This document shows, in pieces, positions 1-64,000 of a stretch of DNA of 64,000 nt. The notes beneath the pieces were generated by a model. That model ran no database searches. It was not told the origin of the DNA and saw nothing but the letters and a program-made list of their open reading frames with translations. Origin of the DNA: an uncultured Flavobacteriaceae bacterium (GTDB taxonomy: Bacteria > Bacteroidota > Bacteroidia > Flavobacteriales > Flavobacteriaceae). Positions within the stretch are counted from its first letter, which is position 1. Every line of letters begins with the position of its first letter. The translations under genes were made by a program, and so were the position numbers. Where the stretch lies: the NCBI GenBank assembly GCA_947501845.1, contig CANMXP010000008.1:144782-208781 (forward strand), written 5' to 3'.

Positions 1-1
1 A

Positions 2-394
2 CTCGTTTCTGTATCCCACAAAAAGAATCTGAAACCAATTCAGATTGAAATAATAAAAGTTTTCTCCATTAAAAACGAGTTCAATTTTGAGGTTCTAAAA
101 CCTTACGAAGACGTCTGTGATTACTTTTTATTCGATACCAAAGGAAAATTACCTGGAGGTAACGGCTACACGTTTGATTGGAGCGTGTTGAATAATTATC
201 CATCTACCAAACCTTTTTTTCTTAGCGGTGGTATTGGCTTAGATCAAGTTGAAGCTATTAAAAAGTTCAAACAAAGTGAAGCTTCAAAATATTGTTATGC
301 CCTAGATATAAACAGTAAATTCGAAATAGAACCTGGATTAAAAAATATTGAAAAATTAAAAACATTTAAACAAGACTTGTCATTCCGCACTTGA
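2..394 (+). CDS. trpF: Phosphoribosylanthranilate isomerase, C-terminal part (cut by window edge)
   Basis: TrpF isomerises phosphoribosylanthranilate to CdRP in tryptophan synthesis (cytosol, TIM barrel). Only the C-terminal 130 codons lie in the window; the frame is open from base 2. The family signatures are visible: LFDTK with the catalytic acid, GGNGYTFDW near the phosphate site, and FLSGGI in the last barrel strands. The product ends in LSFRT, and these last codons lie inside a REP-like palindrome starting at base 378, so the insertion may have changed the C-terminus. trpB and trpA follow, as expected for a trp operon. Confidence 0.93.
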   Translation, partial: LVSVSHKKNLKPIQIEIIKVFSIKNEFNFEVLKPYEDVCDYFLFDTKGKLPGGNGYTFDWSVLNNYPSTKPFFLSGGIGLDQVEAIKKFKQSEASKYCYALDINSKFEIEPGLKNIEKLKTFKQDLSFRT

Positions 395-456
395 TGCGGA
401 ATCCATAATAAATTAAATAAAAAATCAAACAGATTCCTGACAAAACAGGAATGACA
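378..456. repeat. Composite REP-like element (two inverted palindromes) between trpF and trpB
   Basis: Two hairpins lie in inverted orientation. The left is ATTCCGC/GCGGAAT (382-388/396-402) and the right is ATTCCTG/CAGGAAT (433-439/446-452). The outer ends are TGTCATTCC and GGAATGACA, so the 79-bp unit is an inverted pair, as in REPIN elements. It covers the trpF stop codon. Its right end supplies an in-frame ATG at 451 that is a false start for trpB. Confidence 0.8.
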
Positions 457-462
457 GAAATT

Positions 463-1644
463 ATGAATTACAACGTAAACGAAAAAGGCTATTATGGAGA
501 ATTTGGAGGCGCATATATTCCAGAGATGCTATATCCCAACGTAGAAGAGTTACGCCAAAACTATCTTAAAGTGATGGCCGAACCTGAGTTTCAAAAAGAG
601 TTCGATCAACTTTTAAAAGATTATGTAGGACGTCCTTCTCCACTTTACTTTGCAAAACGCCTCTCAGAAAAATATAACGCCAAAATTTATTTAAAACGTG
701 AAGACCTTAACCATACGGGAGCCCATAAAATAAATAATACCATTGGTCAAATACTCATGGCAAAACGCTTAGGAAAGCACAGAATTATTGCTGAAACTGG
801 TGCAGGACAACATGGTGTTGCCACTGCTACCGTTTGTGCATTGATGGGCTTGGAGTGTATTGTTTATATGGGAGAAATCGATATAAAAAGACAAGCACCA
901 AACGTTGCCAGAATGAAAATGTTAGGAGCTACTGTAGTACCTGCTCTTTCTGGAAGCCGTACCTTAAAAGATGCCACCAACGAAGCTATTCGAGATTGGA
1001 TCAATAATCCCGTAGACACCCATTATATTATAGGTTCAGCTATCGGCCCACACCCTTATCCAGATATGGTGACCAAGTTTCAATCTGTTATTTCAGAAGA
1101 AATTAAATGGCAATTAAACGAGCATGAAGGAAGAGAAAATCCTGATTATGTGGTTGCTTGTATAGGTGGTGGAAGTAACGCCGCTGGAACCTATTATCAT
1201 TTTTTACATGAACCTGACGTTAATATTATTGCCGTTGAAGCTGCTGGCTTAGGAGTCGATTCTGGTGAAAGTGCAGCAACATCTGTTTTAGGGAAAGAAG
1301 GCATTATACATGGTTGCAAAACCTTATTAATGCAAACAAACGATGGCCAAATAACAGAACCTTATTCTATTTCGGCAGGTTTGGACTACCCTGGTGTTGG
1401 TCCTATGCACGCCCATTTGTGTAAAACAGGACGTGCAGAATTTATGGCTATTACAGATGATGAAGCAATGAAAGCTGGGTTAAAATTATGCGAACTAGAA
1501 GGCATAATCCCTGCTATAGAAAGCTCCCATGCACTTGCTATTTTCGAACAAAAAAGTTTTAAACCCAACGATGTCGTGGTAGTGAGTTTGTCTGGTCGAG
1601 GTGATAAAGATTTGGAGAATTATATTGAGTATTTTAAGATATAA
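463..1644 (+). CDS. trpB: Tryptophan synthase beta subunit
   Basis: TrpB condenses indole with serine to give tryptophan, using PLP in an alpha2beta2 complex with TrpA. The 393-residue product is full length. The PLP lysine is in HTGAHKINN (K89), and the phosphate-binding loop [10 protein letters not shown] and the C-terminal SLSGRGDKD motif are present. I chose the ATG at 463 ([16 protein letters not shown]). The in-frame ATG at 451 lies inside the REP-like element, and family members begin close to the GYYGEFGG motif. It sits between trpF and trpA. Confidence 0.97.
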
Positions 1645-1653
1645 CAACTCAAA

Positions 1654-1821
1654 ATGAAGCCAGAACTTGAAATTAAAAACAGGACACTTAGATATTCAAA
1701 TCCCAAATCAATTCGCAGAATTGACCTGCCAAGGCGAAGAATAGATGAAGAAAAGCTCCGAAAAATAGGAGAACGCAGTTCGACGCGGAGTTTTCAAATC
1801 GGTTTTCAGTTTTTTAACTGA
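1654..1821 (+). CDS. Doubtful 55-codon ORF in the trpB-trpA gap
   Basis: A short open frame starts at ATG 1654 and encodes about 55 residues, rich in Arg and Lys (MKPELEIKNRTLRYSNPKS at the N-terminus). I recognise no family. The frame closes inside an AT-rich palindrome (1803-1824). It may be part of an inserted repeat rather than a gene: trp genes are usually tightly packed, and this gap is about 290 bp. Confidence 0.2.
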   Translation: MKPELEIKNRTLRYSNPKSIRRIDLPRRRIDEEKLRKIGERSSTRSFQIGFQFFN

Positions 1822-1824
1822 AAA
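1803..1824. repeat. Palindrome in the trpB-trpA gap
   Basis: TTTTCAGTT, a TTTT loop, then AACTGAAAA: a perfect 9-bp stem. No clear U-tract follows on either strand, so it is not a convincing terminator. It may belong to the inserted DNA that enlarges this gap. Confidence 0.5.
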
Positions 1825-1908
1825 ATCCCTTGGATTGGATGTCTTTTTTTGGTTCGTTTTTTGGACAAGCAAAAAATGAATAAAGAGAAAAACATAACTA
1901 AAAAATGG

Positions 1909-1932
1909 ATTCCTGCCTTCGCAGGAATGACA
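1909..1932. repeat. Single REP-like palindrome just before trpA
   Basis: ATTCCTGC, loop CTTC, GCAGGAAT, then GACA: the same family as the right arm of the element at 378-456. It ends 5 bases before the trpA ATG. An upstream in-frame ATG at 1905 would translate the palindrome itself (DSCLRRND), so that start is rejected. Confidence 0.8.
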
Positions 1933-1937
1933 AAAAA

Positions 1938-2708
1938 ATGAACAGAATAAATCAAAAACTACAAGAAGATAAGAAGTTACTTTCTATATACTTCACAGCA
2001 GGTTACCCTAACATCAACGATACGGCTACAATCATTCAAGATTTAGAAAAAAACGGTGTCGATATGATTGAAATAGGCTTGCCATTTAGTGATCCTCTAG
2101 CCGATGGACCAACCATCCAAGCAAGTTCTACACAAGCTTTAAAAAATGGCATGACCACCGAGGTTCTTTTTGAACAATTAAAGGACATTAGGAAATCAGT
2201 TAGTATTCCTTTAATCATTATGGGGTATTTTAATCCAATGTTTCAATATGGTGTAGACGCTTTTTGTAAAAAATGTCAAGAAATTGGTATAGATGGCTTA
2301 ATAATTCCAGATTTACCCGTAGACGTATATCATGAAAAATACCAAACCATCTTTGAGAAGCATGGTTTAATTAATGTGTTTTTAATCACACCACAGACTA
2401 GTGATGAACGCATTCATTATATAGACTCTATTTCAAATGGTTTTATTTATATGGTTAGTAGTGCTAGTACAACTGGTGCCAAAGTTGGTTTTGGAGAAGA
2501 ACAAACCCAATATTTTGAGCGCATAGGTAATATGAACCTTAAGAACCCTCAAATTGTCGGATTTGGTATTAGCAATAATCAAACTTTTACGCAAGCCACA
2601 CAATACGCTAAAGGCGCTATTATTGGCAGTGCTTTTGTAAAACATGTTACAAACGAAGGTATTAGTAATATTAACCACTTTATTAGTTCAATATTAAACC
2701 ATGAATAA
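1938..2708 (+). CDS. trpA: Tryptophan synthase alpha subunit
   Basis: TrpA cleaves indole-3-glycerol phosphate to indole, which is channelled to TrpB. The 256-residue product is a complete TIM barrel. The catalytic Glu lies in DMIEIGLPFSDP and the catalytic Asp in DPLADGPTIQ; the C-terminal GFGIS and GAIIGSAFV loops bind phosphate. I chose ATG 1938 (MNRINQKLQED) because the 11 codons before it are REP sequence. The end overlaps the next gene by 8 bp, which suggests translational coupling. Confidence 0.96.
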   Translation: MNRINQKLQEDKKLLSIYFTAGYPNINDTATIIQDLEKNGVDMIEIGLPFSDPLADGPTIQASSTQALKNGMTTEVLFEQLKDIRKSVSIPLIIMGYFNPMFQYGVDAFCKKCQEIGIDGLIIPDLPVDVYHEKYQTIFEKHGLINVFLITPQTSDERIHYIDSISNGFIYMVSSASTTGAKVGFGEEQTQYFERIGNMNLKNPQIVGFGISNNQTFTQATQYAKGAIIGSAFVKHVTNEGISNINHFISSILNHE

Positions 2709-3150
2709 GTTGAAAATTGAAAGACATGGTTTTTTTAAATGGTATCTAGCTGTTTTAATAGATAATTATGCTAATTTTTCTGGTAGAGCTAGGCGGCAAG
2801 AGTACTGGATATTTGTTTTGTTTCAAATTGTTCTGTTTTTTTTATTAGGTTTTTTATCTGTTGCGATAGAAGATTTTTTTGAAACCTCATCATTTAGTAT
2901 CCTTATAATTGTCTACTTATTAGGTACTCTAATTCCTTGGTTAGCAGTTAACGTAAGGCGATTACATGATACTGGAAAAAGCGGAGGCTATCTTTTTGTA
3001 AATTTAATCCCTATAGTTGGAAGAATTTGGTATCTCATTTTAATGTGTACCGATGGTGACCATGGATCAAACATATATGGTCCTGATCCAAAAGCCAATA
3101 ACGATTATGATGAAATTGATGAAATTGGAAAACCTTTGTTAGATAATTAG
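2701..3150 (+). CDS. DUF805 integral membrane protein
   Basis: A 149-residue inner-membrane protein with three hydrophobic segments (about residues 35-58, 63-82 and 98-115). It has the DUF805 hallmarks: an N-terminal FSGRARRQEYW motif, a central RRLHDTGKSGG loop and the acidic C-terminal CTDGDHGSNIYGPDP segment. The biochemical role of the family is unknown. It overlaps trpA by 8 bp and is 2 bp from trmL, so it is probably read from the trp transcript. Confidence 0.88.
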   Translation: MNKLKIERHGFFKWYLAVLIDNYANFSGRARRQEYWIFVLFQIVLFFLLGFLSVAIEDFFETSSFSILIIVYLLGTLIPWLAVNVRRLHDTGKSGGYLFVNLIPIVGRIWYLILMCTDGDHGSNIYGPDPKANNDYDEIDEIGKPLLDN

Positions 3151-3152
3151 CT

Positions 3153-3605
3153 ATGCCTTTAAACATTGTTTTAATAGAACCCGAAATCCCTAATAACACT
3201 GGTAATATAGGGCGTTTAGCTTTGGGGTCTGGTTCTCATTTGCACCTGGTAAAACCCTTTGGTTTTGAAATTGATGATACACGATTAAAACGTGCAGGTT
3301 TAGACTATTGGCAGCACTTATCGGTTACTTATTACGATAGTGTTGATGATTTTTTCATGAAAAACAAAGATCAAAAAATGGTTTTTCTTTCTAGTCATGG
3401 AACTAAAAATCATTGGGATATTCCTTTTGAAGACAATCTGTTTTTAGTTTTTGGTAAAGAGTCAGTTGGATTAGACAAATCTATTATTGAATCAAATCAA
3501 AACAAACTCTTTAAAATTCCATTATATAGTGAACATGTTAGGAGTTTAAATCTAGCAAATGCGGTTAGCATCGTCGTTTATGAAGGTTTAAAACATATGA
3601 ATTAA
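3153..3605 (+). CDS. trmL: tRNA (cytidine(34)/cmnm5-uridine(34)-2'-O)-methyltransferase
   Basis: A 150-residue SPOUT-fold methyltransferase expected to 2'-O-methylate the wobble base of tRNA(Leu) isoacceptors using SAM. TrmL motifs are visible: IPNNTGNIGR near the N-terminus, LVFGKESVGL in the middle and VRSLNLANAVSI in the C-terminal trefoil knot that binds SAM. The length fits the single-domain TrmL class without an added RNA-binding domain. It starts 2 bp after the DUF805 gene. Confidence 0.93.
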   Translation: MPLNIVLIEPEIPNNTGNIGRLALGSGSHLHLVKPFGFEIDDTRLKRAGLDYWQHLSVTYYDSVDDFFMKNKDQKMVFLSSHGTKNHWDIPFEDNLFLVFGKESVGLDKSIIESNQNKLFKIPLYSEHVRSLNLANAVSIVVYEGLKHMN

Positions 3606-3748
3606 TTAGCTTGATTTTGTAAAAAGAAATTAACTAACTTCGTTTAACGTTTTATATAAATTGAACCAAACTCATCTACTGAGCGTAGCCAAAGTATAAT
3701 AACGTATTAAAACGGAATTCAGATACCTAAACATTGTCAGCAATTAAG

Positions 3749-4489
3749 ATGCTATATCAAGAATATACTCCCTCTACTTCATTAGGGTGCTATATTGATA
3801 AATATTGGGTGTCAAAAAACTATGATCATCCAGCAGAGTCCAAAATTCTTCCAGATGGCTACATTGATATTGTTTTTGATATAAATGAAGAATCAAATAA
3901 TTATTCCAATAATAATATTCGAATTTCTGGGATGATGACAAAATTCAGACATGTTATATGCAAACAAAATTCGGAAACTTTTGGTATTCGTTTTAAAGCT
4001 GGGCAGTTTAATGCAATATCCTCTTTTCCGATCTCAGAAATAAAAAATAAAGTAATAAATGCTTCAGAAATACTACCCAATTTCAATTATACTTTACTAG
4101 ACGAATTAACTGACAAAAAAAGCCAATCTGACAAAATTCAGGTTATTGACAGATTTTTAATGAATCAACTGAATTGGTCAAATGCAAACAACTTGATATT
4201 ATCCGTCTGCGCCTCTGTAAATGCTTCTTTCCAAACAATTAACTTAGTACACATAGCTCAGAAACATCATATAAGCTTAAGGCAATTAGAAAGACGTTTT
4301 AAAATAGCTGTTGGAGTTACCATGAAAGAATACCACTCAATAGTCAGGTTCAGCAAAACAATTGAAAGCATCTCTCAAAATCCCAAAAAAAGCTTGTTAC
4401 ATACAGCATTTGACAACGGTTATTTTGATCATGCACATCTAACAAAAGATATTTACAAGATGGCTGGTATAAATCCGTCCCAAATTTAA
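3749..4489 (+). CDS. AraC-family transcriptional regulator
   Basis: A 246-residue regulator. The N-terminal half (MLYQEYTPSTSLGCYIDKYW, then LPDGYIDIVFD) matches the sensor-like domain found before AraC helix-turn-helix domains in many Bacteroidota, assigned by motif memory to the DUF6597 type. The C-terminal 80 residues hold two HTH units (HHISLRQLERRFK and AFDNGYFDHAHLTKD). I chose ATG 3749 over an upstream TTG at 3734. The VOC and methyltransferase genes follow on the same strand and may be its targets. Confidence 0.85.
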   Translation: MLYQEYTPSTSLGCYIDKYWVSKNYDHPAESKILPDGYIDIVFDINEESNNYSNNNIRISGMMTKFRHVICKQNSETFGIRFKAGQFNAISSFPISEIKNKVINASEILPNFNYTLLDELTDKKSQSDKIQVIDRFLMNQLNWSNANNLILSVCASVNASFQTINLVHIAQKHHISLRQLERRFKIAVGVTMKEYHSIVRFSKTIESISQNPKKSLLHTAFDNGYFDHAHLTKDIYKMAGINPSQI

Positions 4490-4530
4490 CATTGTCGTTT
4501 TTTTACAAAAGAAAAAACCTGTTCTGAAAC

Positions 4531-4538
4531 TACTTTTG
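4531..4538 (+). promoter_or_regulatory. -7 box TACTTTTG upstream of the VOC gene
   Basis: A match to the Bacteroidota -7 consensus TAnnTTTG, 21 bases before ATG 4560. No clear -33 TTTG is visible at the right distance. Confidence 0.45.
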
Positions 4539-4559
4539 CGAAAACAAAAAAATGAACAG

Positions 4560-5033
4560 ATGGAAAAACTTGCTTTATCCTTAATATTTATTGCTATTTC
4601 TTCTGTCACTATTTCTCAAACAAAAAAAGATATAACACCCATGAAATTAGAATCACTTACACCAAATATAATGGTAAAAAATGTTAACAAAACCCTAGAT
4701 TATTATACAAAAATACTTGGTTTTAATATAATCGACACAAATCCTGAATCTGGAGAATTTGAATGGGGCTTTGTAATGTTAGACCATGTTGGAATTATGT
4801 TTCAAGAAGAAAAATCATTAAAAAATGAATATCAAGAATTAAAGACACTAAATATTGGAGGTGCATTAACCCTTTATATTAGAATCAAAAATATTAATAA
4901 ACTATATAAAAAATTAGAAAACAAAGTGACCATTATCAAACCTATGAATACAACTTTTTATGGTACCAATGAGTTTGCAATAATGGATATCAATGGTTTT
5001 ATTTTAACATTTTCGGAAACACCAGATGAATAA
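4560..5033 (+). CDS. VOC (glyoxalase/bleomycin-resistance) superfamily protein, possibly secreted
   Basis: A 157-residue protein with one vicinal-oxygen-chelate unit: paired beta-alpha-beta-beta modules with LTPNIMVKNVNKTLDYY at the start and FAIMDINGFILTF at the end. The first 20 residues from ATG 4560 look like a signal peptide ending near TISQ, which is unusual for this fold. An internal ATG at 4641 (MKLESLTPNIM) would give a cytosolic protein instead. Substrate unknown. The end overlaps the methyltransferase gene by 8 bp. Confidence 0.8.
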   Translation: MEKLALSLIFIAISSVTISQTKKDITPMKLESLTPNIMVKNVNKTLDYYTKILGFNIIDTNPESGEFEWGFVMLDHVGIMFQEEKSLKNEYQELKTLNIGGALTLYIRIKNINKLYKKLENKVTIIKPMNTTFYGTNEFAIMDINGFILTFSETPDE

Positions 5034-5712
5034 TCCAATGGATTTTGAAAAAGTAGCAAAACAGCTAGCACATCCTACAGGTACATTTGGAGTTGAAGTA
5101 GTATTAGGGATGAATCATTTAAATGAATTTATAAACAAAAACACTTATGATTTGTTACAAATAAGCGATTCTGATAAGGTATTAGAAATTGGACTAGGAA
5201 ACGGTAAATTTATACAAAACATACTTAATTGTGGAAATAATATTTCCTATACAGGTATTGATATTTCCCATACAATGATAACAGAGGCAAAGAAACTGAA
5301 CGATAAATTCATTAGAACTGGATTTGTGAATTTAATCCTTGCAGACATAGAAAAAATGCCTTTTTTAGAAGAATCCTTTAACAAAATATGTACAATTAAC
5401 ACCATCTATTTCTGGAAAAACCCTGCTAAAGCTTTAGAAAGAGTTTACAGAGTACTAAGTAAAGATGGACTATTTATGATCTCCTTTAGACCTTATATTG
5501 AAGGTCAATCACTTAATTTCTCTGAGTATGGGTTTACAGAATATAAAACCGAAGAAGTAGAGTCTATAATTCATAAAGCCAATTTCAAAATTGTAGAAAA
5601 AAAGTCTCTAAACGAAGCTCCAATTGAATTTAATGGACAAACCCATAATATGATATCACAGTATTATCTACTACAGAAAATAAAAGTCAACAACTATAAC
5701 GAACTTAAATAA
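5026..5712 (+). CDS. Class I SAM-dependent methyltransferase
   Basis: A 228-residue cytosolic methyltransferase. Motif I is KVLEIGLGNGKF (around residues 47-58), followed by the acidic ribose-binding strand YTGIDIS and the motif IV region KICTINTIYFWKNP; it resembles the Methyltransf_11 group. The start overlaps the VOC stop; ATG 5038 (MDFEKVAKQLAHP) is an equally good start. Substrate not deducible. It ends one base before the convergent VF530 gene. Confidence 0.88.
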   Translation: MNNPMDFEKVAKQLAHPTGTFGVEVVLGMNHLNEFINKNTYDLLQISDSDKVLEIGLGNGKFIQNILNCGNNISYTGIDISHTMITEAKKLNDKFIRTGFVNLILADIEKMPFLEESFNKICTINTIYFWKNPAKALERVYRVLSKDGLFMISFRPYIEGQSLNFSEYGFTEYKTEEVESIIHKANFKIVEKKSLNEAPIEFNGQTHNMISQYYLLQKIKVNNYNELK

Positions 5713-5713
5713 A

Positions 5714-5938
5714 TTACAGCTTTTTTTGCTTCAACATATGCAAATACATCGCTTCCACTTTAGTCCGTGCCCAAGGTGTACGGCGTAAAAACTTTAAACT
5801 TGATTTTACTGAAGGATTATCTGTAAAGCATCTAATTTTAATGGTATAACCCATATACTCCCAACCATAATGAGCAACCAAATCGTTAATGATTTGTTCT
5901 AGTTTTACACCGTGTAATGGGTTATTGGGTTGTTCCAT
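5714..5938 (-). CDS. VF530-family DNA-binding protein
   Basis: A 74-residue protein with the features of the VF530 (DUF2132) family: [22 protein letters not shown], the central [18 protein letters not shown] and the C-terminal [13 protein letters not shown]. Family members are small helical proteins proposed to bind DNA. It is the last gene of a minus-strand group with the unknown gene above it and the DEAD-box helicase. Confidence 0.9.
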
Positions 5939-5977
5939 TTTTTATATAAGGAGTGCGGTCGATCCTTACTATTTAAA

Positions 5978-6187
5978 TTATTCTACTAAACTTTTAATTT
6001 TTACAGCTTTTTCAAAATGATCAAGCTTATGCTCCATAATCCACCAAGTCGCCGCTTCCATAAGCAACTCAGGATTATCATTTTTATTTGCAAAGAAAGC
6101 ATAAAAAGAAACTCCAACATTGGAACCTTTTTCCTTTATCTTTTTATTACAAACCTCAATAATTTTATCTTTTAAAATTTTCTGCAT
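5978..6187 (-). CDS. Conserved small hypothetical protein (possibly DUF6500)
   Basis: A 69-residue soluble, Lys-rich protein (MQKILKDKIIEVCNKKIKEK at the N-terminus; a central GVSFYAFFANKNDNPELLMEA; EHKLDHFEKAVK near the end). It resembles a small flavobacterial family I associate tentatively with DUF6500; function unknown. I chose ATG 6187 rather than a GTG at 6211 that would abut the helicase stop. It is co-directional with the helicase gene and about 25 bp away. Confidence 0.7.
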   Translation of the reverse strand: MQKILKDKIIEVCNKKIKEKGSNVGVSFYAFFANKNDNPELLMEAATWWIMEHKLDHFEKAVKIKSLVE

Positions 6188-6210
6188 ATTGTTTTGAATG
6201 CCTTTTATCA

Positions 6211-7494
6211 CTAATTACGCCTGTCGTTATTTCTTTTAGGGCGTCGTCTGGAATTATTATTTTTATGTTCGCCAGACTTCGAATGCCCAGAACCTGAGTT
6301 TCTTCTGGACCTGTTTCCCCCTCCGCGTTGTTGTCTTTTTTCTGGTTCTGTTGAAGCATTTGGGTCAGGTTCAAAGCCTTCAACAATTTCCACAGGAAGT
6401 TTCATGTTTATCAACTTTTCAATATCTCTTAAATAAGTAGTTTCATCGGCGCTAACTAACGACAACGCTTGCCCCTTAGCTCCTGCCCGTCCCGTTCTAC
6501 CTATTCTATGTACATAATCTTCAGAAATATTAGGCAACTCAAAATTTATTACATGTGGCAATAGTGGAATATCCAATCCTCTGGCAGCAATATCAGTTGC
6601 AACTAAAACACGAATACTTCCATTTTTAAAACCTGCTAGGGCTTTTGTTCTTGCACTCTGACTTTTATTCCCATGTATTGCAGCAGCACTAATATTAGCA
6701 CTTATCATCTTTTTACAAAGCCTATTTGCTCCATGTTTAGTCCGTGTAAAGACAAGGACTTGTTTCCAATAACCGTCAGAAATTAATTTAATGATTAATC
6801 CTGTTTTTAACCCTTTAGCTACTCGATAAACTTTCTGACTAATAGCCTCGACAGTTGTATTCTCTGGTGTGGCTTCCACTTGTACAGGGTTATTTAAAAT
6901 ACCATGTGCCAACTTCTTTATATCTTTTGAAAACGTTGCCGAAAACATCAAGTTTTGTCTTTGTGTAGGCATCATTTTTATAACGCGTTCAATATCTCTT
7001 AAAAACCCCATGTCCAACATACGGTCTGCTTCATCTAAAACAAAAATTTCAATTCTTTTTAGCGACAGTACCCCTTGGCTTTCCAAATCTAATAAACGCC
7101 CTGGAGTTGCCACTAAAACATCAATGCCTTGACGAATCCTAGCAATTTGTGGTTTCTGGTTTACACCACCAAAAATAACTGCGCTTCGCAGATTCAAAAA
7201 CTCACTGTACTCTTTAACATTAGTATATACCTGTGCTGCTAATTCTCTTGTTGGGGTTAAAATTAAAGCACGAATTGGTCTGTATTTCTCTTTCGGGTTT
7301 TCAGAAAGTATATGCAGAAGTGGTAATGTAAAACCTGCTGTTTTTCCTGTACCTGTTTGGGCAGATGCCAAAACATCTTTTCTTTCTAAAACAGGTGGAA
7401 TTGCTTTTTGCTGAATAGGTGATGGTGTTGTGTATCCCTTTTTGCTAATTGCTTTTAACAAGGCTTGAGAGAGGCCTAATGAATTAAATGACAT
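6211..7494 (-). CDS. DEAD-box ATP-dependent RNA helicase, RhlE-like
   Basis: A 427-residue helicase with all motifs in order: Q motif [11 protein letters not shown], Walker [30 protein letters not shown] box [15 protein letters not shown] (FSATFS), then in the second RecA domain RGLDIP and [10 protein letters not shown]. The last 50 residues are a basic, Gly/Arg/Asn-rich tail typical of RNA-binding extensions. It probably acts in RNA remodelling or ribosome assembly, perhaps at low temperature. The promoter-like TACATTTG lies upstream at 7570-7577. Confidence 0.94.
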
Positions 7495-7569
7495 ATAAAT
7501 TGTTTGGTAACCCTTTTGGGGATCGAGATGACAACTTATAAATTAAACACCACCTCCTTAATTAAGGCG

Positions 7570-7577
7570 CAAATGTA
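7570..7577 (-). promoter_or_regulatory. -7 box TACATTTG of the helicase gene
   Basis: On the minus strand, TACATTTG matches TAnnTTTG. It lies 75 bases before the helicase start. No clear -33 TTG is visible. The leader between box and ATG carries a REP-like end (GGGATCGAGATGACA, around 7518-7533). Confidence 0.5.
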
Positions 7578-7666
7578 CAGCTAATTTTCTCCATGACCTT
7601 TTTAATTATCTATTTTAAAAGAAAAACAACTAACTTCGTTTTCGCTTAAAACTATTAAAATTCAAT

Positions 7667-9520
7667 ATGAAGAAAATCGTATTTGCATTAGGCTTATTAA
7701 CGCTCTTAATTTCAAATTGTTCTAAAAAACAAAATAAACCTATATTAAATTATATTGAGGAACCACACTCTTTTTCCTTACCAAACGAAGCTGTTATTAC
7801 CCACATGGATTTGGATATTAATGTAGATTTTGATAACGAAATTATACAAGGTAAAGCCTCATACTTAATCAAAAACAACGAGGCTTCGCAAATTATTCTC
7901 GATTCAAAATTTTTAACCATAGAACATGTACAGGCAGACGGTAAGGACACCACATTTTCTTTAGGTGATTTTGACGAACAACTGGGAAACCCTTTAAAAA
8001 TAGATATAAACAAGAATACGAAACGCATCACCGTTTTCTATAAAACCACAGATCAAACAGAAGCTTTGCAATGGTTAAAACCTCAGCAAACTACAGATAA
8101 AAAGTTTCCTTTTTTATTCACACAAGGGCAAGCTATATTAACGAGAACTTGGATTCCTATTCAGGACAGTCCACAAATAAGAATTACATACAATGCTAAA
8201 GTACACGTTCCATCTCAACTAATGGCGGTTATGAGTGCTGAAAACCCCAAAGAAAAAACATCAAATGGTCATTATACTTTTAAAATGGCCCAGCCCATTT
8301 CCCCTTACTTAATTGCGCTTGCTGTTGGTGATATTGAATATAAAGCTATTAGTGACCGAACTGGGGTTTATGCCGAAAAATCGATGGTAGAAAAAGCACA
8401 TTATGAGTTTTCAGATATGGAAAACATGGTTGCTTCTGCCGAAGCTTTATACGGAAAATATGCTTGGGAACAATTTGATGTTATTGTTTTGCCTCCTAGT
8501 TTCCCTTTTGGAGGCATGGAAAACCCGCGTCTAACCTTTGCTACACCAACAGTTATTGCTGGTGATAAAAGTTTAACATCACTCATTGCTCACGAATTAG
8601 CACACTCCTGGTCTGGAAATTTAGTAACCAATGCCTCATGGGATGATTTTTGGCTCAATGAAGGGTTCACTGTATATTTTGAAATGCGTATTATGGAAGC
8701 TCTTTACGGCAAGGACAGAGCTAATATGCTAGCTCGTATTGGACGACAAGATCTGGAGGAAGAAATAGAAGGCTTTAAAGATACGCCTGATGACACAAAA
8801 CTTAAACTAAATTTAAAAGGTCGTAACCCAGATGATGGCATGAATAGTATTGCGTATGATAAAGGCTATCTCTTTTTAAGAACATTAGAAGAAAAGGCTG
8901 GTCGTGAAAAATTTGATATCTTTTTAAAAAACTATTTTCAAACACACGCCTTTTCAACAATCAATACCGAAAAATTTATTGCTTTCTTAAATGAAAACTT
9001 ATTAGAAAAACACGATATAGTATTTAATACCGAAGCATGGGTTTATAATGCTGGAATCCCAGACAACCAAGCTATCATTTCTTCCGATAAATTCGAAACG
9101 GTTGAAAAAACAATTCAGCAGTATGTTAAAAGCAATTCAATAGATAAAGCACTTACTATAGACTGGACAACTCAGGAATGGGTACATTTTGTTCGAAATT
9201 TCCCTAATGATATCAAAACAGAACATTTGGCTATGATCGACGAAGTTTTCAACTTAACCAACTCCAACAATTCATACATTGCTATGGTCTGGTATGAACA
9301 GGCCATCAATCATGATTATCATGGAAATAATATCGATGTTAAAATTGAAGAGTTTCTAATTCAAGTAGGTAGACGCTGGTATGTTTCTACCATTTACAAA
9401 GCTTTTAAAAGGCATAACAAAACGGATGTAGCTTTGGCTATTTACAAAAAAGCAAGAGCGAATTACCATTCGGTTACAACTAATACCATTGATGATTTAT
9501 TGGGTTTTAAGCAGGATTAA
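7667..9520 (+). CDS. M1-family aminopeptidase, lipoprotein
   Basis: A 617-residue zinc aminopeptidase of the M1 (leukotriene-A4-hydrolase-like) family. The N-terminus has a lipoprotein signal with Cys near residue 18 (LLTLLISNC), so it is likely anchored in the outer or inner membrane facing the periplasm. GGMEN (around residue 281) binds the substrate amino terminus. HELAH (309-313) and Glu332 form the HEXXH-x18-E zinc site. It removes N-terminal residues from peptides. Monocistronic, with both neighbours on the other strand. Confidence 0.95.
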   Translation: MKKIVFALGLLTLLISNCSKKQNKPILNYIEEPHSFSLPNEAVITHMDLDINVDFDNEIIQGKASYLIKNNEASQIILDSKFLTIEHVQADGKDTTFSLGDFDEQLGNPLKIDINKNTKRITVFYKTTDQTEALQWLKPQQTTDKKFPFLFTQGQAILTRTWIPIQDSPQIRITYNAKVHVPSQLMAVMSAENPKEKTSNGHYTFKMAQPISPYLIALAVGDIEYKAISDRTGVYAEKSMVEKAHYEFSDMENMVASAEALYGKYAWEQFDVIVLPPSFPFGGMENPRLTFATPTVIAGDKSLTSLIAHELAHSWSGNLVTNASWDDFWLNEGFTVYFEMRIMEALYGKDRANMLARIGRQDLEEEIEGFKDTPDDTKLKLNLKGRNPDDGMNSIAYDKGYLFLRTLEEKAGREKFDIFLKNYFQTHAFSTINTEKFIAFLNENLLEKHDIVFNTEAWVYNAGIPDNQAIISSDKFETVEKTIQQYVKSNSIDKALTIDWTTQEWVHFVRNFPNDIKTEHLAMIDEVFNLTNSNNSYIAMVWYEQAINHDYHGNNIDVKIEEFLIQVGRRWYVSTIYKAFKRHNKTDVALAIYKKARANYHSVTTNTIDDLLGFKQD

Positions 9521-9553
9521 TATTTTCTTATAGTGTAAAAATACTAAGCAAGT

Positions 9554-9691
9554 ATGTCATTCAGAAGGAGGAACGACTGAAGAATCTAAAAAAAACAAAA
9601 CTGTTAATGACATTTTAATTTCTTTTGAAACAAAATGAAGAGGTTTATCGCTTACTTTGACTATGTCCAGTACAGGTTGCTCTGAATGATA
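9554..9691. repeat. Inverted-ended repeat element downstream of the M1 peptidase
   Basis: The ends ATGTCATTCAGA (9554-9565) and TCTGAATGATA (9681-9691) are inverted copies. The left part continues as GGAGGAACGACTGAAGAATC, the type of repeat seen in many flavobacterial genomes. The 138-bp unit lies between two convergent genes and encodes nothing. It differs in sequence from the trp-region element but shares the TGTCATTC end. Confidence 0.6.
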
Positions 9692-9712
9692 GTTTACTAA
9701 CAAATAAATTAT

Positions 9713-10393
9713 TCAAAAAAACTCACGATACTGCATCACCCTAAAATCAAACGTATTGAATTTAGGGTTTTTAGCTTTTAATTGTTTATATAAAGGAATT
9801 CTACTTATTGAAATATTAGCAGCACCAGACCCAGAGGTTAAAGATACCGTTTTAATAATTCTTGACGAGGTTTCGGCTGCGTTCAACCTCACAGACAGTT
9901 TAAATTGATGAATTCGAGGGATTTCATTTGAAACCATCTCTAACTTCATTTTATAATCTCGAATGTGTTTTCTAAAGAAATATTCAGGTCCATTTTTACT
10001 ATTTCCGCCTGTAAACAATAAGGTATCTATTGATGGATATTGCTTCAAATAGCCAATAACATCACGTAATTTTATGTTTTGCATGCCCAAATCGGACGCA
10101 TCAATTTTTTCGCGTTCGGCACTTTCAACAATATCACAAACACCAATTTTATTTTTAATTAAAAACTGTTTGCGTTGTTCTATTGCCGCTTGTGAATTAT
10201 CGTACCTTAAATTTAAACTATGAATTTTATCGATAAACAACCAAAGTGAATTATAATAACTTCCGTAACAAAAATCTACATCTTTTTCTAAAAGCTCTCC
10301 TGTTGAAAACCTAGGCGGCGGCAAGGTACCCACAATCAATTTTGTTGTATCGCTTTGTATAAACGGTTTATATGGATGGGTGTGTTTAAACAT
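9713..10393 (-). CDS. Uracil-DNA-glycosylase-superfamily protein
   Basis: A 226-residue protein with the fold signature of the TDG/MUG branch: IVGTLPPPRFS (motif A region) near the N-terminus, then DFCYGSYYNSLW, CDIVESAERE, and a late SLTSGSGAANIS that occupies the place of the usual LPSPSxxN motif. A role in removing damaged or deaminated bases is possible; the substrate is unknown. I chose ATG 10393 (MFKHTHPYKPFI); an upstream ATG at 10417 adds eight residues. Confidence 0.72.
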   Translation of the reverse strand: MFKHTHPYKPFIQSDTTKLIVGTLPPPRFSTGELLEKDVDFCYGSYYNSLWLFIDKIHSLNLRYDNSQAAIEQRKQFLIKNKIGVCDIVESAEREKIDASDLGMQNIKLRDVIGYLKQYPSIDTLLFTGGNSKNGPEYFFRKHIRDYKMKLEMVSNEIPRIHQFKLSVRLNAAETSSRIIKTVSLTSGSGAANISISRIPLYKQLKAKNPKFNTFDFRVMQYREFF

Positions 10394-10669
10394 AATTAAG
10401 TCTTGCCTCGTATGCACTCAAGATAAACCAAGGCAAGAATCCTTCTAATTTTTACTCAATTTAAATTTAACAGATTTCACATCAAGCTTCTATTTCTTTT
10501 ATCGTATTCAATACTCCCATAGTGTTCAGCTAAACCATTCCTTAAAAGTAATAAAACGGATGTGAAATTTCCCTGAAAGCAGGGTAAATTACAAAAAAGT
10601 AAATGTCGATATTTGACTCCGCTAAGCTTATAGATATAGTAACTCAAAAGTAGAAATGAAACTATCAAT

Positions 10670-12097
10670 ATGCAAACCATACAAGAATTAGTAGACAAGT
10701 ATACCAACGGAAAGGATGTTCCTACTTTAGATGATCTTTTCGATCATGTATCGATCCATGGTACAACTCAAGAGAAAGAACTGGTAGCCGACACTTACAT
10801 CTCGGAGTTTGGTCAATGTCACTATGATTACATGTGTGGCAAGCTAAATGAACTTGAGTGGATATGGGACATGATGGACTGGATAGAGAAAATAGAACTA
10901 TTAAGCCCAGATTTTAATCAATCCAACTTCTACAGAGGGCATGTCTATGAAATGCTATCAAGCATAAGCAAAGAACAAGAAGACAAAATTAAGTTTAATA
11001 ATCTGTGTATAGATCACTTGAGAAAACAACAAGAGATTAACGACGAAGATGTTTCATTGCTTATTGATTTAGCTCAAAACCTTTTTAGGTCTTGTAGATT
11101 GACACAGGATTACCAAACACAAATATTTGATGACATAAAATCACTATTCTTAAAGGCTCTTCATTTAGAAAGAAAAGAAGAACATCAGTCAACCTTTTTT
11201 GGTTTTAACGGTTCTGCTATTAGTGGATTTTTAAACATATCTTATGAATTTTTGGCATTGGCATTTAATAATAGTACGACTATTTATAATGAGTTTATCG
11301 CAGCTTTTAAAAAAGCAATTACTCCTTATACAGAACAAGATCCTTCTATTTATTACCATTGGGCAGAAACATTATTTAGAATTACTACTTGGGTAGATTA
11401 TCCTAAAATAGAAACATGCAGGATATCTCAAGAAGTTGTTAATGATATCTGGAAAGAAATTAAAGTAGTATTAAGCCAAGCTACAAATATACAATCTAGC
11501 GATGAGCATTTTTTAACCAGCATAGGACATCTTTTTGATAAGGTAGCCCAAAAAGAAACCAGTTATTCATACTACGAAGTTTCATATAATTATTATTCTA
11601 AAGCTTTAGAAATAAATGGTGAAACGTGGTCGAATCCCTATTATGCTAGTAATGCGCTTCGGATGATGGCTTTTATCCATCTTAAAAATAAGGCGCATAA
11701 CGAATCGGTTAAGCTATTTAAGCAAGGGCTCCAAATTTTTGAAGATGCCCAAAAAAAGATCAATGATTTTCAGCTAAGTGTTTATCACGGGGATTATCTC
11801 TATGATTATTCAAAATATTTGGAAAACTTCTCTAACAGAAACACCTTATTAGAAGCAAAAAAACAGTTTGAAGACAGTCGCATTTTAGGAAAAGATTTTT
11901 ACACACATCCCTATTATGGTTTGGCAAAAACAACTTTAAGATTGGGAGACAAAGAAGCATGTTTAAAAATACTAAAAACTTGTGGAGCATTATTCTCTAA
12001 CGAATATCACACCCATGACTTTAATGAAATTATAGATGACATGGATTTTGATGAAGTAAAAAAAGAAATAATCAACATTATTGCTAACATTAAATGA
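10670..12097 (+). CDS. TPR-like repeat protein, function unknown
   Basis: A 475-residue cytosolic protein, acidic and helical throughout, without signal peptide. Helical hairpins resembling tetratricopeptide repeats are clearest in the C-terminal third (YYSKALEINGE, ALRMMAFIHLKNKAHNESVKLFKQGL, YGLAKTTLRLGDKEACLKIL). No catalytic motif is visible, so it is probably a protein-interaction scaffold. The next gene is 46 bp downstream on the same strand and encodes a secreted protein. Confidence 0.75.
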   Translation: MQTIQELVDKYTNGKDVPTLDDLFDHVSIHGTTQEKELVADTYISEFGQCHYDYMCGKLNELEWIWDMMDWIEKIELLSPDFNQSNFYRGHVYEMLSSISKEQEDKIKFNNLCIDHLRKQQEINDEDVSLLIDLAQNLFRSCRLTQDYQTQIFDDIKSLFLKALHLERKEEHQSTFFGFNGSAISGFLNISYEFLALAFNNSTTIYNEFIAAFKKAITPYTEQDPSIYYHWAETLFRITTWVDYPKIETCRISQEVVNDIWKEIKVVLSQATNIQSSDEHFLTSIGHLFDKVAQKETSYSYYEVSYNYYSKALEINGETWSNPYYASNALRMMAFIHLKNKAHNESVKLFKQGLQIFEDAQKKINDFQLSVYHGDYLYDYSKYLENFSNRNTLLEAKKQFEDSRILGKDFYTHPYYGLAKTTLRLGDKEACLKILKTCGALFSNEYHTHDFNEIIDDMDFDEVKKEIINIIANIK

Positions 12098-12143
12098 GTA
12101 AAAACAGTTGATTTTTAGTCAAATATACTCATCCCCCTCAAAA

Positions 12144-12740
12144 ATGAATAAAATATTATTTGTACTTGCCAGTATGTTAATTTTTGAATGCTATTCTCAA
12201 CAGAAAAGCACTTTGAATGCACCAGAGTTAAAATCTAATGAGAAATTTGCAAAATTAAATGCAGAAAGAAACGAACAACATATATTACTAGATACTTTGG
12301 TTTTTAATCAAGATATGGATGGAGAGCTTTTAGAAAAAAAGTATGCTTTAGGTTTAGACGAATTACAATTCTACAAACGATTTATTTTCGACAACAAAAT
12401 TAATGAGAAGCAAATTTTAATTGAAGAGCACAAAAAAACCGAAATCACTTATTTAGGAAAACTAAATGATTTAGACAAACAAGCATCTTATCATGTAATT
12501 ACAAATTTTAAAATTATTGGAATTGGAGAAATGCCATCACCAAGAGGAGCAAGCTATATAGCTTTTTTAAATGATACATTGGACAGAGCTATCATTTATC
12601 TAATGGGCAGCCCCAACGAATTGCCAAAAAAAATTGAAAATAATGTTTTGTATTTTACTTTGAAGTCTCAAAAAGTCGGAATATCGGTACTAGGTGGATT
12701 ACCCCCAATGCTATGTCTTCCTATTATTGGATGTCAATAA
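12144..12740 (+). CDS. Secreted hypothetical protein
   Basis: A 198-residue protein with an N-terminal signal peptide ending near Ser-Gln (MNKILFVLASMLIFECYSQQ). The mature part is mixed alpha/beta with a C-terminal GGLPPMLCLPIIGCQ that includes two Cys. I recognise no domain. ATG 12144 is preferred to a TTG at 12108 because the signal peptide begins there. Confidence 0.72.
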   Translation: MNKILFVLASMLIFECYSQQKSTLNAPELKSNEKFAKLNAERNEQHILLDTLVFNQDMDGELLEKKYALGLDELQFYKRFIFDNKINEKQILIEEHKKTEITYLGKLNDLDKQASYHVITNFKIIGIGEMPSPRGASYIAFLNDTLDRAIIYLMGSPNELPKKIENNVLYFTLKSQKVGISVLGGLPPMLCLPIIGCQ

Positions 12741-12746
12741 AAACAT

Positions 12747-13469
12747 TTAAAAATCAGCCAATAGCTTTTCAACCTCTAATATAGTCGCTCTATAAATACG
12801 TTTATTAGGTTTTGTCATGTGCTGAGACTCTGTAGACACATCTTCAAGCACCTCTTTAGCTGCTTCTTTTTTATCTTTACTCAATAAAAATTTCGCATAA
12901 ATCAAACGTTCATCATAAAAAGAGTATCGAATATCTATTTGTTTCAAATTTTCTTCGGCTTCTTCTAATTTCCCAACCCTTTCTAAAGCCAATCCATATA
13001 AAAATTGTGTTCTGGATTTTTTAAATTCTGGATGGTCTTTTATTCTTTCTACGTACAAAATAACATGTTCACAATCTTCAATGTTAAAATAAGCCTCTAT
13101 TAATTGTTTAATAACATAAAAATCATTTTGCGAACTATCTTCCAAAGCTTCCAAATAGTGAGGAATTGCATTATTATAATCCTTAATTTCTAGATAAGCA
13201 TCAGCCAAATTCATTCTGTTTTGATACGACTCAGAAAATTGAAGCTGTTTTTCTAAATCCCTTACTTTTTTGGTTGGATTTATAATGTGTGTGATTTCAT
13301 TTGTAATCTTTTCTGCATCACGTTTGTTATAAACCTGCGTAATCAAATAAATAATACAGCCTATAACTGGAATAAAAAATATTAAAAAGGCCCAATAGTA
13401 GGGATTTCTGTTTTTATAAAGGTGATACAAGCAAAAAGCCTGAAAAGCAATAATTAAGTAAAACGCCAT
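12747..13469 (-). CDS. Membrane-anchored TPR protein
   Basis: A 240-residue protein with two N-terminal membrane segments (about residues 2-18 and 25-44; the WAFLIFFIPVIGCIIYLI stretch resembles the PLDc_N type) followed by TPR-like helices (DAYLEIKDYNNAIPHYLEAL, YGLALERVGKLEEAEENL). It is likely a scaffold on the cytoplasmic side of the inner membrane. It lies one base after yaaA and is probably cotranscribed with it. Confidence 0.78.
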   Translation of the reverse strand: MAFYLIIAFQAFCLYHLYKNRNPYYWAFLIFFIPVIGCIIYLITQVYNKRDAEKITNEITHIINPTKKVRDLEKQLQFSESYQNRMNLADAYLEIKDYNNAIPHYLEALEDSSQNDFYVIKQLIEAYFNIEDCEHVILYVERIKDHPEFKKSRTQFLYGLALERVGKLEEAEENLKQIDIRYSFYDERLIYAKFLLSKDKKEAAKEVLEDVSTESQHMTKPNKRIYRATILEVEKLLADF

Positions 13470-13470
13470 A

Positions 13471-14229
13471 TTATCTAATAAAAACTAAATCGGTTTCTGT
13501 AGACATAGGCTCGCTAAAATTATAGCCTTCATAATTAAAACCTTTTACATCATCTAAAGTATTAGCATTGGTATCAATAATATAACGTGTCATATAGCCT
13601 CTAGCCAGCTTGGCAAAAGTCATAATCGTTTTATATTCACCATTTTTTAAATCTTTAAAGTTTGCAGTAACCACTGGGACTTTTAGCGTTTTGGTATCGA
13701 TGGCTTTAAAATATTCGTTACTGGCTAGGTTTAAAAACAATTCACCATCTTCTAATTCTTCATTTAAAGCCTTGGTAATTTGCTTTTTCCAAAACTCATA
13801 AAGGTTCTTATTTTTTCCAACGGGGAATTTAGTTCCCATTTCCAAGCGATAAGGTTGAATTAAATCTGTTGGTCTTAATATGCCATATAAACCTGAAATG
13901 ATACGAACCGTATTTTGCAACGTATCAATCTTTTCCTCAGCAATCGAGTAAGCGTCCAACCCTCTGTAGACATCACCACTAAAAGCATAAACTGCAGGTC
14001 GAGCATTATCTGCCGTAAAAGGCAATTGCCAATCTTGATTACGTTCATAGTTTAACCGACCCAAGGTATCAGAGATACTCATGAGTTTTGATAAGCTTTT
14101 GGCAGATTTCTTTTTAAGTAATTTATTTAAGCGCTCAGACTGTTTTAAAAACTGCGCCTCTGTATTTCTACTTGTTGGTAATTGACTTTCAAAATTGAGG
14201 GACTTTGCTGGTGATAGGACTAATTTCAT
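13471..14229 (-). CDS. yaaA: Peroxide stress protein YaaA
   Basis: A 252-residue member of the YaaA (DUF328/UPF0246) family, which in E. coli lowers free iron during peroxide stress and binds DNA. Family motifs: the N-terminal LSPAKSLNFE, the central PAVYAFSGDVYRGLDA, RIISGLYGILRPTDLIQPYRLEMGT, and the late GYMTRYII and FNYEGYNF. The length is normal. It is the first gene of a two-gene minus-strand unit. Confidence 0.95.
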   Translation of the reverse strand: MKLVLSPAKSLNFESQLPTSRNTEAQFLKQSERLNKLLKKKSAKSLSKLMSISDTLGRLNYERNQDWQLPFTADNARPAVYAFSGDVYRGLDAYSIAEEKIDTLQNTVRIISGLYGILRPTDLIQPYRLEMGTKFPVGKNKNLYEFWKKQITKALNEELEDGELFLNLASNEYFKAIDTKTLKVPVVTANFKDLKNGEYKTIMTFAKLARGYMTRYIIDTNANTLDDVKGFNYEGYNFSEPMSTETDLVFIR

Positions 14230-14254
14230 TAAAGCTATTTTTTAGTTAACTAAA

Positions 14255-14401
14255 TTACAATAATTCTTTTATTTCTCCATTTTCAAAACTAAAGTTATAA
14301 TCACCTTTAATAATAAAATTTGAAGCAAAGGCTTCCTCTTGGGTGGGATGCCATTTTTTCACAGGGTTATTTACTAAAATAAATAAACCTTCATCATTTC
14401 C
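14255..14401 (-). pseudogene. Gene remnant (49 codons, no start) upstream of yaaA
   Basis: The minus strand reads GNDEGLFILVNNPVKKW, then HPTQEEAFASNFIIKGDYN and SFENGEIKELL, and stops at 14255. The composition is protein-like, but there is no start codon and an in-frame TAA precedes it at 14402-14404. Past that stop the frame continues SYVFIGNLTRFCA. It looks like the C-terminus of a decayed gene. I do not recognise the family. Confidence 0.45.
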
Positions 14402-14579
14402 TTAAGCACAAAAACGAGTTAAGTTACCAATAAAAACATAACTTACTTATTACAAGATCATTGCTAATCAACCTCTATTACATACATTAATAAAGTACGA
14501 ATAAAGCTATAATCAATAGACGAAAACAACTAATTTCGCGTTTAATTTTTTTTTTAAACCTCAAATTATAATTTTCAAC

Positions 14580-15857
14580 ATGAAAACAAACTTCTGCTCA
14601 ATTTTATTATTAATTACTTTATGTCTAATCAATATAGGTTGTGACTCTAAAGATGATTCCGTTTTAGATCCCGACCACGACCCTAATGGAGAAACCAGTA
14701 ATTCCATAGACTACGAAAAAGCGCTACTCCTAAAGTTCCCTTTATCTGAAATCGATACAGATTTAAAAGCCGATAAAGTTTCCATCCAACAGCCTAAGCT
14801 AAAAAACGGAATCCCTCAAGAAAAAGGAAAAATAACCATAGAATTAGAGAACAATGATATAAAGAAATTTAGTTTAAAGAAAGTTGATTTTAACGTTTCA
14901 GATTTTACCATTTCTCCAGCAATTGGAGAACAGAGTGTTATTCCTGGAAAAACTATAACTTATAAAATAACTTCAAAAAAAGAAACTGATATTTCTTTAG
15001 AGTATGATGTATTGGTGATTATAAAAGATGTCCACCCTGCATTACAAAAACTTAAACTTAACGGCTTTAGCTTTTTGAAGGCCAATAACCCAGATCTTAG
15101 TCAAGATATAACAAGTATTGAAGTGAGAGAACATACAGGCCAAAGCTACCATGGAACAGTAATGGTTATTGTACCAAATGAAACTAATCTTTCTAATTTA
15201 ATACCAACATTAGATTATGAAGGACGCTCTATCAAATTTACCACAGAACATTACAGAAACCATGCAGATTTTACAAATTATACCGAAGACAGTGCCGTTG
15301 ACTTTAAATTTCCTAATATTATTGCTTTTAGACTTTACAATAGTGATGAAACAAGGTATCGTGAGTATCGCATACTTGTCGATTTTAAAAAAATTATTGA
15401 TTTTGGTGAAGAAAGTGTTACTATAAATAACGGCAATCCAACAAGCGGTTTCAATACCTATGATAATGTTATTGGCTTCACCTATGAAGGTAATTATCCT
15501 ATAACATCTGACTTATCTAATCCAGATATAGAGATTACAAAAACACCCGCAAAGGATCCTGCAAATTATTATACTAACGTTCGTTTAAGAGAAGATAATC
15601 CTGCTGACAACGACGACACTATCAATACAGGTGAAAAAGGAAAACTATATATTCAACTTAATTTCCCACTTAGTTTTATAGGAAACAATGATGGTTTTGG
15701 AAGTTACGAAGTAGATGCGACCTTCAACACAATGCTTAACTCTTTTGCAACTCCCAATGTAAGTAATAATTTTGGAGGCCTAGAAAATCTAAATTTTATG
15801 GTTTATAACCCTATAAAAATAAACATAAAGGCCACTGTTTTTGTGACTACAGAATGA
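14580..15857 (+). CDS. Surface lipoprotein with DUF5018-like segment
   Basis: A 425-residue lipoprotein (signal peptide with lipobox LINIGC at about residues 16-21, followed by Asp-rich sequence). The central part (LKLNGFSFLKANNPDLSQDI, then MVIVPNETNLSNLIPTLDYEG) resembles DUF5018-type beta-sandwich repeats of Bacteroidota surface lipoproteins. The rest is beta-rich with no catalytic motif. Monocistronic: a strong terminator follows at 15955. Function unknown. Confidence 0.8.
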   Translation: MKTNFCSILLLITLCLINIGCDSKDDSVLDPDHDPNGETSNSIDYEKALLLKFPLSEIDTDLKADKVSIQQPKLKNGIPQEKGKITIELENNDIKKFSLKKVDFNVSDFTISPAIGEQSVIPGKTITYKITSKKETDISLEYDVLVIIKDVHPALQKLKLNGFSFLKANNPDLSQDITSIEVREHTGQSYHGTVMVIVPNETNLSNLIPTLDYEGRSIKFTTEHYRNHADFTNYTEDSAVDFKFPNIIAFRLYNSDETRYREYRILVDFKKIIDFGEESVTINNGNPTSGFNTYDNVIGFTYEGNYPITSDLSNPDIEITKTPAKDPANYYTNVRLREDNPADNDDTINTGEKGKLYIQLNFPLSFIGNNDGFGSYEVDATFNTMLNSFATPNVSNNFGGLENLNFMVYNPIKINIKATVFVTTE

Positions 15858-16198
15858 TAAATTATCATTCTTAATTTATATAAACCATGTAATAATTATT
15901 TAGCTGAAAGAGACTAAATTCTAAGCAAAAAACAAAACCATTTAGGTTCTAAACAAAAGGTCTTCTCAAAAAGAAGGCCTTTTTTGCACGCTAACTTTAA
16001 AACATCTAGCTCTAAACAAAAGCAAAAAAAAGACTTAACCTACTCATTACAAATACATTTCATAAACAAAAACACTGTGACTCGGTGCGATTTTCTTGGC
16101 TTTGTCAGAAAAATTATCGAACTTCGTTAAGCATTGAATATAAATCTACCTACGCTAAGTTTTTCAATATTAAAACAACTAATAAAAGTTAATATTAT
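15858..16198. other. Non-coding gap of 341 bp
   Basis: It holds the terminator at 15955-15985. Beyond that I see only AT-rich sequence without a convincing ORF, RNA gene or repeat. The promoter of the following two-gene module must lie here, but no clean TAnnTTTG box stands out. Confidence 0.6.
15955..15985 (+). terminator. Intrinsic terminator after the DUF5018-like lipoprotein
   Basis: A 12-bp stem (AAAAGGTCTTCT with AGAAGGCCTTTT, one G-U pair), loop CAAAA, running into TTTTTT. Confidence 0.9.
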
Positions 16199-16795
16199 AT
16201 GGAAGATAAGTTTTACATTGCCATAATAACTGCTGTTTTTGCTCTTACCACAGCCATTGTACAATTAATAATAACTAGAAAAAACGCTGTTAAAATTGAA
16301 ACATTAAAAAGTAAATTAGATATTTCGAAAACCTATAGTGAAGAGCTAATTAAAGCCTATGCAGATTCGTTTTTCGACAATTTTCAGGATGAACTAAATT
16401 TTTTAAAAAGTTATTTAAAAGAACTACAACTGCACAAAGAATACCTAAGAGATATTATTAAATATCCAGATGAATATTCGCCTAATACAACCAAAGAAGC
16501 ATTATTAGAACGCCAGCATACTATTATTGATTTATATTCAAAATCGCAATTAAGTATTTCAGAAAGCACTCAGAAAAAAGCCCACTATTTAAAAAACTTA
16601 ATCATTGAAAGTACAGAAATTACGGTAGAATTTCTAAAAATAAAAGATAAGGAAAAGAAAACCTTATTATTGAATATTTTAGACGAATTGAATAAAGAGC
16701 ATCAGGATTTACGCCAGATAGCAAAGGATGAACTAAATAATTTATTTAAAAGCATTGATTTGCATGTAAATAAAAAAATTGGTCATCATGTTTAA
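16199..16795 (+). CDS. Membrane-anchored coiled-coil protein (first gene of unknown pair)
   Basis: A 198-residue protein with one N-terminal transmembrane helix (about residues 5-26, YIAIITAVFALTTAIVQLII) and then a long Lys/Glu/Leu-rich helical, probably coiled-coil, cytoplasmic part. No known domain recognised. Its stop overlaps the next gene's start by 8 bp, which implies coupled translation. The pair stands alone between a terminator and the convergent rluD. Confidence 0.75.
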   Translation: MEDKFYIAIITAVFALTTAIVQLIITRKNAVKIETLKSKLDISKTYSEELIKAYADSFFDNFQDELNFLKSYLKELQLHKEYLRDIIKYPDEYSPNTTKEALLERQHTIIDLYSKSQLSISESTQKKAHYLKNLIIESTEITVEFLKIKDKEKKTLLLNILDELNKEHQDLRQIAKDELNNLFKSIDLHVNKKIGHHV

Positions 16796-17339
16796 TGAAG
16801 TAGACATTTCCTCTATAGACACTATTGATAAGCTAAAAAAGGCTCCCATGAACATAATTATTTGTGGAACCCCTTATTGGGATAGAATATATTGTGAGAT
16901 TATGAAAACACACCTACGGCATCTTGAATATAATTTCAAAATCCATAGATTCCATAGTGTTCTCGATTTCGAAGAATTATTAACGACCATGAACAGTACC
17001 GACATCGATAACATACATGCTTTCATTTCTCATAATCATAGTAATAGTCAAATCGTTTTATCTAAATTAAACAATAGGAAATTAAAAAGTAACAAGAATA
17101 TTTGCGTAACGGTCTCTAGTATTCGGGATGATAACAGAAGCTTTGACTTTATCGCTTCGGTTAAATCTAAATTATCAGGTTCTATAGAAATTTTTATCGA
17201 TGTATTTATGGAAGCGGGGCAAGCAGCATACATTGAATTCTTCGGTGCATTAACTGAACGATGGCTTTATTATATAAAATGCAGAAATGAAGGCATAAAT
17301 CCAGAACATCGAACTATCGATTTACATAAATATATATAG
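16788..17339 (+). CDS. Soluble protein of unknown function (second gene of unknown pair)
   Basis: A 183-residue cytosolic protein. It starts with a beta strand, NIIICGTPYWDRIYCE, that looks like the first strand of a Rossmann-like alpha/beta fold, then FISHNHSNSQIVLSKL and VSSIRDDNRSFDF. Conserved-looking Asp, His and Trp residues are scattered, but I recognise no family. I chose ATG 16788 over a TTG at 16779. It overlaps the membrane coiled-coil gene, so the two products probably act together. Confidence 0.72.
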   Translation: MFNEVDISSIDTIDKLKKAPMNIIICGTPYWDRIYCEIMKTHLRHLEYNFKIHRFHSVLDFEELLTTMNSTDIDNIHAFISHNHSNSQIVLSKLNNRKLKSNKNICVTVSSIRDDNRSFDFIASVKSKLSGSIEIFIDVFMEAGQAAYIEFFGALTERWLYYIKCRNEGINPEHRTIDLHKYI

Positions 17340-17442
17340 TTACAACAAAGTATTATCTGTAACATAGATTATCGTGAGTTATTCAATTGTGATTATTGAG
17401 AATAATATTAAGGCTGTTTATTTAAGCCTAGAATACGAAAAC

Positions 17443-18480
17443 CTAATCCAATTCCTGATTCTTAGTATAAGTCTTCCATTTTTCAATACACTGCTGCATA
17501 TCATCTGGAATGGGCGTATCAAATCGCATAAACTCGCCTGTTTTTGGATGCATAAACCCTAAAGTTTTAGCATGTAATGCCTGACGTGGCAATACTTTAA
17601 AACAATTTTCTACAAACTGTTTGTACTTCGTAAAAGTAGTCCCCTTTAGTATTCTTTCACCTCCATAGCGAGCATCATTAAAAAGCGTATGCCCAATGTG
17701 CTTCATGTGCACACGTATTTGGTGTGTACGTCCCGTTTCTAACTTGCAAGATACCAACGTGACATAACCCAAACGTTCTAAAACTTTATAATGGGTTACA
17801 GCAGGCTTACCTTTATAAGCTTCATCTTCTAAAAACACGGTGTTTTGTAATCGATTTTTAGGGTGACGGCCAATATGACCTTCAATACGGCCTTCATCTT
17901 CTTCTATATGTCCCCAAACAAGTGCGACATATTCGCGCTCGCTCGTTTTTTTAACAAACTGTAACGATAAATGTGCCATCGCCTTTTCGGTTTTTGCAAC
18001 CACTAAAAGTCCGCTGGTATCCTTATCTATTCTGTGCACCAATCCAGGACGCTCACTAGAATTATTTGGTAAATTATTAAACCGATGAATTAAAGCATTT
18101 ATAAGTGTCCCCGAATAATTACCATGACCGGGGTGGACTACCATACCTGCTGGTTTATTGACTACGAGAAGCTCATCATCTTCGTAAACCACATCAATAG
18201 GAATGTCTTCACCTACTAATAAATTTTCATGTGGTGGGTGTGTAAATAATACACGTATTTTGTCTAAAGGTTTTACTTTATAGCTGGATTTTACAGCCTC
18301 ATCATTAACAAAAATACTACCGCTTTTTGCAGCTGCCTGAATTTTGTTTCGAGTGGCATTTTCAACAAAATTCATTAAATATTTATCTATGCGCAAAGGT
18401 GTTTGCCCTTTGTCGACCGTAAAAGCATAATGTTCGTAAAGATTATCTTCGTCTGGCAATTGCGGTGTATAATCGTCCAT
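17443..18480 (-). CDS. rluD: RluA/RluD-family 23S rRNA pseudouridine synthase
   Basis: A 345-residue enzyme expected to convert uridines of 23S rRNA helix 69 to pseudouridine. An N-terminal S4 domain (PLRIDKYLMNFVENATRNKIQ through VKPLDKIRVL) precedes the catalytic domain. The catalytic Asp is in GLVHRIDKDTSGLLVVAK, with NKPAGMVVHPG before it and LETGRTHQIRVHMKHIGH after it. The PASTA gene lies 36 bp upstream on the same strand. RluD is the best match; RluA-type paralogues cannot be excluded. Confidence 0.9.
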   Translation of the reverse strand: MDDYTPQLPDEDNLYEHYAFTVDKGQTPLRIDKYLMNFVENATRNKIQAAAKSGSIFVNDEAVKSSYKVKPLDKIRVLFTHPPHENLLVGEDIPIDVVYEDDELLVVNKPAGMVVHPGHGNYSGTLINALIHRFNNLPNNSSERPGLVHRIDKDTSGLLVVAKTEKAMAHLSLQFVKKTSEREYVALVWGHIEEDEGRIEGHIGRHPKNRLQNTVFLEDEAYKGKPAVTHYKVLERLGYVTLVSCKLETGRTHQIRVHMKHIGHTLFNDARYGGERILKGTTFTKYKQFVENCFKVLPRQALHAKTLGFMHPKTGEFMRFDTPIPDDMQQCIEKWKTYTKNQELD

Positions 18481-18516
18481 TTTTATTAAAATTAGATATT
18501 AATAGACCGCTTAATT

Positions 18517-19071
18517 TTAAGGTCTTTTACCATTCCCTAAAACCAAATCTATTTTTGAAGTTTTTGCTAACTTATCCCCTTCTTTAATAGCTTTTCCTTT
18601 GTAACGCATTTTTAATACAAGGTCTTTACCTATATTATTTTCGTAAGTAACTTTACCTACCTGAAAGCCTAAAGCTTCTAACATAGGTTTTGCTTGCCTA
18701 AAGGTACGTTCTTTTAAGTTTGGAACTTGTATCTTTCTGTATCCAGACGGGTTAAGTGTTAAATATATTTTTCTATTCTCCTTAACTTTTGTTCCTGCTG
18801 GCGGTTCCTGTTCGATAACCGAAAACTTAGGATACTTTGGATTAAAGTTAGCAGAATCTTGAATTTGCATCACCAAATTATTCTCTTTTAATTCCAAGTC
18901 TGCAACGCTAATGGATTTACCTGTTAAGTCTGGAACCATTTCAAAATCACCGTGATTTGTTGAAGACTTTAACCATTTAAGCATAATAAAACACAAAATA
19001 AATACAGCAACTAACGCTAATGCTATTTGTTTTAAAAATATTTTACTAGTAAGGAATTTAAATAGGCTCAT
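18517..19071 (-). CDS. Membrane-anchored PASTA-domain protein
   Basis: A 184-residue protein with one N-terminal transmembrane helix (about residues 14-31) and an extracytoplasmic part built of PASTA units (VPDLTGKSISVADLELKENN; VPNLKERTFRQAKPMLEALG; and a partial third). It lacks the kinase domain usually linked to PASTA in Firmicutes and Actinobacteria. PASTA units often bind peptidoglycan, and the divergent neighbour ddl makes a peptidoglycan precursor. It is upstream of rluD in the same unit. Confidence 0.88.
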   Translation of the reverse strand: MSLFKFLTSKIFLKQIALALVAVFILCFIMLKWLKSSTNHGDFEMVPDLTGKSISVADLELKENNLVMQIQDSANFNPKYPKFSVIEQEPPAGTKVKENRKIYLTLNPSGYRKIQVPNLKERTFRQAKPMLEALGFQVGKVTYENNIGKDLVLKMRYKGKAIKEGDKLAKTSKIDLVLGNGKRP

Positions 19072-19091
19072 TTATAAATTTTTCGATAAGG

Positions 19092-19099
19092 CAAATATA
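19092..19099 (-). promoter_or_regulatory. -7 box TATATTTG of the PASTA-rluD unit
   Basis: TATATTTG on the minus strand fits TAnnTTTG and lies 20 bases before the PASTA gene start, in the divergent region shared with ddl. Confidence 0.5.
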
Positions 19100-19249
19100 T
19101 AAAAACAGAACTGTTTTTTCTTTTGCAATATATATGATATTTTAGCTTGACTTATATTAACTTATAAATAGATACGTTTTATCATCTATTCTTAGATGGA
19201 TACAAATTATAATTGAAAAGGTTTTCGTCTTTGCGGAAATAAAAAAAAT

Positions 19250-20236
19250 ATGCTTACAAAAAAAAATATTGCTATAATCATGGGAGGGTTTTCTAGTGAA
19301 TATGAAATCTCTCTAAAAAGCGGAAACGTCGTTTATGAAACTCTGGATGCTACAAAATATAACGGATATCGCATTCATATATTTAAAGACAAATGGGTAT
19401 ACGTAGATGCTAACAATGCTGAATTCCCTGTTAATAAGGATGATTTTTCTGTGCGAGTTGCCAATCGTGTTATTACTTTCGACTGTGTTTTTAATGCTAT
19501 ACACGGATCTCCTGGTGAAGATGGATTTATGCAAGGCTATTTTGAGTTGCTAAACATACCGCATACAAGCTGTGGAATGTATCAAGCTGCCTTAACATTT
19601 AATAAACGTGACTGCCTAAGTGTTTTAAAGCCTTATGGTATTAAAACAGCAGTTTCTTTTTATATAAATCTGGGAGACACTATTAATGAAGACAACATCA
19701 TCGATAAAGTAGGTCTGCCTTGTTTTGTTAAAGCCAATAAGGCAGGAAGTAGTTTTGGAGTCACTAAGGTGCATAAAAAAGAAGATTTACAAAACGCTAT
19801 TGCTATTGCTTTTAAAGAAGATGATGAAATTATTATCGAGTCTTTTTTAGATGGCACCGAAGTTTCTGTTGGTGTTATTACGTATCAAGGAGAAACCAAA
19901 GTATTACCTATCACTGAAATTGTAAGTGAAAATGATTTTTTTGATTATGAAGCTAAATATTTAGGTAAATCTCAAGAGATAACGCCTGCTAGATTAAGTA
20001 AAGAACAAGAAAACAAAGTAAACGTACTTGCCAAAAAAGTATATGAAGTTTTAAAAATGAAAGGCTTCTCTCGTACCGAATTTATTTTTAAAGACGGTGA
20101 ACCTCATATATTGGAAATGAATACAGTGCCTGGGCTAACAAAAGAAAGTATTTTACCACAGCAAGCCGCTGCTGCTGGTATTTCGCTAGTAGATTTATTT
20201 AGCAATGCTATTGAAGAGGCTTCAATTAAACCATAA
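19250..20236 (+). CDS. ddl: D-alanine--D-alanine ligase
   Basis: A 328-residue cytosolic ATP-grasp ligase that joins two D-Ala for peptidoglycan synthesis. The motifs are all present: IIMGGFSSEYEISLKSG at the N-terminus, IHGSPGEDGFMQGYFE, the ATP-grasp VKANKAGSSFGVTKV, IIESFLDGTEVSVGVI, and the metal-binding EMNTVPGLTKESILPQ at the C-terminus. Its divergent partner is the PASTA gene and coaD lies downstream, an order I recall from other flavobacteria. Confidence 0.96.
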   Translation: MLTKKNIAIIMGGFSSEYEISLKSGNVVYETLDATKYNGYRIHIFKDKWVYVDANNAEFPVNKDDFSVRVANRVITFDCVFNAIHGSPGEDGFMQGYFELLNIPHTSCGMYQAALTFNKRDCLSVLKPYGIKTAVSFYINLGDTINEDNIIDKVGLPCFVKANKAGSSFGVTKVHKKEDLQNAIAIAFKEDDEIIIESFLDGTEVSVGVITYQGETKVLPITEIVSENDFFDYEAKYLGKSQEITPARLSKEQENKVNVLAKKVYEVLKMKGFSRTEFIFKDGEPHILEMNTVPGLTKESILPQQAAAAGISLVDLFSNAIEEASIKP

Positions 20237-20322
20237 TCACAACAAAATCAACAAATTAAGACTTATTTAGTCAGAAAAATAATAAGTTTTAAAAATTAAA
20301 TAAAATTTGTAACTTTAAGAAC

Positions 20323-20778
20323 ATGAAACAAGCCATATTCCCTGGATCTTTCGATCCTATAACATTGGGGCATTATGATATTATAAAACGTGGTGTAACC
20401 CTTTTTGATGAAGTGATTGTGGCAATAGGTGTAAATGCTGACAAAAAGTATATGTTCTCTTTAGAGGAACGAAAACAATTTATTGAGGAAGCTTTTGCTG
20501 ATGAACCTAAAATAAAAGTTGTTACTTACAAAGGGTTAACAGTAGATTTTTGTCAAGAAATAGGCATAGAGTTTATATTACGTGGACTTCGTAATCCTGC
20601 AGATTTTGAATTTGAAAAAGCTATTGCTCATACAAACCGTGACTTAGCTCCCATTGAAACGGTATTCCTTTTAACATCGGCAGACACCTCATATATAGCA
20701 TCATCCATTGTAAGAGATGTTATAAGAAATAATGGAGATTACACAAAACTTGTACCTAAAAGCGTAAAAATTAAATGA
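20323..20778 (+). CDS. coaD: Phosphopantetheine adenylyltransferase
   Basis: A 151-residue enzyme of coenzyme A synthesis that transfers AMP to 4'-phosphopantetheine. Nucleotidyltransferase motifs: GSFDPITLGHYDII (the TxGH ATP site) at the N-terminus, LRGLRNPADFEFE in the middle and YIASSIVRDVI near the end. The length is typical. The last 4 bp overlap the following secreted-protein gene (ATGA). Confidence 0.96.
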   Translation: MKQAIFPGSFDPITLGHYDIIKRGVTLFDEVIVAIGVNADKKYMFSLEERKQFIEEAFADEPKIKVVTYKGLTVDFCQEIGIEFILRGLRNPADFEFEKAIAHTNRDLAPIETVFLLTSADTSYIASSIVRDVIRNNGDYTKLVPKSVKIK

Positions 20779-21248
20779 AACGAATCTGGATCACTAGTTT
20801 GTTCTTCATAGTTATTTTTAATAGTTATGGTCAACAAGCCCTAAACAGTGAGCACAAAGAAGCCATCTCTCTTGAGATTAAACAAATGTTTAAAGACTTT
20901 CATAAAGACATTACAAAAAATGGCTTAATGAGTGAATTTAAATATTTAGATGACTCATCAGATTTTTTTTGGGTACCGCCAGGTTACAAAAAAGCATTAG
21001 ATTTTGATACTGTAAAAAATATTTTAGTTAAAAACTCGAAAACGGTCAATTTCATTGAGTTTTCTTGGGAAAGTATCAAAATAGTTCCCTTAACAAATGA
21101 AATAGCGACCTATTCGGGCGTTGTAAAATGCGTGCAAGTTGACACGGCACACAACCCTAAAACCTTTAAAATAATTGAGTCTGGGACATTGATTAAACGT
21201 AAAGATGGCTGGAAATTCTTAAATGGCCAATCGAGAAGCCTAAACTAG
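20775..21248 (+). CDS. Secreted NTF2/SnoaL-like protein
   Basis: A 157-residue protein with a signal peptide (residues 1-19, ending NSYGQQ) followed by a single cone-shaped NTF2-like domain: long N-terminal helices and a curved sheet ending TLIKRKDGWKFLNGQSRS. No catalytic residues are evident; it may bind a small ligand. Translationally coupled to coaD by a 4-bp overlap, probably without functional meaning. Confidence 0.75.
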   Translation: MKRIWITSLFFIVIFNSYGQQALNSEHKEAISLEIKQMFKDFHKDITKNGLMSEFKYLDDSSDFFWVPPGYKKALDFDTVKNILVKNSKTVNFIEFSWESIKIVPLTNEIATYSGVVKCVQVDTAHNPKTFKIIESGTLIKRKDGWKFLNGQSRSLN

Positions 21249-21331
21249 CAGAAAGATTAAAAACTGTTGTTTATTAGTAACAAATCTTGCTTTTTATATA
21301 CTAATAAGTAAATAATTACTTCTAACAGTTT

Positions 21332-21778
21332 ATGCTACAAGGAATAAAATATATCCTCATTAAACTAAAACTCATTCAACCTTCTGAAAGAGATATTCGA
21401 ATATGGATACTAACGGAACGGGTTAAAAGAGTAGAGTATGTTTTAGAACATGGTAATTATAAAACCAGAAAGCTAGCTGCAGAAGCCCTTGGTGAAACTG
21501 GTTACAAATCATCCATTCCAATACTTTTTAAAGCTATAAACGACAACGTACAAAATGTATCTATTGCTGCTTTAAATGCTCTTGAAATGCTAGGTTGCAA
21601 TGATGAATTAGGAGCTGCGATTATAAAAAAGCGATTTAATTGGGTTAAAGATAGGCGCGAAAAAGATGCTAAATTTGAAGCCAATAAGGGTAAAAAGTAT
21701 AAAATTTATAGATGGGAACGTGCTAGCAAAAAATCTTTTGACCGCGTAAAAGAACAGCTTAAAAGACCTATGAGGTAG
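21332..21778 (+). CDS. HEAT-repeat protein
   Basis: A 148-residue soluble protein with an N-terminal helix and two HEAT-like repeats (NYKTRKLAAEALGETGYKS; NVQNVSIAALNALEMLG) followed by a strongly basic C-terminal helix (RREKDAKFEANKGKK, RVKEQLKRP). Probably a protein- or nucleic-acid-binding adaptor. Its stop codon is directly abutted by the AGTTCTT tandem repeat. Confidence 0.78.
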   Translation: MLQGIKYILIKLKLIQPSERDIRIWILTERVKRVEYVLEHGNYKTRKLAAEALGETGYKSSIPILFKAINDNVQNVSIAALNALEMLGCNDELGAAIIKKRFNWVKDRREKDAKFEANKGKKYKIYRWERASKKSFDRVKEQLKRPMR

Positions 21779-21811
21779 TTCTTAGTTCTTAGTTCTTAGT
21801 TCTTAGTTCTT
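21777..21811. repeat. Heptanucleotide tandem repeat, AGTTCTT x5
   Basis: Five perfect copies of AGTTCTT begin inside the HEAT gene's stop codon. They are followed by AATAAAG and a GAAA-rich stretch (21814-21833) that leads into a second heptamer array. Confidence 0.95.
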
Positions 21812-21833
21812 AATAAAGAAAGAAAGAAAGAAA

Positions 21834-21875
21834 ACATCTAACATCTAACATCTAACATCTAACATCTAACATCTA
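21834..21875. repeat. Heptanucleotide tandem repeat, ACATCTA x6
   Basis: Six perfect copies of ACATCTA sit between the convergent HEAT and SulP genes and end 6 bases before the SulP stop codon. The unit is the reverse complement of the array at 63921-64000 (TTAGATG in another phase). Confidence 0.97.
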
Positions 21876-21881
21876 ACAAAA

Positions 21882-23495
21882 TTACAACTTATATTCTGAA
21901 AGCCCTTTGGTAAACGCCTCAGGGTTTTCGGCTAAATGATAACGTGGATCGTCTATATCTTCAATAATAACTTCTCTAAACTTCGGACTAGATTTGTACA
22001 GTAAGATTTTACAATCTTCGCTTAAATGTTTTAATCTTATTGTTTTTCCTTCTGCTTCGTATTTATTAACTAGATTAAAAATTGCCTCAATAGCAGAGTG
22101 ATCACTCACTCTCGATTCAACAAAGTCCACTTCTACCTCTTGCGGATCGTTTTTAATATCAAATTTTTCATTAAAAGCTATAATAGAACCAAAAAATAAA
22201 GGGCCCCAAATTTCATATACCTTAGTGCCATCTTCTCTCATACGTTTTCTAGCTCTAATGCGTTTTGCATTTTCCCAAGAAAAAACCAAAGCACTTATAA
22301 TAACACCAGCAATTACCGCTATAGCCAAATCGAAAATAACAGTTAATGCAGATACAGCTATTAAAACAATAACATCTGTTACTGGAATTTTATTTAAAAT
22401 TCTAAAACTACTCCAAGCAAATGTCCCTATTACAACCATAAACATAACTCCTACAAGAGCAGCTATTGGCACTTGTTCAATAAGCCCAGAAGCAAACAAA
22501 ATAAAAACCAATAACATTAATGCGGCAACAATACCAGACAATCTGCCACGACCACCACCTTTAATATTAATAAGTGATTGTCCTATCATAGCACAACCTC
22601 CCATACCACCAAATAGCCCAGTGATAATGTTTGCACCTCCTTGCGCCATACATTCTCTATTGGTATTTCCTCTGGTATCTGTTAGTTCGTCAACAAGGTT
22701 TAATGTCATTAAAGATTCAATTAAACCAATGGCAGCCAATATTAAAGCATAAGGACCAATAAATTTAATAGTCTGCCAGTTAAATGGCACTTTAGTAAAA
22801 ATATCTATTTGAAATTGAGGCAATCCGCCTTTTAAACCTTCTCCTCCTCCATCACGAATAAAGCTACCTACTGTAGCTACATCAAAATTACCAAAAATGG
22901 CAATCGCAGAAACCACTAAAATAGCAATTAAGGCTTCTGGCAATTTTTTGGTCAGTTTAGGCAAGCCAAACATAATTCCCATAGTTAAAGCTACAAGACC
23001 TAGCATGATCCACATTTGAGATCCACTAAACCAATCACCATTAACATCCTTAAACATCTTTAATTGTGCCAAGAAAATCACGATAGCCAATCCGTTTACA
23101 AATCCCATCATAACAGGATGCGGAATCAATCTTACAAATTTTCCGAGCTTTAAAATACCCGCAAGCATTTGTATAAACCCCATTAAAATAACGGTAGCAA
23201 ACAAATAATAAAGCCCAAGGTTCTCACCTTCAGCTCCAAAGGCATTCCCTTCTGCAACCAAACTAACCATAACAACTGCCAAAGCACCAGTTGCTCCACT
23301 AATCATACCTGGACGCCCACCAAAAATAGCTGTGATTAAACCAATCATAAAAGCAGCATACAACCCTACTAAGGGATCTACACCTGCAACAAAAGCAAAA
23401 GCTACAGCCTCTGGTACTAAAGCTAACGCTACTGTTATTCCGCTTAAAATATCGTTTTTGGCATTCGCTGTACGCTTTCTAATAAATTCTGTCAT
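21882..23495 (-). CDS. SulP-family inorganic anion transporter
   Basis: A 537-residue inner-membrane transporter (SLC26/SulP) with about ten or more hydrophobic segments in residues 1-400. Family motifs: the N-terminal ILSGITVALALVPEAVAFAF, ISGATGALAVV and the GGMGGCAMIGQSLINIK loop. A C-terminal STAS domain covers about residues 415-530 (GPLFFGSIIAFNEKFD; SRVSDHSAIEAIFNL). Likely substrates are sulfate or bicarbonate; the sequence cannot decide. The promoter-like TAAATTTG lies at 23515-23522. Confidence 0.93.
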   Translation of the reverse strand: MTEFIRKRTANAKNDILSGITVALALVPEAVAFAFVAGVDPLVGLYAAFMIGLITAIFGGRPGMISGATGALAVVMVSLVAEGNAFGAEGENLGLYYLFATVILMGFIQMLAGILKLGKFVRLIPHPVMMGFVNGLAIVIFLAQLKMFKDVNGDWFSGSQMWIMLGLVALTMGIMFGLPKLTKKLPEALIAILVVSAIAIFGNFDVATVGSFIRDGGGEGLKGGLPQFQIDIFTKVPFNWQTIKFIGPYALILAAIGLIESLMTLNLVDELTDTRGNTNRECMAQGGANIITGLFGGMGGCAMIGQSLINIKGGGRGRLSGIVAALMLLVFILFASGLIEQVPIAALVGVMFMVVIGTFAWSSFRILNKIPVTDVIVLIAVSALTVIFDLAIAVIAGVIISALVFSWENAKRIRARKRMREDGTKVYEIWGPLFFGSIIAFNEKFDIKNDPQEVEVDFVESRVSDHSAIEAIFNLVNKYEAEGKTIRLKHLSEDCKILLYKSSPKFREVIIEDIDDPRYHLAENPEAFTKGLSEYKL

Positions 23496-23514
23496 GGTTT
23501 ATTTTTTGAAGCTG

Positions 23515-23522
23515 CAAATTTA
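23515..23522 (-). promoter_or_regulatory. -7 box TAAATTTG of the SulP gene
   Basis: TAAATTTG on the minus strand fits TAnnTTTG and lies 19 bases before the SulP start codon. Confidence 0.5.
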
Positions 23523-23611
23523 CACTTAAAATAAAGAGAAACAACAAGTAATCTTTATTTTGATGAGAAATCATACTAAAACGATTGAACAATATATTAA
23601 AAATCAATCTA

Positions 23612-23977
23612 TTACACCCCATTTAACCATAGCAAAGCACTCTCCCTTTCTCGAAATATTTTAATGTTAAGTTGGGCATTTCCATTAACGTTAATTAAGG
23701 TTTTTGTCGACATTAAACCTCCACTAGTATTGACAACCACAGCTATTGATTTTATTTCTTCTAAATGCGCTATCTTTTGTTGAGCTTCAAAAGTATAAGC
23801 ATACGAGTGTTTTCTATTTATGAGTAGAGAAAATGGTGGGTCTAAATTACTGAATAAAAAATCATGGTATTCGCCAACCATAATGTTGTCTATTTCAATA
23901 CCTTCATCAACAATAACTTCGGCTAGTTTGTTATCAATGATATTAATGGTGCCAAACGATAATTTATAGGTTTTCAT
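23612..23977 (-). CDS. Conserved hypothetical protein, STAS/SpoIIAA-like
   Basis: A 121-residue soluble protein with alternating strands and helices (KTYKLSFGTINIIDNKLAEV; FSLLINRKHSYAYTFEAQQ; KSIAVVVNTSGGLMSTKTL; IFRERESALLWL). The pattern resembles the single-domain STAS-like proteins common in flavobacteria. No phosphorylatable Ser motif is evident. It lies 117 bp upstream of the SulP gene on the same strand, with a promoter-like box between them, so cotranscription is uncertain. Confidence 0.68.
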   Translation of the reverse strand: MKTYKLSFGTINIIDNKLAEVIVDEGIEIDNIMVGEYHDFLFSNLDPPFSLLINRKHSYAYTFEAQQKIAHLEEIKSIAVVVNTSGGLMSTKTLINVNGNAQLNIKIFRERESALLWLNGV

Positions 23978-24133
23978 ATAAATTCTTTTTTTGAGAGGTT
24001 ATTAAAAACTTCAGAAAAAACTACCCTTATAGCAATTTAGAAGATATTACTTACAAATCTAAGTTAACTAATTTTTTTTAATTTTATATTTTTTAAGAAT
24101 ACTTTTATAAAATAACTCCAAATTTACTAAAAC

Positions 24134-25873
24134 ATGAGGCTCATTTTTATCTCCTTGATTTTATGCTTTTCTTGCACCAATTCAGATAAAAAACCAACAT
24201 ACGATTTTGAAACACATTTTGAAAAATCGAAAGGATTAGAGACTGCAACTTATCAGCAAACCATTCAATTTCACACAAAATTAGCCCAAGTTTATTCCGA
24301 AATTTCGATACAATCCATAGGAGAAACAGATGCTGGTGTTCCATTGCATATAGTAACCCTTAATCCTAATAGGGTATTTAATTTTTCTAAAATTCACGAA
24401 AATGAAAAAGGAATATTACTCATAAACAATGGTATCCACCCTGGGGAAAGCGATGGTATTGATGCTACCATGATGCTTTTTAGAGATATTGTTCAAGGCA
24501 AAATTAAAATGCCAGAAAAAACCGTTTTAGTAACCATTCCTATTTACAACATTGGTGGGAGTTTTAATAGAAATTCCACCACGCGTACTAATCAAAACGG
24601 ACCAAAAGACTATGGCTTTAGAGGCAATTCGAGAAATTACGATTTAAATCGTGATTTTATTAAATGTGATACTAAAAATGCAAAGACCTTTGCTCAAATC
24701 TTTCATTTAGTAAAACCAGATATTTTTATCGATAATCATGTAAGTAATGGTGCAGATTATCAATACACCCTTACACATTTATTCACACAGCATAATAAGC
24801 TTGGCGGTGATTTAGGCAAATATATCCATAATGATATGATGCCAAAATTAGAACAAAAACTAGCTTTGAAAGACTGGGATATTACTCCTTATGTGAATGT
24901 GTTTAATGAAGTTCCCGAGAAAGGATTTACACAATTTATGGATTCTCCAAGATATTCAACGGGTTACACAACCTTGTTCAATACACTTGGTATGATGGTA
25001 GAAACACATATGCTAAAACCTTATAAACAGCGTGTTGAAGGTACTTATGAACTTATGAAAAGCATGATCGAAATTATAGAGGAAGATTGCATTTCAATAA
25101 AACAAAAAAGAAAGCAATCCAAAGAAAGCTTTCATGTTAACACTGAAACCTATGCGCTTAGCTGGAAAATTGATACAACAAAAAGCTCAATTTTAAATTT
25201 TAAAGGTTTTGAAGGTGAATTAATTACAAGCGAAATAACTGGAGCCAAACGTTTAAGCTATAATAGAAATAGGCCATTTACCAAAGAAGTTAGCTATCAA
25301 AATTATTTTAAACCTAACGTGGAAGTCAAAATTCCTAAGGCTTATATCATTCCTCAAGGCTGGCATAATATTATTGAACTTTTAAAATTGAACCAAGTAG
25401 AGATGGTGCCGTTAAAAGAAGATTCTATAATCGAGGTTGAATCCTATAAAATTAGTAATTACGACACTCGAAAAACACCATACGAAGGTCATTATCAACA
25501 CTACAACACTAATGTTATCAAAACAGAAAAGAAAGTCAACTTTATAAAAGGTGATTATATTATTTCCACAAACCAGAATGCATTTAGGTATTTATTAGAA
25601 ACTTTAGAACCACAAGCTCCAGATTCTTTTTTTAACTGGAATTTCTTCGACACCATTTTGCAACAAAAGGAAGGATTCTCACCTTATGTTTGGGAAGACA
25701 AAGCTTTAGAGTTGCTAAATAATAACCCTAAACTAAAAGCAGCATTCGAGCATCGTAAAAAAGATTCAACTACTTTTAATAATGACTGGTACGCTCAATT
25801 GGATTGGATACACAAGCAAAGCAAATATTATGAAACGGCTCATATGCAATATCCTATATACAGAGTGAATTAA
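24134..25873 (+). CDS. M14-family zinc carboxypeptidase, lipoprotein
   Basis: A 579-residue lipoprotein (lipobox ending at about Cys14) with an M14 peptidase domain in residues 40-320. The zinc ligands are in NNGIHPGESDG (H102, E105) and FIDNHVSNGAD; GNSRNYDLNRDF supplies the substrate-binding Asn-Arg, and the catalytic Glu is in MMVETHML. The C-terminal 250 residues are an unassigned extension. It probably trims peptides in the periplasm or at the surface. It ends 5 bp before the convergent NUDIX gene. Confidence 0.9.
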   Translation: MRLIFISLILCFSCTNSDKKPTYDFETHFEKSKGLETATYQQTIQFHTKLAQVYSEISIQSIGETDAGVPLHIVTLNPNRVFNFSKIHENEKGILLINNGIHPGESDGIDATMMLFRDIVQGKIKMPEKTVLVTIPIYNIGGSFNRNSTTRTNQNGPKDYGFRGNSRNYDLNRDFIKCDTKNAKTFAQIFHLVKPDIFIDNHVSNGADYQYTLTHLFTQHNKLGGDLGKYIHNDMMPKLEQKLALKDWDITPYVNVFNEVPEKGFTQFMDSPRYSTGYTTLFNTLGMMVETHMLKPYKQRVEGTYELMKSMIEIIEEDCISIKQKRKQSKESFHVNTETYALSWKIDTTKSSILNFKGFEGELITSEITGAKRLSYNRNRPFTKEVSYQNYFKPNVEVKIPKAYIIPQGWHNIIELLKLNQVEMVPLKEDSIIEVESYKISNYDTRKTPYEGHYQHYNTNVIKTEKKVNFIKGDYIISTNQNAFRYLLETLEPQAPDSFFNWNFFDTILQQKEGFSPYVWEDKALELLNNNPKLKAAFEHRKKDSTTFNNDWYAQLDWIHKQSKYYETAHMQYPIYRVN

Positions 25874-25878
25874 AATGA

Positions 25879-26460
25879 TTAAACCAACAACTTAATATTA
25901 GCATAAGAGTTCCCAAGGGCATTTTTTGCTTGGTTTTTATTCAACCATTCAACTTTAGTGATCCCCTCTTCTTCTTGAGCATATAAATTGCCATTGAAAT
26001 TTGTTTTCATTTCAAACCAATAAGTGATTTTTATTTTATGACGTCCATTACGTTTAAAAATATGGTACGTAGTATTTAAAGGCTTTATAATTTTTAATCC
26101 TCCAACACCAGTTTCTTCAGACACTTCACGAATTGCCGTTTTTTCAATGGTTTCATTGCCTTCTACCTTCCCTTTAGGCAAATCCCATTTGTCATTTCTA
26201 TATATAAATAAAATATCGTTGTTTTCATTATATACTTTACCACCACCAGCTATAACATTAGGAAGTTTTTTTAAGAATTTTTTCAGAAGTTTATCTTCAT
26301 TTTTATGGATGAGGCGAACCTCCTCTAAAGACGTTGTATTAAGTTCCTTTATAACTTTCCCAATATTTACAGTATCCAGCAAATAATTTTTAAAGCCAGC
26401 TTCTTGCTCAACTTTAGTTGTTAATATAATAGGTTTGTCCCCAACAAAAACTTTATGCAT
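25879..26460 (-). CDS. NUDIX hydrolase with N-terminal extension
   Basis: A 193-residue protein whose C-terminal two thirds is a NUDIX domain. The box is visible as KGKVEGNETIEKTAIREVSE followed by ETGV (about residues 95-120). The roughly 65 residues before it are a small alpha/beta extension (VFVGDKPIILTTKVEQE) that I cannot assign. Likely hydrolyses a nucleoside diphosphate derivative. I chose ATG 26460 over TTG 26469. It is divergent from pyrE. Confidence 0.88.
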   Translation of the reverse strand: MHKVFVGDKPIILTTKVEQEAGFKNYLLDTVNIGKVIKELNTTSLEEVRLIHKNEDKLLKKFLKKLPNVIAGGGKVYNENNDILFIYRNDKWDLPKGKVEGNETIEKTAIREVSEETGVGGLKIIKPLNTTYHIFKRNGRHKIKITYWFEMKTNFNGNLYAQEEEGITKVEWLNKNQAKNALGNSYANIKLLV

Positions 26461-26578
26461 ACTTTGCAACTAACAATTATTACATGGTAAAAATATCATT
26501 TTTAGCAATAATCTACTCATTGTTGAAAAAAATATTTTTATTCGTAAAGTAAGCTTTAGGTAAAACTAAATTTATATG

Positions 26579-26586
26579 TAATTTTG
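26579..26586 (+). promoter_or_regulatory. -7 box TAATTTTG directly before pyrE
   Basis: TAATTTTG matches TAnnTTTG, with TTTA (26555-26558) 20 bp upstream as a near match to the -33 TTTG. Only 5 bases separate the box from the pyrE ATG, so the transcript may start at or next to the start codon. Confidence 0.5.
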
Positions 26587-26591
26587 CTTTC

Positions 26592-27236
26592 ATGATTTTT
26601 AATAAAGAAACCGCAAAAAAAACAGCCGAAGTATTATTGCAAGTCAACGCGATAAAACTCAGCCCAAATGATCCTTTTACTTGGGCATCGGGATGGAAAT
26701 CTCCAATTTATTGTGATAACCGTATTGTATTATCGTTTCCACTAATTCGTAATTATATTAGCGAAACCATGGGCAAACAAATTGAAAGTCAATACGGAAA
26801 ACCAGATGCCATTGCTGGTGTAGCAACTGGAGCTATTGGCATAGGTATGCTTGTTGCAGATTACTTAGGACTCCCATTTATTTATGTAAGACCAGATGCT
26901 AAAGGGCATGGTAGAAAAAACCAAATAGAGGGTTTTATTGAAGGTGGTCAAAATGTTGTTGTTGTTGAAGATTTAATCAGTACGGGAAAAAGTAGCTTAA
27001 ATGCTGTAAAAGCTTTAAAAGAAGCCCATGTAAACGTAAAAGGCATGATTGCTATTTTTACTTATGGTTTTGATATTGCTTCAGAAAACTTCAATAAAGA
27101 GCATATAGAGCTGCTAACGCTTAGTAACTACGAAAGTTTATTGGAACAAGCTTTAGATACTAATTATATTTCTGAAAAAGAATTAAAGACATTGTCTGAA
27201 TGGAATAGTAACCCTTCAGAATGGAACGCTAATTGA
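26592..27236 (+). CDS. pyrE: Orotate phosphoribosyltransferase
   Basis: A 214-residue enzyme that makes orotidine monophosphate from orotate and PRPP in pyrimidine synthesis. Motifs: FTWASGWKSPIYCDNR at the N-terminus, AGVATGAIGIG, YVRPDAKGHGRKNQIEG in the catalytic loop and the PRPP-binding VVVVEDLISTGKSS. Normal length. The SRPBCC gene follows after 25 bp on the same strand. Confidence 0.96.
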   Translation: MIFNKETAKKTAEVLLQVNAIKLSPNDPFTWASGWKSPIYCDNRIVLSFPLIRNYISETMGKQIESQYGKPDAIAGVATGAIGIGMLVADYLGLPFIYVRPDAKGHGRKNQIEGFIEGGQNVVVVEDLISTGKSSLNAVKALKEAHVNVKGMIAIFTYGFDIASENFNKEHIELLTLSNYESLLEQALDTNYISEKELKTLSEWNSNPSEWNAN

Positions 27237-27261
27237 TATATCATTACTAAAATAAAAATTC

Positions 27262-27657
27262 ATGAAATTAGAATCTCCAAAAATTAACGTTAGCAAATCA
27301 CCTCAAGAGGTATTCGATTTTTTATCTGATGTTAAAAATTTTGAATCTTTAATGCCTGAAAACATTAGTAAGTTTGAAGTTTTAGAAAATGACAAATTTT
27401 TGTTTGCTTTAAAAGGTATGCCAGAAATTATTCTAAAAAAGAAAGAAGCAATAGCTCCAAATAAAATAGTTTTGGGAGCTGCTGGTGGGAAACTAGATTT
27501 TTCACTTACTGGCAATATTGTTGAAGTTAATGAAACTTCTAGTGACGTTCAATTAGAATTTACTGGAGAGTTTAACCCAATGATGGCCATGATGATAAAA
27601 GGACCTATTAGCAAATTTATTGAAACACTGGCTACCAGTATTCCCAATGCTATTTAG
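27262..27657 (+). CDS. SRPBCC-family protein
   Basis: A 131-residue START/SRPBCC-like helix-grip protein: PKINVSKSPQEVFDFLSDV at the start, VQLEFTGEFNPMMAMMIKGP and a long C-terminal helix. Such proteins bind hydrophobic ligands; the ligand is unknown. Likely cotranscribed with pyrE. The stop overlaps the end of the convergent birA gene by 4 bp. Confidence 0.82.
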   Translation: MKLESPKINVSKSPQEVFDFLSDVKNFESLMPENISKFEVLENDKFLFALKGMPEIILKKKEAIAPNKIVLGAAGGKLDFSLTGNIVEVNETSSDVQLEFTGEFNPMMAMMIKGPISKFIETLATSIPNAI

Positions 27658-28385
27658 TATAAAAGTTTAATCGCTTTTAAATCAAACTCCTTTGTAACAT
27701 CATCCTCCAACAATACTTGAAGGTTCCCTGATTGGGAAATCCCTTTTATAAAACCCGAAAAAACAAAGCCTTCCTCATCTTCAAATGTTGAAGGTTTATT
27801 TTTTCTAAACAAGTACGTCTCATAATCGTTTTTTAAAACATTACAATGTCCTTTTTCCAAAAGAAGAAAATAATGTTTTAAATTTTTTAGAATAACGTGA
27901 ACGACTTCATCCAAGTCAAAAACTTTTCCAGATATAATTTTTAACGACGAAGCTTTAGGTAAATTCTTAAATTCAGTTTGATTTACATTTAAACCAATAC
28001 CAATAATAGAGGCATTGATATTATTTTGTTTTATGACATTTTCTATTAAAATGCCACAAATTTTCTTGTCTTCTGACAAAATGTCGTTTGGCCATTTTAC
28101 ACTCAATCGGGAAATTGAAAAAAATTGCAATGTCTTTAATAAAGCTAATGAGGTTGCAACACTTATGTAAAAAGGATGTTCTAAATAAAGTTGAGACAAA
28201 TCCTTAAACACGCTGAATGTAAGATTTTTAGATACTTGAGAGCTCCATACTGTTCCCATTTGTCCACGTCCCTGTGTTTGCTCTTTTGCGATAACTGTTG
28301 TATAATCCTGTACAATTTCTTCAGCACTAAGCTTTCTCAAATAGCTATTTGTAGAATCGATGGCATTAAGTTTGACTATAAGCAT
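27654..28385 (-). CDS. birA: Biotin--[acetyl-CoA-carboxylase] ligase
   Basis: A 243-residue enzyme that biotinylates carboxylase carrier domains. Catalytic motifs: NAIDSTNSYLRKL, the biotinyl-AMP loop QTQGRGQMGTVWSS, LSVKWPNDILSEDKKICGILIE and GIGLNVNQ. It has no N-terminal helix-turn-helix, so it is a monofunctional ligase rather than a repressor. It is divergent from rsfS. Confidence 0.94.
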   Translation of the reverse strand: MLIVKLNAIDSTNSYLRKLSAEEIVQDYTTVIAKEQTQGRGQMGTVWSSQVSKNLTFSVFKDLSQLYLEHPFYISVATSLALLKTLQFFSISRLSVKWPNDILSEDKKICGILIENVIKQNNINASIIGIGLNVNQTEFKNLPKASSLKIISGKVFDLDEVVHVILKNLKHYFLLLEKGHCNVLKNDYETYLFRKNKPSTFEDEEGFVFSGFIKGISQSGNLQVLLEDDVTKEFDLKAIKLLY

Positions 28386-28451
28386 ATAGGAGTTATTGTG
28401 ACAGTATAAAATCTTATGACTATTTTAAAGTATAAAGAACTAAAAAAATAA

Positions 28452-28459
28452 TAACTTTG
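28452..28459 (+). promoter_or_regulatory. -7 box TAACTTTG of the rsfS-ftsH operon
   Basis: TAACTTTG matches TAnnTTTG and lies 19 bases before the rsfS start. No TTG is evident at the -33 position. Confidence 0.5.
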
Positions 28460-28478
28460 CATAAATTAAATAAATTTA

Positions 28479-28850
28479 ATGGCAAAAGAAAATATAAGCA
28501 CAGACCAACTAATTTCTGTAATAATAAATGGCATTGAAGATGTTAAAGGCAATAAAGTAAATATTCTAGATTTAAGAGAGATTGAAAATACGGTTTGTGA
28601 TTACTTTATAATTTGTGAAGGAACTTCAAACACACAAGTAAACGCCATAGTTAATTCAATTCAAAAAAAAGTCAGTAAAGAACTTAAAGATAATCCTTGG
28701 CATACAGAAGGAGTAGATAACGCTGAATGGGTATTAATAGATTATGTAAATGTTGTAGTACATGTATTTCAAAAACACATAAGAGAATATTACGATATTG
28801 AGAGTCTTTGGGGGGACGCAAAAACAACAGTTATAGAAAATAGTTACTAA
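28479..28850 (+). CDS. rsfS: Ribosome silencing factor
   Basis: A 123-residue RsfS/Iojap protein, which binds ribosomal protein L14 and blocks subunit joining in starvation. Signature segments: VNILDLREIENTVCDYFIICEG, EGVDNAEWVLIDYVNVVVHVF and the C-terminal REYYDIESLWGDAK. Full length. It is 9 bp upstream of ftsH, an operon order I recall from other Bacteroidota. Confidence 0.95.
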   Translation: MAKENISTDQLISVIINGIEDVKGNKVNILDLREIENTVCDYFIICEGTSNTQVNAIVNSIQKKVSKELKDNPWHTEGVDNAEWVLIDYVNVVVHVFQKHIREYYDIESLWGDAKTTVIENSY

Positions 28851-28859
28851 AAAATTCAG

Positions 28860-30800
<1,941 letters not shown>

Positions 30801-30833
30801 CTCGATAAGCATATATTTTGTTAAGCTTTTAGC

Positions 30834-30873
30834 AAAAATCTTAAATTAATCGTATGGTTAATTTAAGATTTTT
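30834..30873 (+). terminator. Intrinsic terminator after ftsH
   Basis: A 16-bp perfect stem (arms 30834-30849 and 30858-30873) of AAAAATCTTAAATTAA type, with an 8-base loop, ending in a T run. It separates the rsfS-ftsH operon from the lipid cluster. Confidence 0.9.
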
Positions 30874-30922
30874 TATATTTGATAAACCTCAAAAAGAATT
30901 CTGTTAATAGCAACCCACTTAA

Positions 30923-31531
30923 ATGAGTCTTTTTAGAAAAATTTTTGGTTCTAAGTCTGAGCGTTCAGGGGAAGAATTAAAATCTGACGATAGAGGCAAA
31001 TATATGCCTGAGATAAAACTACCAATAGATGAAAGGTTTACCATAAACTTCAAAGCTAATGGCGGTAAGTTCTTGTATTGTGAGAATTTAAACGAAATAT
31101 TTTCTAACCTAGATCATATTCTTGAAGAAAATAATTGGAAAGAAAAAAAGGCTTTATTGCTTGACGAGAATTTAAAAAATAAATTTAAAAACTCTAACCT
31201 TAAAGGTACAAATAAGATAAATGAATCAACTTTTTTGCTAACTACCTGCGAAAATCTTATTGCAAACGACGGATCATTACTTATTTCTTCAAAGCAAATT
31301 TTCGAAAAAAAACTTCCTGAATTACCTGTAAATTTTATTGTATTTGCTACAACAAGTCAGATTGTTGAAAATATTGGGGAAGGTTTACGTGGTATAAAAT
31401 CTAAAAACAGGCAAAAAATCCCGACTAATATTACAACCATAAAACATTTTAAATCCAACGACGAAAAAGATTTTCTGAGTTATGGTAGTAGTGCAAAAAA
31501 TCTTTACCTACTACTTTTAGAAGATTTATAG
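30923..31531 (+). CDS. LUD-domain (LutC/YkgG-like) protein
   Basis: A 202-residue protein. After a charged N-terminus, residues 60-200 fit the LUD fold: ENNWKEKKALLLDENLK, STFLLTTCENLIANDGSLLI, VNFIVFATTSQIVENIGEG. In LutC relatives this fold takes part in lactate oxidation, but the isolated flavobacterial version next to cdsA has no known role. Its stop is 1 bp from the cdsA start, so they form one operon. Confidence 0.8.
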   Translation: MSLFRKIFGSKSERSGEELKSDDRGKYMPEIKLPIDERFTINFKANGGKFLYCENLNEIFSNLDHILEENNWKEKKALLLDENLKNKFKNSNLKGTNKINESTFLLTTCENLIANDGSLLISSKQIFEKKLPELPVNFIVFATTSQIVENIGEGLRGIKSKNRQKIPTNITTIKHFKSNDEKDFLSYGSSAKNLYLLLLEDL

Positions 31532-31532
31532 A

Positions 31533-32354
31533 ATGAAAGAAATCCTTATTCGATCACTTTCTGGGCTACTCTACGTCTTGCTACTAATTTTGTGCCTAAA
31601 TTACGAACAGTTATTAATAGCGCTTTTCTTTATTTTTGGTTTGATTTGTTTGGGAGAATTTAAAAAACTTATCCAACTTAAAAGTTATATACCCTACTTT
31701 ATCTTTATTGCTCTTTATGCTGTTTTTGGGTATTGGCAATCGGTATTAAACACTGATGCAGGATTAGATGAAGCTACTCAAATACTTATGGTACTTACCA
31801 TTTTTGTTGAGTTATTTTTAATAAAAGATTTATTTTCAGAAAAAACAATCCCACTCTTTGCTTCAAAGCGTTTTATTCTCACTACTTTTTATTTATCGAG
31901 TGCTTTTGTATTCTTAATTTTAATAGCTAATTATCATGAGAACTACGATCCGAATATATTATTGGGGTCTTTTATTTTGGTTTGGGTAAATGATTCATTC
32001 GCCTATTTAGTTGGTAAAAATTTTGGAAAACAAAAGCTTTTTGAAAAAATATCACCTAAAAAAACAGTAGAAGGTTTTCTTGGTGGATTATTTTTTTCGT
32101 GTGTGGCAAGCTATTTTATTGCTACCTTTACAGAGCTATTAGGCTTTACAAGTTGGCTAATTTTAAGTATTATTATTAGTGTATTTGGAACTTTAGGAGA
32201 CTTGATAGAATCTAAATTTAAAAGGCAAGCTAATGTTAAAGATAGTGGCGTTATCATGCCTGGTCATGGTGGATTATTAGATCGGTTAGACAGCATTATT
32301 TTTGCAGCACCATTTATATATTTATTTTTAAGAATTATACAATATGTTTCATAA
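31533..32354 (+). CDS. cdsA: Phosphatidate cytidylyltransferase (CDP-diglyceride synthase)
   Basis: A 273-residue inner-membrane enzyme that makes CDP-diacylglycerol, the branch point of phospholipid synthesis. It has seven or eight hydrophobic segments and the CdsA signature near the C-terminus, SKFKRQANVKDSGVIMPGHG followed by GLLDRLDS, with SPKKTVEGFLGG before it. It overlaps psd by 11 bp. Confidence 0.95.
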   Translation: MKEILIRSLSGLLYVLLLILCLNYEQLLIALFFIFGLICLGEFKKLIQLKSYIPYFIFIALYAVFGYWQSVLNTDAGLDEATQILMVLTIFVELFLIKDLFSEKTIPLFASKRFILTTFYLSSAFVFLILIANYHENYDPNILLGSFILVWVNDSFAYLVGKNFGKQKLFEKISPKKTVEGFLGGLFFSCVASYFIATFTELLGFTSWLILSIIISVFGTLGDLIESKFKRQANVKDSGVIMPGHGGLLDRLDSIIFAAPFIYLFLRIIQYVS

Positions 32355-32994
32355 AGAAGGCCATAAAATTATACTTATAACTTTTGTAATTATTATTGCA
32401 TCTTTTCTATTGGTTGACAATTTTATTGGAATTCAATGGTTAAGAACCCTTATTCTGATCACTTTATTGGTGTTTTTAATACTTATACTTCAGTTTTTTA
32501 GAAACCCGAAACGCAACACATCACTTAACAACAAACAAGTAGTTTCACCTGTTGATGGTAAGGTCGTTGTTATTGAAGAAGTTTTCGAAAAAGAATACTT
32601 TAAAGAAAAACGGTTGCAAGTTAGCGTATTTATGTCTCCAATAAATGTTCATGTAACACGTTATCCAATTGGAGGTAATGTTATTTTTAGTAAATACCAT
32701 CCAGGCAAATATTTAGTGGCATGGCACCCCAAAGCAAGCGAAGAAAATGAACGTACTACGGTTGTGGTTGAAAATGAGACTTATGGCAAAGTACTGTATA
32801 GGCAAATTGCAGGTGCCTTGGCAAAACGCATAGTAAACTATGCCAAACTAAACGATAAGGCTGTGCAAGGTGGAGATTCTGGTTTTATAAAATTTGGCTC
32901 TAGAGTCGATTTATATTTACCTTTAGACACAAATATTAAAGTCCAGCTTAACCAAAAAGTTCGTGGTGGCGAAAGTGTTATTGCAGAAGTTTAA
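32344..32994 (+). CDS. psd: Phosphatidylserine decarboxylase (short, Asd-like type)
   Basis: A 216-residue pyruvoyl enzyme that decarboxylates phosphatidylserine to phosphatidylethanolamine at the inner membrane. Two N-terminal membrane helices (about residues 9-48) precede the core: SPVDGKVVVIEEV, the His-containing MSPINVHVTRYPIGG, and the self-cleavage region GFIKFGSRVDLYLP, where chain cleavage before Ser creates the pyruvoyl group. The length fits the short class. It overlaps cdsA at its start and the ACBP gene by 1 bp at its end. Confidence 0.93.
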   Translation: MFHKEGHKIILITFVIIIASFLLVDNFIGIQWLRTLILITLLVFLILILQFFRNPKRNTSLNNKQVVSPVDGKVVVIEEVFEKEYFKEKRLQVSVFMSPINVHVTRYPIGGNVIFSKYHPGKYLVAWHPKASEENERTTVVVENETYGKVLYRQIAGALAKRIVNYAKLNDKAVQGGDSGFIKFGSRVDLYLPLDTNIKVQLNQKVRGGESVIAEV

Positions 32995-33260
32995 TGACCG
33001 ATAAAGATTTAGATATAGAGTTTCAAAATGCTGTTAGCAGAGTAAATGCGCATACCAAACCTTTTCCTGCAGATACGCTATTAAAGCTTTATGCTTACTA
33101 CAAAAAAGCTACCAATGACTACGGCAGGCCTAAAAGCAAAAAACCTATAATCAATGCCTTTAAAACTAATGCGCTATTTCAAGCCAAAGACATTAGCGAA
33201 GACCAAGCTAAACGCCTGTATATAGACTTGGTGAATAGCTATTTTTTGTATAGGGAGTAA
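32994..33260 (+). CDS. Acyl-CoA-binding protein
   Basis: An 88-residue four-helix acyl-CoA-binding protein, a family best known from eukaryotes. Characteristic residues: FQNAVSRVNAHTKPFPADTLLKLYAYYKKAT, here seen as its two halves, with Tyr/Lys pairs that bind the CoA head, then NAFKTNALFQAKDISEDQAK. It probably buffers or delivers acyl-CoA for the neighbouring phospholipid genes. Its start shares one base with the psd stop. Confidence 0.9.
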   Translation: MTDKDLDIEFQNAVSRVNAHTKPFPADTLLKLYAYYKKATNDYGRPKSKKPIINAFKTNALFQAKDISEDQAKRLYIDLVNSYFLYRE

Positions 33261-33334
33261 AACTATATTCTGACCTTCATTGAGAACCTCATAAAATTTA
33301 TAAAAAATAGATAAAATTTCAATAAAATAAAGCT

Positions 33335-33410
33335 TGTCACCTTGAGCGCAATCGAAAGGTCTTAAAAATTAAGTTGTTTTAATTAAGTTTTGACTGCGCT
33401 CAACCTGACA
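33335..33410. repeat. Composite inverted repeat (REPIN-like) downstream of the ACBP gene
   Basis: Left end TGTCACCTTGAGCGCAATCG (33335-33354), right end TGACTGCGCTCAACCTGACA (33391-33410). TGTCA pairs with TGACA and TTGAGCGCA with TGCGCTCAA, so the 76-bp unit can fold into one long hairpin with an AT-rich loop. A typical flavobacterial TTGAGCGCA repeat. The rest of the 33261-33560 gap shows no gene. Confidence 0.75.
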
Positions 33411-33560
33411 TTTAAATACAAGTAACTGATTTTCATTTAAATAAAACTGAACTTATATAGAAACTCACGTTAACTTATTACTTTCATAAGTAGATTTCTA
33501 CTTTACCGAAACAAATTCGGCACAAGCGCAAGAATCATAAAACAGTATTTTTAAACAGCA

Positions 33561-33595
33561 AATAAAAAGCCCATCAACAAATGTTGACAGGCTTT
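33561..33595 (-). terminator. Intrinsic terminator of secDF
   Basis: Arms AAAGCC..TCAAC and GTTGA..GGCTTT, with a two-base internal mismatch. Read on the minus strand it ends in TTTTTATT. It may also stop plus-strand readthrough. Confidence 0.8.
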
Positions 33596-33623
33596 CTTGA
33601 AGAAAAATAATTTAAGTTAGTTT

Positions 33624-36617
33624 TTATTTCTTCTTCTTATCTTCTAGTTTTTGAACGGTATCATACATGATTGGTGTTGCAATAAATAAAGATGAATAGG
33701 TACCTACTATAACACCTACAATTAAGGCAAACATAAAGCCTCTAATAGAGTCTCCACCAAAAATAAAGATTGCTAATAACACCACTAAAGTCGTTAAAGA
33801 CGTATTTAACGTTCTACTTAATGTACTACTAAGTGATACATTTACAACACGATTAAACTCCCAGTTAGCATGGTCATTAAAGAACTCACGAATTCTATCA
33901 AACACAACCACGGTATCATTTAACGAATAACCAATAACCGTTAAAATAGCTGCAATAAATGCTTGATCTATTTCCATGTTAAATGGCATAAACTTATAAG
34001 TTAAAGAGAATATCCCTAATACAATTAACACATCATGGAATACTGCTGCAACCGCTCCCAAAGAGAATTGCCATCTTTTAAAACGAATTAAAATATAAAG
34101 GAATACTACTATTAAAGATCCTAAGATCGCCCAAACAGAATCTTTTTTAATATCATCTGCAATAGTTGGGCTTACTTTATAGTATTTCATTAAACCAACA
34201 GTTTTAGTATCTGAATCGCTAATAAAATCTTCATAAGACATACCATCTAAATGCGATTGTAATGCTTCAAATAACGACTTTCTAATCGCTTCATCAACCT
34301 CTGCTCCTGTCTCATTAACTTTATATTTTGTTGTAATTTTTAATTGATTGGCATCTCCAAAAGTTTTAGCATCTGCACTAGCAAAAACTTCTGGTTTTGA
34401 TAAAATATTTGTGATTTCTGAAGCGCTAACATCTTGAGCAAAACGCACCTGGTATGTTCTTCCTCCAACAAAATCGACACCTTGATCTAAACTATTAGTA
34501 AATAACGATCCTAAACTCAATACAATAAAGGCTCCTGAAATGATATAAGCTATTTTACGTTTCTGCAAAAATTCGATGCTTATATTTCTGAAAAGTTTTT
34601 TTGTAACAGCTGTAGAAAAATCTAATTGCCCACCTTTATTAGCATACCAATCAATTAACAATCTAGTAATAAATATTGCTGTAAACAAAGAAGTTCCAAT
34701 ACCTATTAATAAAGTAGTTGCAAATCCTTTAATTGGTCCAGAACCAAACATAAATAAAATTAATGCTGTTAATCCCGTTGTAATGTTCGCATCTAGGATA
34801 GATGATAAGGCATTACTAAATCCATCTTTAATAGCTTCTTTTTGTCCTTTTCCTTTTGTTAACTCTTCTCGAATACGCTCAAAAATAAGCACGTTTGCAT
34901 CTACAGACATCCCTATGGTTAATACGATACCTGCAATACCTGGTAAAGTTAACACAGCGCCTAATCCTGATAAAATACCAAAGATTAACAATATGTTTAA
35001 TAACATCGCAACATCGGCAAAACCACCTGCTTTACCATAATAAAATACCATCCAGATTAACACTAATGTCAATGCAATTAAGAATGATGTTGTACCACTA
35101 TCAATAGACTCTTGACCAAGAGATGGTCCAACGACTTCACTTTGAATAATATCTGCAGATGCCGGTAATTTACCTGCACGTAATACATTTGCTAAATCGA
35201 CTGCCTCATTTAATGTGAAACTTCCAGAAATTGAAGAATTCCCACCTGCTATAGGCCCTGTTGTAACCCCTGGTGCCGAATATACAATATCATCTAAAAC
35301 GATAGCTATTTGGCTTTGTTGATTATAAGCCTTACCTGTCATTTCTTCCCAGATCTTAGCGCCTTTTGCATTCATTTGCATAGAAACTTCTGACTTACCT
35401 GACGGTCCAAATTGATTACGGGCATCTACAATAACGGCTCCGCTTAATTGAGGGGTATTATCTCTATTCCCAACTAAAGCATATAAATCTACTATTTCAC
35501 TATCTTTTTCTGGTTTCCCAAAAACAAATTTAGCATAACGTTGCTCCGCAGGAAGTAAAGCTCTTACCTCTGGTCTGTTTAAATAATCAAGAAGTATTTC
35601 TTTATCTTTAATTTCGAACCTTCCAAGAATAGGACCTCCTTGATAGCCTGGCCCTCTATATAAATCAAGAATAGGATTGTTTTCAGATTCAACAGCTGTA
35701 GAGTCTGTTGTTGCATCCCCTAAAAGATCGTCAATGGTATCATCTTCTGCACTTTCTCCATCTTGTGGTTCTTGTGCTTCTTCTTCTATTGATTCAGGTT
35801 TAACAGATTCTTTTAAAATTTCATTCGCCTGTGCCAAAAAGCCAAAAAATTGCTCGCCTTTATAGGCATCCCAAAACTCTAGTTGTGCTGTATTTTGTAG
35901 TAATCTTATAGCACGTTCTTTATCTTTAACACCAGGTAATTCAACCAAAATACGACCTGAATTACCAAGACGCTGAATGGTAGGCTGTGTTACACCAAAC
36001 TCATCAATACGCTTACGTAATACTTCAAAAGCCGATACTATGGATTCATCTACTTTTTGCCCTATAACTTGTTTAACCTCGTCATCAGACATGTTACTAT
36101 TAATTTCGCCATCTAGATCTTTTGTGTAAAAAATATCTGGTGATGCTAATTTTGTGTCACCTTTTATAGCATCAAAAGCTCTGAAAAAAGATTCTAAATA
36201 AGACTCTTGAGCATCTTTCTGAAGCTCTTCCGCATCATCTAAAGCTTTATTAAATGCAGGGTCTTTACTTTTATTAGCCAAGCCCTCCAAAATATCTCTT
36301 ACAGATATTTGTAAAGTCACACTAACTCCACCCTTAAGATCCAGACCTAATGGCATGGCTTTTTCTTTTACTTGGTTATAAGTGAATTTGGAGATACCTA
36401 GATTGAAAACAGTATCGGTTGCTATAGATTCTAAATAACTAACTTCTTCCTGGCTTCTCTTAGCTCGATAATCAGCGTCTGTTTCAGGAATTTTATTGAT
36501 AGCCAACTCCTCGGCATTACTTTCTATTTGATTTGCTTTGAATGTAAATGATAATTGGTAGATACTTACCAATCCGAACAAAACTGCAAATAGTTTTACT
36601 AATCCTTTATTTTGCAT
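33624..36617 (-). CDS. secDF: Fused protein translocase subunit SecDF
   Basis: A 997-residue inner-membrane protein combining SecD and SecF, which uses the proton gradient to help pull exported proteins from SecYEG. The SecD part has GLDLKGGVSVTLQIS near residue 90, a large periplasmic domain with a low-complexity acidic insert (PESIEEEAQEPQDGESAEDD) and GMSVDANVLIFERIREEL. The SecF part has GVDFVGGRTYQVRF and GYSLNDTVVVFDRIREF. The fusion is usual in Bacteroidota. A good promoter lies upstream (36655-36685). Confidence 0.96.
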   Translation of the reverse strand: MQNKGLVKLFAVLFGLVSIYQLSFTFKANQIESNAEELAINKIPETDADYRAKRSQEEVSYLESIATDTVFNLGISKFTYNQVKEKAMPLGLDLKGGVSVTLQISVRDILEGLANKSKDPAFNKALDDAEELQKDAQESYLESFFRAFDAIKGDTKLASPDIFYTKDLDGEINSNMSDDEVKQVIGQKVDESIVSAFEVLRKRIDEFGVTQPTIQRLGNSGRILVELPGVKDKERAIRLLQNTAQLEFWDAYKGEQFFGFLAQANEILKESVKPESIEEEAQEPQDGESAEDDTIDDLLGDATTDSTAVESENNPILDLYRGPGYQGGPILGRFEIKDKEILLDYLNRPEVRALLPAEQRYAKFVFGKPEKDSEIVDLYALVGNRDNTPQLSGAVIVDARNQFGPSGKSEVSMQMNAKGAKIWEEMTGKAYNQQSQIAIVLDDIVYSAPGVTTGPIAGGNSSISGSFTLNEAVDLANVLRAGKLPASADIIQSEVVGPSLGQESIDSGTTSFLIALTLVLIWMVFYYGKAGGFADVAMLLNILLIFGILSGLGAVLTLPGIAGIVLTIGMSVDANVLIFERIREELTKGKGQKEAIKDGFSNALSSILDANITTGLTALILFMFGSGPIKGFATTLLIGIGTSLFTAIFITRLLIDWYANKGGQLDFSTAVTKKLFRNISIEFLQKRKIAYIISGAFIVLSLGSLFTNSLDQGVDFVGGRTYQVRFAQDVSASEITNILSKPEVFASADAKTFGDANQLKITTKYKVNETGAEVDEAIRKSLFEALQSHLDGMSYEDFISDSDTKTVGLMKYYKVSPTIADDIKKDSVWAILGSLIVVFLYILIRFKRWQFSLGAVAAVFHDVLIVLGIFSLTYKFMPFNMEIDQAFIAAILTVIGYSLNDTVVVFDRIREFFNDHANWEFNRVVNVSLSSTLSRTLNTSLTTLVVLLAIFIFGGDSIRGFMFALIVGVIVGTYSSLFIATPIMYDTVQKLEDKKKK

Positions 36618-36654
36618 TTTTATATTATTTTTTTGGTCAATTTTTTAAAACGAG

Positions 36655-36685
36655 CAAATGTATAGTTTACTCAATATTTTGACAA
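36655..36685 (-). promoter_or_regulatory. Promoter of secDF
   Basis: On the minus strand, TTG, a 20-bp spacer, then TACATTTG. Both the -33 and -7 elements match the Bacteroidota housekeeping consensus, about 38 bases before the secDF start codon. Confidence 0.65.
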
Positions 36686-36863
36686 TTATTTTTTGTGATT
36701 TATATAAGGTGACTCCTTGTTATTGTTTTCAAATAAATGATAAAACAGCCTTATGTTTTTTTGAGACATGCTTTTTAGTGTTATGTTTCTTTTCCTAGGA
36801 TATTGTCATACCTCTTGTTTAAAAGAAAAAAGCATTTAAGTAATTTAGGGAAAGATTTTCCCT

Positions 36864-37475
36864 TTAAGAAGTTGGTCCTGCTCTTACATCAGGAACACTA
36901 TGCGACATATCATCTATTGAAATTGTAATATGTCTACGTACTTTATAGGCTACTTCAACAATCTTATCCCTATCACTACTATCTATTTTACCTATGTATA
37001 GATTAGGATTAGAAAATCGATCGTATTCATGTTTTAACTCTGCGACGTATGTTCCATTTAAGTCAGATGTTCCATCTGTTCCTTTTTGGATTTCATATAC
37101 ATCTAAGCTATAGCCATTTTTGTTTTCTCCAGTAGGAAACTCAGTATCTTCTTTATCTTGACTAAACGGAGCGTAATCAAGTTCTATTTTTTTTTCTTCG
37201 GAAAATATTTTTTTAATACTGGCTACATTAACATCACTGTAGTATGTGATTCTTAGCCTTCCATCTTCTTTCTCTCCTACTTGTATATTATCTACACCTA
37301 AAGTCTGCAATTGTTTCTTTACAACTGCAATGGCATCTTTAACCTCATCTGAACTCACCTCATCATAGACGAATTCCATAACAATTTCCTGATTTGGTAC
37401 AGAAATTTGCTTCTGGCAAACACCTAATAAAGTGAGGGCAATGATTAAAGTACTAAAGTACCATTTCGCTTTCAT
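36864..37475 (-). CDS. Secreted hypothetical protein with a SecD-P1-like segment
   Basis: A 203-residue protein with an N-terminal signal peptide (residues 1-20). Residues about 42-100 (VKDAIAVVKKQLQTLGVDNI, then LRITYYSDVNVASIKKIFSE) follow the same helix-strand-strand-helix pattern as the SecD periplasmic domain next door (VLRKRIDEFGVTQPTIQRLG, then ILVELPGVKDKERAIRLL). The rest is unassigned. It lies between mdh and secDF on the same strand. Homology to SecD is my inference from pattern only. Confidence 0.65.
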   Translation of the reverse strand: MKAKWYFSTLIIALTLLGVCQKQISVPNQEIVMEFVYDEVSSDEVKDAIAVVKKQLQTLGVDNIQVGEKEDGRLRITYYSDVNVASIKKIFSEEKKIELDYAPFSQDKEDTEFPTGENKNGYSLDVYEIQKGTDGTSDLNGTYVAELKHEYDRFSNPNLYIGKIDSSDRDKIVEVAYKVRRHITISIDDMSHSVPDVRAGPTS

Positions 37476-37572
37476 GCGTGTATATCTATCGTTTTTAAGT
37501 GGTCATACAACATCCATCAAATAGGCTCTTCAAATATTAAAGGCATTGTTATGAATGTTTCAATCCCCAAAT

Positions 37573-37607
37573 ATAAAAAATAAAGACTGTATTTCTACAG
37601 TCTTTAT
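37573..37607 (-). terminator. Intrinsic terminator of mdh
   Basis: A 12-bp stem, ATAAAGACTGTA / TACAGTCTTTAT, with loop TTTC; on the minus strand it runs into TTTTTT. Confidence 0.88.
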
Positions 37608-37635
37608 ATAAATATCTATTTTATAGTATTGAATA

Positions 37636-38562
37636 CTATAATTCTAATAAGCCGTTTGTTTTTTTAACACCTTCCGCACTAGCTTGCATATGTGTTTTTT
37701 CAGCATCGCTTAGTGGTACATCAACAATACTTTCAATACCGTTTCTACCTAAAATAACAGGTACCCCAATACATATATCGTTTAAACCATACTCTCCTTC
37801 TAAAAATGTAGAACAAGGGAACATTTTTTTCTGATCGCAAGCTATCGCTTGAACCAAAGCACTTACTGCTGCTCCTGGTGCATACCAAGCAGAAGTTCCT
37901 AATAACTTAGTTAATGTCGCACCACCAACCTTAGTATCTTCTTTTACTTGGTTTAATCTGTCTTCACTTAAAAACTCAGATACTTTAATACTATTTCTAG
38001 TCGCATGGCTTGTTAATGGCACCATACCAGTATCACTGTGACCTCCAATTACCATACCGTCAACATCACTAATAGGTGCTCCCAAAGCTTCTGCTAATCT
38101 ATATTTAAAACGAGCAGAATCTAATGCACCACCCATACCAATAATTCTATTTTTAGGTAAGTTAGTTGATTTATGTGCTAGATACGTCATAGTATCCATT
38201 GGATTACTAACCACGATAAGAATTGTATTTGGAGAATGCTCTATTAAACTTGATGATACCGATTTTACAATACCTGCATTAATACCTATTAATTCTTCAC
38301 GTGTCATGCCTGGTTTACGAGGAATCCCAGAAGTAATCACACAAATATCACTATTTGCAGTTTTACTGTAATCGTTTGTAATACCAGTTATTTTAGTATC
38401 AAAACCATTCAATGATGCTGTTTGCATTAAATCCATGGCCTTTCCTTCTGCATAACCTTCTTTAATGTCTAACAAAACGACTTCTGAAGCAAAATCTTTA
38501 ATAGCAATATACTCAGCGCAACTTGCGCCTACTGCTCCTGCTCCTACAACTGTTACTTTCAT
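37636..38562 (-). CDS. mdh: Malate dehydrogenase (LDH-like type)
   Basis: A 308-residue TCA-cycle enzyme that interconverts malate and oxaloacetate with NAD. The N-terminal Rossmann motif is VVGAGAVGASCAEY; the substrate arginines are in SGIPRKPGMTREEL and around GGALDSARFKYRLAEALG; the catalytic His is in IGGHSDTGMVPL. Length and motifs fit the LDH-like MDH class. Bounded by a terminator downstream. Confidence 0.96.
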   Translation of the reverse strand: MKVTVVGAGAVGASCAEYIAIKDFASEVVLLDIKEGYAEGKAMDLMQTASLNGFDTKITGITNDYSKTANSDICVITSGIPRKPGMTREELIGINAGIVKSVSSSLIEHSPNTILIVVSNPMDTMTYLAHKSTNLPKNRIIGMGGALDSARFKYRLAEALGAPISDVDGMVIGGHSDTGMVPLTSHATRNSIKVSEFLSEDRLNQVKEDTKVGGATLTKLLGTSAWYAPGAAVSALVQAIACDQKKMFPCSTFLEGEYGLNDICIGVPVILGRNGIESIVDVPLSDAEKTHMQASAEGVKKTNGLLEL

Positions 38563-38706
38563 GTATTATTATTTTTATTGTTATTTGTAGTTCTTCGACT
38601 ATTTCACTTTTTAGTGAAATTTTATTGGAACAAATCTCATAATTTAAAAGCCTAAATTATATGATTTTAGTCATGCAAAACTACGAATTAATATACTCTA
38701 AATAAA

Positions 38707-38735
38707 AAAAGTACAGGATTAAATCCTGTACTTTT
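38707..38735 (-). terminator. Intrinsic terminator of the DUF6588-like gene
   Basis: Stem AAAAGTACAGGA / TCCTGTACTTTT with a short loop, followed on the minus strand by a T run. It lies 57 bp past the gene end and upstream of mdh. Confidence 0.88.
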
Positions 38736-38791
38736 AAAAACTAATTAATGAAATATAAACTAACTTAACTAAATGACTTTTTTTTCAACTT

Positions 38792-39793
38792 TTATCTAAA
38801 ACTAAATGCCATTCCTGCGGATAATGTATTATACTCTTGTAATGTATAATCTCCAAAAAGCTTAAAGAAACCTAAACTTAGTCTTATACCTAGCGTTGTT
38901 CTAAAACCGCTTGCATTAAAACTCAAGTTTAGAGGGTCTGTAACTGGTATAGCAACTGGAATGTTATCATATTGTAATTCATAAGTACCTAACATTTTAA
39001 GCTTTGAATTACCTCCTGTATATCCCAAACCACCATAAATATTAATGATTGGAAAATTTAACGATCCAATGGCTTGAACCGTATATGCATTTAATTTAAA
39101 TTCTGCTCTCTGATTTTGACCTGGTATGGCATTACCATCAATGTTATAATTCACATCCATAGAAGTATAAGCCGCTAATACAGAAACATGTAATGGCAAC
39201 TTATCTACTGGTCCAAAAATGCTTGTTATTTCTTTTTTAAGACCTGCTCCAAATAACTTCCCTTTTACATCGTCACTTCCTACTTCTGGAACTAAACGTA
39301 ACATCACGTCAAATTTATAAGGTAATCCTACGCCTAATTGTATAGCTGGTGTTGGCACCGCCCCTAAAGGTAAATCGTCATTGATACCTGATGGCATTTC
39401 GAATGAAGCTGTTACAGTTTGACCTTCTACAGTGGCATTTACATCCAACATAGCTCCATTACCTGAACCAGCTACTGTTGGAGTTACAGAAGACCCCGAA
39501 GCAGAGATACTAGTTAAACCCAAGTTTGCAATATCAAAGAATTCATCTTTAGATGGAACCATAGAAGCATTCATGGCAATCGTTACATCAAAGCCTAGTT
39601 TTTTATGAACTTTGGCTGTATGGTACCAACCACTATTCATACCGTAAATTAATCCTGTCATCGCAGGGTTAATATAGCTATTTGTTAATTTGGTAGCATC
39701 TTCTCTAGACGCCAATAAAATACTTTCTAATTCTTGCGAACGAGACACATGTGTTACTAATAATAGTAAACATAATAAGATTAATTTTTTCAT
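38792..39793 (-). CDS. DUF6588-like outer-membrane beta-barrel protein
   Basis: A 333-residue protein with a signal peptide (residues 1-19, ending SRSQ) and amphipathic beta strands throughout, ending in an aromatic residue and Arg (SAGMAFSFR) as in outer-membrane barrels. The opening ESILLASREDATKLTNSYIN, PAMTGLIYGMNSGWYHTAK and GIRLSLGFFKLFGDYTLQ match my memory of the DUF6588 family. Function unknown; possibly a lipid or small-molecule channel. Own terminator. Confidence 0.78.
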   Translation of the reverse strand: MKKLILLCLLLLVTHVSRSQELESILLASREDATKLTNSYINPAMTGLIYGMNSGWYHTAKVHKKLGFDVTIAMNASMVPSKDEFFDIANLGLTSISASGSSVTPTVAGSGNGAMLDVNATVEGQTVTASFEMPSGINDDLPLGAVPTPAIQLGVGLPYKFDVMLRLVPEVGSDDVKGKLFGAGLKKEITSIFGPVDKLPLHVSVLAAYTSMDVNYNIDGNAIPGQNQRAEFKLNAYTVQAIGSLNFPIINIYGGLGYTGGNSKLKMLGTYELQYDNIPVAIPVTDPLNLSFNASGFRTTLGIRLSLGFFKLFGDYTLQEYNTLSAGMAFSFR

Positions 39794-39893
39794 TCTTTTG
39801 TCAATTTGGTTAGAACAAAAGTATAAAAAAAACTACTAAAACCAACTTTTTATCGAAAAAAAATGCATTTCAACGATGTTTTAAAACAAAAAG

Positions 39894-39922
39894 AAACCCT
39901 GACATTAATAATATCAGGGTTT
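39894..39922 (-). terminator. Intrinsic terminator of gyrB
   Basis: Stem AAACCCTGA / TCAGGGTTT with an AT-rich loop, followed on the minus strand by CTTTTTGTTT. It lies 26 bp after the gyrB stop. Confidence 0.8.
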
Positions 39923-39947
39923 TATAAAGACGTATTATTTACGTTAT

Positions 39948-41951
<2,004 letters not shown>

Positions 41952-41958
41952 TTACTAA

Positions 41959-41966
41959 CAAATATA
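41959..41966 (-). promoter_or_regulatory. -7 box TATATTTG upstream of gyrB
   Basis: TATATTTG on the minus strand fits TAnnTTTG, 73 bases before the start codon. I see no clear -33 TTG. Confidence 0.5.
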
Positions 41967-42206
41967 CAAAAACATCATCCCTTTAAAAAGCATCTCCGAG
42001 ACTTTATACAATAATTATCAACAATTGTTAATTTCTTAAAAACGGCTTAAATCGTCTAAAAACAACCTTAAAATAGATTTTAGCTTTTTTTATTCTTTTT
42101 GAATTTCAGAAAAAAACACAAAACTCCACAGAAGCAATCTTTTAAATTAACATTATTATTTTTTTATTGAGAATTTAGAAAAATATAAGCTTTTTTAATT
42201 AAAAAA
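41967..42206. other. Non-coding AT-rich gap between gyrB and the LRR gene
   Basis: No convincing ORF. It contains TTATCAACAATTGTTAA (around 42015-42032), a near-palindrome with one DnaA-box-like half, and then the terminator of the LRR gene. Confidence 0.5.
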
Positions 42207-42245
42207 CTGTCTAAAAGTGTCGTTTTGAACAACACTTTTAGACAG
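42207..42245 (-). terminator. Intrinsic terminator of the LRR surface protein
   Basis: A perfect 14-bp stem (CTGTCTAAAAGTGT / ACACTTTTAGACAG), 11-base loop, followed on the minus strand by TTTTTT. Confidence 0.9.
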
Positions 42246-42279
42246 CATCTTTAGACTTATAATACGCTTCTAGAAAACC

Positions 42280-43485
42280 TTACCTCTTAACAATTAGCTT
42301 TTTTGCACCAATGCCCTGGGCTTGGACTGCTTTAACATAATAAACCCCGTCGCTTAAAAACCCCGTGTTTAATTTTGTAGTAACTCCAGGCGTTACTTCA
42401 AAACGCTTCACTTCTTGACCGTATTGGTTTATGATTTGGAATGCATCATATGCTCTGGACTTTATATTTAAAATCCCGTTGTTGGGAATGGGGAACATAT
42501 TAAACGCTTCTGCATTTTTTTGTAGCTCCTCCGTATGTAATACCGTTCCAAAATCTTTCCATACATCTGCTGTTCTGTAAGCGGATGCACTGCCTGCTGG
42601 TACATTCAAAATGGCACCTGCGGTATTCACATTATCAAAAACATTGCTATCAATTACCAAAGGAGATGCATGAGCAACAGTTACCGATGTTAATCTTATA
42701 CAGCCAGCAAACGCATAATTTCCAATATTGATAACAGAGTCTGGAATACGTATTGATGTTAAATTTGTACAACCAAAAAACGTGCGTATTCCAATACTTG
42801 GAACCGAATCTGGTATAACTATTGATGTTAAACCTGCACAACCTCTAAACACAGATCCCCCTATACCTGTAACTGAATCTGGAAGATTTATTGATGTTAA
42901 ACTTACACAATTAGAAAATACAAGATCAGCAATATCAGTTACAGAATCAGGAATAGTTATGGATGTCAGAAGCGTACAGCTTCTAAACGCAGCAGGTCCA
43001 ATACTGGTAACAGAATCTGGAATATCTAATGATGTCAAACTTACGCATTGATTAAATGCAGAATTTCCAATACTAGTAACAGAATCTGGGACACTTATTG
43101 ATGTTAAGCTTCTACAACCAGAAAACACAGCAGCTTCAATGCTTGTAATAGAATTGGGAATATCCAACGACGTTATCCCTGTACAATTAGAAAATGCTGT
43201 AGACCCAATACTTATAACCGAATTAGCAATACTCACCGAAGTTAACCCTCTACAATCTCTAAATGCACCAACCCCAATACCCGTCACTTGATAGGTCACT
43301 CTATTATCAATTACCGTAGCAGGAATAACAGCATCGCCTGTATAATCCGCATTTACAGCAACCTCTACGGTTTTTGCCACAGCATCAGTGACCGTATAAT
43401 TAATACCGTTAGACTCAAAAGTTTGCCCATAAGACAACATGCCACATAAAAAGGTGGCAAATACAAAAAGTAATTGTTTGTTCAT
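42280..43485 (-). CDS. BspA-type leucine-rich-repeat surface protein with T9SS sorting tail
   Basis: A 401-residue exported protein. A signal peptide (1-20, ending LSYGQ) is followed by about nine tandem LRR_5 units of 23 residues (consensus TSIGxxAFxxCxxLTSIxIPDSV, roughly residues 65-275), a short GSASAYRTADVWKD segment common after BspA repeats, and an 80-residue C-terminal type A sorting domain (FNMFPIPNNGILNIKS; SDGVYYVKAVQ; KKLIVKR). It is exported by Sec, then by the type IX system, and attached to the surface. Likely adhesion; partner unknown. Confidence 0.93.
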   Translation of the reverse strand: MNKQLLFVFATFLCGMLSYGQTFESNGINYTVTDAVAKTVEVAVNADYTGDAVIPATVIDNRVTYQVTGIGVGAFRDCRGLTSVSIANSVISIGSTAFSNCTGITSLDIPNSITSIEAAVFSGCRSLTSISVPDSVTSIGNSAFNQCVSLTSLDIPDSVTSIGPAAFRSCTLLTSITIPDSVTDIADLVFSNCVSLTSINLPDSVTGIGGSVFRGCAGLTSIVIPDSVPSIGIRTFFGCTNLTSIRIPDSVINIGNYAFAGCIRLTSVTVAHASPLVIDSNVFDNVNTAGAILNVPAGSASAYRTADVWKDFGTVLHTEELQKNAEAFNMFPIPNNGILNIKSRAYDAFQIINQYGQEVKRFEVTPGVTTKLNTGFLSDGVYYVKAVQAQGIGAKKLIVKR

Positions 43486-44107
43486 AATGATTTGGTTTTA
43501 AAATTACAGGGTGCAATTAATTACTTTTTACAATCAATTTTAGATCAATTTTCATCACAAATCAGTCAATTAAACCTTATAATCTGTTTTAGCAAACCAC
43601 AAAATATCACAAACCGATCAACCGAAATCACAAATTGGTCATTTGTCAATTTTACGTTTTTCTGATGCAGAATTTACTTTGGGTTTTATCTATGGACTAT
43701 CTGTTAAAAAATCCCTCAAAATTGATATATGCTTAATTGGTGCAAATGGAGATACCAATAAACTACATTTAACATTTAAATAGGTAATTTCATAAAACTT
43801 TCAATTCTCCTGTATCAAGAACATAAATAATGTAATTAATTTTAGTGCTTATCCAAAATGCTACAAACCCATGAATTTTTCAAACCAACTACCTTTCCAA
43901 CTCCATAAATATTTTTAGTTAAAGCCTAATTGTAAAGCAGACAAAAACACCATTCTTTCTAACTTACAATAACAAAACATTCTGCTTAGAATTTACCCTA
44001 AACCAATAATTGTTGTAAAACCAATAAATTAATTTTAGGTTTTTTATTAATTTGACAATAAAAATTGTAGGCAAGGAAAAAATGATGTTTACTAAATTTA
44101 TTCTACA
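43486..44107. other. 622-bp gap, mostly AT-rich, with a possible coding relic
   Basis: It holds the 5' side of the LRR gene, the possible remnant at 43661-43783 and the upstream region of the gat leader promoter. I see no tRNA-like fold, intact ORF or repeat array in the rest. Confidence 0.5.
43661..43783 (+). pseudogene. Possible gene remnant, about 40 codons
   Basis: The plus frame reads SDAEFTLGFIYGLSVKKSLK, then IDICLIGANGDTNKLHLTFK and stops at TAG 43781-43783. Composition is protein-like, but no start codon or recognisable family is found. It may be the decayed end of a gene or chance. Confidence 0.25.
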
Positions 44108-44115
44108 TATCTTTG
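44108..44115 (+). promoter_or_regulatory. -7 box TATCTTTG of the gat operon leader
   Basis: TATCTTTG matches TAnnTTTG and lies 17 bases before the leader-peptide ATG, so the transcript would start around 44119-44122. No convincing -33 TTTG at 19-21 bp. Confidence 0.5.
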
Positions 44116-44132
44116 ACAACAGATAAAGTATT

Positions 44133-44180
44133 ATGACAAAAAATAACAACAATAATAATTTCAATAATCCTAATGTTTAG
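44133..44180 (+). CDS. Asparagine-rich leader peptide of the gat operon
   Basis: A 15-codon ORF: MTKNNNNNNFNNPNV. Nine codons specify Asn, six of them consecutive (44142-44159), with both AAT and AAC used. It starts shortly after a -7 box and ends 3 bases before the antiterminator arm. This is the arrangement of his, phe or ilv attenuator leaders, here with Asn as the sensed residue. The downstream operon makes Asn-tRNA(Asn). Leader function is inferred; the sequence pattern itself is plain. Confidence 0.8.
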   Translation: MTKNNNNNNFNNPNV

Positions 44181-44182
44181 GA

Positions 44183-44239
44183 TCGGAAGGTTATTGTTTA
44201 AAAATATGTAAAGCCTTCCGAATTCGGAAGGCTTTTTTT
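44183..44239 (+). promoter_or_regulatory. Attenuator: mutually exclusive antiterminator and terminator before gatC
   Basis: The terminator is AAGCCTTCCG (44211-44220), loop AATT, CGGAAGGCTT (44225-44234), then TTTTT: 10 bp plus U tract. CGGAAGG also occurs at 44184-44190, so bases 44183-44192 can pair with 44212-44221 (10 bp, one G-U), which destroys the terminator. A ribosome at the leader stop (44178-44180) would cover 44184-44190 and permit termination; a ribosome stalled in the Asn codons would leave it free and permit read-through. Confidence 0.82.
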
Positions 44240-44259
44240 GTTAATTTAAAAATTAAGAC

Positions 44260-44526
44260 ATGAGTAAAATTATGACAGTCGATGTATTGTCGAGTATTAA
44301 AGGAGCACAGCCCTCTGAGGCTGTAAGTAAATTATTTGATGTGATTAAAAATGCACAAACAACAAATAATACCCCTAGTAATAATCATAATAATTGTGTG
44401 TCTTTAAATCATTTGAGAGCGGATGAAGTCATTGAAAGTTCTGCACTAGAAAAACAGATCATTAAAGACAATTTCCCTAAAGAGAAAAATGGCTATTTAG
44501 TGGTTTCTAAAGTTATAGATGCATAG
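44260..44526 (+). CDS. gatC: GatC-like subunit of Asp-tRNA(Asn)/Glu-tRNA(Gln) amidotransferase
   Basis: An 88-residue protein. Its last third (LRADEVIESSALEKQIIKDN, then FPKEKNGYLVVSKVID) matches the GatC C-terminus, where LREDxV...SREEAL...GYFVVPKVI is usual. The normal N-terminal two-helix part is not recognisable; instead there is a short helix and an Asn-rich linker (NAQTTNNTPSNNHNNCVSLN, residues 31-50). GatC holds GatA and GatB together. It is 3 bp upstream of gatA. Assignment rests on the C-terminus and context. ATG 44272 is an alternative start. Confidence 0.72.
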   Translation: MSKIMTVDVLSSIKGAQPSEAVSKLFDVIKNAQTTNNTPSNNHNNCVSLNHLRADEVIESSALEKQIIKDNFPKEKNGYLVVSKVIDA

Positions 44527-44529
44527 GTT

Positions 44530-45930
44530 ATGGAATCTCAAATACAACAAATTCATCGGCAGTTGGTGGACAAAGAAATTTCTTGTGTCGATTTAATTCA
44601 AGAAAAACTAAGTGCACTCAAAGAGAACACTTACAACACGGTAAACACTTTATTAACCGAATTAGCTTTAGAAAAGGCAGCCAAAGTAGATGCAAAAATT
44701 GCAAATGGAGATACTATTGGTTTGCTTGAAGGCGTTCCGTTTGGGATTAAAGATGTATATATGCTTCAAGGTACTTATGCAACAGCTAGCTCAGACTTAC
44801 TTAAAAAGTATAAATCGGCATATACGGCCACAGCCATTCAAAAACTATTGGATGCAGGCGCCATACCTATTGTAAAAGAAAACTGCGACAGTTTTGGTCA
44901 TGGGTCGTCTAGCGAAAACACCATATTTGGTGCTGTTAAAAACGCTATAAATCCAGAATTAGTTGGAGGGGGCTCTAGTGGAGGGTCTGCTGTGAACGTT
45001 GCTAAAGACCATACCGTTTTTTCTATTGGTGGCGACACTGGGGGGTCTGTACGACAACCTGCTGGTTATAATAATGTATATGGTTTAAAACCAACTTACG
45101 GACGTATTTCCCGTTACGGTTTAATGGCCTATGCATCATCAACAGACTGCGTTGGCCCTATAGCTAAATCTCCTGAAGATATACGCATTGTTCTGAATAC
45201 AATGAGTGGAAAAGATCCAAAAGACCAAACAACTTACAGTTCAGAAGCTATAAGCCAAGACAGCATTTTAAACACCGTAAACATTAAAACTGTTGGTTAT
45301 TTTAAAAACTTTATTGAAAGCGAAGCGATAGACGCCACTATTAAAAGTGATTTTCTAGCATCGATTGAAAAAATAAAAGCCAAAGGTATTCAAGTAAAAG
45401 AACTGGATTTCTTTAAATCTGACATCCTAGTTTCTACATATTACACCTTAGCAATGGCCGAAACTGCATCAAACCTATCACGTTTAGATGGCACCAATTA
45501 TGGCGACCGTGTTGATGATAAGGATTTAAAAGAATCTTATGCCGTGACACGATCTGAAAAATTCTCGGAAGAAACCAAACGCAGAATAGTTGGTGGTAAT
45601 CAGGTATTATCCCAAGGATTTTCCGATGAAATATATTTAAAAGGTCTGGCCTTAAGGGATGCCATTTCTGAAAATTTTGAAAAAGATTTTGGAGATGTTG
45701 ATATTATCTTATCGCCAGTTACACCAAACACGCCTCCTAAAATTGGAGACAGCTTAAAAGATCCTTTAACCATGTATTTATCTGATGCTTACACGGTAGG
45801 TTTTAGTCTAGGACAACTACCAACTTTAACCGTTCCTCAAGGCACAGAAACAGGTTTACAGGTTACAGCAGCAAAAAATAATGACGAACTCGTTTTGAAG
45901 TTTGCTAACTTCTTAAAAGACACGATATAA
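44530..45930 (+). CDS. gatA: Asp-tRNA(Asn)/Glu-tRNA(Gln) amidotransferase subunit A
   Basis: A 466-residue amidase that releases ammonia from glutamine for tRNA-dependent amidation. The catalytic triad of the amidase-signature family is intact: K74 in FGIKDVY, Ser149 in GGGSSGGSA (cis-Ser) and nucleophile Ser173 in GGDTGGSVRQP, with the canonical spacings of 75 and 24 residues. Length is normal. The gatB-aspS start codon overlaps its stop (TAATGG), so the genes are translationally coupled. Confidence 0.95.
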   Translation: MESQIQQIHRQLVDKEISCVDLIQEKLSALKENTYNTVNTLLTELALEKAAKVDAKIANGDTIGLLEGVPFGIKDVYMLQGTYATASSDLLKKYKSAYTATAIQKLLDAGAIPIVKENCDSFGHGSSSENTIFGAVKNAINPELVGGGSSGGSAVNVAKDHTVFSIGGDTGGSVRQPAGYNNVYGLKPTYGRISRYGLMAYASSTDCVGPIAKSPEDIRIVLNTMSGKDPKDQTTYSSEAISQDSILNTVNIKTVGYFKNFIESEAIDATIKSDFLASIEKIKAKGIQVKELDFFKSDILVSTYYTLAMAETASNLSRLDGTNYGDRVDDKDLKESYAVTRSEKFSEETKRRIVGGNQVLSQGFSDEIYLKGLALRDAISENFEKDFGDVDIILSPVTPNTPPKIGDSLKDPLTMYLSDAYTVGFSLGQLPTLTVPQGTETGLQVTAAKNNDELVLKFANFLKDTI

Positions 45931-48900
45931 TGGAACTTGATCAATTAGACGCGGCATTAAAAGCCCACGAATTAGAATTGGTAATCGGACTGGAAACACA
46001 CGTACGATTAAATACCAAAACCAAGTTGTTTTGTTCTTGTCCTAATCAAGAAATGGAAACACCAAACGAAAATATATGTTCTGTTTGCACAGGGCAAATG
46101 GGGGTACTGCCTGCCATTAATAAAGAAGCTATCAATAAAGCCATTTATTTTGGAAAAGCTGTAAAATCATCTTTTGAAAACGAAGTGATTTCCTGGGACA
46201 GAAAACATTATGAGTACCCAGATAACCCTAAGAACATTCAAATTACGCAATTTCATAACCCAATCATACCAGATGGGCAAGTTTCGTGTTTCCGAAATGA
46301 CGGGTCTCAATTTACGGTTAACTTAACCCAAGTGCATATTGAGGAAGATGCTGCTAAATTAGTTCATGAAAAAGCAGTATCTCTGGTCGATTTTAATAAA
46401 GCTGGTGTACCACTTATTGAAATTGTAACAGAGCCATGTATTCGCCATATTGAAGACGCTTCAATTTATGCGCAATACATTCAGCGTATTGTACAGAATT
46501 TAAAAATATCTGAAGCAAATCTTGAAAAGGGTGAGTTCAAATCGGATGTTTCTGTATCGCTTCGTAAAAAACACAGCTATAATTTAAATCCGCGTACCGA
46601 AATAAAAAACTTAAACTCATTTAAGTTTATGGTAGAGGCTTTAAAAGAAGAGGTTGAAAAACAATTCAACTATTATATCGAACATAAGGAGTTCCGACCA
46701 GAACAAACCACCGTTTTATGGGATGCCGAGCTAAAGCAAACTAAAACGATGCGTAAAAAAGAGTTTGAAGCCGATTATCGCTTCATCTCAGAACCAGATT
46801 TGCCTTTTGTTTCAATTAAAGACGTTGTAGATGCTATTCAGGTAGATACCAGCACGCTTCCTTATGCCGTAGAATCTATTTTAATTAAAGGCGGTGTATT
46901 ACCGCAGGATGCTAAGTTTTTCACAGCAGACTCATTGCGTTCCAAGACCTTTATTACTATAAACAATGTGCTTAAAGACCCTTCTTTTGTCGCCAAAACA
47001 TTGGTAAATAATATTGGGGCAGACGAGTATGCAGAGATACATCGAATAGAACATCTTATTGAGATTTTTCAGCTATTTAAAGATGAAAAAATAACATCTG
47101 TATTGGTTCAAAATGCCATTACGTCCTATCTAAAAGACCGAGATTTTGATTATAATAAGTATTTTGAAGATAACACCATTTCAGAATCTCAAATTCAAGA
47201 TGCTATTTCAAAAGTAATTTCTGAAAATGAAGCTATTGCGAACGACATTAAAGCTGGAAACCAAGGCAAAGCAGGTATTCTTGTTGGTAAAGTCATCGCC
47301 ATTATTGGTAAAGGCGCCTCTGGAAAAGTAATTCGCGAAGGCGTTCTTAGTCAGTTACAAGGTTCTGGATTAGAGGCTCAAAGTGACTCAACAACACAAA
47401 AAGAAGAGCCAACAACCAATAACCAAGACCCTACAGCGAAAGCGCAAGAAGAGGTATTGCCTGAGATTCCTATTGTTATAAAAGATGAATACAGAACGCA
47501 TTTAATTTCTGATATTTCTGAAGAAAACATTTCTGAAGAAGTTACTTTTTCAGGATGGGTATCGAGTGTTCGCGATCATGGCGAACTTATTTTTATCGAT
47601 TTACGAGATTCCAGCAATGAGGTTTTTCAAGTACGTTTAAGCAGAGAATCATTCCCTAATTTGGACGAGTTGGTAAAATTAAAACCAGAATCGGTTATTA
47701 CAGTTACAGGAACGCTTGTACAGCGTAAAGAAGATGATTACAACGCTGCTTTAAGAACTGGTAAAATAGAACTAGAAACAGCTTCTCTAGAGATTTTAAA
47801 TCTTTCTAGAACACTTCCCTTTGAAATAAAAAGAGCAACAAAAACAAATGAAACCACACGTTTTCAATATAAATATTTAGATCACAGGAACGATGATGTT
47901 CGCAGGGTTATTGTGAACCGTCACAAAGTGATTAAGATGATGCGCGATATTTTAGATGAACAAAATTTCTTAGAAATAGAAACACCTATTTTAAGTGCAG
48001 GAACAGATGAAGGCGCCAGAGAATTCATAGTTCCAACTCGTAAACAAGCTGGCGCATTCTACACATTACCTCAAGCGCCTCAGCAATTTAAACAAATGTT
48101 GATGGTGAGTGGTTATGAAAAGTATTTCCAAATTGCCCGTTGTTTTAGAGACGAAGATTCCCGTGGCGATCGCCAACCAGAATTCACACAGTTGGACATA
48201 GAAATGGCTTATGCCAGCATGCAACAAATTATAGATTTGAATACCAATATGTTCAATGATATCGTTAAGAAAATATACGGTAAAAAATGGATTTTACATC
48301 CCTTTGAGGTGCTTACCTACAAAGAGGCCATGGACCAATATGGTTGTGACAGACCCGATTTACGTTTTGGCTTGCCATTACAAGACATAACGGATATTGT
48401 AAAAGACACCACTTTTCAGGTATTTAGCAAGCCTATTGACGAAGGCGGTATTGTAAAGTGCATTAAAGTATCTGCTGAAGAACAAGGAAAAAAGCGTTTA
48501 TCTAAAGGACAAATAGAAAAGCTAACAGCTATTGCACAACAGCATGGCTTAGGAGGTTTAGCGTATATTATTGTTAATGAAAACGATTTACAATCGCCAA
48601 TCATTAAGTTTTTAGGTGAAGATATTGCGTCTGGTATTATTAAGGCTACCAACGCAAAGTTGGGTGATGTCGTATTTTTCTCTGCTGCCGATTATGCAAC
48701 TGCAAATAAAGCACTAGATGCTGTTCGTCAAGAACTTGGTAGTATGCTACGCTTAATCAACCCGAAGGAATTGCGTCCTGCTTGGGTTATAGATTTCCCT
48801 ATGTTTGAAAAAACAGATGAAGGACGTTGGACGTTTACCCATAATCCATTCTCAATGCCAGCAATTTACGATATCGAGAAGCATATGAATGGCAAGGAAG

Positions 48901-49271
48901 AAGAAATAGGAAGCATTATTGCACAACAATACGACCTCATCTTAAACGGCTACGAAATAGGCGGCGGCTCTGTTCGTGCCCATAAACCTGAGATTTTAGA
49001 AGCTACCTATAAAAATATGGGGTACAATAAGGCAGATATGCTTAAAAGTGTTGGTACCATGTATAAATCCTTCCATTATGGCGCTCCTCCTCACGGTGGT
49101 ATTGCCTGGGGTATTGACAGGTTGATGATGATATTAGAGAAAAAAGCCTCTATTCGAGAAGTCATGGCATTCCCTAAAACAGGAACCAGCGAAGATTTAT
49201 TATTTGGAGCTCCATCTGTATTATCAGACAAAAAGATTGAAGAAATGAATGTAAAAGTGATGAAAAAATAG
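45930..49271 (+). CDS. gatB-aspS: Fusion protein: amidotransferase subunit GatB + aspartyl-tRNA synthetase
   Basis: A 1113-residue fusion. Residues 1-475 are GatB: zinc Cys at 35, 37, 50 and 53 (CSC...CSVC), DRKHYEYPDNPKNIQITQ, FNKAGVPLIEIVTEP, and a C-terminal YqeY-like tRNA-binding tail ending ASGKVIREGVLSQLQ. A Ser/Thr/Gln/Glu-rich linker (about 476-515) leads to a complete bacterial-type AspRS: anticodon-binding OB fold (FSGWVSSVRDHGELIFIDLR), class II motif 2 (RCFRDEDSRGDRQPEFTQ), a GAD insertion, and motif 3 (GAPPHGGIAWGIDRLMMIL). One chain would aspartylate tRNA and amidate the product. Confidence 0.96.
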   Translation: MELDQLDAALKAHELELVIGLETHVRLNTKTKLFCSCPNQEMETPNENICSVCTGQMGVLPAINKEAINKAIYFGKAVKSSFENEVISWDRKHYEYPDNPKNIQITQFHNPIIPDGQVSCFRNDGSQFTVNLTQVHIEEDAAKLVHEKAVSLVDFNKAGVPLIEIVTEPCIRHIEDASIYAQYIQRIVQNLKISEANLEKGEFKSDVSVSLRKKHSYNLNPRTEIKNLNSFKFMVEALKEEVEKQFNYYIEHKEFRPEQTTVLWDAELKQTKTMRKKEFEADYRFISEPDLPFVSIKDVVDAIQVDTSTLPYAVESILIKGGVLPQDAKFFTADSLRSKTFITINNVLKDPSFVAKTLVNNIGADEYAEIHRIEHLIEIFQLFKDEKITSVLVQNAITSYLKDRDFDYNKYFEDNTISESQIQDAISKVISENEAIANDIKAGNQGKAGILVGKVIAIIGKGASGKVIREGVLSQLQGSGLEAQSDSTTQKEEPTTNNQDPTAKAQEEVLPEIPIVIKDEYRTHLISDISEENISEEVTFSGWVSSVRDHGELIFIDLRDSSNEVFQVRLSRESFPNLDELVKLKPESVITVTGTLVQRKEDDYNAALRTGKIELETASLEILNLSRTLPFEIKRATKTNETTRFQYKYLDHRNDDVRRVIVNRHKVIKMMRDILDEQNFLEIETPILSAGTDEGAREFIVPTRKQAGAFYTLPQAPQQFKQMLMVSGYEKYFQIARCFRDEDSRGDRQPEFTQLDIEMAYASMQQIIDLNTNMFNDIVKKIYGKKWILHPFEVLTYKEAMDQYGCDRPDLRFGLPLQDITDIVKDTTFQVFSKPIDEGGIVKCIKVSAEEQGKKRLSKGQIEKLTAIAQQHGLGGLAYIIVNENDLQSPIIKFLGEDIASGIIKATNAKLGDVVFFSAADYATANKALDAVRQELGSMLRLINPKELRPAWVIDFPMFEKTDEGRWTFTHNPFSMPAIYDIEKHMNGKEEEIGSIIAQQYDLILNGYEIGGGSVRAHKPEILEATYKNMGYNKADMLKSVGTMYKSFHYGAPPHGGIAWGIDRLMMILEKKASIREVMAFPKTGTSEDLLFGAPSVLSDKKIEEMNVKVMKK

Positions 49272-49293
49272 GTTTATATTCTTCAAATTATTT

Positions 49294-49334
49294 AAAAGAG
49301 GCCGTTTGAAAAGTATTCAAACGGCCTCTTTTTA
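49294..49334 (+). terminator. Intrinsic terminator of the gat operon
   Basis: A perfect 17-bp stem (arms 49294-49310 and 49316-49332, core GAGGCCGTTTGAA) with loop AAGTA and a T run. It ends the gatC-gatA-gatB/aspS unit. Confidence 0.95.
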
Positions 49335-49430
49335 TTAATACCAAAAATAAACTTTAACATCCGTTGTCAACTTTTATAAGAACCTTAACAGTATTTATCT
49401 TTAAGCCATATCTAATCTAAAAAAATCATT

Positions 49431-49976
49431 ATGAAAAAATCAACATTTTTAGCAACTTTTGCTTTTGCATTTATCATGTTATTATCTACAAATGTAGACG
49501 CACAAAAGTTCTCTAAACTGGACAAAAGTCCAATGGATGCTGCTGCCTTTCCAAGCAGTTACAAAGCCCCTAATAAGCTTATTAAAATAGTTTATAGCAG
49601 ACCTCAACTTAAAGCAAGAGCTCTTAGCAAACTAGCTCCCAATGGAAAAATTTGGAGACTTGGAGCTAATGAAGCAGCCGAGTTAACACTTTATAAAGAC
49701 ATGAAATTAGGAGGTACCTCTGTAAAAGCAGGAACTTACACCTTCTATGCGATCCCAGGAGATAAAGAGTGGACAGCTATTATTAGCAAAGACCTAAACG
49801 TTTGGGGATCTTATTTCTATAATGAAGCAAATGATGTCGCTCGTTTATCTGTACCTGTAACATCTGGAAATGAAGCTTTAGAAGCATTCTCTATTGCTTT
49901 TGAAGAGGCCAATGGAAGCGTAAACATGCATTTAGGCTGGGGAACGACAAGAGTTGCCGTGCCGTTTACCAAGTAA
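49431..49976 (+). CDS. Secreted DUF2911 protein
   Basis: A 181-residue protein with a signal peptide (1-24, ending NVDAQ). The DUF2911 signature follows: SPMDAAAFP, IKIVYSRPQLKAR, GKIWRLGANEAAELTLYKD, VKAGTYTFYAIPG, WTAIISKDLNVWGSY and the C-terminal HLGWGTTRVAVPF. Common in Bacteroidota; function unknown. Own terminator at 50004. Confidence 0.93.
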   Translation: MKKSTFLATFAFAFIMLLSTNVDAQKFSKLDKSPMDAAAFPSSYKAPNKLIKIVYSRPQLKARALSKLAPNGKIWRLGANEAAELTLYKDMKLGGTSVKAGTYTFYAIPGDKEWTAIISKDLNVWGSYFYNEANDVARLSVPVTSGNEALEAFSIAFEEANGSVNMHLGWGTTRVAVPFTK

Positions 49977-50003
49977 AATATCAAACTTAGATATTGACAC
50001 AAT

Positions 50004-50041
50004 AAAAATGCTCCAATAGTTTTAACTATTGGAGCATTTTT
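50004..50041 (+). terminator. Intrinsic terminator of the DUF2911 gene
   Basis: An 18-bp inverted repeat around ATGCTCCAATAGTT / AACTATTGGAGCAT, flanked by A5 and T5, so it can work in both directions and may also serve the convergent queE. Confidence 0.93.
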
Positions 50042-50060
50042 ATTTATTAAACACCATACT

Positions 50061-50130
50061 CCTGAACACTGAATACAGGACACCGAACACTGCATACTGC
50101 ATACTGCATACTGTACACTGAATACTAAAA
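50061..50130. repeat. Degenerate heptanucleotide array, consensus ACTGNAT
   Basis: Ten consecutive 7-base units: CCTGAAC, ACTGAAT, ACAGGAC, ACCGAAC, ACTGCAT three times, ACTGTAC, ACTGAAT, ACTAAAA. The array fills the gap between the DUF2911 terminator and the queE stop codon. Confidence 0.85.
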
Positions 50131-50131
50131 C

Positions 50132-50761
50132 CTAAGGTATATTCAAGTACTTATGCGTTTGAAGAGATATTTTCCATTTAGGATTTGCCATGACATAATC
50201 AACAATGCCTGGAACAACCTTATCGCGCTTACTCCATTCGGGTTGTAAATACAAAATACAATTTTTGTTAACCTTAGCAGCTTGTTCTTCAGCAAAGCGA
50301 AAATCATCTTTATTGTATACAATGACTTTAAGTTCATCTGCATTATTATAAACTTCCTCAGTAGGCAGTTTCATTTTTTTTGGAGATAAGCAAATCCAAT
50401 CCCAAATACCTGTTAATTTATAGGCTCCAGATGTTTCTATATGTGTTTGAAGCCCTTTTTCTTTTAATTGAGTTGTTAAAATGGTCATATCCCACATTAA
50501 AGGCTCTCCTCCAGTTACAACAATAGTATCACTATACCTTTTAGCATTTTCAACAATATTAGCCGTTTCTGTAGGAGGATGTAAGTCGGCATTCCAACTT
50601 TCTTTAACATCACACCAATGGCATCCTACATCACAACCTCCTATACGAATAAAATAGGCCGCAGTACCTTTATGGTATCCTTCTCCTTGTATGGTATAAA
50701 ACTCTTCCATTAAGGGTAATAATTTCCCTTTATCTACCAGTGTTTGAACCTCTTTTTTCAT
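50132..50761 (-). CDS. queE: 7-carboxy-7-deazaguanine synthase
   Basis: A 209-residue radical-SAM enzyme that forms the deazaguanine ring in queuosine/preQ0 synthesis. The cluster ligands are in GGCDVGCHWCDVKESW (CxxxCxxC); FYTIQGEGYHKGTAAYFIR precedes them and VVTGGEPLMW and THIETSGAY follow. Length fits the compact QueE type. ATG 50761 is preferred to TTG 50770. No other que gene is in the window. Confidence 0.93.
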   Translation of the reverse strand: MKKEVQTLVDKGKLLPLMEEFYTIQGEGYHKGTAAYFIRIGGCDVGCHWCDVKESWNADLHPPTETANIVENAKRYSDTIVVTGGEPLMWDMTILTTQLKEKGLQTHIETSGAYKLTGIWDWICLSPKKMKLPTEEVYNNADELKVIVYNKDDFRFAEEQAAKVNKNCILYLQPEWSKRDKVVPGIVDYVMANPKWKISLQTHKYLNIP

Positions 50762-50846
50762 AGTTTGCAAAGATACATAATTCCATTACTTTTAGTATTA
50801 TATTTTGATTTTCAATTCTATTTTTATAGATTTGTCTGCGATCGAT

Positions 50847-50854
50847 TAAATTTG
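50847..50854 (+). promoter_or_regulatory. -7 box TAAATTTG upstream of the first small secreted protein
   Basis: TAAATTTG fits TAnnTTTG, 25 bases before ATG 50880. No matched -33 TTG at 20 bp. Confidence 0.45.
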
Positions 50855-50879
50855 AAGCCCCTCAATAAATCTATCTTAT

Positions 50880-51287
50880 ATGAAAAAAACTACACACCTT
50901 GTAATAGTGCTATTACTAAGCAGTTATTACACTTTCTCTCAAGCTGGTATGGATACTACAAATCCGCTAAATCAGCTCGATTCTACTGACCTTACAATTG
51001 GACTTTCTAATTATGGAACTGACATTGTCACAGAAACTGATGTATTTCCAATGAAATTAGAAAGCGCTAGGGATATTGTTGAAAAATCCTTCAATGATAC
51101 TCGTGCTTTTATGTTTACTTCTGCATCCGATTATGCAAATAGAATACATACAGACGATGCTCTAGTAAGTAAAAATGCTACATTGGCACGAACTGACAAC
51201 AGAACAAAATTTCGGTATTACAAAAATGCTGGAAATTATTTTGTAGAATTTATATTAGGCACAAACTTGCACCTCTATTTTTGTTAA
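50880..51287 (+). CDS. Small secreted hypothetical protein (1 of 3)
   Basis: A 135-residue protein with a signal peptide (1-21, MKKTTHLVIVLLLSSYYTFS then QAG). The mature part is polar with Asp/Thr/Asn-rich stretches and ends abruptly in LHLYFC, so it may be shortened. Its N-terminus resembles those of the next two genes, but the VGIGTT motif is absent. No domain recognised. Confidence 0.65.
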   Translation: MKKTTHLVIVLLLSSYYTFSQAGMDTTNPLNQLDSTDLTIGLSNYGTDIVTETDVFPMKLESARDIVEKSFNDTRAFMFTSASDYANRIHTDDALVSKNATLARTDNRTKFRYYKNAGNYFVEFILGTNLHLYFC

Positions 51288-51364
51288 ATAAAAAATAATC
51301 GCACAACCTAAGTATTTTATTTATATCTTTAGTAAAGTAAATTGCTTACAACCTCTCTCTAACA

Positions 51365-52060
51365 ATGAAAAAAATAGTTTGCTCTCTAGTGCTGCTTTGC
51401 TGTATGTATTATTATGGTACTGCCCAAGTTGGGATTGGCACCACTACTCCAGATGATGGCTCTGCTTTGCAAATAGATAGCACCACAGGAGCCTTTGTCC
51501 CTCCAAGAATGACCAATACCCAAATGACATCTATTACAACGCCATTAGATGGCGCTTTAGTATTTAACACGACTAAAAACTCTTATTATATATACAAAAA
51601 TAGTTCTTGGGATAGCCTTACTAATTCAACTTTAATAATGAATAGAACTGGTGCAGGTGGAAATTCACTCATATCAACCAACACGAATACATACTATGAT
51701 TTTCCTATTGATGCCGGCCATATTCAAGTTACAAACTCGCAGGTATACGACATAACTTCTAGTGGCACCATAACAATCCTAGAGCCAGGAAACTATATGT
51801 TTAGCGCATCTCTATCTATAAGAAATATGCCATCAGGCAGCACTAAATACATTATTGCTATAACTATAAATGGTACGCTAGTAGGCTATCTTAGTAGAGG
51901 TTTTGCAACCTTAACAGGGACAGATTATTGGGGTACTAGTGGAAATATTATGTACCCTATTAGTGCTAATGATGAGGTAAAAATAAGGTATGTTGTAAAC
52001 AATGGAGGCACAGCTTTAGAAGCGCAATTCATCAATATCGGCATCACTAAACTAAACTAA
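51365..52060 (+). CDS. Secreted surface-type protein with VGIGTTTP motif (2 of 3)
   Basis: A 231-residue exported protein. After the signal peptide comes QVGIGTTTPDDGSALQIDST, then GAFVPPRMTNTQMTSI and LDGALVFNTTKNSYYIYKNS, the head segment found in many Bacteroidota tail-fibre-like surface proteins. Residues 100-231 are a separate beta-sandwich (ITILEPGNYMFSASLSIRN; EVKIRYVVNNGG), similar in pattern to C1q/TNF-like jelly rolls. Its untranslated leader AACCTCTCTCTAA (51350-51362) is shared with the next gene. Confidence 0.75.
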   Translation: MKKIVCSLVLLCCMYYYGTAQVGIGTTTPDDGSALQIDSTTGAFVPPRMTNTQMTSITTPLDGALVFNTTKNSYYIYKNSSWDSLTNSTLIMNRTGAGGNSLISTNTNTYYDFPIDAGHIQVTNSQVYDITSSGTITILEPGNYMFSASLSIRNMPSGSTKYIIAITINGTLVGYLSRGFATLTGTDYWGTSGNIMYPISANDEVKIRYVVNNGGTALEAQFINIGITKLN

Positions 52061-52191
52061 TAATTATATGACAAAAATTACAATATTTCAGATTTTAACG
52101 AATTATAAATCGCATCCTTAGCCTTGGCTAAAGTATTATAATCTCGTTAACAAATTAACTAATAAGTAATAGCTTTTAACCTCTCTCTAAA

Positions 52192-52821
52192 ATGAAAAAA
52201 ATAGCTTATTCTTTAATGCTGCTTTCCTGCGTGCATTATTACAGTTTTTCCCAAGTAGGTATTGGAACAACATCTCCAACCGCAGAATTAGAAATTGAAA
52301 CCACCAACACAGGTATCCCTGCATTAGAATTAAATCCACAGTCTGCACCTACAGGCTCTGTAACTGGCCAATTAGCCGTTATAGGAGACAAATTATATAT
52401 GTATGATGCTACCAGATCAAAATGGTTAAGTGTGGAAACAACTGCACTTCAATATGGCTATGCCTTTGGCGCGGATAATCAAGTGCTCTTTTTTGGTGGA
52501 GATATTGGTCTGGATAATACAACAGAAAATGCTACAGGTGCTAAAATGCCTTTCGATGGCACTATAGTTTATATTGCTGTGGAGTCTTCTGGAGGAAATA
52601 GTTCAAAAAGCTTTGATATTGAAATTAGCGGAACTCCTGTTCCTGATGACAATGCTAATCCTTCTATAGATGGTAGATTTAGTCTTTCATCTGGGGCATA
52701 TAGTTATACCGATTACAATATAGATTTTAGTGCCGGAGACTATATTATGCTAAAAGCTAGAGCTAACGGTTCTGCTGTAAACGATCCTGCTGCTATTATT
52801 TGGGTTAAATGGCGTCAATAG
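52192..52821 (+). CDS. Secreted surface-type protein with VGIGTTSP motif (3 of 3)
   Basis: A 209-residue exported protein: signal peptide, QVGIGTTSPTAELEIETTNT, a short GQLAVIGDKLYMYDATRSKW segment, then a C-terminal beta-rich domain (MPFDGTIVYIAVESSGGNSS; YIMLKARANGSA) unlike that of the preceding gene. It shares the preceding gene's start region (MKKIxxSLxLL) and the AACCTCTCTCTAA leader at 52178-52190. A paralogous head joined to a different C-terminal domain. Confidence 0.73.
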   Translation: MKKIAYSLMLLSCVHYYSFSQVGIGTTSPTAELEIETTNTGIPALELNPQSAPTGSVTGQLAVIGDKLYMYDATRSKWLSVETTALQYGYAFGADNQVLFFGGDIGLDNTTENATGAKMPFDGTIVYIAVESSGGNSSKSFDIEISGTPVPDDNANPSIDGRFSLSSGAYSYTDYNIDFSAGDYIMLKARANGSAVNDPAAIIWVKWRQ

Positions 52822-52899
52822 ATTAGGTATTATCTCTATAACAAAACCTTATTTTTTTCTTCTTCATTTTTCCTGTATTTTTATGCAAAATTACAGTAA

Positions 52900-54444
52900 A
52901 TGGGGAGCAAAGAAACTTTTTTAAAACACATAACCGAAGGCAATAGTACAAAGGGTGATTTTATTCCTATAGGTGCTGCCATGTTAGATGGTGAAACAAT
53001 TACAGGAGCCCATGTAAAAATACCTTTAAAAACCATGAACCGTCATGGCTTAATAGCTGGTGCAACTGGTACAGGAAAAACAAAATCTTTACAAGTACTA
53101 GCTGAAAATTTAAGTGATAAAGGGATTCCTGTGTTACTTATGGATATTAAAGGGGATCTAAGTGGATTGGCACAACCAAGTCCCGGACATCCAAAAATTG
53201 ATGAGCGCCATGAAAAAATAGGACTTCCTTTTGAAGCCAAAAGCTTTCCAGTAGAAATATTAACACTCTCTGAACAAGATGGCGTACGCTTGAGAGCGAC
53301 CGTTACCGAATTTGGTCCTGTATTACTCTCTAGGATTTTGGATTTATCGGAAACACAATCTGGAGTAGTTGCTGTTATATTTCAATATTGTGATGACAAT
53401 AAGCTTCCTATTCTAGACATAAAAGATTTCAAAAAAATATTACAATACGCCACTCAGGAAGGAAAGGCAGAATTCACCGAGGCTTATGGCAGGATTTCAA
53501 CAGCTTCAACTGGTGCTATTTTAAGAAAAGTCGTTGAGTTGGAACAGCAAGGTGCCGATCTGTTTTTTGGAGAAACCTCATTTGATACTCAAGATTTATT
53601 AAGAATTGACGAGAACGGACGCGGATATATCAATATTATTAGATTAACAGATATTCAAGACAGACCCAAGTTGTTCTCAACATTCATGCTAAGCTTATTA
53701 GCAGAAATTTACTCAACATTCCCCGAGCAGGGCGATAGTGATAGACCTGAATTAATTCTATTCATTGATGAAGCACATTTAATTTTTAATGAAGCATCAA
53801 AAGCCCTATTAAATCAAATTGAAAGCATTGTAAAGCTAATAAGAAGTAAAGGCGTAGGCTTGTATTTTGTAACTCAAAATCCTACAGATGTTCCAGAGGC
53901 CGTTTTAGGTCAACTGGGCTTAAAAGTACAACACGCTCTTAGGGCTTTTACTGCTAAAGACAGAAAAGCGATAAAGCTTACAGCTCAAAATTACCCAGAT
54001 TCAGAATATTACGATACCACCGAAGTATTAACCTCCCTTGGTATTGGTGAAGCTCTTGTATCTGCTTTAGATGAAAAAGGAAGACCCACCCCATTGGCAG
54101 CTACTATGATGCGTGCTCCAATGAGTAGAATGGATGTTCTATCCAGTGTCGAATTAAGTACATTACTTTCTAAATCAAAACTGGTAAAAAAATACAATGA
54201 GGATATTGATCGAGAAAGTGCTTATGAAATGCTTAATGAAAAAATAGAACGAGCAGAAGCCGAAGAAGCAAAAGAAAAAGCGAAACAAGAAAGAGAAGCC
54301 CTTAAAAAAGCTGAATCCAAAAAACGTACAACAACTAGTTCCAGAAGGAGAAGTACTCGAATGAATCCTATTGTTAAAGTACTTACCAGTGCCACATTTA
54401 TAAGAAGTGTTTTTGGTATTTTAACCAAAGTACTAAAAAAATAA
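52900..54444 (+). CDS. HerA-like DUF853 ATPase
   Basis: A 514-residue cytosolic P-loop ATPase of the FtsK/HerA superfamily, DUF853 group. Walker A is GATGTGKTKS (about residues 53-62), followed by LLMDIKGDLSGLAQPSPGHP. Walker B is ELILFIDEAHLIF, and the sensor and arginine-finger region is GVGLYFVTQNPTDVPE. A Lys/Glu coiled-coil (about 430-480) and a basic stretch SRRRSTRMNP end the protein. Possibly a DNA translocase; its biological role is not established. Confidence 0.9.
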   Translation: MGSKETFLKHITEGNSTKGDFIPIGAAMLDGETITGAHVKIPLKTMNRHGLIAGATGTGKTKSLQVLAENLSDKGIPVLLMDIKGDLSGLAQPSPGHPKIDERHEKIGLPFEAKSFPVEILTLSEQDGVRLRATVTEFGPVLLSRILDLSETQSGVVAVIFQYCDDNKLPILDIKDFKKILQYATQEGKAEFTEAYGRISTASTGAILRKVVELEQQGADLFFGETSFDTQDLLRIDENGRGYINIIRLTDIQDRPKLFSTFMLSLLAEIYSTFPEQGDSDRPELILFIDEAHLIFNEASKALLNQIESIVKLIRSKGVGLYFVTQNPTDVPEAVLGQLGLKVQHALRAFTAKDRKAIKLTAQNYPDSEYYDTTEVLTSLGIGEALVSALDEKGRPTPLAATMMRAPMSRMDVLSSVELSTLLSKSKLVKKYNEDIDRESAYEMLNEKIERAEAEEAKEKAKQEREALKKAESKKRTTTSSRRRSTRMNPIVKVLTSATFIRSVFGILTKVLKK

Positions 54445-54489
54445 GCGAAATAATTAATTATAAACCAACTTGTAAATCATCTTTAAATA

Positions 54490-55050
54490 ATGTACAAACC
54501 ATTCTTAAGTCTTATTATACTTAGTCTTTTATTTTCCAGCTGTAAAAAAGAACAAGACCCTTTTGAAATTGGAAAACAGCACCTTGGGCTATTAACAAAC
54601 TCAACGCAGGTTAAAGACCTTAAAAATATTTTTGCTAAAGATTCTTTAGTAAATTTTATTAGTGGTGATGAATTTGCTGGAACTGGAAACAATATAGAGA
54701 TATTTGAAAAAGGTGGCAAAAAACTCTTAACCCTAACTCCTAAACAAGCTTTAGACTCAACATCGACCATTGAAAGTGTCCAAATTTTAGATCCTCGATT
54801 TAAGACCACTAAAGGCATTACAACTCTAAGTACTTTTAAAGAGGTTTCAAGTACTTACAAAATATCAAAAATAAATAACCTCATAAACTCAGTTCATATT
54901 ATTATTAATGAACTTAACGCAAGTTTTGTTATAGATAAAGAAGAACTTCCTGCGAATCTTAGATTTAATATGGATGTTAAAATAGAAGCAACACACATCC
55001 CAGATAACGCTAAAATAAAATACTTTTTCTTAAACTGGAATATGCATTAG
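54490..55050 (+). CDS. Lipoprotein of unknown function
   Basis: A 186-residue lipoprotein (LILSLLFSSCKKEQD, Cys18). The mature part has helix-strand elements DPFEIGKQHLGLLTNSTQVK and DLKNIFAKDSLVNFISGDE that recur in other flavobacterial lipoproteins, but I know no function. It lies between the DUF853 gene (45 bp) and the YitT gene (12 bp), all plus strand, possibly one transcript. Confidence 0.75.
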   Translation: MYKPFLSLIILSLLFSSCKKEQDPFEIGKQHLGLLTNSTQVKDLKNIFAKDSLVNFISGDEFAGTGNNIEIFEKGGKKLLTLTPKQALDSTSTIESVQILDPRFKTTKGITTLSTFKEVSSTYKISKINNLINSVHIIINELNASFVIDKEELPANLRFNMDVKIEATHIPDNAKIKYFFLNWNMH

Positions 55051-55062
55051 CAAACAAAATAA

Positions 55063-56034
55063 ATGAATCCATTCTTATCGAAACTATTAATAGATTTAGC
55101 CCGCAAAAGGCTTGAAAAAAAACAAGCAAACAAGCCTGTAAGCAAAAAGCAAATAGTTCCTCTGGTAAGAAAGTTTCAAGTTGAATTATCGCATGCCGTT
55201 AAAGAATATATTTTTATAATACTTGGTGTTTTTTCGGCTGGATTTGGCTTAAAAGGTTTTTTACTACCAAATAAGTTTATTGATGGAGGTGCTACAGGTA
55301 TTTCTTTATTATTAGAAAATGTTACCACTTTAAAACTGGGATTATTATTAGTTTTAGTTAACCTTCCCTTTTTAATTCTTGCATCTAGGACCATTAACCC
55401 CAAATTTGCACTAAAAAGTATTGCTGCTATAGCACTACTAGCTATCGTTGTACATTTTGTAGATTATCCTACGGTTACAGAAGACAAATTATTAATCGCT
55501 GTTTTTGGCGGTTTCTTTTTGGGATTAGGAATAGGGATGTCTATGCGTGGTGGAAGTGTTATTGACGGCACAGAAGTTTTAGCTATATTTTTAAGCAGAA
55601 AATTATCATTGACTATAGGTGATGTCTTATTATTAATCAACATCATAATATTTTCTGTAGGCGCTTATATACTTTCTATTGAAATAGCTCTTTATGCCAT
55701 TCTTACTTACTTGGCTGCAGCAAAAACAGTAGATTTTGTTGTTGATGGTGTTGAAGAATATGTAGGAGTCACAATAATATCTAACAAACATGAAGATTTA
55801 AGAATCATGCTAACCGAAAAACTGCGTCGCGCCTGTACTATTTATGCAGGAAAAGGTGGTTTTGGGACACAAGGAAAAAGTTATGATAAAGATATTATTT
55901 ATACCGTGGTAACACGTTTAGAACTTGCCAAATTGCAAACCGAGATTGATAAAATTGATAGAAATGCGTTTATTATCATGGGGATTGTTAAAGATTTAAA
56001 AGGTGGTATGATAAAGAAAAAGCCTATGAAGTAA
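55063..56034 (+). CDS. YitT-family membrane protein (DUF2179 C-terminus)
   Basis: A 323-residue protein with a basic N-terminus (residues 1-40), about five transmembrane segments (roughly 45-240) including FLLPNKFIDGGATGISLLLE and SMRGGSVIDGTEVLAIFLSR, and a cytoplasmic DUF2179 domain (GKGGFGTQGKSYDKDIIYTV; DRNAFIIM). Function of the family is unknown. It is probably cotranscribed with the cupin and hydrolase genes. Confidence 0.9.
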   Translation: MNPFLSKLLIDLARKRLEKKQANKPVSKKQIVPLVRKFQVELSHAVKEYIFIILGVFSAGFGLKGFLLPNKFIDGGATGISLLLENVTTLKLGLLLVLVNLPFLILASRTINPKFALKSIAAIALLAIVVHFVDYPTVTEDKLLIAVFGGFFLGLGIGMSMRGGSVIDGTEVLAIFLSRKLSLTIGDVLLLINIIIFSVGAYILSIEIALYAILTYLAAAKTVDFVVDGVEEYVGVTIISNKHEDLRIMLTEKLRRACTIYAGKGGFGTQGKSYDKDIIYTVVTRLELAKLQTEIDKIDRNAFIIMGIVKDLKGGMIKKKPMK

Positions 56035-56049
56035 GCAAAATTAAAACTC

Positions 56050-56421
56050 GTGATACAAAAGAAATATATTATTCAAAACAATCCGTTTGTTGTACCTACT
56101 ACAGATGGTAAAATAATAAAAGAACATTTTGGAATAGCTACTGATGGTAATTCACAAATTAGTATTGCCCATATGAAAGCACCTTCTGGATGGAGTGAAC
56201 CTTTTCAGACACCCGAATTTGATGAATTCACCTTTATTATAAAAGGCAAGAAGCAATTTATTATTGAAGATGAAACCGTTATTTTAGAAGCTGGCCAATC
56301 TATTAAAATTGAAAAGAACACCCGAGTTCAATATTCCAATCCTTTTGCTGAAATGTGTGAATACATAGCTATTTGTACGCCTGCATTTTCTATAGACTTG
56401 GTAAACAGAGAAACTAAATGA
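56050..56421 (+). CDS. Cupin-domain protein
   Basis: A 123-residue single cupin barrel: PEFDEFTFIIKGKKQFIIED, then ILEAGQSIKIEKNTRVQYSN. The usual metal-binding His pattern is mostly missing, so it may not bind metal. The start is GTG 56050; no ATG lies near enough to keep the full domain. It overlaps the hydrolase gene by 4 bp. Confidence 0.83.
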   Translation: MIQKKYIIQNNPFVVPTTDGKIIKEHFGIATDGNSQISIAHMKAPSGWSEPFQTPEFDEFTFIIKGKKQFIIEDETVILEAGQSIKIEKNTRVQYSNPFAEMCEYIAICTPAFSIDLVNRETK

Positions 56422-57290
56422 AAGCACATTTTATAAAATTTATTGGGTTCTATATAAATCTAATAAGCTATATTTCTTCAAAATATGCTGCAAAATTAGC
56501 AATCAAATTATTTTCAACACCTCAAAAAGGGCGGCTTAACGAAGCTCAAAACCAATACCTTTCTTCTGCTATCCAAGAAGATATTATTCATGAAAATATT
56601 TCAATAAAAACCTATTACTGGCAAGGCAAGAAAGAAACTATTTTACTAGCTCATGGTTGGGAGAGCAATGCTTTTAGGTGGAAAAGCCTCATTGAAACTT
56701 TAACTGCTTTAGATTACACCATTATTGCTCTCGATGCTCCTGCACATGGTAATTCCAGTGGTAAATTATTCAATGCGCTTCTTTACTCGGAATGCATACA
56801 TGCGGTTGCTAAAAAATTTAAAGTAGATATTTTAATAGGCCATTCCGTTGGAGGTACTGCAACTATTTTTTCTCAATATAAAAAGCAATTGGCATCCATA
56901 AAAAAAATAGTTTCATTAGGTGCTCCTGCAGATTTTGTTGATGTTTTTAAACGCTATGAAACCATGATGGGCTACAATAAAAAAGTTTCCAAAGCAATGG
57001 CCCAGTATGTATTAAAAGAATTCAACCATTTACCTGAATACTATTCTGCTCCAAATTTCGTAAAAGAAATCGAAGCAAAAATATTAGTTATTCACGACAA
57101 GAAAGATAGAATTATACCTTACACAGATGGTTTAAAGTTCAAAAAAAACTACGAAAAGGTACAATTTATTGGCACAAAAGGTTTTGGTCATGGCTTAAAA
57201 AACAACACTGTTTACAATCATATTATCGACTTCTTAAACGCGGAAAATGTTGTACTTTTGAAGCATGGAAGTACAATTAAAACGCATTAA
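56418..57290 (+). CDS. Alpha/beta hydrolase
   Basis: A 290-residue alpha/beta-hydrolase-fold protein with an N-terminal hydrophobic segment (about residues 5-25). The nucleophile elbow is IGHSVGGTA; the oxyanion region is LLAHGWESNAFRW; the acid is in IHDKKDRIIPY and the His in GFGHGLKN, so the triad is complete. Substrate unknown. The last 26 bp overlap the start of rluF in another frame. Confidence 0.9.
   Translation: MKAHFIKFIGFYINLISYISSKYAAKLAIKLFSTPQKGRLNEAQNQYLSSAIQEDIIHENISIKTYYWQGKKETILLAHGWESNAFRWKSLIETLTALDYTIIALDAPAHGNSSGKLFNALLYSECIHAVAKKFKVDILIGHSVGGTATIFSQYKKQLASIKKIVSLGAPADFVDVFKRYETMMGYNKKVSKAMAQYVLKEFNHLPEYYSAPNFVKEIEAKILVIHDKKDRIIPYTDGLKFKKNYEKVQFIGTKGFGHGLKNNTVYNHIIDFLNAENVVLLKHGSTIKTH
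57253..57260 (+). promoter_or_regulatory. -7 box TACTTTTG directly before rluF
   Basis: TACTTTTG fits TAnnTTTG but lies inside the hydrolase gene, only 4 bases before the rluF ATG. If used, the rluF mRNA would have almost no leader. No -33 TTG is visible. Confidence 0.35.
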
Positions 57291-58023
57291 TAAATTTTTA
57301 AGCGAAGTTGGGTATTGTTCTCGTCGTGAAGCCGATAAACTTATTGATGCTGGACGGGTTACTATTAATGGCATTATTCCAGAAATGGGCACAAAAATTG
57401 CCCCAGGAGATATTGTACACGTTGATGGCAAAGAAATTAAAAACAATAAGGAAAGTTTTGTTTATTTAGCTTTCAATAAGCCCGTTGGCATTGTTTGTAC
57501 AACAGATACTTCTGTTGAGAAAGACAATATTATTGACTTTATAAATTACCCGAAACGTATTTTTCCAATTGGAAGGTTAGATAAGCCTAGTGAAGGATTG
57601 ATTCTATTAACAGATGATGGTGATATTGTAAACAAGATTCTACGTGCTAGCAACAATCATGAGAAGGAGTATATTGTAACAGTAGACAAGCCCATATCGC
57701 AAACGTTTATAGCACGTATGTCTGGAGGCATCCCTCTGGCAGAATTAAACCAGGTAACTAAAAAATGTAAAGTTGAAAAACTAAGTACTTACCAATTTAG
57801 AATAATCTTAACCCAAGGCCTAAACAGACAAATTCGTCGTATGTGCGAGTATCTAAACTATGAGGTACAAACACTAAAACGTGTTAGAATAATGAATGTT
57901 AAAATAGATATGCCCATTGGTGAATATAGAGAACTAACAGGGGAAGAACTTGACGAACTTAATAGATTAATTAGTGATTCTACCAAAGAATACCAGAAAG
58001 CACCAAAAAGAATAAAAAGATAA
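57265..58023 (+). CDS. rluF: 23S rRNA pseudouridine(2604) synthase
   Basis: A 252-residue RsuA-family pseudouridine synthase. An N-terminal S4 domain (RINKFLSEVGYCSRREADKL; PGDIVHVDGKEI) is followed by the catalytic domain with FNKPVGIVCTT, the catalytic Asp in FPIGRLDKPSEGLILLT, and GLNRQIRRMCEYLNYEV. The RluF subtype fits by overall length and the C-terminal basic tail. It overlaps the hydrolase gene by 26 bp. Confidence 0.9.
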   Translation: MEVQLKRINKFLSEVGYCSRREADKLIDAGRVTINGIIPEMGTKIAPGDIVHVDGKEIKNNKESFVYLAFNKPVGIVCTTDTSVEKDNIIDFINYPKRIFPIGRLDKPSEGLILLTDDGDIVNKILRASNNHEKEYIVTVDKPISQTFIARMSGGIPLAELNQVTKKCKVEKLSTYQFRIILTQGLNRQIRRMCEYLNYEVQTLKRVRIMNVKIDMPIGEYRELTGEELDELNRLISDSTKEYQKAPKRIKR

Positions 58024-58031
58024 ATTGCAGA

Positions 58032-58194
58032 TCAAATAGAACTCAATATCACATTTCCATTTGGGGCACCTTTAGAAGTGCACAGCTTTTTATAGAGATT
58101 CTACCGAGTTATCTGCAATGAAGTTAGATATACTAATGAATGGCTCTTGGTGTGGATTTAAACTTTTTTGGTCATCAATTAGTTGTATTGGGTC
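58032..58194 (-). pseudogene. Frameshifted gene remnant downstream of rluF
   Basis: On the minus strand one frame reads DPIQLIDDQKSLNPHQEPFI, then SISNFIADNSVESL to a stop at 58090-58092. The other frame continues the same reading as LYKKLCTSKGAPNGNVILSS to a TGA at 58032. A single-base shift at about 58095 would join them. There is no start codon. Family not recognised; likely the degraded C-terminus of a gene. Confidence 0.45.
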
Positions 58195-58241
58195 TTAAAT
58201 CTTTTAAGGATAATAGGACAATTGTTCGCTAAGCAATTAAT

Positions 58242-58385
58242 TTATTTACAAAAATACACCACCGCAAACAAGAGTCCAAAAAGGCAAATAAGGAGGAAGA
58301 CTAGAAAATCATTCGTTTTTTTTAGTCTATCAATTTCTTCAAATACAGATTTACTTTCTTTAGGCAAATTTGTCATTTTACTCAT
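58242..58385 (-). CDS. Small single-pass membrane protein, 47 residues
   Basis: ATG 58385 opens a 47-residue frame: MSKMTNLPKESKSVFEEIDR, then LKKTNDFLVFLLICLFGLLF and AVVYFCK. A charged amphipathic N-terminus is followed by one clear transmembrane helix (about residues 27-45), an organisation typical of bacterial small membrane proteins. No family known to me. It lies just upstream of the remnant at 58032-58194 on the same strand. Confidence 0.45.
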   Translation of the reverse strand: MSKMTNLPKESKSVFEEIDRLKKTNDFLVFLLICLFGLLFAVVYFCK

Positions 58386-58634
58386 AAGTATATAATTACA
58401 GATAGTTATATATTATAACTAAAATTAGTTATTAATATTATTCATTGTGATTAAAATAATGTCAAGGTATAACGTTTAGGACTGAATAACCATTTCTAAA
58501 AACTTAACAGCTTCACAAACATTCATCTATAATATTTCTGTGAAGACTGAAACTCATTAAAAATTTATAGTTTCAATTAAAAAGATGCCTTTCTCAGGAG
58601 GAATAGCATAACTAACAAAATACTTTTGCTGTTT
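58386..58634. other. Non-coding gap before folD
   Basis: AT-rich, no ORF. CTTCACA and TGTGAAG (about 58511-58550) form a long-looped inverted repeat; I assign no role. Confidence 0.4.
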
Positions 58635-59513
58635 TTATATATTATGTCGCTCTCGAGCTAGCAATGTATTTTTAAGCAGCATAGCTATTGTCATAGGCCC
58701 CACACCTCCTGGTACAGGCGTTATATAACTTGCTTTCTGACTAACATTAGCAAAATCTACATCTCCCACTATTCTATAACCTCTTGGTTTTGTTTCATCG
58801 GTGACCCTGGTAATTCCAACGTCTATAATAACAACATCATCTTTCACCATTTCAGCTTTTAAGAAATTAGGAACTCCCAATGCAGAAATAATAATATCTG
58901 CTTGTGATGTAATTTGAGTGATGTTTTTGGTATGACTATGGGTTAGAGTTACTGTAGAATTTCCTGGGAATCCTTTACGCCCCATTAAAATACTCATAGG
59001 TCTACCTACAATATGAGAACGCCCTATAACAACCGTATGTTTTCCTTTTGTTTCCACACCATAACGGTCTAGTAATTCTAGGATACCAAACGGTGTTGCT
59101 GGAATAAAAGTAGACATATCTAAAGCCATTTTTCCAAAATTAGTAGGATGGAAACCATCAACATCTTTATCTGGGTTTACAGCTAACAATACTTGTTGTT
59201 CATTAATTTGCGGAGGTAACGGCAACTGAACTATAAAACCATCAATCTCAGGGTTTTCGTTAAGTTCTTTTATTTTTTCTAATAATTCAACTTCACTCGT
59301 TGTATTAGACATCTGTACTAAGGTAGACTCGAAACCTACACGTTCACAAGCTTTTACCTTACTACCAACATAGGTTAAACTAGCGCCATCATTCCCAACA
59401 ATAATTGCTGCTAAATGAGGTACTTTCTCTCCTTTGTCTTTTATTTTTTGAACTTCGGCTGCAATTTCATTTTTAATATCATTGCTTATTTTTTTCCCGT
59501 CTAAGATTGTCAT
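58635..59513 (-). CDS. folD: Bifunctional methylene-THF dehydrogenase / methenyl-THF cyclohydrolase
   Basis: A 292-residue one-carbon-metabolism enzyme that interconverts methylene-, methenyl- and formyl-tetrahydrofolate. Motifs: LTYVGSKVKACERVGFES with the catalytic Lys, GFIVQLPLPPQINEQ, the NADP-binding VVIGRSHIVGRPMSIL and the C-terminal TPVPGGVGPMTIAMLL. Normal length. It is separated from ffh by an inserted four-helix-bundle gene and repeats. Confidence 0.96.
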   Translation of the reverse strand: MTILDGKKISNDIKNEIAAEVQKIKDKGEKVPHLAAIIVGNDGASLTYVGSKVKACERVGFESTLVQMSNTTSEVELLEKIKELNENPEIDGFIVQLPLPPQINEQQVLLAVNPDKDVDGFHPTNFGKMALDMSTFIPATPFGILELLDRYGVETKGKHTVVIGRSHIVGRPMSILMGRKGFPGNSTVTLTHSHTKNITQITSQADIIISALGVPNFLKAEMVKDDVVIIDVGITRVTDETKPRGYRIVGDVDFANVSQKASYITPVPGGVGPMTIAMLLKNTLLARERHNI

Positions 59514-59527
59514 TATATATAGTTTTT

Positions 59528-59577
59528 CAGTCGCAGTCTCAGTCGCAGCCTATACTCTACTGCCCTAAACCTACGTG
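59528..59577. repeat. Short tandem repeat between folD and the four-helix-bundle gene
   Basis: CAGTCG CAGTCT CAGTCG CAGCCT units (a 12-base pair repeated twice) decay into ACTCTACTGCCCTAAACCT. Comparable CTG/CAG-rich degenerate sequence flanks the other side of the gene. Confidence 0.7.
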
Positions 59578-59599
59578 TTGTAATTAGTTTTAATATGGA

Positions 59600-59968
59600 T
59601 TATTCAAGATTGACTCCAAATTTTCCTGGATTATTAATCATATAATTTATTAGCTTTCCTATCTCTCTACCTTGCTCTGAAAACCTTGGGTCTACAGGAG
59701 AAATATATTCACAAGCCAATGCAAGATCTAACCATGTATTTGTCTCTGAGTTCTCTCCATCAGCATCAGTAAGTTTACTTATAAAATGTTTAGGGTATCT
59801 TCTTTTTCTATAAGCTTCAGCAATATTAGCGCATACCGATCGGGAACTTCTTCTTATTGGGTCTGCCAATGAATATATTTCCTCTTTTGGAAAAGACTTC
59901 GAAGTATTGAAAATACTCATAGATAAATCAAACGCTTTTTTATATGCTATTAACTGCTTAAAATCCAT
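59600..59968 (-). CDS. Four-helix-bundle protein (23S rRNA intervening-sequence / S23 family)
   Basis: A 122-residue all-helical protein of the IVP/S23 family (relatives are encoded inside 23S rRNA insertions; Avd proteins of diversity-generating retroelements share the fold). Signature: DFKQLIAYKKAFDLSMSIF, SLADPIRRSSRSVCANIAEA and AYRKRRYPKHFISKLTDADG. A Trp-rich third helix follows. Function unknown, probably nucleic-acid binding. It sits between folD and ffh with degenerate repeats on both sides. No reverse transcriptase is nearby. Confidence 0.88.
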   Translation of the reverse strand: MDFKQLIAYKKAFDLSMSIFNTSKSFPKEEIYSLADPIRRSSRSVCANIAEAYRKRRYPKHFISKLTDADGENSETNTWLDLALACEYISPVDPRFSEQGREIGKLINYMINNPGKFGVNLE

Positions 59969-59971
59969 AAT

Positions 59972-60009
59972 ATTTGACTGAAAACTGAGCCTGCAAACTG
60001 GATGCTAGA
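59972..60009. repeat. Degenerate heptamer-like repeat between the four-helix-bundle gene and ffh
   Basis: GACTGAAAACTGAGCCTGCAAACTGGATGCT can be read as drifting 7-base ACTGAAA-like units. It lies immediately after the ffh stop codon and before the four-helix-bundle start. Confidence 0.5.
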
Positions 60010-61338
60010 CTAACGCATTCCCTTCATCATTTGCATCATTTTTTTGCCTCCGCCTCCTTGCATCATTTTCATCATCTTACTCATTTGGTTAAACTGCTTC
60101 AACAATTGATTTATTTCCTGAACAGAAGTTCCTGAACCTTTTCCTATACGTATTTTTCTACTTGAATTGATAATAGATGGATTGCTTCTTTCTTTAGGTG
60201 TCATAGAATGAATGATCGCTTCAATACCTTTAAAAGCATCATCATCAATATCTATATCCTTCATCATTTTTCCAGCACCAGGAATCATGCCCATAAGGTC
60301 TTTCATGTTCCCCATTTTCTTGATCTGCTGAATTTGTTTTAAGAAATCATCGAATCCAAATTGGTTTTTAGCTATTTTCTTCTGAAGTTTACGTGCTTCT
60401 TCTTCATCAAATTGTTCTTGGGCTCTTTCAACTAAAGAAACAACATCACCCATCCCAAGAATACGATCTGCCATACGTGATGGATAGAACACATCAATGG
60501 CCTCCATTTTTTCACCTGTACCGATAAACTTGATTGGTTTATTGACTACAGATTTTATAGAAATTGCCGCACCACCACGTGTATCACCATCTAATTTTGT
60601 TAGGATGACACCATCAAAATTCAAGACATCATTAAAGGCTTTTGCTGTATTAACAGCATCCTGACCTGTCATAGAATCTACAACAAATAACGTTTCTTGT
60701 GGCTGGATAGCCTTGTGAATGTTTGATATCTCGGTCATCATCACCTCATCAACCGCTAAACGACCTGCGGTATCAATAATCACCACATTATGGCCGTTAG
60801 CTTTTGCATGAGCAATACCAGCCTTAGAAATGGCAACAGGATCATTATTACCTCTATCACTAAAAACCTCAACGCCTATTTGATCTCCAACAACATGTAA
60901 TTGATCTATTGCAGCTGGACGATACACATCACAGGCTACCAATAATGGTTTTTTAGTTTTCTTATTTTTAAGATAATTAGCGAGTTTACCAGAAAAAGTA
61001 GTCTTACCAGAACCTTGCAAACCAGACATTAAAATAACACTTGGTGTAGCCGAAAGGTTAATCCCTTCTGCATCGCCTCCCATAAGCTCAGTCAACTCAT
61101 CTTTTACGATTTTAACCATTAACTGTCCAGGCTGTAATGTTGTTAAAACATTTTGACCAAGGGCTTTTTCTTTAACTCTATTTGTAAATTCCTTAGCTAT
61201 TTTAAAGTTAATATCGGCATCAAGTAATGCACGTCGTACTTCCTTTAAAGTCTCAGCTACATTAACCTCTGTAATGCTTCCGTGTCCTTTTAAAACGTGT
61301 AAGGCTTTATCTAATTTATCGCTTAAATTATTAAACAT
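60010..61338 (-). CDS. ffh: Signal recognition particle protein Ffh
   Basis: A 442-residue SRP54 GTPase that binds signal sequences with 4.5S RNA and delivers ribosomes to FtsY. N domain 1-90; G domain with G1 GLQGSGKTTFSGKLA, DVYRPAAIDQL, IDTAGRLAVDE and TKLDGDTRGGAA; Met-rich M domain with RIGKGSGTSVQEIN and a C-terminal tail MMKMMQGGGGKKMMQMMKG. Normal length and start. Confidence 0.97.
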   Translation of the reverse strand: MFNNLSDKLDKALHVLKGHGSITEVNVAETLKEVRRALLDADINFKIAKEFTNRVKEKALGQNVLTTLQPGQLMVKIVKDELTELMGGDAEGINLSATPSVILMSGLQGSGKTTFSGKLANYLKNKKTKKPLLVACDVYRPAAIDQLHVVGDQIGVEVFSDRGNNDPVAISKAGIAHAKANGHNVVIIDTAGRLAVDEVMMTEISNIHKAIQPQETLFVVDSMTGQDAVNTAKAFNDVLNFDGVILTKLDGDTRGGAAISIKSVVNKPIKFIGTGEKMEAIDVFYPSRMADRILGMGDVVSLVERAQEQFDEEEARKLQKKIAKNQFGFDDFLKQIQQIKKMGNMKDLMGMIPGAGKMMKDIDIDDDAFKGIEAIIHSMTPKERSNPSIINSSRKIRIGKGSGTSVQEINQLLKQFNQMSKMMKMMQGGGGKKMMQMMKGMR

Positions 61339-61424
61339 AATTTACTTTTAATTTTAAGAATCGCAAAGTTAATGATTTGAAGCGTATTAATGAAGTGGCT
61401 TATTATAAAAAAACATAATAAAAA

Positions 61425-61454
61425 AAGGCTGTCAAATTATAACTTGACAGCCTT
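61425..61454 (-). terminator. Intrinsic terminator of the repeat lipoprotein
   Basis: Stem AAGGCTGTCAA / TTGACAGCCTT with an 8-base loop; on the minus strand it runs into TTTTTT. It lies 75 bp after the lipoprotein gene and protects ffh from readthrough. Confidence 0.92.
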
Positions 61455-61529
61455 ATAAAGGAGACTTAACTAACTAACCATAAACCGAAAAGATAAGCTT
61501 ATCCTTTTTTAGTCAAAAACAGATTTATA

Positions 61530-63287
61530 TTACCATTCCGCTTGTTCAAGAACAAGAATTCTTTCTACGGCACCATTGGCATCGTAATCTTTTAATTCAA
61601 TTCTATTTTCTGTAATGGATTTTATAACCCATCTGTGGTTAAGATCATCAAATGGTGCTTCAATTCCGAAATGCATTCCAAGGAACAAACCATCATTCCT
61701 ATAAGCTAACCAAGAGCCATCTATAATACCGTCATTCGGATCTACTACTTTTATATAACCACTTTCAAGGAAATCTATAGTATACCCAATAAACTCTTCA
61801 GTGTTATTTACATTTCCGTCTGTGATGTAAGAAGCAACTTCCCATATACCCGCAACAAGAACATCATCAATGTAGTTTACATCTTCATCACCTTCTGGAC
61901 AATGTCTTTTCAATATCATTTTGTTGTTCTCATTTTCAAGTTTGATTAAACCTGGCTCTAAGAAAGTAATTAACCATTCTAGTTTTAAATCTGGTCTTCC
62001 TTCTAAATTAATTTTTAAAACAAAACCAGTATTTCTTACGCCTATTTCATAAGTACCTTCAACTAATTCTCCATTTACTCTAATTTTCACAACATCGTTT
62101 TCAAAGAATTTTAACGGTGTTCCTATATAATCTTTTTCATTATCGGTCCCATCAACACTTAAACGTGCTACTCGCCATAAACATTCTTGTAAATAGTTTT
62201 TAATTCTTTCTTTAGTAATATCAATAACAACATCACAATTTTTCTTCATGATAATTCTGTTGCCTCCAACTTCATAAAGCTTAATTTTTCCATATTCAAT
62301 ATCATAAACAATCCACTCTAAAGTAAAGTCTGCCAGATTCTCAAATTCTAACTTTAAAAGTGCCCCTCTATCGGTTACACGAGTACTCCAAGTACCTGTT
62401 AAAACATCCCCGCCTCTTGCACGCATTACAACAATATTATCCTCTTTAAAGTTTAAGGCATATTCTTTATATTGAGCCGTATTATCTTGATTGTCTCTTT
62501 TAAATTCGTAAACAACCCAAGGACAAATTTTTAAATACTCGTCTAAACGTTCTTTAGTAAAATCGTCATCACCATAATCATTATCATCATCTTCATCACA
62601 AGCATCTTTTGCTTCATTAATAGTACTTTCTAATTCTTCATTATTGTTTACAACAACTGTAGAGCCATCTGCTAAAAGCATGGTTACTGGAAAATTAAGG
62701 CTTGCTAAAACTTCTGCATTTGCAACACGCTTAACAAAACGGTGTAATTCCCTATCATTCTCAACTGTTATAACATCTATAACCTGAAATTCTGTATCGT
62801 AAACTGAAAAAGATATCGGGTACTGAAAATCGATACATTCAATATCATCATCTGGTTCATTTTCATCTCTACACTCCTCAATTAATTTTTCTAAATCGGT
62901 ACGATTATTAAGAACAATCTCTGTGTGATCTGCTAAAATAATAGTAATAGGAAAAACAATGTCTAACTTGTCTTCGTCATCTTCAAATTTATTAAAGATA
63001 GCCTCGATAACTTTATAATCTTCAGTAGAGTCAACAATGATTTCAAGACCATTAACAACAACAGTAACGGGTAGTTCTACAGACAAACAACTTGCTTTGT
63101 CAATAATGTTATCTGCAGATCCGTCCTTGGCAGACGTGGAGCTAATAAAACTTGTTAGCGTAGAATTGGCAACAAGCGCTTCACTTTCAGCAGGAGGTGT
63201 AATTTCTACGGTCTCTTCCTGACATGAAGTGAAGAATAAAAGAGCAAAAAAAGGTATTAATAATAATATTCTCATTTTAGATTTCAT
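61530..63287 (-). CDS. Large acidic lipoprotein built of two kinds of internal repeat
   Basis: A 585-residue lipoprotein (lipobox ending FFTSC, about Cys22). Residues about 65-250 hold four beta units of type FPITIILADHTEIVLNNRTD-LEKLIEEC, separated by Asp/Glu-rich linkers. Residues about 255-580 hold three copies of a lipocalin-like unit (GTWSTRVTDRGALLKLEFEN; GTYEIGVRNTGFVLKINLEG; GSWLAYRNDGLFLGMHFGIE). Probably surface exposed; role unknown. It is divergent from an ECF sigma factor gene 115 bp away. ATG 63287 is chosen because the signal peptide starts there; ATG 63311 is possible. Confidence 0.8.
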   Translation of the reverse strand: MKSKMRILLLIPFFALLFFTSCQEETVEITPPAESEALVANSTLTSFISSTSAKDGSADNIIDKASCLSVELPVTVVVNGLEIIVDSTEDYKVIEAIFNKFEDDEDKLDIVFPITIILADHTEIVLNNRTDLEKLIEECRDENEPDDDIECIDFQYPISFSVYDTEFQVIDVITVENDRELHRFVKRVANAEVLASLNFPVTMLLADGSTVVVNNNEELESTINEAKDACDEDDDNDYGDDDFTKERLDEYLKICPWVVYEFKRDNQDNTAQYKEYALNFKEDNIVVMRARGGDVLTGTWSTRVTDRGALLKLEFENLADFTLEWIVYDIEYGKIKLYEVGGNRIIMKKNCDVVIDITKERIKNYLQECLWRVARLSVDGTDNEKDYIGTPLKFFENDVVKIRVNGELVEGTYEIGVRNTGFVLKINLEGRPDLKLEWLITFLEPGLIKLENENNKMILKRHCPEGDEDVNYIDDVLVAGIWEVASYITDGNVNNTEEFIGYTIDFLESGYIKVVDPNDGIIDGSWLAYRNDGLFLGMHFGIEAPFDDLNHRWVIKSITENRIELKDYDANGAVERILVLEQAEW

Positions 63288-63402
63288 GATTTTTAATTTT
63301 GGGTTAAACATAGCTTTTTGATTATAAAACAGGATAACTTTAAAAATTCCTACCCTGTGTTTTCTTTTTTTTTAATTTAGCACTGCTAATCACCAATAAC
63401 AA

Positions 63403-63918
63403 ATGAGTAAACAACTCCATGAAAACATTTGTGAGGAACATATGTTTTCGTCTATATTTAATAAACACTCTAAAGATTTACACAATTTTTTATACTATAA
63501 GTTTGGTGAATTACTAAACCCAAAAGATAAAGTACAGGAAGCTTTTGTTAAACTCTGGGAAAACTGTGCTAAGATTTCTCCAGATAAAGCAAAAAGTTTC
63601 GTGTTTACTACTGCCAATAATTTAATGCTGAATGAAACAGCACACCAAAAGGTTGTTTTAAAGCATCAGCAAACCAAACCTAAAATGTATACTAACGAGA
63701 GCCCTGAGTTTTTAATGCAGGAAAGTGAGTATCATGATAAATTACTAAAAGCATTGGCAAATTTAACGGAAGCCCAACGCGTTGCTTTTATGATGAATCG
63801 TGTAGAAGGAAAACGTTTTAAAGAAATTGCTGCGCTTTTAAATATTTCTACCAAAGCCGTTGAAAAACGTATTTATGGTGCTTTGGAAAAACTACGGAAG
63901 GATATTAAGGAGTTATGA
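63403..63918 (+). CDS. ECF-type RNA polymerase sigma-70 factor
   Basis: A 171-residue sigma factor with region 2 (FSSIFNKHSKDLHNFLYYKF; KDKVQEAFVKLWENC; AKSFVFTTANNLMLNE) and region 4 (ALANLTEAQRVAFMMNRVEG; FKEIAALLNISTKAVEKRIY). No anti-sigma (FecR) gene follows in the window. Its divergent neighbour is the repeat lipoprotein, which may be its target. The stop codon is followed immediately by a heptanucleotide array. Confidence 0.92.
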   Translation: MSKQLHENICEEHMFSSIFNKHSKDLHNFLYYKFGELLNPKDKVQEAFVKLWENCAKISPDKAKSFVFTTANNLMLNETAHQKVVLKHQQTKPKMYTNESPEFLMQESEYHDKLLKALANLTEAQRVAFMMNRVEGKRFKEIAALLNISTKAVEKRIYGALEKLRKDIKEL

Positions 63919-63920
63919 TG

Positions 63921-64000
63921 TTAGATGTTAGATGTTAGATGTTAGATGTTAGATGTTAGATGTTAGATGTTAGATGTTAGATGTTAGATGTTAGATGTTA
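63921..64000. repeat. Heptanucleotide tandem repeat, TTAGATG x11 or more (cut by window edge)
   Basis: Perfect TTAGATG copies run from 2 bases after the sigma-factor stop to the window end (80 bp, 11.4 units). The unit is the reverse complement of the array at 21834-21875, so the same heptamer family occurs twice 42 kb apart. Confidence 0.98.

What the first reader, a model, noticed from the sequence alone, without database searches (positions are those of the whole stretch)
44108..44239. Asn-codon attenuator controlling an operon that makes Asn-tRNA(Asn)
Seen: a -7 box, a 15-codon ORF with nine Asn codons (six in a row), a stop codon 3 bases before CGGAAGG (44184-44190), and a strong terminator (44211-44234 plus T run) whose 5' arm can pair instead with 44183-44192 over 10 bp. 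Known: his, phe, thr and ilv leaders in Proteobacteria work this way. Inference: when Asn-tRNA(Asn) is scarce, the ribosome stalls in the Asn codons, the antiterminator forms and gatC-gatA-gatB/aspS is read; when it is plentiful, the ribosome reaches the stop, masks 44184-44190 and transcription ends. The regulated operon makes the sensed molecule. I know of no published description of an Asn leader before gat/aspS genes.
Basis: partly seen in the sequence, partly recalled or inferred. Interest (0 to 1): 0.93.

Follow-up and report, generated by a model that had tools for sequence, protein, structure and literature searches.

The report
Asparagine-codon attenuator for tRNA-made asparagine
In flavobacteria that lack the usual asparagine synthetases, the genes predicted to make asparagine directly on its tRNA often sit behind a conserved leader whose tiny gene is mostly asparagine codons, a switch that would likely let the genes be read when charged asparagine tRNA runs short.

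Summary
A 15-codon ORF with nine Asn codons lies between a TATnTTTG box and an 11-bp terminator with an alternative 10-bp pairing, directly before gatC-gatA-gatB::aspS (gatB and aspS form one 1113-residue ORF). The same leader precedes gatC in 50 of 78 readable relatives. In 51 leaders 286 of 306 codons in the Asn run are Asn, and the stop codon lies 3-5 nt before the antiterminator core. Ribosome-position folding gives the antiterminator 0.97 with Asn codons in the A site and 0.003 at the stop. The genome also has AsnRS, GlnRS and a separate AspRS, but no asnA and no canonical asnB; in 149 Flavobacteriaceae, canonical AsnB is in 0 of 23 genomes with the fusion and 108 of 126 without. So the operon is most likely the de novo asparagine route, and the leader a his-type attenuator reading the pathway's own product, Asn-tRNA(Asn). 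Nine searches of open-licence papers showed no such leader; the nearest logic is a Clostridium T-box. Limits: no expression data; only the terminator covaries, mostly at one pair; naked RNA also favours the antiterminator in the model.

The parts
44108..44115 (+).
   Evidence: TATnTTTG invariant in 51 of 51 leaders aligned
44133..44180 (+). leader ORF MTKNNNNNNFNNPNV-stop, nine Asn codons
44148..44198 (+). predicted protector hairpin (1:2): AACAATAAT with GTTATTGTT, TTTC with GAAG
   Evidence: 97.7% of cells paired, no pair with changes on both sides
44167..44183 (+). small inner hairpin AUCCUAA/UUAGGAU that includes the stop codon
   Evidence: 89.1% of cells paired
44183..44192 (+). antiterminator arm (TCGGAAGGTT), can pair with the terminator 5' arm
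   Evidence: each of the six core pairs GGAAGG:CCUUCC kept in 48-51 of 51, the two outer pairs in only about half
44210..44239 (+). intrinsic terminator, 11 bp stem, loop AATT, then T run
44260..44526 (+). gatC-like gene
   Evidence: Pfam GatC just over its cut-off (23.6 of 23), NCBIfam gatC below cut-off (25.9 of 47.1)
44530..45930 (+). gatA-like gene
   Evidence: best NCBIfam hit gatA, below cut-off (424 of 481); best solved match P. aeruginosa GatA 4wj3 with the GGSSGGS and DTGGS stretches kept
45930..49271 (+). gatB::aspS fusion, 1113 aa: GatB residues ~14-477, linker ~478-517, bacterial-type AspRS with GAD domain ~518-1113

Best explanation
The leader at 44108-44239 is most likely a ribosome-read transcription attenuator that would open the gatC-gatA-gatB::aspS operon when Asn-tRNA(Asn) is scarce. 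Shown by sequence, in 51 distinct leaders: an Asn-codon ORF, a terminator, a conserved alternative pairing of the terminator's 5' arm, and a stop codon 3-5 nt before the core of that pairing. Inferred: a ribosome waiting at any of the nine Asn codons leaves 44183-44192 free, the antiterminator forms before the last terminator arm is made, and the polymerase reads on; a ribosome that reaches the stop codon covers that arm, the terminator forms and transcription ends. Also inferred: the operon charges tRNA(Asn) with Asp by its fused, probably non-discriminating AspRS and amidates it with GatCAB, which is the likely only de novo source of asparagine here, while AsnRS re-uses free asparagine. The pathway's own product, Asn-tRNA(Asn), would thus be the signal.
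For: Leader before gatC in 50 of 78 readable relatives; in 44 of 51 leaders it ends 17-23 nt before gatC, in the rest 40-185 nt. In 149 family genomes the model R1 scores 120 bits or more in 14, each before this operon, and at most 58.7 bits elsewhere (22 candidates scored per genome). At the six positions before Phe 286 of 306 codons are Asn and none is AAA or AAG, though after AA in the window A or G follows in 5087 of 8919 cases. Modelled antiterminator 0.974 with Asn codons in the A site, 0.003 with the stop; E. coli thrL, the one known attenuator tried, behaves likewise. Terminator: 19 cells changed on both sides, none of 500 shuffles as high. Canonical AsnB 0 of 23 fusion genomes, 108 of 126 others (Fisher 3.3e-16, not corrected for kinship); asnA 0 of 23; AsnRS and GlnRS present; in 43 genomes examined the only GatB is the fusion. 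tRNA(Asn) has U1-A72, needed for recognition by bacterial GatCAB according to PMC4206432 (passage). Same-genome precedent: an Ile/Val leader with terminator before ilvD.
Against: No transcript, ribosome-profiling or reporter data. Antiterminator and protector helices show no covariation beyond shuffles; of the terminator's 19 double changes 17 are at its loop-closing pair, which is unpaired in 13 of 51, and its number of pair types is not above shuffles (89 of 500). In the model, naked RNA ending before the last arm also prefers the antiterminator (mean 0.834), so termination without translation is not explained. The result at the stop depends on the assumed footprint: with an 11-nt edge the stop hardly masks (0.685), with 13 it does (0.09). 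28 of 78 relatives lack the leader. Nine of 23 fusion genomes carry another AsnB-family protein over the family cut-off. GatC and GatA are weak or sub-cut-off family matches. Non-discriminating AspRS activity rests on one residue whose meaning is recalled.
Confidence: 0.85

Rival explanations
1. The leader works as an attenuator, but the operon is not the de novo asparagine route: it would be a stress back-up or quality-control route, with asparagine made by another AsnB-family enzyme or taken up.
For: Nine of 23 fusion genomes have some AsnB-family protein over the cut-off, with open frames of 603-642 residues in the seven listed; AsnRS and an ordinary AspRS are present.
Against: 14 of 23 fusion genomes, the window's own included, have no AsnB over cut-off and none of 23 has asnA; canonical AsnB and the fusion exclude each other in the panel. 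GlnRS is present, so GatCAB is not needed for glutamine.
Confidence: 0.08
2. The stem at 44210-44235 is a constant partial terminator or makes a stable short RNA, and the Asn-rich ORF is a translated peptide with its own role; there is no codon-dependent switch.
For: The leader would end as an RNA of about 120 nt; no read-through data exist; the antiterminator shows no significant covariation.
Against: AAT/AAC alternation in the Asn run while residues at both ends of the peptide vary, the stop-to-core spacing of 3-5 nt and the alternative pairing fit codon-read attenuation better than a working peptide.
Confidence: 0.05
3. Another sensor, such as a T-box or other tRNA-binding RNA or a protein, reads the leader.
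For: A T-box does this job for tRNA-dependent asparagine synthesis in Clostridium acetobutylicum (seen only as titles in the reference list of PMC4206432).
Against: No Rfam family reaches its gathering score anywhere in the window; the conserved element contains a codon-conserved ORF.
Confidence: 0.02

Closest known systems
his/thr/ilv/phe/trp leader-peptide attenuators of Proteobacteria
   Same: Codon-rich leader ORF, terminator, antiterminator, masking by an advancing ribosome; E. coli thrL, the only one run here, gives the same kind of pattern in the model
   Different: Regulatory amino acid is Asn; host is a bacteroidete; the target is not a free amino acid pathway but makes the aminoacyl-tRNA itself
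[quoted passage not shown]
   Same: Same logic as far as the titles and recall tell: shortage of charged tRNA turns on the GatCAB/AspRS route
   Different: T-box binds tRNA directly; here a translating ribosome would read Asn codons. The papers are not held; titles only, via the reference list of PMC4206432
Dual-route organisms Deinococcus, Thermus, Bdellovibrio (PMC4206432)
   Same: AsnRS + GlnRS + GatCAB without AsnA/AsnB; asparagine made on tRNA
   Different: Deinococcus-Thermus use a separate archaeal-type second AspRS; here the second AspRS is bacterial-type (GAD domain) and fused to GatB. That paper's survey reports a second AspRS, among such genera without Asn synthetase, only in Deinococcus-Thermus (section 16 read)
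P. aeruginosa Asn-transamidosome (PDB 4wj3)
   Same: Its GatA is the best solved match of GatA here, its AspRS the third of the fused AspRS, its GatB the fifth of eight
   Different: Separate chains there; one GatB-AspRS chain here
Leader-peptide attenuation clues in Flavobacterium psychrophilum (PMC9723704)
   Same: Same family, leaders before amino-acid biosynthesis operons (passage)
   Different: Its main text holds none of the words asparagin-, asn, gatA, gatB, gatC, aspS, aspartyl (word searches); its supplements were not read

Membership tests
ribosome-mediated transcription attenuator | leader ORF rich in codons of the amino acid whose supply the operon serves | tested here: met
   9 of 15 codons Asn; 286 of 306 codons at the six positions before Phe are Asn in 51 leaders
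ribosome-mediated transcription attenuator | intrinsic terminator between promoter and first gene | tested here: met
   96.1% of cells paired, 19 cells changed on both sides (17 at the loop-closing pair), 0 of 500 shuffles reach it
ribosome-mediated transcription attenuator | antiterminator competing for the terminator's 5' arm | tested here: met
   10 pairs, 89.5% of cells paired in register versus at most 66.0% when slid; pairing predicted, not observed
ribosome-mediated transcription attenuator | covariation in the antiterminator | tested here: inconclusive
   core nearly invariant; no measure beats shuffles clearly
ribosome-mediated transcription attenuator | stop codon placed so that a finishing ribosome masks the antiterminator | tested here: met
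   spacing to the GGAAGG core 3-5 nt in 51 of 51; modelled 0.003 at stop with a 15-nt edge, 0.09 with 13, 0.685 with 11
ribosome-mediated transcription attenuator | protector hairpin that enforces termination without translation | tested here: inconclusive
   hairpin conserved, but naked RNA before arm 4 prefers the antiterminator, mean 0.834
ribosome-mediated transcription attenuator | read-through depends on charging of the cognate tRNA | not testable with these tools
   needs reporter or term-seq
tRNA-dependent asparagine biosynthesis (Deinococcus/Thermus/Bdellovibrio type) | AsnRS and GlnRS present, AsnA and AsnB absent | tested here: met
   own genome (99.96% complete): AsnRS and GlnRS over cut-off, no asnA, no AsnB over cut-off, no canonical AsnB
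tRNA-dependent asparagine biosynthesis (Deinococcus/Thermus/Bdellovibrio type) | complete GatCAB | tested here: met
   GatB over NCBIfam cut-off; GatA best hit but below cut-off; GatC over the Pfam cut-off only
tRNA-dependent asparagine biosynthesis (Deinococcus/Thermus/Bdellovibrio type) | non-discriminating AspRS | tested here: inconclusive
   RDHG as in P. aeruginosa 4wj3 in 22 of 22 fusions read; own AspRS1 has RDKG, Thermus AspRS1 RDLG; that this His marks relaxed specificity is recalled
tRNA-dependent asparagine biosynthesis (Deinococcus/Thermus/Bdellovibrio type) | tRNA(Asn) with U1-A72 | tested here: met
   tRNA-Asn at own C3:57016 has acceptor stem UCCUUCU/AGAAGGA; tRNA-Asp at C3:324321 has G1-C72; a second tRNA-Asn in a tRNA array starts with G
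T-box | Rfam T-box match | tested here: not met
   0 Rfam matches over gathering score in the window

The most novel reading that the evidence does not exclude
A first Asn-codon attenuator, and a leader-peptide switch whose sensed molecule, Asn-tRNA(Asn), is the direct product of the enzyme it controls: a one-step homeostat in which a fused GatB-AspRS transamidosome, the sole de novo source of asparagine, is opened and closed by the ribosome's demand for its own product, with AsnRS reduced to salvage.
Probability: 0.72. Interest if true: 0.82.

Novelty: new variant of a known kind. Interest (0 to 1): 0.74.

Why it matters
It would add asparagine to the amino acids sensed by leader peptides, show classical attenuation at work in Bacteroidota, and give the shortest such loop known to me: the ribosome senses the very aminoacyl-tRNA that the controlled enzymes make. 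It would also explain how a cell with both routes to Asn-tRNA divides the work: AsnRS for asparagine at hand, GatCAB plus the fused AspRS when it runs out. The mutual exclusion with asparagine synthetase makes the role of the fused operon directly testable by one deletion and one growth test. The GatB-AspRS fusion is a possible covalent transamidosome for structure work.

Tried and rejected
T-box or other known RNA family: none in the window. Chance ORF: rejected. Terminator of an upstream gene: judged unlikely, nearest upstream gene-sized ORF is on the other strand. Operon for Gln-tRNA: rejected as main role, GlnRS over cut-off in 43 of 43 genomes examined. Leader elsewhere in genomes: of the matches under 60 bits, five were read. 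By eye, four look like ordinary terminators after genes and one is an ilvD leader (ilvD named); the other weak matches were not read, and that search scored only 22 candidates per genome. G124 looked like a leader without the fusion but is the same operon cut by a contig end. Covariation for the antiterminator and protector: sought, not found. Row drops: G140 had no upstream sequence (22 of 23 fusion operons read); L125 and L137 had no gatC (78 of 80); eight weak matches (at most 38.3 bits; seven antisense beside real leaders, one in L121) were left out of the 51. Four of the 108 canonical AsnB matches (G016, G031, G094, G111) are only 50-51% identical and one (G048) is partial. The Saad 2012 and 2013 papers are not held. 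No structure prediction, fold search or homologous-protein search was run.

Full report
What is in the sequence. The window shows, on the + strand, TATCTTTG (44108-44115), a 15-codon ORF (44133-44180) reading MTKNNNNNNFNNPNV, and a terminator of 11 pairs at 44210-44235 with a T run. The stretch 44108-44245 folds 5.8 sd below dinucleotide shuffles. No other ATG ORF of 10-30 codons with at least half Asn exists on either strand, and 100 Markov-1 sequences of the same length held none. The next genes are gatC-like (44260-44526), gatA-like (44530-45930) and one ORF of 1113 residues (45930-49271) that is GatB fused to a bacterial-type AspRS with a GAD domain. GatC is a weak match (over the Pfam cut-off, under the NCBIfam one) and GatA is under its NCBIfam cut-off, but residues 5-445 of 466 of GatA align to P. 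aeruginosa GatA (4wj3) with the GGSSGGS and DTGGS stretches kept.

Conservation. The full-length fusion occurs in 23 of 149 Flavobacteriaceae genomes examined. Upstream sequence was readable for 22 of these 23; 13 of 22 have the Asn leader. In 51 leaders, window included, the leader ends 17-23 nt before gatC in 44, 40-68 nt in six and 185 nt in one. The closest named relatives are Flavivirga (93-95% identical), so the window is probably a Flavivirga. In the family panel the model finds 14 of 149 genomes at 120 bits or more, 13 with the fusion and one (G124) where the contig ends within gatA; nothing else exceeds 58.7 bits, though only 22 candidates per genome were scored. The usual peptide is M-x-N5-7-F-N-N-P-N-x. 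On a FastTree of 79 fusion proteins the leader needs 8 changes (at least 7 by well-supported branches; shuffles average 23), so it was gained or lost several times.

Selection for Asn. In 51 distinct leaders the six codons before Phe hold 286 Asn of 306; the seventh holds 19 of 51. Of 311 codons starting AA in these seven positions, 305 end in T or C and 6, all at the seventh, in A, though after AA in the window A or G follows in 5087 of 8919 cases. AAT and AAC alternate, most at the fifth (25:23) and fourth (8:42) codon before Phe. So the amino acid, not only the RNA, seems to be held. The Phe and Pro codons sit in the predicted protector hairpin (TTTC with GAAG; ATCCTAA with TTAGGAT), which may explain why they hardly vary; that link is inferred.

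Structure. The terminator is kept in 96.1% of cells with 19 cells changed on both sides, beyond all 500 shuffles, but 17 of the 19 are at the loop-closing pair, which is unpaired in 13 of 51, and the number of pair types is not above shuffles (89 of 500 as high). The antiterminator (44183-44192 with the terminator's 5' arm) pairs in 89.5% of cells and falls to at most 66.0% when slid, but does not covary beyond shuffles; its two outer pairs fail in about half of the leaders. The protector hairpin pairs in 94.7% with no double changes. These two rest on conservation, not covariation.

Ribosome position model. I folded each of 51 leaders up to the terminator loop with a ribosome footprint held unpaired. 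With Asn codons in the A site the antiterminator core has mean probability 0.974 (lowest leader 0.513); with the stop codon in the A site 0.003 (highest 0.080); without ribosome 0.834. The outcome at the stop depends on the downstream edge: 0.685, 0.09, 0.003 and 0.000 for 11, 13, 15 and 17 nt. The one known attenuator tried, E. coli thrL, gives 0.99 or more for A sites up to codon 15, 0.52 at codon 16, 0 from codon 17 on, and 0.43 without ribosome. The high value for naked RNA means that the model does not show why an untranslated leader would terminate.

What the operon does. The own genome has AsnRS, GlnRS and a separate AspRS. GatB over cut-off is present once, as the fusion, in 23 of 23 fusion genomes, and absent in 20 of 20 non-fusion genomes examined. 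asnA is in 0 of 23 fusion and 3 of 20 non-fusion genomes. AsnB over the general family cut-off is missing in 14 of 23 fusion genomes, the own genome included; the other nine have some AsnB-family protein, with frames of 603-642 residues in the seven listed. With a canonical AsnB as query at E up to 1e-150, matches are in 108 of 149 genomes: 0 of 23 with the fusion and 108 of 126 without (Fisher 3.3e-16, not corrected for kinship); four of the 108 are only 50-51% identical and one is partial. Of the 18 non-fusion genomes without it, six have asnA, one is G124, which holds the operon, and 11 have neither; 10 of these 11 are 96% complete or less. The main tRNA(Asn) has U1-A72 and tRNA(Asp) G1-C72. 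[quoted passage not shown] The fused AspRS has RDHG in 22 of 22 read, as in the P. aeruginosa enzyme of 4wj3, deposited as Asp/Asn ligase; the own second AspRS has RDKG and Thermus AspRS1 RDLG. I recall that this His marks relaxed specificity; word searches in two papers did not confirm the residue.

Mechanism. Put together: asparagine is most likely made on tRNA by the operon, re-used by AsnRS, and the operon is most likely opened when Asn-tRNA(Asn) is short, by stalling in the Asn run. The same genome carries an Ile/Val-rich leader (MKKQILNIVSIIVIVIISQQ) with a like terminator before ilvD; in the same model its antiterminator reaches 0.69-0.78 for A sites at codons 8-15 and about 0 before codon 6, after codon 15 and without ribosome. 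So this kind of control seems to be at home here.

Relation to what is known. Leader-peptide attenuators are an old kind. PMC2965389 (passages) knew none outside Proteobacteria and Actinobacteria, an erm leader apart, before its own Firmicutes case in 2010; PMC9723704 (passages) reports clues in Flavobacterium without naming asparagine. My searches for an Asn leader and for a GatB-AspRS fusion listed no description; they cover open-licence PMC texts only, and I judged most results by title and abstract. PMC2494555 (passages) found no T-boxes before amidotransferase genes in its set, but the later Clostridium T-box papers, known to me by title and recall only, describe a like logic with another sensor.

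Noticed in passing
L176:2599-2661 (own genome C3, near 344098): A second attenuator-like leader, MKKQILNIVSIIVIVIISQQ (11 of 20 I/L/V), with terminator, before an ilvD gene.
   Followed up: partly
45930-49271: GatB and AspRS fused in one chain with a linker of about 40 residues; a possible covalent transamidosome, present in 23 of 149 family genomes.
   Followed up: partly
leaderless loci, e.g. L121, L134, L141, about 25-60 nt before gatC: Many relatives without the leader share a block like AAAACTTT[CT]GTAATTTTG...CTTAAAAGTTT, an inverted AAACTTT/AAAGTTT around a TAnnTTTG-like box; a different promoter or operator for the same operon.
   Followed up: no
44365-44394: GatC itself carries an Asn-rich stretch (NNTPSNNHNN), with a like stretch in G124; its translation would feel asparagine shortage too.
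   Followed up: no
44040-44058: A block TTTTTTATTAATTTGACAA upstream of the -7 box is moderately conserved among leader-bearing loci; possible promoter or activator site.
   Followed up: no
own genome C7, about 190-194.6 kb (L152, L178): An array with 16 tRNA genes in one 3-kb stretch, including a second tRNA-Asn that starts with G; possibly a mobile or phage tRNA array.
   Followed up: no
Polaribacter leaders L103, L112, L113, L117, L128, L129, L131: Seven of 51 leaders have an Arg codon CGT in place of one Asn in the run; six of the seven have GTTGTTG facing it where most leaders have GTTATTG, the seventh GTCGTTG.
   Followed up: no
L141: Record titled Lentimicrobium MAG has a fusion nested among Flavobacterium; probably a binning error.
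   Followed up: no
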